From the IMG/VR virus record IMGVR_UViG_3300022689_000073, positions 1-22,307 of that record: a stretch of 22,307 nt of DNA. The stretch is one strand, 5' to 3'. This stretch comes from a virus. Positions 1-22,307 of this stretch are shown here, in pieces (the first letter of the stretch is position 1; each line of letters opens with the position of its first letter). Position numbers and translations under genes: made by a program. Below the pieces are notes generated by a model that saw nothing but the letters and a program-made list of their open reading frames with translations, did not search any database and had not been told where the DNA came from.

Positions 1-58
1 CCCATCCCCATCCCCTGCCCATCCCGCGCCGCGCCGCGCCCCATCCCCTGCCCCCTAG
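1..58. repeat. C-rich low-complexity sequence at window edge
   Basis: The first 58 bases are an irregular array of C-runs separated by AT, TG or GCG: runs of three to five C at 1-3, 6-9, 12-15, 18-20, 23-25, 39-42, 45-48 and 51-55, with a CG-alternating stretch at 26-40. The minus strand therefore has eight G-runs and could fold as a G-quadruplex. No coding frame is convincing here. It could be a real terminal or control element, or an assembly-edge artefact of low-complexity sequence; the sequence alone cannot decide. Confidence 0.6.
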
Positions 59-60
59 CC

Positions 61-79
61 AATAAGCATCCTTATTTTT
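61..79 (+). terminator. weak hairpin with T-tract
   Basis: AATAAG (61-66), a four-base loop CATC, and CTTATT (71-76) make a perfect six-base stem followed directly by more T, giving a run of five T at 75-79. The shape is that of an intrinsic terminator, but the stem is mostly A:T and would be weak. If real, it would end transcription entering from the left before the late gene block. Confidence 0.25.
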
Positions 80-93
80 CCGTCCGTACCCCA

Positions 94-114
94 CCCCCGG
101 GGGGTTTTCGAAAA
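94..114. promoter_or_regulatory. two adjacent perfect palindromes in the leader
   Basis: CCCCCGGGGG (94-103) is separated by one G from TTTTCGAAAA (105-114). Both are perfect ten-base palindromes in a stretch without a convincing gene. Such pairs can be protein-binding sites, but no known operator is recognised here. Positions 115-320 hold nothing else I can name: a relatively AT-rich stretch with several A/T runs (for example 176-200) and no convincing gene. Confidence 0.3.
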
Positions 115-332
115 TCACCGTGACCCTGTTCGGGGGTTGCTCACATACGAAACAGAAATTTCCGCAATTTACTTTTCAAACCGTTTTAATCTCATTTAAG
201 CCCAAAAACCCCTGAACCCTTTCCATAACCGCCCCCATGTGTTAAAAATCCGCCGAAATCTGTACATGGCCGGGGAGCCAGAAAACCACCATGAGCGTAG
301 TGCATCGTGACTGCGCCGAAGGGAGCAGCAGG

Positions 333-482
333 ATGAGCGTACTGTCAGCCGATCAGACCGAGGGGAACGCCATGTGGGGGCCGTTCTGCCTCGTCTTCGA
401 GGAGGAGCGCCGCGCGCCGCCGCCCCGGGACAGGCGAGTTAGGCATATCTGGACAAGAAAGCCGCGAAAGCCTATCCTCTGA
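333..482 (+). CDS. possible small ORF in the leader
   Basis: This 49-residue frame begins at an ATG seven bases after GGGAG (321-325); the longer version from 291 has a poorly spaced ribosome site. The product is basic toward its C-terminus and matches no family I know. The candidate promoter at 450-478 lies inside its end, and its composition is not strongly protein-like, so it may be a chance frame in GC-rich DNA. It is listed because it is the only plausible gene in the first 508 bases. Confidence 0.2.
   Translation: MSVLSADQTEGNAMWGPFCLVFEEERRAPPPRDRRVRHIWTRKPRKPIL
450..478 (+). promoter_or_regulatory. sigma70-type promoter before the late gene block
   Basis: TGGACA (450-455; five of six match TTGACA) is followed by exactly 17 bases and then TATCCT (473-478; four of six match TATAAT). 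Transcription would start near 485, about 24 bases before the first gene and upstream of its ribosome site GAAGG (497-501). This is the best promoter-like sequence I found in the window, and it sits where a late operon would need one. A host-type sigma factor would be expected to read it; this is inferred from sequence match only. Confidence 0.5.
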
Positions 483-508
483 CGTAACCTGCACATGAAG
501 GTCTGCGC

Positions 509-919
509 ATGAACGCGATCGCCCCCATCGACCCGGACACGCATCTCGATCTCGGCTACCCCGCGACGTTGCCGATCGAGCTGGCGCTGCGGGTGGCCAC
601 GCCCAAGGCGATCTGCCAAGCCTACGGCCTGTCCAAGAGTGACTTCGAGGACCTGTGCCGCAACCCCATGTTCGTCGAGGACCTGAAGCGCGCCAAGGAA
701 CTGGTCCGCAAGGAAGGCATGAGCTTTCGGCTGAAGGCCATGCTGCAGTCCGACGAGCTCCTGAAGACCTCGTGGGGGATGATCCACAACAGCGCGCTGC
801 CGGCGACGGTGCGGGCCGACCTGATCAAGTTCACGGTGCGCGTGGCCGGGCTGGATGCCAGCAAGGATCAGGGGAGCGGTCCCGAGCAGCCGACGTTCAG
901 CATCACCGTCAATCTCTGA
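509..919 (+). CDS. terminase small subunit (putative)
   Basis: This encodes a 136-residue protein. Terminase small subunits bind phage DNA and present it to the large subunit for packaging. The call rests on position, immediately upstream of the large terminase, on size, and on a mostly helical sequence. A segment around residues 30-55 (TPKAICQAYGLSKSDFEDL) looks like a helix-turn-helix that could recognise DNA. The C-terminal end is short and beta-like. The start is supported by GAAGG seven bases upstream. The stop lies seven bases before the next ATG, so the two genes are probably co-transcribed. Small terminases diverge strongly, so a different small DNA-binding protein is possible. Confidence 0.65.
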   Translation: MNAIAPIDPDTHLDLGYPATLPIELALRVATPKAICQAYGLSKSDFEDLCRNPMFVEDLKRAKELVRKEGMSFRLKAMLQSDELLKTSWGMIHNSALPATVRADLIKFTVRVAGLDASKDQGSGPEQPTFSITVNL

Positions 920-925
920 GGGTCC

Positions 926-2344
926 ATGGCGCACGAGGACATCACCTACACGCCGCCTCCGACGATCCGGCGCTTCATCAAGCACCACCGCCCGGGGGAG
1001 CTGTTCTACTCGTTCATCGTGGGCCCTGTGGGCTCTGGCAAGACCACAGGCATCTTCTTCAAGCTGGTCACCATGGCCAAGCTCCAGAAGCCGTCCAAGG
1101 ACGGGATCAGGCGCTCCCGGGCGGTGATCGTGCGGAACACCCTGCCCCAGCTGAAGGACACCACGCTCAGCTCGTGGGAATACTGGTTCAAGGACGGGCA
1201 GGCCGGGACGTGGAAGGAAACCGAGAAGAAGTTCACGCTGCGCTTCGACGACGTGGAGTGCGAGGTCCTGTTCCGCGCACTGGACACGCCGGCCGACATC
1301 GCGCGCGTCCTGTCGCTCGAGATCACCTTCGCGATCCTCGACGAGTTCGTGGAAATCCCGCGGGCGATCATCGACGCGCTGTCCTCGCGTCTCGGCCGCT
1401 ATCCCTCCAAGAAGGATGGGGGCGCAACGAATTGGGGCATGTGGGCCTCGAGCAACCCCTCGACCGAGGACAACTGGTGGTTCGACTACCTGCACAAGGA
1501 CCTGCCGGGGAACGCCGAATACTTCCTGCAGCCGTCCGGCTTCTCGCCCGAGGCGGAGAACCTCGAGAACCTGCCCGGCGGGCGGGAATACTACGTCAAT
1601 CAGGCGATCGGGAAATCGAAGGCGTACATCTCTCAGTATCTCGAGGCGAAATGGGGCTTCTCGGTGGCCGGGCAGCCGGTCATCGCGAGCTTCGACCCGC
1701 AGATGCACGTCTCCAAGAAACGACTGATTTTCGACCCCATGCTGCCCCTCGTGGCCGGGTTCGACCCCGGGCTGGGTGGCTCGGCCTTCGTGTTCGGGCA
1801 GCAGACGTTCAACGGGCAGCTCAGGGTGCTCGGGGAGCTGGTCCAGAAGAACATGGGCGCGCGGCGGCTGATCGACGAGCGGCTCAAGCCGTTCCTCAGG
1901 GCGCGGTTTCCGGACGCCGAGTTCATCATCGCGCCGGACCCGGCGTCGGGGAACAGGAGCAACGCCGACGAGCACACCGTGCTCCACGAGCTCCGCAAGA
2001 GCTTCGACGTGTCCATCGAGAGCAACAACCGGCTGTCACTCAGGATTGACGCGATCGAGCACTTCACGACCCGCATCGTGGCGGGCGAGCCGGGGCTTCT
2101 CGTCGACGAGCAGGCGTGCCCGGTCTTCACGCGGGCGCTGCGAGGCGGTTGGCGCTATGAACTGGACCCGAAAACTGGTAATCAGCGGTCACCCGAGCCG
2201 GACAAGAAGAACCCGTACTCCCACCCGGGCGACGCGGGCGGCTATCTGGCCCGGTACTTCCATCGCGACATCCAGCGCGAGGTGAGGCGCAAGAGAGCTC
2301 CCGCGCGCGTCCGGACGGCGCGCAACGTCTACCACTTCACCTGA
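926..2344 (+). CDS. terL: terminase large subunit
   Basis: This 472-residue protein is the ATP-driven motor and nuclease that packages DNA through the portal. The Walker A loop is GPVGSGKT at residues 33-40 and the Walker B strand is FAILDE at 135-140, with the catalytic Glu. A coupling-type Ser-Asn follows at about 175-177 (WASSNPS). The C-terminal half fits an RNase H-like nuclease: D280 in GFDPG, D338 in APDPASG and D436 in HPGDAGG are the likely metal-binding acids. Length is normal for a podovirus-type large terminase. GAGGG lies only three bases before ATG, a tight but usable ribosome site. The portal gene follows after nine bases. The family assignment is secure; the phage subgroup is not. 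Confidence 0.93.
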   Translation: MAHEDITYTPPPTIRRFIKHHRPGELFYSFIVGPVGSGKTTGIFFKLVTMAKLQKPSKDGIRRSRAVIVRNTLPQLKDTTLSSWEYWFKDGQAGTWKETEKKFTLRFDDVECEVLFRALDTPADIARVLSLEITFAILDEFVEIPRAIIDALSSRLGRYPSKKDGGATNWGMWASSNPSTEDNWWFDYLHKDLPGNAEYFLQPSGFSPEAENLENLPGGREYYVNQAIGKSKAYISQYLEAKWGFSVAGQPVIASFDPQMHVSKKRLIFDPMLPLVAGFDPGLGGSAFVFGQQTFNGQLRVLGELVQKNMGARRLIDERLKPFLRARFPDAEFIIAPDPASGNRSNADEHTVLHELRKSFDVSIESNNRLSLRIDAIEHFTTRIVAGEPGLLVDEQACPVFTRALRGGWRYELDPKTGNQRSPEPDKKNPYSHPGDAGGYLARYFHRDIQREVRRKRAPARVRTARNVYHFT

Positions 2345-2353
2345 GGTCAGGTC

Positions 2354-4453
2354 ATGAGCAGAGCCAACCCCAAGCTACCTCCCGTCCTCGTGGAGGTCGG
2401 TGACGACGACGAGGCCCCGGTCCGGCGGCTCGACCCCGAGCAGATGGCCGCGGTGGGCGTGAAGCTCGTCGAGATGTTCACCGAGTACAAGAAAGAGCGC
2501 CAGAACGCCGAGCACAACTGGGTCAAGAATTTGCGCCAGATTTCAGGGCAGTACGACCCGGAGATCGAGCGCAAGTTACCTGCGAACATGTCGAGGGCTT
2601 ACCCCCGGATCACGCGGGTGAAGTGCCTCATCATGCTGGCGCGGATCATGAACCTCATGTTCCCCGGCAACGAGAAGAACTGGGAGATCAAGGCGACGCC
2701 GTCCGCGGACATCACGGCCGAGGACGTGCAGCAGAAGCTCGACGAGATCGCGCAGAAGGATCAGCAGGCCGGCGCGGAGCCTCAGCCCATGACCGCGGCC
2801 ACGGTGCGCGCCGCGGTACAGGAGATCGCCGAGGACCGGGCCCGGGAGCTGGAGATCGAGATCGAGGACCAGCTGGCCCAGATCGGCGCGGACAGCGAGA
2901 CGCTCGACTACATCGGCCTCGTCCGCAAGGTGGTCAGGTCGGGCATCTTCTACGGCCCGGGCTTCCTGCACGGCCCCTTCGCGGAGCCCACCACCGTCAC
3001 CACGTGGGACATCAGCGGCGGGCGACCGGTCGTGCGCGAGCAGACCACCTACCGGCCGTATTTCGAGTTCGTCCCGGTCTGGGACCTCTATCCGGACATG
3101 AACGCGAAGAGTTTCGCGGATCAGGATGGCTACTGGATCAGGAAGGTCCTCACACGTTCGCAGCTGCGGGAGCTCGGGCGGCGCGACGACTTCTTCGAGG
3201 AGCAGGTCAAGGCCGCGATCAAGCTGCACCCGGATGGCAACTACAAGCCGGAAGGCTTCGAGAACGACAAGCGGACGATCGTCGCTGGCGAGGAGCGCTC
3301 GTTCAAGAGCGGCGGCGGGCGCTACGAGGTGCTCTGCTACCACGGCATCATCAGCGCCAAGGACCTCAAGCAGGCCGGCGCGTCCGTGTCCGAGGAGCAC
3401 CTCTACGACGACGTCGAGGCCGAGGTCTGGATGGTCGACAAGACGATCATCAAGGCCGACATCAACGCATGGCGGAAGCTCGACAAGAAATGCCGCACGC
3501 TCCACACGTTCGTCTTCGACGAGGACGACGCGACCCTCGTGGGCAACGGCGTGCCGTCGATCATGCGGGATAGCCAGATGTCGATCGCCGCGGCGGCGCG
3601 CATGGTGCTGGACAACGGCTCGCTCGTGTGCGGCCCGAGCGTCGAGGTGAACGACGACCTCCTCCGGCCCGATCAGGACGTGGACAGCCTCGGCTCGTAC
3701 CGGGTCTACCATCGCGAGGGCATGGGCGCGGATGCCAACGTGCCGGCCGTGCGCAACATCACGGTCGACAGCCACCTGTCGGAGCTGCTGCAGATCATCC
3801 AGACGTTCATGGAGTTCGCGGATCAGGAGACGTTCGTCAGCCCGCAGACAGGCATGGAGGCCCCGCGGGGCACGGCAGAGCCCATGCGGACGGCTGCCGG
3901 GGCCAGCATGCTGCGCGCCGACGCGGCGCTCCCCTTCAAGGACGTGATCCGGAACTTCGACGCGTTCACCCAGTCCCTGCTGCAGTCGCTGGTGACCTTC
4001 AACGAGGTCTTCAACCCGCGGGTGCCCCGCGGCGACTTCAACGTGGTCGCCCGCGGCGCGACGAGCCTCATCGCCAAGGAAGTCAGGGGCCAGCAGATGG
4101 ATCAGCTGGCGACGACGCTGACCGACGACGACCGCGCGAACCTCGACGGCCGCAAATTCCTCGAGGCCCGGTTCGCGGTGCGCGACCTGCAGGGCATGCT
4201 GCTGCCGCCGCAAGAGGTCGAGCGCCAGCGGAGCGCGCAGCAGGCGAAGATGGCAGAGGCCGAGGAGGCCCAGAAGCGCATGTTCGAGGCCGAGCTGCGC
4301 AAGGTCCTCACCGAGGCAGCCAAGAACATCGCCCTCGGCGAGAAGAGCATGACCGCGGCGCAGGCCCAGACGGTCACCACGGCACTGGAAGCATTGGAAC
4401 GAGGAGTGAGCCCGGATGGCGAGAATGGAGACGGAACAGGCGCTGCTGAATGA
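2354..4453 (+). CDS. portal (head-to-tail connector) protein
   Basis: This encodes a 699-residue protein. Portals form a ring at one capsid vertex through which DNA enters and leaves. The call rests on its place between the large terminase and the scaffold/capsid pair, its size, and an N-terminal segment (about residues 60-115, with MSRAYPRITRVKCLIMLAR and NLMFPGNEKNWEI) that resembles podovirus-type portals. Residues 115-175 are charged and helical (crown or clip insertions are common here). The C-terminal 100 residues are Gln/Ala/Glu-rich and probably a coiled coil. GAGG stands seven bases before ATG. Its last 38 bases overlap the next gene. Confidence 0.85.
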   Translation: MSRANPKLPPVLVEVGDDDEAPVRRLDPEQMAAVGVKLVEMFTEYKKERQNAEHNWVKNLRQISGQYDPEIERKLPANMSRAYPRITRVKCLIMLARIMNLMFPGNEKNWEIKATPSADITAEDVQQKLDEIAQKDQQAGAEPQPMTAATVRAAVQEIAEDRARELEIEIEDQLAQIGADSETLDYIGLVRKVVRSGIFYGPGFLHGPFAEPTTVTTWDISGGRPVVREQTTYRPYFEFVPVWDLYPDMNAKSFADQDGYWIRKVLTRSQLRELGRRDDFFEEQVKAAIKLHPDGNYKPEGFENDKRTIVAGEERSFKSGGGRYEVLCYHGIISAKDLKQAGASVSEEHLYDDVEAEVWMVDKTIIKADINAWRKLDKKCRTLHTFVFDEDDATLVGNGVPSIMRDSQMSIAAAARMVLDNGSLVCGPSVEVNDDLLRPDQDVDSLGSYRVYHREGMGADANVPAVRNITVDSHLSELLQIIQTFMEFADQETFVSPQTGMEAPRGTAEPMRTAAGASMLRADAALPFKDVIRNFDAFTQSLLQSLVTFNEVFNPRVPRGDFNVVARGATSLIAKEVRGQQMDQLATTLTDDDRANLDGRKFLEARFAVRDLQGMLLPPQEVERQRSAQQAKMAEAEEAQKRMFEAELRKVLTEAAKNIALGEKSMTAAQAQTVTTALEALERGVSPDGENGDGTGAAE

Positions 4454-4640
4454 GATCGCCAAGCTGAGAGGCAGCGCTGAGCTCAACCTGTTCCGCAAGT
4501 GGCTGACAGCGCTGCTTGAAGGTACGAAAGATGAGCTCGTGACATGCCCTCCGGCGTCACTCGAGAAGTTGCAAGGCGAAGCACATGCTTACAGAAACAT
4601 GTTGCGTCGCATAGAGCGCTCGACTTACACAAGTGAATAA
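4416..4640 (+). CDS. small helical protein between portal and scaffold
   Basis: This 74-residue frame starts inside the portal gene, nine bases after GAGGAG (4401-4406), and ends 26 bases before the scaffold start. The product is charged and predominantly helical (TEQALLNEIAKL, LFRKWLTALLEG, KLQGEAHAYRNMLRRI), with no membrane segment. Small genes of this kind are often found between portal and scaffold in podovirus-like phages, but I know no established function. The overlap suggests translation coupled to the portal. Candidate roles are a head-assembly helper or a DNA-end protein; both are guesses. Confidence 0.65.
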   Translation: MARMETEQALLNEIAKLRGSAELNLFRKWLTALLEGTKDELVTCPPASLEKLQGEAHAYRNMLRRIERSTYTSE

Positions 4641-4666
4641 CAACTGCACGGGTAGTGGAGGGCAAC

Positions 4667-5638
4667 ATGGACCCTGAGAAGAAGACCGACGACACCACCG
4701 ACACCAACGACTTCGACGACGCGTTCGCGGCAGCGTCCAAGGACGACGAGCCGGCGCAAGAGACGCCCGAGGAGGCAACCGATGAGACGCCCCCGTCCGA
4801 GGAGGCAGCTGGCGAAGATGAAGATGGTGGCGAAACCGGGGCCGAGGATACCCCCGGTGAGGAGGAGCCCAGTGACCCTCCTGCGGCCAAGGACGATGCG
4901 CCGGAAGACAACCCTCCCCCTGCCAAGGAAGAGCAGCCTGAGACCACGCTGACCAACGACCAGCTGCTCGCGCGCATGTCCGAGTTGCTCGGCAAGGCGG
5001 GCAACAAGGATGAGCCGCCCAAGCAGGAGCAGCAGGAGCCGCCCAAGCAGGAGCAGCCCAAGGGTGGGGAGCAGGAGCAGCCTGAGCGCCCGCCCCTGTA
5101 CACCGAAGAGGAGAAACAATTCCTCGAGAGCTATCGCAACGATTGGCCCGACATCGCGAAGGCTGAGGCGCTGCAGCGCCGGGCCGAGTACGCGCAGCTC
5201 GTGGACTTCGTGTTCGCGCAGGTTCGCGAGGCCATCAACCCGCTCAACGAGACGGTCGAGACGCTCGCGACGCGAACCCATCTGGAAGAACTCCAGACCA
5301 AGGTCGAAGACTATGATGACGTGCGCGACAAGGTCGTGGAGTGGGTCCAAGCACAACCTGCCTACTTGCGAGCAGCTTACGAGCATGTTATCACTCAAGG
5401 CACTGTGGAAGAAGTTGCTGACTTGGTCGACCGTTACCGCAAGGAAAACGGGGTAGAGCCCAAGCCTGCTGCGGAGGCCGCGACACAACAACAACCAAGG
5501 GACACTGAGCTGCCCGCGGCCACCAAGAAAGCGGCGGCCGGTCTGGCTCCAGTCAGGTCCAAGCGATCACAGCCCAGCGCGACGGCCGATCCGGCCGACT
5601 TCGATGCGGCTTTTGCAGCTTTTGCTGCCAAAATCTGA
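4667..5638 (+). CDS. capsid scaffolding protein
   Basis: This 323-residue, very acidic protein sits directly before the major capsid gene, the normal place for a scaffold, which shapes the procapsid and is then lost. Residues 1-140 are low-complexity Asp/Glu/Pro/Ala with Lys-Gln-Glu-Gln repeats. About 145-260 are helical and likely coiled coil. The tail is again low in complexity. A short motif, DFDDAFAAAS, near residues 15-24 is echoed by DFDAAFAAFA at the very C-terminus. ATG 4667 is preferred over the in-frame GTG at 4655, because GGAGGG (4657-4662) lies properly upstream only of the ATG. No protease motif is visible, so scaffold self-cleavage is not indicated. Confidence 0.82.
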   Translation: MDPEKKTDDTTDTNDFDDAFAAASKDDEPAQETPEEATDETPPSEEAAGEDEDGGETGAEDTPGEEEPSDPPAAKDDAPEDNPPPAKEEQPETTLTNDQLLARMSELLGKAGNKDEPPKQEQQEPPKQEQPKGGEQEQPERPPLYTEEEKQFLESYRNDWPDIAKAEALQRRAEYAQLVDFVFAQVREAINPLNETVETLATRTHLEELQTKVEDYDDVRDKVVEWVQAQPAYLRAAYEHVITQGTVEEVADLVDRYRKENGVEPKPAAEAATQQQPRDTELPAATKKAAAGLAPVRSKRSQPSATADPADFDAAFAAFAAKI

Positions 5639-5660
5639 TCTATTGGTCTAGGAGCAACCC

Positions 5661-6692
5661 ATGATCTACGGCGATATCTCTCCGGCAATCGCGGCCTACT
5701 CGGTCGTGCGCATGCTCAAGCGTGCGATGCCCTACATGGTCCTCGAGAAGTTCGGCCAGACCTACGTCCTGCCGACGAACAGCACGCGTACCGCGAAGTT
5801 TCGCCGGTACTTCCTGCAAGGCGCGACCGGCTCGGCTGGTTCGGGCAACCCCGCGGATAACTTCAACATCCCGGTCCGGATCGAGCCCCTGATCGAGGGC
5901 GTGACCCCGCAGGGCTCCCGTCTGGCCAATCAGGACTACGAGATCACCGTGCAGCAGTACGGCGACTACATCACGATCACCGACGTGATCGAGGACACGC
6001 ACACCGACCCGATCCTGCAGGTGTCGACGGACGTGCTCGGCGAAAGCGCCGCGCTGACGCTGGAGACGCTCCGGTTCAACGTCCTGAAGGCCGGCACGAA
6101 CGTCTTCTACGCCAACGGCGTGGCGGGCCGGGCCAACGTCGTGGCCCCGATCTCGCTCGCGGATCAGCGCCGGATCACGACCGGCCTCAACCGCCAGAAC
6201 GCGAAGAAAATCTCGCAGGTGGTCGCCTCGACCCCCGACTTCAACACGAAGTCGGTCGAAGCAGCCTACATGGCGGTGTGCCACCCCGATCTGGAGACCG
6301 ACATCCGCTCCATGTCCGGCTTCAAGCCGGTCGCGGATTACGGCCCCCACACCACGCCTTTCGAGGGTGAGATCGGCTCGGTGGAGCAGGTCCGGTATCT
6401 GGCCTCCACGGTCATCGCCCCGTGGCCGGACGCAGGCGGCGCGGTCGGCACCAACCGGTCGACGGACGGGACGGCTTCGGACGTCTACCCGGTCATCTTC
6501 TTCGCGCGCGACGCCTTCGGCATCGTGCCTCTGAAGGGCAAGTCGTCGATGACGCCGATGGTCGTGAACCCCAAGCCCGCCGCAGGCGACCCGCTCGCTC
6601 AGCGCGGCACCGTGGGCTACAAGTTCTGGACCGCGACGATCATCCTGCAGGAAGCCTTCATGGCCCGGCTGGAATGCACCGCAACCGCGTGA
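5661..6692 (+). CDS. major capsid protein, N4-gp56-like family
   Basis: This 343-residue protein should be the HK97-fold subunit of the icosahedral shell. It follows the scaffold by 22 bases, with AGGAG six bases before ATG. Features like those of the N4-gp56 capsid family include the N-terminal helix and extended arm (residues 1-70), a conserved middle (YEITVQQYGDYITITDVIED, about 93-112), and the C-terminal block with DPLAQRGTVGYKFW and ILQEAFMARLECTA. The length is within the usual range. A strong TTCG hairpin begins four bases after the stop, so it can be regulated separately from the genes below it. Codon use is the most regular in the window, as expected for a highly expressed protein. 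Confidence 0.9.
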   Translation: MIYGDISPAIAAYSVVRMLKRAMPYMVLEKFGQTYVLPTNSTRTAKFRRYFLQGATGSAGSGNPADNFNIPVRIEPLIEGVTPQGSRLANQDYEITVQQYGDYITITDVIEDTHTDPILQVSTDVLGESAALTLETLRFNVLKAGTNVFYANGVAGRANVVAPISLADQRRITTGLNRQNAKKISQVVASTPDFNTKSVEAAYMAVCHPDLETDIRSMSGFKPVADYGPHTTPFEGEIGSVEQVRYLASTVIAPWPDAGGAVGTNRSTDGTASDVYPVIFFARDAFGIVPLKGKSSMTPMVVNPKPAAGDPLAQRGTVGYKFWTATIILQEAFMARLECTATA

Positions 6693-6695
6693 CCT

Positions 6696-6715
6696 GAGGG
6701 GCCTTCGGGCCCCTC
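6696..6715 (+). terminator. TTCG-loop hairpin after the capsid gene
   Basis: GAGGGGCC (6696-6703), a TTCG loop (6704-6707) and GGCCCCTC (6708-6715) form a perfect eight-base GC-rich stem. The following tract is TTCGTCCCTCC rather than a pure T-run, so it is probably a partial terminator or an mRNA-stabilising 3' end. It stands immediately downstream of the most needed structural protein, where a transcript end or processing barrier is common in phages. Confidence 0.75.
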
Positions 6716-6745
6716 TTCGTCCCTCCCCCTGCAAGGAACTGATCC

Positions 6746-7057
6746 ATGAATTATGAAGCAAACGCCAACGCCGGGTCCTTCGACATGGCGAACATCACGT
6801 CCGGCACGTTCACGTCGGACGGGACGGCCCTGACGGTCAATCTGGGCTTCCGCCCTCGCGCGGTCACGCTCTACAACGCCGACGCAGCGGCGAAGTACGA
6901 GACCACGGACACCATGGCCGGTGCGGCCGTTCAGACGGTCACCGGCGGCACTCAGACCGTCGAGGCTGACCTGATCACGATCACCGACCGCGGCTTCACG
7001 GTGGCGGCGTCGATCATGACCGACACCGAGGACTACCACTTCCTCGCGATGCGCTGA
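6746..7057 (+). CDS. small beta-rich virion protein, possible head decoration
   Basis: This encodes 103 residues and starts eight bases after AAGGA (6733-6737). The sequence alternates in beta-strand fashion and is rich in Thr, Ala and Gly (TSGTFTSDGTALTVNLGF, DRGFTVAASIM). There is no signal peptide or membrane segment. Similar short proteins often follow capsid genes in podovirus-like phages and are usually called structural or decoration proteins. The gene is bracketed by two strong TTCG hairpins, so it can form its own transcript unit next to the capsid gene, which fits a protein needed in many copies per virion. The role is inferred from context. Confidence 0.72.
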   Translation: MNYEANANAGSFDMANITSGTFTSDGTALTVNLGFRPRAVTLYNADAAAKYETTDTMAGAAVQTVTGGTQTVEADLITITDRGFTVAASIMTDTEDYHFLAMR

Positions 7058-7059
7058 GA

Positions 7060-7081
7060 GCAGGGGGCTTCGGCCCCCTGC
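7060..7081 (+). terminator. second TTCG-loop hairpin
   Basis: GCAGGGGGC (7060-7068), loop TTCG (7069-7072) and GCCCCCTGC (7073-7081) form a perfect nine-base stem, three bases after the preceding stop codon. As with the first hairpin there is no strong T-tract (ATCCTCCC follows). It is likely a leaky terminator or 3'-end stabiliser. The next gene begins about 28 bases later. Confidence 0.75.
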
Positions 7082-7109
7082 ATCCTCCCACATGGAGACG
7101 GTGAGCGGC

Positions 7110-7355
7110 ATGATGGACGACATTCGCATCAAGCGCGCAGCGAACGGGTACACCGTCTGCATGTGCGATCCCGAAATTCAGAAGAAGAACCGGTCGAGCG
7201 ACGGGCCCTATCAGGACCCGAACGTCGAGTTCGTCTTCCAAGACAAGCAGAAACTCGTCGAGTTCTTGGGCACCGCCGTGGACAAGCTCCCGGAGGGCGA
7301 CGAGTACAGCACTGCGTTCAGCAAGGCCATGACAGAGGAGATCGACGATGATTGA
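7110..7355 (+). CDS. small conserved-type phage protein, function unknown
   Basis: This encodes an 81-residue protein from ATG 7110; the in-frame ATG at 7113 and an upstream ATG at 7092 are alternatives. GGAG at 7094-7097 lies inside the longer version, so the internal starts look better. The sequence (IRIKRAANGYTV, then DPNVEFVFQDKQKLVEFL) resembles small proteins found next to adaptor genes in podovirus-like phages. It reads as a few beta strands plus one helix, with an acidic end. No enzymatic motif or membrane segment is visible. It overlaps the next gene by 8 bp, implying coupled translation. Confidence 0.7.
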   Translation: MMDDIRIKRAANGYTVCMCDPEIQKKNRSSDGPYQDPNVEFVFQDKQKLVEFLGTAVDKLPEGDEYSTAFSKAMTEEIDDD

Positions 7356-7677
7356 CGACGAAGAGCTGGGGGAGAACACCGCGGCCGAGGTGGTCGAGGA
7401 GCCGCCCGCGCCCAAGCCCAAACCCAAGCGCGCTGCGAAGCCCAAGGACCGCGTCCGCATCCAGCTCGAAGAGAGTGACGACATCCCTCCCACAGGGCTG
7501 TTCCTCGGTCTGAACGGCAAGGGCCATCTACTCCGCCCCGGTGAACCCGTGGATGTCCCGATCGGGATCGTGGAAATCCTCGACAACGCGGTGATGTCGG
7601 TCCCGCAGGTCGACCCCCAGACGAAACAGGTCATTGGCTACCGCGACCGTTTGAGGTATCCCTACCGCAAGTTCTAA
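7348..7677 (+). CDS. small phage protein, function unknown
   Basis: This encodes 109 residues, with AGAGGAG (7334-7340) seven bases before ATG. The N-terminal 35 residues are acidic, then Pro/Lys/Ala-rich and surely disordered. Residues 36-109 form a compact beta-rich region (GLFLGLNGKGHLLRPGEPVD, then VEILDNAVMSV) ending in basic RDRLRYPYRKF. The layout, a disordered tail plus a small beta domain, suits a protein that docks on another virion component. It lies between the 81-residue gene, with which it overlaps by 8 bp, and the adaptor candidate 15 bases downstream. A DNA-related or head-completion role is possible but unproven. Confidence 0.75.
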   Translation: MIDDEELGENTAAEVVEEPPAPKPKPKRAAKPKDRVRIQLEESDDIPPTGLFLGLNGKGHLLRPGEPVDVPIGIVEILDNAVMSVPQVDPQTKQVIGYRDRLRYPYRKF

Positions 7678-7692
7678 CCCAGAAGGTGCCTC

Positions 7693-8451
7693 ATGAACGT
7701 CGGCGAACTGCTCTATGAGCTGAGGCACAACATTCTGCACGACCGGACAAATCAGGTGTCCGGGACAAGCGACCAGCTCTGGAGCGATGCCACGCTGGTC
7801 AGGTACATCGACGAGGCTCAGCGGCGTCTGGCGCGGCTGGGCTTCGTCATTCGAGATCATCGCACCCCCGACACATGCCGCCTCACGACTGTTCCCGGGC
7901 AGCAGGAGTACGAGCTGCACCCCGCGGTGCTGGCCGTCATGTCTGCGCGCGTCGAGGGCGCGACGTCGGACCTGCTGAGGCTTGGCCATGCGTCGATCGG
8001 CGGCTACCTGATCGAAGGCGTCGACCCGGCGCAGGGGCAGCACATCGTGGGCATGCAGCCCGGCCACGCGCTGGCGTTCCAGACCGACGAAGGCTTCGCG
8101 GAAGATGACGAGGGCAGCGTGGGCGTCACCACTCTCCGGGTCATCCCTGAGCCGCAAGAGGCTCAGACATTGCAGCTTCGCGTCGTGCGCGAGCCGATCT
8201 TCCGGCTGGAGGCCACGCAGCTCACCGCGGTGCCTGAGGTACCTGAGCACCATCATCTGGAGATGCTCGACTGGGCGGCGTATCTGGCGCTGCGCATTGT
8301 CGATCTGGACGCGGGCAGCCCGCGCCGCGCGCAGGAGTTCGCGGAGCAGTTCGGCCAGACGGTCGCGCTGGCGCGGCGGACGGCCATGCGGAAACTGAGA
8401 TCACCACGAGGCTGGGGCTTTGGCCAGTTCGGCTTCTCTTGGGAGAGATGA
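7693..8451 (+). CDS. head-to-tail adaptor protein candidate
   Basis: This encodes a 252-residue protein. Adaptors ring the portal and join it to the tail. The call uses its place after the head genes and an N-terminal helical segment with DQLWSDATLVRYIDEAQRRLARL (about residues 27-49), a pattern I associate with phage adaptor proteins. A beta-rich insertion fills residues 65-170. A helical C-terminus (HHHLEMLDWAAYLALRIVDLD, then a repeated Ala/Arg/Gln helix) closes the fold. AGAAGG stands six bases upstream of ATG. The next gene starts one base after the stop, so both are translated as one unit. A tail-completion role is the main alternative. Confidence 0.72.
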   Translation: MNVGELLYELRHNILHDRTNQVSGTSDQLWSDATLVRYIDEAQRRLARLGFVIRDHRTPDTCRLTTVPGQQEYELHPAVLAVMSARVEGATSDLLRLGHASIGGYLIEGVDPAQGQHIVGMQPGHALAFQTDEGFAEDDEGSVGVTTLRVIPEPQEAQTLQLRVVREPIFRLEATQLTAVPEVPEHHHLEMLDWAAYLALRIVDLDAGSPRRAQEFAEQFGQTVALARRTAMRKLRSPRGWGFGQFGFSWER

Positions 8452-8452
8452 G

Positions 8453-9148
8453 ATGGCAGGACAATACGATCCGATGAAAGAGGTGCTCGCGCGCACCAAC
8501 CCCAACATGCAGTTTCTCGAGCCTCGACCTGCGGCGCAGCCCGGGCCTACGGCGGCACAGATGCGCGACGCTGTGGTCCAGCAGATCGTGCCAAGTGCGG
8601 CAGGGCAGTTTCCTCCTACCGAGGCGTTCATGGACATGCGGCTTATGCCTGACACGGCAGGTGGAGGCTCTCGTGGTGACCGCAGGGCCCGGCGAGACAA
8701 CACGGTTCAGCCTACGCCTCGGGGAGCCCCTTCGACAGGCAGCGCTCAGCGACGCGCGTCTCGTGGGCAGTCAAACGCAGCGGCGCGTGCGCGGGAGGAG
8801 CGCTCTGAGGCGCAGCCCGGCATGACCCCTCGACCTGACGGTCAGGTTTTCGCGGTGCTGCCTGAGCTCAACATGGAGCAGCAACGCCGAGCAGCTGCCG
8901 AATACCTGAGCAACTACAATATGGCCGAGCTTCAGGCACTGCAGGGGATTATCCCGCAGCGTGCGGAGCCGCAGCCGATCGCCGAGCAGGCTGGGATGCT
9001 TCTCCTCCAAGAAGGGTTGAAGGCTTTCGACTATTCTCAGAGGCCAGAGGCTTCGATGGAAGAAGCAGCAGCCGGTCAAGACGCATGGCAGCAGCTGCTC
9101 ATGAGCCTTCTGAACCCCCCGACCCAGATACCGATGCCTTACGAGTGA
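8453..9148 (+). CDS. unrecognised Gln/Ala/Pro-rich virion-region protein
   Basis: This encodes 231 residues from ATG 8453, chosen because GGAGAG (8442-8447) fits it; an upstream in-frame start at 8420 would lie deep in the adaptor gene. I do not recognise the protein. Residues 1-60 are Pro/Gln-rich and mixed. About 70-130 are basic and disordered (Arg/Ser/Ala-rich). About 140-231 are helical (NMEQQRRAAAEYLSNYNM, then ALQGIIPQR), followed by an acidic-Gln end. There is no signal peptide or membrane helix. Its position between the adaptor and the giant virion protein suggests an internal core, chaperone or ejected protein. Confidence 0.7.
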   Translation: MAGQYDPMKEVLARTNPNMQFLEPRPAAQPGPTAAQMRDAVVQQIVPSAAGQFPPTEAFMDMRLMPDTAGGGSRGDRRARRDNTVQPTPRGAPSTGSAQRRASRGQSNAAARAREERSEAQPGMTPRPDGQVFAVLPELNMEQQRRAAAEYLSNYNMAELQALQGIIPQRAEPQPIAEQAGMLLLQEGLKAFDYSQRPEASMEEAAAGQDAWQQLLMSLLNPPTQIPMPYE

Positions 9149-9151
9149 CCC

Positions 9152-12100
9152 ATGGAGATTGACCCGTTCACAGGCTTTGTCAGGCCCCCGCGCGGCGGCA
9201 TGCCTGCGACCGCCGTCCAGCGGCGTTGGGAGAACGCGCCGGGCACTGTGGTCAGCCGCGGTCTCGGCCGCGGGGTCGACACGATCCAGCGCAATCTCGG
9301 GTCGGCCCTCGAGGGTATCGGGAACGTCACAGGTCTTGAAGGCTTGGCAGACGCTGGGGCTCGCTCCGTGGCGCGTAATCAGGCCGAGATCGACGCGTCG
9401 CGCGCGATGGAGAACGACAGCGTCGCGACGTGGCTCGGTTCTCTGTTCGCGGAAAACGCTCCGCAGACAGCGACAAGCATCGGTCTACCTGCACTCGGTG
9501 CAGGTATCGGGTCGGCTGTGCCCGGCGTGGGCACAGCTATTGGTTTCGGCATCGGTACCGCGGCGTCGGCGCTGTTCAATTACGGCCAGCTTGCCGGTGA
9601 GAACCGGGAGCGGCAGAAGGCGGAGAACGTGGCACGTGGGCTCGAGCCCATGGTGGACGAAGGGCGCGCGTTTGGGACCGCGGTACCCCAGACCGCGCTG
9701 GAGACCCTCGGCGGCGCGCTGCAGGCTCGGCTGGCGATCCGTGCGCGTAGAGCTGCAGGAGACGAAGGGTTCGGAGTATTTTCGCGTCAGGGCGCGCGAG
9801 AGATCGCGGGGGCGGCAGGGCGCGGCGCAGCGATCGAAGGTGCAACCGAAGTCGGCCAGACGGCGATGAACCGGGCGCAGGCGGACTTGGACAATACCAG
9901 CCGCGAAGCGCTTCAAGAGCTTGCGATCGCAGGTCTGGCAGGCGCAGTCCTCGGCGGCACGCTCAGTGCTGGAGGGTCCGCGATCGGCATCCAGATGCGG
10001 AAGCCGGCGGAGGTATCGACAGGTAATCTTGAGCAGGAAGTTGACCGGGCTCTCGGCCTTCCAGCGCCCGATCAGGTCCTCGCGCTGCCACCGCCTGATG
10101 CGGGCCCTGCAGCGCTCTCGGGCCCTGAAGCGGCGCTCAGGCTACCTCCGCCGCGCGAGCCGCCCATGGCGGGGGATGTGGTGGTCACACCACCGGTTGC
10201 GCAGCCACCTGCTCCGGGAGCATTGCCAGCACCTGATCCGACGCTCACGTTGCCTGCACCTGCGCCGGGACCGCAAGTTCTGCCGCCCCCGGGCGCACCG
10301 TCGCTCGACACGGGCGCGGACCTCGCAGGTGGAAGCGTCGACGCAGCCCCGGCAAGGCCGCTCCAAAACGTACCTGACCGGCAACTCTTCGAGCAGCTCG
10401 TGGCCGCTCAGAGCGCCGCGCAGTCGCCCCTGTCGACGGCGAGCGAGGCCACGGCTCAAATCCAAGCCGAGATGGAGGCTCGTGGGCTGGAGATCACACC
10501 GCGCGGCCCGGTGAGGCGCGCGGCGTTCGCGGATGCCACTGTGCAGGACCTGAACCGGGCCCTCGTCACTCTGCGGAACCAAGAGCAGCAGGGTCAGCCG
10601 CTGACCGAGGTGGAGCAAGAGCTTCGCACGCAGATGACGAGCGAGCTCGAGCTTCGGCGCGCAGAGCGCGACGGCCAGCTGTCGATGATCAACCCAAACG
10701 CCACCACCGACCGCACCGCGTTCAGGGACCTTCGGGACGGGCAGCGCAGCGATTTTGTCAGCGAGGCGGCGGACAGGTTCGGCGCTCCCAAGGGGTGGAA
10801 GAACACGAGGTACGCCAAGAGGCTCAGGGTACGCAGCACGGAGGAGCTATATGACAAAGTCTTCGACGATGTGGCCGCGATCGAGGCGTTCGATAGAGGT
10901 GAGAACACCCGGTTCGACGGGCCTGCAGGGCAAAGAGAGCGCGCAGCGATCGAGGCTATGGCGGACCGCTTGGGCGATCGCGATCTGGGTCCAGAGATTG
11001 CTCAAGCGCAGCAAGAGCTGGAAGCTGCTCGTGCGCAGTTCCCAGACGGCCGGCGCGTACTGGAGCAAGACTCTGAGGCCATGGCGCAGTTCAACGCAGC
11101 GCTCGGTGCGCAGCGGGCAGCGACGGCGCGCATCAACGAGCTGCAAACACTTCAGCAGAACGCAGAGGCAGCTCAAGCCCGTGCCAAGAAGCGGGCCACC
11201 ACCGCAGCAGCTTACGTCGGTGATCCGAATGATGCAGTACCGCTCAGCGAAGTGCTGGCCATCGACCCTGATGCGACAGGTCCGAACTGGGTTGACCGCG
11301 CCACGCAAAATCTGACGCAAGGCGCTCCGGTCGGAGCACTGGGCGATGCCTTGGCAGACGCGGCTGCGCCTATCACCAGAGAGCGGCAGATACAGGCAGC
11401 AGAAAATCAGCGCGCTGCTCAGAACGAGGCTCGCAATTTCCGGCAGATGAACGAGGGGATCGCCAATCAGGCGCTGAGAGACGAGGCAGGTATCGTGATG
11501 CAGCGGCGAGGGCCGCTCAACAACGAGGGAACGCCTGTCAGCGCGCCGCCGGGGCCGGCACGGAACATGCAGGTCAAGTCCGCGATCCGAGAAGCCATGG
11601 GCCGGATCGGTATGGCAGATACGGACGTCTATGTGCTTGGCAACGCCAAGGCCTTGCCTGACGACGTTGGAGGCCAGCTGTCACGTGATTTCACGGACAA
11701 CGGGAACCTGAAGCCTGTGTCTGAGCTGCTGGACGCAGACACCAACGCGGTAGCGACAGACGACGGCACGGTCGTGATCTTTGCGGACAAGGTCCAGTCG
11801 AAAGAAGACGCTGTGGCGCTGCTGTACCACGAGGTGCTGGGCCATCGAGGCATGACGGCGATGTTCGGTCAGGACCGAGCTGAAGCGATCATGGACCTCT
11901 ATGATCGCAGCCCAGCACTGAAGGACATGGTCAAGCAATGGGAGACCGCGGTGGGCCCCGAGGCCATGGCGTATTACTCGAAGATGCCCAAGTGGGTGCA
12001 GGTCGAGGAGGCGATCGCGGTCAAGGCTGAGAGTGGACCGATCCGGAAGTCGTACTTGGAGCCCATGCTGGCGATCATCCGGAAGTACGCGCGCATGGTC

Positions 12101-15100
12101 GGGCTCAAGAGCAAGAGCATCAACCAGAGAGAGCTCAACGCCATCTTGGCGGAGGCGCATGAGCGAGCCATGCGCGGTGAAGGTGCGGGCGTAGCCAAGC
12201 GCCCCGCGCCCGCAGAGAACCCTAGAGGCCCGATGCCGCCCCCGGCGCAGATACTGGACGCTGCTCAGACGTATGGCGATCCCAACACCGCTGGGCCTGT
12301 GCTGCGCGCGTCCTTGGGTGCGGTAGGCGGGCTGCCCAACACTCCTGAAGGTGACATGACCGCGATCGGGCGGATCATGAAGGTTGCGGAGAAAGGCGCG
12401 GAAGGTGTCCGAGGCCTCGTGAACGCAGACCGGTCCGAGCAGGTACGCGGCGCGGCGCTGTGGCTGCAATCCATGGGCCACATTGCACAAAAATACGGCA
12501 AGCACTTTCCGATGAAGGTCGCAGGCAAGGCGACCAACGCGCTCGAGCATATCCGGAACGCGCATACCGACCGCACGGTGGTCCAGTCGATCTGGTCGCG
12601 GCTCAGCGATAACCGGCTCAAAGAGGTCGCGGCCTTGAGCAAGAACCTCAAGGAAGGTGTCAGCTCTCTTATGGAGGCGACCTTCTACCGGCTCGACCCC
12701 CGGAAGAAGCTGGAGGATCACACGCACTTGACGCCGCAAGAGCGGGCTGACCGGCGGAAGGTCTACAATCGCCTGCGGCAGAATTACCTGCGCATGCAGC
12801 GCAACCCGGCGGCGCGCAAGGCCTACGCGAACATGATCGCAGTCAACGAGGCCACGTTCTTCCAGCACCACGCGACGGTGCTTTATGAGCTGATCCGGAT
12901 GACCCCGGAAATGCGCGCGAATATCCCGTCTGCGCGGACCAACCCTCTTCGGCGGTTCGTCAATGCGCACAAGGCTCAGGATGATCCCGTGAAAGCGCGG
13001 GCGTTCTGGGAGAAAGAGCTCCAGACGCTGCTCTCGGAGACCAAGACCTTCGTAGCTGCGCGCCGGACCGCGCTGGATACAGGCGGGCGACAGGATGTAG
13101 GCCAGATCACGCAGATGCTGACGCTCTTGCAGGCGCAGCTTGATCAGACCGACGCACAGCTTCGCGAGGCGAAGGACTACCCGTACTTCCACATCGGCCG
13201 CTTCGGTGAGTACGCCGCGTCGTTCAACCTCAAAACCATCACAGATGCGAGTGGCAAGAAGGTGGCGGATCAGCGCGCGGTGAACGCGGCGTCTGCCGCG
13301 CTCGAGAAGCTGGGCTATCACAACATCGGGATCAGGGAGGAGGCGGACGGTGCGGTGGTCTTCATCCGGACCGAGACCCGGGAAGCCGCGATGGACTTGG
13401 AGCGCATGGCCAAAGAGCTCATGCAGCAAGGCCTCGTGACCGAGGTCAAGGACAGCACCGAAATTGACCCGATCCAGTTCATGCCGGAGAGCACTCAACG
13501 CACCGTGGGCATGCTGGTCGAGCAAATCCGGGCCATGAATATGCCCGTCGCAGGCGAGAGCCAGCAGGATATCGACCGGCGCAACGCGTACATGGCTCGG
13601 CTGGAGGCAGACCTGAAGACGGCGATGCTCAACAGCATGCCGGAATACGCCAACGCCAAGGTTATGGCGCAGCGGGAGTTTCGTTCTGGCTACAGCACGA
13701 ACATGCTGCGCGCGTTCGCGAAGCGGCAGCAGATCGCGGCGCTGTCCGCGGCGAACCGGCTGGCCGGGGAGATGACCACCGAGGGCTTCCAAGCCATGCG
13801 CGACAGTGTGGAAGCCATGCCCTCTCAGGACAAGTGGCGCGGCTTCACAATCATGCGCGAGATGCAGGCGCGTGAGATGGTGAACCGCGACGATACGAAG
13901 GTCTCGCGGTTCATGGGCGGCGCGCGGGCCTTCAACCACAATTATTACCTCGCGATGAACCCCGGCTACATGCTGACCCAGATCACGCAGGTCTGGACGA
14001 ACGCCATGCCCGAGCTGACCAAGCTGGGGGCGAGCAACAGGCAGGCTGCTCGACTGCTCGTGCAAGCGGCACCACTTGCGGCGAAGATCGTGGGCGCTGC
14101 CATCCGCGCGGCCAAGGCAAAGGGCTTGGGCAGTGCTTGGGATGGAACGCTTAGCAGCGAGGTCCTTGCGACGGTGCAGCTATCGCCGGACCCGGCCAAG
14201 GACCAAGAGCTGAAGGACTTCATCATGTACATGGTGAACACCGGCTCGATCGACATCGGCTCTCAGACGCGTCAGCTGGGGCAAGCGGCGGAGAACCAGA
14301 CTGACAGCAAGTTCGACACCACCATGCGCTTCGCGTCGTCGGCCAGCTATTATCTGGAGATGGCGACGCGCCTGACGGGTACGCTGGCAGCGCGAGAGCT
14401 GGCGGTGGCGCAGGGCAAGGACCTGAGCGCGCAGCAGGACGCGGCGTACACGCTCGTGGACGAGGCGTTCTTCAACTACACGGAAGGCAACCGCGCGCGG
14501 GCGATCGGCCGTGGCGGGTTCGCCAAGGAAGGCACGCCGCTCCTGACCGCGTTCATGACATTCCCGATGCTCATGACAGAGAAGTACACCCGTGAGATCG
14601 GCGCTGCGCTAGGAGCGGACAGCGCCAATCCAGAGGAAAGAGCGGCTGCGCAGCGGTGGCTCAAGACGCACCTCGCAGTGATGGGAGTGCTCGCAGGCGG
14701 GCTCGGGATGCCGTTCGTCGCGATCGTCGCGGGCGTCATCGACCGACTTGCCGATCTCTTGGGAGATGACGAGGAGCCCTTCAACGTCCGGGCGAATTTC
14801 CGGAACTTCCTCGCAGATACGTTCGGAGAAGACGTAGGGGAGGTGCTGGCGCGCGGACTGCCTCGCGCCGTGGGCTTCGACATCTCCTCGCGGGTGGGCG
14901 CGGCCGAAATCGTACCGTTCTCGCAGCTGATCAGTGACAGGCGTCCGTTCAGCGAGGCGATCACAGCGCAGACAGAGCGCGCGTTCGGCTCAGCCCTTGG
15001 GATCGCGAGTGATGGATGGACCGGAGTTGGGCACATCCTGCGCGGCGACATCCTCGAAGGTCTGCGCACCGGTGCGCCACTGGCGATCCGCAACCCGGCG

Positions 15101-15529
15101 AACGCGCTCAAGATGACCACGGACGGCTTCACTGACAGCCGGGGCACACTTCTGCCGCTGACCCCTACCGCGTCCGACATCCTCTACCAGATGATCGGGC
15201 TCACACCGGCGCAGCGGGCGGAGTATAGCGAGGCGAACTTCGCTCAGGCGGTTCGCCGCGGCCGGGTTACGCGCACCGCGACGCGCATCCGCAAGCGCAT
15301 CCAGATCGCAGTGGCGAACGGTAACCGAGACGCCCTGCGCGAGGCTTTCCAAGATGCGATGGAGTTCGACCAGAACGTCGACCCGTCGTATGCGATCCTG
15401 CCAAACATCATGCGGTCGGTGAACCAGTCGAGCGACCGCCAGTCGCTTGCGAGAGCACTGGACGCTCCGCTAGGTGTGCGGGCCAACGATCTAGGTGGGC
15501 AGCAGCTCACACGCTTCATGAACCTGTGA
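9152..15529 (+). CDS. giant internal virion (polyvalent-type) protein with metallopeptidase-like motif
   Basis: This encodes 2125 residues. Visible parts in order: glycine-rich hydrophobic stretches near 106-146 and 257-281; a Pro/Ala-rich linker at about 300-400; charged helical and coiled-coil sequence at about 430-780; a zincin-like domain with HEVLGH at 893-898 and a possible third ligand at E952/E953 (VEEAIA); a mixed region around 1340-1440 containing FHIGRFGEY; and a long helical C-terminal region (about 1570-2125) with a hydrophobic segment near 1835-1860. The HExxGH pattern recurs in large phage and plasmid 'polyvalent' proteins, which travel with DNA into the new cell. The C-terminal part resembles polyvalent-associated helical domains; I suspect LPD38 but cannot verify it. 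The ribosome site is weak (GAG only). The likely role is ejection through the envelope plus early host modification or wall/protein cleavage. Confidence 0.8.
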   Translation: MEIDPFTGFVRPPRGGMPATAVQRRWENAPGTVVSRGLGRGVDTIQRNLGSALEGIGNVTGLEGLADAGARSVARNQAEIDASRAMENDSVATWLGSLFAENAPQTATSIGLPALGAGIGSAVPGVGTAIGFGIGTAASALFNYGQLAGENRERQKAENVARGLEPMVDEGRAFGTAVPQTALETLGGALQARLAIRARRAAGDEGFGVFSRQGAREIAGAAGRGAAIEGATEVGQTAMNRAQADLDNTSREALQELAIAGLAGAVLGGTLSAGGSAIGIQMRKPAEVSTGNLEQEVDRALGLPAPDQVLALPPPDAGPAALSGPEAALRLPPPREPPMAGDVVVTPPVAQPPAPGALPAPDPTLTLPAPAPGPQVLPPPGAPSLDTGADLAGGSVDAAPARPLQNVPDRQLFEQLVAAQSAAQSPLSTASEATAQIQAEMEARGLEITPRGPVRRAAFADATVQDLNRALVTLRNQEQQGQPLTEVEQELRTQMTSELELRRAERDGQLSMINPNATTDRTAFRDLRDGQRSDFVSEAADRFGAPKGWKNTRYAKRLRVRSTEELYDKVFDDVAAIEAFDRGENTRFDGPAGQRERAAIEAMADRLGDRDLGPEIAQAQQELEAARAQFPDGRRVLEQDSEAMAQFNAALGAQRAATARINELQTLQQNAEAAQARAKKRATTAAAYVGDPNDAVPLSEVLAIDPDATGPNWVDRATQNLTQGAPVGALGDALADAAAPITRERQIQAAENQRAAQNEARNFRQMNEGIANQALRDEAGIVMQRRGPLNNEGTPVSAPPGPARNMQVKSAIREAMGRIGMADTDVYVLGNAKALPDDVGGQLSRDFTDNGNLKPVSELLDADTNAVATDDGTVVIFADKVQSKEDAVALLYHEVLGHRGMTAMFGQDRAEAIMDLYDRSPALKDMVKQWETAVGPEAMAYYSKMPKWVQVEEAIAVKAESGPIRKSYLEPMLAIIRKYARMVGLKSKSINQRELNAILAEAHERAMRGEGAGVAKRPAPAENPRGPMPPPAQILDAAQTYGDPNTAGPVLRASLGAVGGLPNTPEGDMTAIGRIMKVAEKGAEGVRGLVNADRSEQVRGAALWLQSMGHIAQKYGKHFPMKVAGKATNALEHIRNAHTDRTVVQSIWSRLSDNRLKEVAALSKNLKEGVSSLMEATFYRLDPRKKLEDHTHLTPQERADRRKVYNRLRQNYLRMQRNPAARKAYANMIAVNEATFFQHHATVLYELIRMTPEMRANIPSARTNPLRRFVNAHKAQDDPVKARAFWEKELQTLLSETKTFVAARRTALDTGGRQDVGQITQMLTLLQAQLDQTDAQLREAKDYPYFHIGRFGEYAASFNLKTITDASGKKVADQRAVNAASAALEKLGYHNIGIREEADGAVVFIRTETREAAMDLERMAKELMQQGLVTEVKDSTEIDPIQFMPESTQRTVGMLVEQIRAMNMPVAGESQQDIDRRNAYMARLEADLKTAMLNSMPEYANAKVMAQREFRSGYSTNMLRAFAKRQQIAALSAANRLAGEMTTEGFQAMRDSVEAMPSQDKWRGFTIMREMQAREMVNRDDTKVSRFMGGARAFNHNYYLAMNPGYMLTQITQVWTNAMPELTKLGASNRQAARLLVQAAPLAAKIVGAAIRAAKAKGLGSAWDGTLSSEVLATVQLSPDPAKDQELKDFIMYMVNTGSIDIGSQTRQLGQAAENQTDSKFDTTMRFASSASYYLEMATRLTGTLAARELAVAQGKDLSAQQDAAYTLVDEAFFNYTEGNRARAIGRGGFAKEGTPLLTAFMTFPMLMTEKYTREIGAALGADSANPEERAAAQRWLKTHLAVMGVLAGGLGMPFVAIVAGVIDRLADLLGDDEEPFNVRANFRNFLADTFGEDVGEVLARGLPRAVGFDISSRVGAAEIVPFSQLISDRRPFSEAITAQTERAFGSALGIASDGWTGVGHILRGDILEGLRTGAPLAIRNPANALKMTTDGFTDSRGTLLPLTPTASDILYQMIGLTPAQRAEYSEANFAQAVRRGRVTRTATRIRKRIQIAVANGNRDALREAFQDAMEFDQNVDPSYAILPNIMRSVNQSSDRQSLARALDAPLGVRANDLGGQQLTRFMNL

Positions 15530-15544
15530 CCAAGAGGTAAACCC

Positions 15545-15901
15545 ATGGCCGCGTCCCAGCACGATATCACGATCCTTCAGGGCGCGACTTTCGACATGAG
15601 CGCCACATGGACTGACGACACCGGCAACCCGGAAGACCTCACCGGAGTGCTGGCGCGCATGCAGGTGCGAAAGTCTCACAGGTCTGACGAGGTACTTCTC
15701 AACCTCGACAGCGATACGCTGGGCGGGATCACGTTGGACATCCCTACGGCCGAGATCAGCATCGAGGTGACCCCGACCCTTACCGCCGCGCTTCCCGGAA
15801 GGCTGCGAGGTGTGTATGACTTGGAGCTAGAGTTCCCCGGAGGCCGCGTCGTCCGCCTCCTCCAAGGCCGGGTGCGCGTGGACCCTGAGGTGACCCGATG
15901 A
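15545..15901 (+). CDS. BppU N-terminal-like small fibre-associated protein
   Basis: This encodes 118 residues, with AAGAGG (15532-15537) seven bases before ATG. The sequence matches the pattern of the Ig-like N-terminal domain of phage baseplate upper/fibre proteins: [20 protein letters not shown], then a DLTG turn, an alternating beta region, [11 protein letters not shown], and an ending on [10 protein letters not shown]. Such domains link a fibre to the tail. Here it is a separate gene whose stop overlaps the fibre start by four bases (ATGA), implying coupled translation and a probable physical partnership with the fibre. A stand-alone head or tail structural role cannot be excluded. Confidence 0.75.
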
Positions 15902-18900
15902 GCACGATCACGATCGTAACTTCCACGCAGGGCGGGGCAGTCACGCTGCAGTCGGACGAGACTACGCTCAATGTCGTCTCCGGCGGCGCGCAGGGTCCGG
16001 CGGGTCCTCAAGGACCAGTCGGTCCGGAGGGCCCTCAAGGCCCGGCCGGACCGCAAGGCACGACTGGCGCGACTGGCCCCGCAGGCCCCACTGGCCCCGA
16101 AGGCCCACAAGGTCCGGCAGGACCGGTCGGCCCTCAAGGCGCAGATGGTCCTCAAGGTCTGACCGGTCCTGAAGGCCCGGCCGGTCCTGAAGGCCCACAA
16201 GGCCCGGAAGGGCCTGCAGGTTCGCAAGGTGATCCCGGCGTCATCGGCCCCGAAGGCCCGCAAGGTCCGCAAGGCGACCCCGGCCCTACAGGTCCGCAAG
16301 GCCCTCAAGGTATCCAAGGTCCCATCGGCCTGACCGGCCCGCAGGGTCCGCAAGGCCTCGAGGGTCCGCAAGGCCCGATCGGCCCCGAAGGTCCTCAAGG
16401 GACCGGCCTTACGATCCTTGGCACGCTCACGGACCAGTCCGAGCTTCCGGGCTCGCCGACAAACGGAGACGCGTACATTATCGCGGGTGATCTCTGGGTC
16501 GCCAACGCAGGCACATTCAGCAACGCTGGACCGGTGCAGGGACCGGAAGGTCCTACAGGCCCCGCGGGCCCTCAGGGCATCCGAGGGCCCACAGGACTTA
16601 CGGGCCCGGCAGGCGCGGATGGCGCGGATGGTGCAACCGGTCCGCAAGGCCCGGCAGGACTTACAGGCCCGGCAGGCGCGGATGGCGTGGACGGTGTCGA
16701 TGGTGCAGATGGCTCGGTCTGGCGCTCTGGTGCAGGCGCTCCCGCGGCGTCTCTCGGTGTGGACGGTGACTTCTACCTCGATACAGATACAGGCGACGTC
16801 TACAGGAAAGCTGCAGGAACCTACGCAACTGTGGACAACATCCAAGGTCCGACAGGCGCGACAGGCCCGCAAGGCCCGCAAGGCCCGCAAGGCCCGACAG
16901 GCCCAACAGGCGCAGCAGGTGCGGATGGCGCGGATGGCTCGGTATGGCACTCCGACACAGGTGTCCCGTCGATCTTCCTTGGCGCGGATGGCGACTTTTA
17001 CCTCAGAACCGACACCGGTGACGTCTACGAGAAAGCGTCCGGCACTTGGTCGGTCGTCGACAACCTCACGGGCCCCTCGGGGCCCGCAGGTGCGGACGGC
17101 GTAGACGGGGTCAGCGACCCGGATGCGCGGATCGTCTATCCGGTCGAGGACCTGCAAGGGAGCATCACGCTCAACGAGAGCGGACTGGTCGACAACAACA
17201 CGTCTGGGCGGCTTCTGGTCACGACAGGGTCGAACGGCACGATCACGGTGACGCTGCCCACGCAGGCGACAAGCGCGATCCGCAACGGCGCGATGTTCAC
17301 GCTCGTGAACAAGGGCCCGAATTACACGGTCCAGATCGCGGCCGAGGTAGGCGCGACGATCAACGGGGCGACCGATACTCTTCAGCTCAACGACTTCTCC
17401 ACGGTCACGCTGTTCAAGATTGCAGCAAACGATTGGGTGGTGGGTACGGGCATCGCTGGCCCAGTAGGCCCAGAAGGTCCGTCCGGGCCAGCAGGTCCGA
17501 CAGGCCCGGCAGGCCCCCAAGGCCCGGTGGGGGATGGGCTGAACGTCCTTGGCGTCTTGGCAGCCGAGGTGGACCTTCCGGGCTCACCTGCCGATGGCGA
17601 CGCGTACCTGATCAACGGCGATCTCTGGGTGGCTTCTGGCGGCACGTTCACGAACGCAGGTCCCGTACAGGGCCCAGAAGGCCCGACAGGCCCGCAAGGC
17701 CCGGCAGGGCCTCAAGGCGACCCCGGCCCTGAAGGCCCGCAAGGACCGGCAGCCGAGAACGGCACCCCATTCGCGGGCGCGCGCGGTGCTTTCGAGAATT
17801 ATCAGATCACCACGACAGGCGCGGTCGTCGACGTGGCGATGTCGACTGAAGTTTACGACACCCACGATTTTCTCGACATTGCAACCAGCACCACTCGGTT
17901 TACGATACCCGCAGGAGTGACCCGTGTACGGATACGCGCGTTCGTCGGCCGAGACAACGCGGACCCCATGCCTGCGTCCAACCAGTGGGCAGTCGCCAAA
18001 AATGGAACAGTTGTACCCTCTGCAGAAGGAGGCGTGATAGCCAGCTTGATAATCGCTGGGTACACGAACTCAGGGATTACGGTCGTATCGGGCGTGATCT
18101 CTGTCGCTGAAGGTGACACGATAGGTCTGGTAGCGTTTCTCGCTGCGAGCGCCCAGATTGACGGCTGGGTTGAGATCGAGGCCGTCGACGGCAGCATCGT
18201 GGCCAGTGGACCGGCAGGCCCGGCAGGCGCGCAAGGGCCCGCGGGCCCGGCAGGCGCGCAAGGTGACCCCGGCCCAGCAGGAGCGGCAGGCGCAGACGGT
18301 GCAGATGGCGCGGTCTGGCGCTCTGGCGCAGGAGCTCCATCCAACGGCCTTGGCGCAGATGGCGATTTTTACCTCGACACCGACACTGGCGACGTCCACG
18401 AGAAAGCCGCCGGAACCTACTCAGTTGTGGGCAACATCCAAGGTCCCGCGGGCGCGACCGGCCCCGCAGGCCCGCAAGGCTCTGGGCTGACCGTTCTCGG
18501 CACGCTTGCGTCGACAGGAGACCTCCCCGGTTCTCCCTCGGATGGTGACGCGTACATCATCTCTGGCGATCTCTGGGTCGCCAGCGGAGGTACGTTCTCC
18601 AACGCAGGAGCGTTTGTCGGTCCTCAAGGCCCCACAGGCGCGACCGGCCCTGCAGGTCCGCAAGGCGACCCCGGGCCGACAGGCGCGACCGGTCCCGCAG
18701 GCGCAGATGGTGCAGACGGTGCAGCCGGCCAAGGCGTCCCGGCGGGGGGTACCGCAGGACAGGTCCTAGCGAAGATCGACGGCACTGACTACAACACGGA
18801 GTGGGTCGCGCAGTCAGGCGGCGGGGGCGGCGCGAGCGCGATCGACGACCTCACGGACGTGGACACCTCCACGACCGCGCCGACCGCTGGCCAAGCTCTT

Positions 18901-20451
18901 GTCTGGAACGACACAGACAGTGTCTGGGAGCCCGGCAATGTGGCTGCTGCGGGGGGAGGCTCGGTCAAAGCCGCCAAAGGGCTGTTCACGACAAACTTCG
19001 ATGTCCCGGCGACCACCGATACGATCTTGAGCATTGCGTCGACAGAGTTCGATACAGACGGGTTCTGGAGTGCAGGCAGCCCCACTCGGTTCACCGTTCC
19101 TGCTGACACCAGTTGGGTCGTACTCACCGCCAACGTGGTTGCTCGACAGCTTCAGACGGCAAGCACTGACTACATACTGCGCTTCAAGAAGAACGGCGTG
19201 AATTTTCAGTCGGTTACAGTGGATAACCAGTTCTGGGGCCCGCCTGCGATGACGTCGGGACCGCTTGAGGTGGTAGCAGGGGATTACTTCGAGCTCGAGG
19301 TCTGGTGTACTGACGCATGGGAGCTTAACACAGCGCTCTCATTTTTCACGATCCACGCGCTCGCAGCGGGCGGAGGCGGCGCGAGCGCGATCGACGACCT
19401 CACGGATGTGGACACCTCCACGGCCGCACCCACCGATGGCCAAGCCCTTGTCTGGAATGTCACAGACAGCGTCTGGGAGCCGGGGGAAGGGGGCACGACG
19501 ATCAACGGCCTGAACGACGTCGGCGATGTGGCTCTTGACCCGAGCGCGATCACTGACGGAGACGTTGGCCGGCCGCTAGGGCTCGTGTCGCGCAATCCGG
19601 ACACCTACGGGCTGCTGGAGCGTCTGGTCGCGGAGCCGGTGGCCGGTGGCTCCAAGATCATTGCCGAGCAGGACTTCGGGGCATCGAACGGTACAGAGCT
19701 GGTCATCTCTGACACGCACCTCTACGACGAAATCTGGATCATCGCATCAGAGCTGAGCGACACCGCGATGAACCTGCAGTTGCGCCCGGACGGCACGACT
19801 GCAGCAGCATGGGACTTCGACCGCATTCGCGTGTTCGACAGCGGCAGTGGCGTAACCGCGACCGTATCCGAGACCACAGGTGGCAGCGATGTGTTCTTCG
19901 GCTCTGGCGGGGCCGATCTCAGCGCCCTCGCGGTGGTCCGGGGCACGAAATCAGGCATCCCGCTCACGATTGACCGCACCCTCGGCGCGCGAGGCAATAG
20001 CTACTACCACACGTCGCTCGTGGTGGCTCAGAACGCGCTGGAGCTTCGCGCGATCGCGCTGCAGGCCACCTCCACGCTGACCGCAGGCAAGGTCTATGCG
20101 GTCGGTATCCGGCACTCTGCGCAGCCGCTCATCGTCCCGCTCGACTACGCCGGCAGTCCGGCTGGGGCGGGTACGCTCGCGCGCCACGTGCTGCCCATGA
20201 ATGCGACCATCCGGGCCGGTGCGCAGGGCCAGTTCAAGACCGAGACGAACCCGAGCGCTTCTACCGCGATTGACGTCCGCAGGAACGGTACGTCCATCGG
20301 CACGGTCACGATCCCCACAAGCGGCGATCCTACGATCGACATCCCCTCGGAGACCAACCTGACGACCGGAGACGTCCTGACGCTGCACGCCGCCGCGAGC
20401 GGGGACTTCGTGGACCTCTACGGCTCGCTTCTGCTGGAGGGTCGAGATTGA
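15898..20451 (+). CDS. modular collagen-like tail fibre
   Basis: This encodes 1517 residues. After about 30 beta-like residues, Gly-X-Y collagen tracts (mostly [12 protein letters not shown]) alternate with small repeated domains: module A (LPGS..GDAY...GDLWVA; residues 170, 547, 863), module B ([16 protein letters not shown]; residues 272, 347, 804), a beta-rich domain at 408-520, two related jelly-roll-like domains (about 625-765 and 1025-1155, sharing a TRFT-IP/VP block), and module C ([14 protein letters not shown]; about 977 and 1160). The last 300 residues are unique and beta-rich, the likely receptor-binding tip or trimerisation end. GAGG is seven bases before ATG. Trimeric collagen-like stalks are known in phage fibres; host specificity is inferred. 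Confidence 0.9.
15991..16404 (+). repeat. longest collagen-coding tract (Gly-X-Y)
   Basis: About 137 codons follow a strict glycine-every-third-residue pattern, mostly GGN-CCN-CAA/GAA units coding Gly-Pro-Gln and Gly-Pro-Glu. One aspartate-containing unit type (GDP) breaks the regularity. The nucleotide sequence is therefore a near-9-base tandem pattern and a likely place for slippage or recombination. It resembles tandem repeats or a CRISPR array at first glance, but it is coding and lacks unique spacers. Confidence 0.85.
18826..18930 (+). repeat. module C DNA repeat, copy 1
   Basis: This 105-base segment of the fibre gene codes [15 protein letters not shown] followed by a Gln-Ala-Leu-Val-Trp block. 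It matches copy 2 (19375-19479) with nine mismatches counted by eye and no length difference. The mismatches include both silent and replacement changes. Copy 1 is preceded by the common fibre linker [15 protein letters not shown]. Confidence 0.85.
19375..19479 (+). repeat. module C DNA repeat, copy 2
   Basis: Second 105-base copy of the segment at 18826-18930. Copies begin 549 bases (183 codons) apart, with the second jelly-roll-like domain between them, so recombination between copies would remove that domain and one repeat while keeping the reading frame. Confidence 0.85.
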
Positions 20452-21644
20452 GCCGGTACGTCGTCAGCTTGCACAAGGACGCTGACCGGGCGGCGGTAAT
20501 CGCTGCGCTGTCGACGCAGGGCGTCGTGCAGGAGTTCTCTGCGATCCCTCTCCTGCTGCAGTGGGACGGGCCTGAAGCGCTCGAGCCCAGCATGCTGGCA
20601 ATCCCGGGCGTCCGCGCGATCCAGAAAGACGAGCCGCGTCAATTTCGCGGGCTGTCGACCCACTACCTCGGGGCGCGCACGGCCGGGGTCCACGGGCAGC
20701 CCGCGATCGTGCTGCACGGGCAGAAGCCCGGGCAAACGCTCTTCAACAGCATGCGAGACCTCATTCAGCCGGTAGGAGAGGAGGTCGAGTTCGACTACGA
20801 CCCGACTGCAGGCGGGCTAGGTAACGGCTCAGGTGTGCGTGTCTACGTCGCTGACAGTGGAGTGGACGCGGATCACCCCGAGTGGACCGGCCGCTTCGGG
20901 GGTCTGATCTACAATGGTTACGGCGCGAACGCGTACCATCCGCACGGGTCGCGGGTGGGGTCAGTCGCCGTAGGTACGACCCTTGGCGTTGCTCCCGGGG
21001 CGACAATCTACGACGCGCGCGTACTCGACACCGGCAACACTGGCTCAGGGTCGATTGTCGTGAACGGCATCAACGCTTGCCTCACGAACTTCAACGCCGG
21101 GACCGACCCCGGGGTGCTCAACCTATCGCTCGGTGGCACAGGCACCAACATCTACGAGACTGCCCTCGACGCTTGTCTGGACGCGGGCCTCGTCGTCGTG
21201 ACTTCGGCCGGGAATGACGGAAACGACCTCGACGACCCCGGCGCACCGGATGCGTGGCCGGCAGAAATGTCCGACGTGGTCACGGTTGGAGCTCTGGACC
21301 CGCAGATGCGGCTGATCCCCTTCACGAACAGAGGTAGCGTTGTCGATCTCTTCGCGGTAGGGATCACCTACAATGGTGCGAACGAAGTAGGCGGGTTCTC
21401 GCGCCCGCTGTCGGTGCAAGGGACCAGCTTCTCAGCTCCCCTGACGACTGGGCTCATGGCGCGCATTCTGGGTGGCACCGCCAAGATGACCACACGTGCT
21501 GAAGTTTTGAGCACGGTGACAACACTGCTCAGCGACTACACCGTGGAGGACGTCAGGAACCGCGACGGCTCGTCGCGTGTTGGGCGAAAGCGTCTCTGGA
21601 TACCGGGTGTCACACGCACCGGCGTCGTGACCTATCCGGTCTGA
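20448..21644 (+). CDS. subtilisin-like serine protease (S8 family)
   Basis: This encodes a 398-residue S8 protease with the complete catalytic set: D136 in VADSGVD, H166 in HPHGSRVGS, oxyanion N256 in SAGNDG and S327 in GTSFSAP. Residues 1-65 ([19 protein letters not shown] and on) resemble a short I9-type prodomain, which would be cut off on maturation. There is no signal peptide, so it is made in the host cytoplasm and could enter the virion. The start is TTG, six bases after GGAGGG (20436-20441), and overlaps the fibre stop as TTGA, giving translational coupling. Possible roles are maturing the fibre or another virion protein, or degrading host surface protein at infection. Phage-encoded subtilases next to fibres are uncommon. 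Confidence 0.88.
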
Positions 21645-21648
21645 GAAA

Positions 21649-21927
21649 GTGCTCAAGCTCTTCCAGACCTACGTCGTAGGAGGGCGCACAGGCAAGCGCG
21701 AGAGCGCGTGGACGGTCTTTCTGCTGTGGCTAATTTTTACCGTCAGTTTGATCTGGATCGAAGCGAGCGAAGGGCCATCCATGGAAGGCTCGCGAAGCAT
21801 GTGGAGTGTCGTCACACCGTTTGTTTTTACTTGGCTTGGCGCAGCTCATGGACTTGAATGGGCAAGCAGGCAGTCGCCATGGGGTAGGGACAAACATGAA
21901 CCTAAGGGAAAAAGCAGTGACGATTAG
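21649..21927 (+). CDS. two-helix membrane protein, holin candidate
   Basis: This encodes 92 residues from GTG 21649, four bases after the protease stop, with a weak GAGA site. Two hydrophobic helices are visible: about residues 21-38 (WTVFLLWLIFTVSLIWIE) and 51-68 (MWSVVTPFVFTWLGAAHG), joined by a short acidic loop and followed by a strongly charged tail. Size and topology fit a class II holin, which opens the inner membrane at lysis. Position after the fibre module supports a lysis role. There is no endolysin in the window to confirm it, and a small unrelated membrane protein is possible. Confidence 0.55.
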   Translation: MLKLFQTYVVGGRTGKRESAWTVFLLWLIFTVSLIWIEASEGPSMEGSRSMWSVVTPFVFTWLGAAHGLEWASRQSPWGRDKHEPKGKSSDD

Positions 21928-22280
21928 GGACGAGATCAAGAACGACAGCGTTGCGATCCGATGGGTCAGGACCGCCGCGACAACTATCGCAGTGACAGCG
22001 ACGGCAGGGACGATCCTCTGGACCGCGGCCACATGGGTCTTCGGCCCTCGCGTAGCATTGTGGGCAGAGGAGCTGGTCGCCGCAACCACCATGGAGCTCC
22101 GTGCTGGGATCGACGCGAACGGTACGCACCTCGATCGGCTGGACGGCGTGGTCCGACGCCGAGTTCATTACCCGCCTTACGGAGCGCGTAGTGGAGGAGC
22201 ACTTTGGTATTGCGGTGGAACTCGTGCTCGTGGTGGAGGGGCTGGGCGAGATCCGCCGGGTGATCGAGGTGATCCAGTGA
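21896..22280 (+). CDS. single-pass membrane protein with coiled coil; frame change near 22150
   Basis: ATG 21896 lies five bases after AGGGA (21886-21890) and inside the previous gene. The frame codes a charged helix (residues 1-24), one membrane helix (about 27-50) and a coiled-coil start (MELRAGIDANGTHLDRLDGV, residues 66-85). From about residue 88 this frame turns into Arg/Gly/Pro-rich sequence typical of a non-coding frame. The +1 frame gives a natural helical sequence (EFITRLTERVVEEHFGIAVE) ending at TGA 22278-22280. Either a one-base sequencing error or programmed shift joins the two, or a second short gene overlaps. Type is CDS with uncertain 3' end. It might be a spanin or lysis partner of the holin candidate. 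Confidence 0.45.
22101..22280 (+). CDS. alternative: separate 59-residue overlapping gene
   Basis: If the two frames at the end are separate genes, this one would begin at GTG 22101, four bases after GGAG (22093-22096); an in-frame TAG at 22053 blocks any earlier start. The first 20 residues look poor (Ser/Thr/Trp-rich), whereas the last 40 (from DAEFITRL) look like a real amphipathic and hydrophobic helix. This pattern favours a shifted join with the upstream gene over an independent gene. It is listed as the alternative reading. Confidence 0.25.
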   Translation: MLGSTRTVRTSIGWTAWSDAEFITRLTERVVEEHFGIAVELVLVVEGLGEIRRVIEVIQ

Positions 22281-22307
22281 CCGCGCGGGCGCGGCAGCGC
22301 GGCGCCG
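22277..22307 (+). CDS. possible start of the next gene, cut by the window end
   Basis: GTG at 22277 overlaps the preceding TGA as GTGA, with GAGGTG (22266-22271) five bases upstream, a pattern shared with other junctions in this window. Only about ten codons (MTARARQRGA) are present, so no product can be named. An endolysin would be a natural next gene in this order, but that is a guess. Confidence 0.3.
   Translation, partial: MTARARQRGA

Follow-up and report, generated by a model that had tools for sequence, protein, structure and literature searches.

The giant polyvalent proteins known as PLxRFG or tail-700 proteins (NF032893; PMC5512222) are among the closest described counterparts of the protein studied here. 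Zincins of polyvalent proteins with an HEXXXH motif have already been described, with a bent helix predicted for them (Iyer 2017, PMC5512222), so that the motif as such is not new. Another counterpart is gp50 of phage N4 (Schitoviridae), the virion RNA polymerase (vRNAP), which PMC12633501 presents as an ejected protein composed of a lipid-binding N-terminal domain, the polymerase, a C1 domain with an HExxH motif and a helical C2 domain. Internal virion protein D of the Roseobacter phages CRP-5 and CRP-4 resembles T7 gp16. In T7, gp16 bears an N-terminal lytic transglycosylase.

We analysed a virus record of 22,307 bases (the window, meaning the whole stretch of DNA examined), which is probably a fragment, so that little follows when a gene is missing from it. 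It encodes a protein of 2125 residues that shares with the PLxRFG proteins a tail-700 domain above the cut-off, a late-gene position, giant size and an HEXXXH zincin with a distal glutamate. It differs from the remoter PLxRFG relatives in having one recognisable enzymatic domain, as Pfam finds none of the LPD and enzyme domains named in those proteins. Like N4 gp50, it is encoded by the last of the head-connector-ejection genes and has a large N-terminal part, a zincin and a helical C-terminal part. In contrast to vRNAP it lacks a T7-like RNA polymerase domain (no Pfam match in the protein), and its zincin is only remotely related to C1 (direct hhalign weak, 16.4%). C1 is homologous to the zincin type of sister proteins that share this C-terminal part. 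The C-terminal part of the window protein may resemble internal virion protein D of CRP-5 and CRP-4, with structure matches at low TM-scores and, for CRP-5, a weak sequence match; the CRP-5 protein has no zincin motif, and Pfam found no lytic transglycosylase in the window protein.

The giant gene, its surroundings and its relatives

All the features below lie on the plus strand.

5661..6692, +, major capsid protein (PF25209, phrog_1357), used for fetching relatives
7693..8451, +, SU10-type adaptor (PF24175), given as context
8453..9148, +, 231-aa low-complexity protein just upstream of the giant gene; a possible second ejection protein, at a guess
9152..15529, +, giant gene, an ORF from ATG, 2125 aa, PLxRFG polyvalent protein
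9152..10111, +, glycine-rich hydrophobic N-terminal part, residues 1-320, possibly a membrane part
10112..11521, +, linker, residues 321-790, proline-rich then Gln/Ala-rich, poorly conserved
11522..12211, +, HExxGH zincin domain, residues 791-1020, from alignment, model and HMMs
11828..11845, +, HEVLGH, residues 893-898; H893 and H898 probably hold the metal, with E894 as the probable base; invariant in 60/60 domains
12008..12010, +, E953, likely third metal ligand, invariant in the aligned domains
12434..15526, +, mostly helical C-terminal part, residues 1095-2125, from a model with pLDDT 82 and viral structure matches
13337..15439, +, NF032893 tail-700 match, residues 1396-2096, by profile

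Upstream of the giant gene the order is terminase large subunit, a portal-like and an acidic scaffold-like gene, major capsid, small genes, the SU10-type adaptor and the 231-aa protein; downstream lie an LtfC-like protein, a 1517-residue collagen-repeat protein and a subtilase. The giant gene thus closes the terminase-portal-capsid-adaptor block, matching the place of gp50, the largest ejection protein, in N4. Long antisense ORFs (for example 11681-14065, minus strand) were taken as by-products of the ~65% GC content.

A sequence-only reading of this DNA had described the 2125-residue ORF with its HEVLGH motif and the pair E952/E953, glycine-rich segments and a proline-rich linker. All of these are present, the glycine-rich part at about residues 1-320 and the proline-rich stretch with 29 prolines within residues 301-400. 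It had also supposed that the protein substitutes for several separate internal core proteins. No separate ejection proteins were recognised in the window, and podophage ejection proteins often cannot be recognised by sequence. The supposition is not established, given the unplaced 231-aa gene directly upstream, which was found elsewhere in the two closest relatives only, and a contig that is probably a fragment.

The suggested lead to polyvalent proteins held up well: NF032893 (tail-700, PLxRFG domain-containing protein) matched residues 1396-2096 with 214.7 bits (E 2.4e-63), against a curated cut-off of 100 bits. The C-terminus also matched the C-termini of two PHROGs without function. Pfam recognised no domain in the whole protein. 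Of the two or more unlike biochemical activities expected in a polyvalent chain, the zincin was the one recognised, and the other parts seem to be non-catalytic. By tblastn against phage records, only the C-terminal part was found, in F116-like, Itty13-like, Agrobacterium and Rhizobium phages, and short patterns taken from the giant protein retrieved no close relatives. Matches in Mycobacterium phages were dropped, being antisense to annotated genes. With the capsid protein as bait, we collected 80 related virus contigs, and those of sufficient length carry a giant ORF of about 2000-2400 residues after the adaptor. The nearest relatives, L014 and L015, are ~50% identical to the window protein over the full length; identity with them is 57-58% in residues 1-320. 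The proline part of the linker is conserved at 16-21%. Pseudomonas phage Rollin (OR577172) is a cultured relative with an identical gene order, in which the giant protein is annotated OppA; this protein shares the tail-700 C-terminus and the zincin family, and differs in carrying LPD39 and in reading HEMGH, the classical spacing. Relatives bear ART-PolyVal, InPase and LPD1/5/37/38/39, domains typical of injected polyvalent proteins. As judged by profile match and gene order, the giant protein is a PLxRFG polyvalent protein of the virion-gene block and, with its HEXXXH zincin, belongs to the known PLxRFG polyvalent type.

The C-terminal part was modelled from an alignment of 40 sequences (pLDDT 82, pTM 0.78). 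The model is mostly helical, as had been anticipated from the sequence, except for a small alpha/beta part with strands near residues 1354-1437. Among predicted viral structures it matched many, several of them named 'large polyvalent protein associated domain' (E down to ~6e-21). It also matched internal virion protein D of CRP-5 and CRP-4 (E 5e-7 and 1.6e-6, with low TM-scores of 0.24-0.35), and the C-terminal end of the CRP-5 protein gave a weak sequence match (E 7e-4; hhalign 22.7%). Low TM-scores and a weak sequence match make for a weak link to protein D. In profile comparison N4 C2 gave no match to this part, even with 54 diverse rows, and we did not adopt it as a homologue.

The HExxGH domain

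HEVLGH is the sole HExxH or HExxxH motif in the 2125 residues, and shuffled copies of the protein contain any such motif in ~1.3% of cases; its presence is beyond chance. The two histidines stand five positions apart, an HExxxH spacing in place of the common HExxH.

We aligned 60 diverse HExxGH domains of phage and prophage origin, mostly ~20% identical to that of the window. Only five columns are invariant: H893, E894, G897, H898 and E953 in window numbering. The sequence-only reading had left the third ligand between E952 and E953; since E953 is invariant across the 60 domains and position 952 is D or E in near relatives, the likely ligand is E953 and not E952. This conservation makes it very likely that HEVLGH is a real zincin site.

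AlphaFold2 run on the 60-domain alignment gave a mean pLDDT of 80, and above 90 through most of the core. The model runs through a helix, strands, a long helix with HExxGH, and further helices, with E953 on the second helix after the motif; the predicted domain is thus a confident model with a zincin-like order of elements. A structure prediction with clustered ligands at H893, H898 and E952/E953 had been named earlier as the check on the proposed zinc site. The secondary structure of the model bears this out in part: H893, E894 and H898 share one helix and E953 stands on a later one, in a zincin-like arrangement.

Foldseek against PDB returned no significant match for either the zincin-domain model or the C-terminal model. 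The top rows of VIA-align for the zincin domain are almost all zincins: anthrax lethal factor (Z 6.4, 160 aligned residues, 5.2 A), MATCAP (Z 5.5), PPEP-3 (Z 5.0) and the plasmid antirestriction protein ArdC (Z 3.7), and the list also includes minigluzincins, ACE and LTA4 hydrolase. These Z values are modest, so that a zincin fold is likely rather than proven.

No Pfam or NCBIfam model was found for the HExxGH domain when all 60 domains were tried, and PDB sequence searches with the whole protein, the domain and both profiles gave nothing meaningful. An unnamed PHROG, phrog_14770, is matched by 44 of the 60 domains. The Rollin domain falls in the same family (HMM E 1.1e-27) with its HEMGH, so the classical and the longer spacing coexist within one family. 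M49 dipeptidyl peptidase III also has the HExxGH spacing (HELLGH...EE), with a Glu-Glu third-ligand site ~55 residues on, and in M49, as in the family of the window domain, both HExxH and HExxGH variants occur. We did not adopt an M49 identity: the likeness is one of motif and spacing, there was no PDB sequence match to M49, and no M49 row stood in the structure lists (absence from the VIA list being compatible with M49). The likeness is probably convergent.

Zincin types at the position before the C-terminal part

We compared 28 non-redundant giant proteins encoded next to related capsid genes, the window protein included and some of them open at the 3' end. An HExxH or HExxxH motif is present in 25 of these, against 1.09 expected from shuffled sequences. 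Measured from the C-terminus, the motif of the complete proteins sits at 1175-1281 residues (mean 1228, s.d. 29), and its distance to the N-terminus is much more variable (860-1224 residues, s.d. 111). The HExxH of N4 vRNAP stands ~1273 residues from the protein end.

Two domain types mostly fill this position: the HExxGH type of the window and a second type (alignment A6), whose only invariant positions are again H, E, H and one distal E. Leave-one-out HMMs assigned nearly every protein to one type, with ~80-195 bits for that type against ~0 for the other. L059 and L085/L086 have an HExxH that fits neither HMM. The zincin was not recognisable in L017 and L052, which implies that it can be lost or replaced and is not indispensable. 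Profile comparison identifies the second type as a homologue of C1 of N4 vRNAP (hhalign 97.8%, 8.7e-13; its HMM finds N4 at 3.8e-10). The two types themselves are remotely related around the motif: they match over 39 columns (91%, 1e-6), and the motif itself is aligned with a gap of one residue.

The two types are intermingled in a tree built from the C-terminal parts, and well-supported branches force at least three changes of the HExxGH label and at least four of the other. In particular, L034 and L069 (HExxH) are sisters to L043 and L049 (HExxGH), with support of 100/100. L034 and L043 align over residues 58-990 (37.5% identity) and 1315-2342 (42%); the zincin-bearing stretch between these flanks does not align, and L069 and L049 behave alike. 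We rejected mere drift as the cause of the L034/L043 difference: between the window protein and L015, which have the same type, the zincin is one of the best conserved parts (68%, core 78%), and the HMMs separate the types cleanly. When the window protein is compared with L014 and L100, the zincin is not the best conserved part. We read the tree and these alignments as domain exchange: one zincin type has taken the place of the other on at least three occasions, as a whole domain set between flanks of ~40% identity. A kept position with exchanged zincin types was not found described in the literature.

Proposed function and alternative readings

We propose that the giant protein, a member of the PLxRFG polyvalent class, serves a podophage as its largest ejection (internal virion) protein. 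It would be packed alongside the DNA and pass out through the tail, either ahead of the DNA or together with it. The gene position, the family, the parallels with N4 and CRP-5 and the glycine-rich N-terminal part make this the most likely identity. The glycine-rich part may be located at the host membrane or within it. A role in packaging, ejection or DNA entry may fall to the C-terminal part, which is conserved and mostly helical. The middle domain would be a catalytic zinc peptidase of the HExxGH type, in which H893, H898 and E953 hold the metal and E894 is the base; the invariance of E894 argues for the predicted catalysis. Most likely, this peptidase would do its work in the new host, once ejected, with a host or defence protein as its target. 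We give the proposal in full an even chance of being right; that the protein is a polyvalent ejection protein with a catalytic zincin, taken alone, is probable.

The zincin could instead be an autoprocessing peptidase: by cleaving the giant protein that contains it, either ahead of packaging or once entry is complete, it would release separate working parts. Autoprocessing was proposed for many polyvalent proteins, and DdrB of phage P1 is processed before packaging (Iyer et al. 2017, PMC5512222); moreover, the zincin is flanked by two large conserved parts, and cleavage at a set place would go well with its fixed distance from the C-terminus. However, N4 vRNAP, whose zincin is of the type that replaces that of the window in near relatives, is packaged unprocessed (PMC5512222), and an exchange of types would upset a co-evolved cleavage site, unless the site were swapped along, yet would suit a changing host target. 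The unprocessed N4 protein and the repeated zincin replacement thus favour action on another protein, and self-cleavage, although a serious contender, seems unlikely to us. The same constant distance would also fit a zincin fold turned into a structural part of the C-terminal block, which binds metal and cuts nothing. The N4 polymerase is under allosteric control by the C-terminal domain, C1 included, and the available part of PMC12633501 reports no peptidase activity. But a structural site needs no base, whereas all 60 domains keep E894 and the second type likewise keeps its counterpart without variation. A purely structural role does not easily explain how two very different zincins can change places, and we regard it as improbable.

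There is similarly little likelihood, in our view, that the giant protein is a tail or assembly protein that is not ejected, in which case the peptidase would act on capsid or scaffold during morphogenesis. In favour of this reading, the annotation of some relatives goes no further than structural protein, the NCBI domain bears the name tail-700, and the window showed no recognisable separate head protease. Against this stand the position after the adaptor, the podophage context, the parallels with N4 and CRP-5, and the domains typical of injected polyvalent proteins in relatives.

With an ejected peptidase as the preferred reading, a wider and more tentative idea may be put forward: giant podophage ejection proteins could keep a fixed 'peptidase position' before the C-terminal part, into which very distant kinds of zincin (HExxGH, N4-C1 and perhaps a third) are swapped whole. 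A virion-delivered peptidase would then be under strong selection while its target changes, as a weapon of the first minutes of infection common to N4-like and PLxRFG-type ejection proteins. We found in the literature neither a role for zincin domains in injected phage proteins, even for N4, the best-studied case, nor usable virion proteomics for such giant proteins. The present comparison adds evidence for a kept peptidase position with swapped content, and it connects this position with N4 C1. As the peptidase is kept in place in 25 of 28 proteins and yet exchanged in type, its activity appears to be selected. The narrowing of the third ligand to E953 indicates which point mutants matter, and L034/L043 and L069/L049 are natural swap pairs.

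Giant proteins of related viruses

In the related loci, the peptidase position ahead of the C-terminal part is variably occupied:

L086:14089-20625, giant relative with a candidate third zincin type
L017:12151-18417, giant relative without recognisable zincin
L052:8363-14338, giant relative without recognisable zincin
L094:10453-17007, Pseudomonas phage Rollin giant protein, annotated in its record as oligopeptide ABC transporter OppA

The Rollin protein is a PLxRFG polyvalent protein, with the C-terminal PLxRFG domain tail-700 (4.5e-109), LPD39 and a zincin reading HEMGH. The giant proteins of L086 and L059, sister rows in the C-terminal tree (support 99/94), possibly carry a third zincin type at this position, where HExxH is followed by DEWFAD/DEFAAD.

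Similarity to the C-terminal part was also seen in two Neisseria gonorrhoeae records (hits H112 and H113), NZ_CP119140.1 (1130123-1131436) and NZ_CP119142.1, neither of which lists a gene at this stretch; at 2.17 Mb each, they are chromosome-sized, though filed in a plasmid collection.

Genes flanking the giant protein

8453-9148, low-complexity protein, 231 aa
15545-15901, LtfC-like beta-sandwich protein (phrog_1084)
within 15898-21644, collagen-repeat protein and subtilase gene pair (PF01391 and PF00082)

The LtfC-like gene sits between the giant-protein and probable fibre genes; relatives of its product in phrog_1084 act in the assembly of L-shaped tail fibres. The collagen-repeat protein (1517 aa, PF01391 in 8 stretches) is the probable fibre, and its gene overlaps the subtilase gene by four bases; no relative of this subtilase was found among the 80 capsid-related contigs and Rollin. 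Upstream, the low-complexity protein occupies the site of the smaller ejection proteins in N4 and is poorly conserved even among near relatives.
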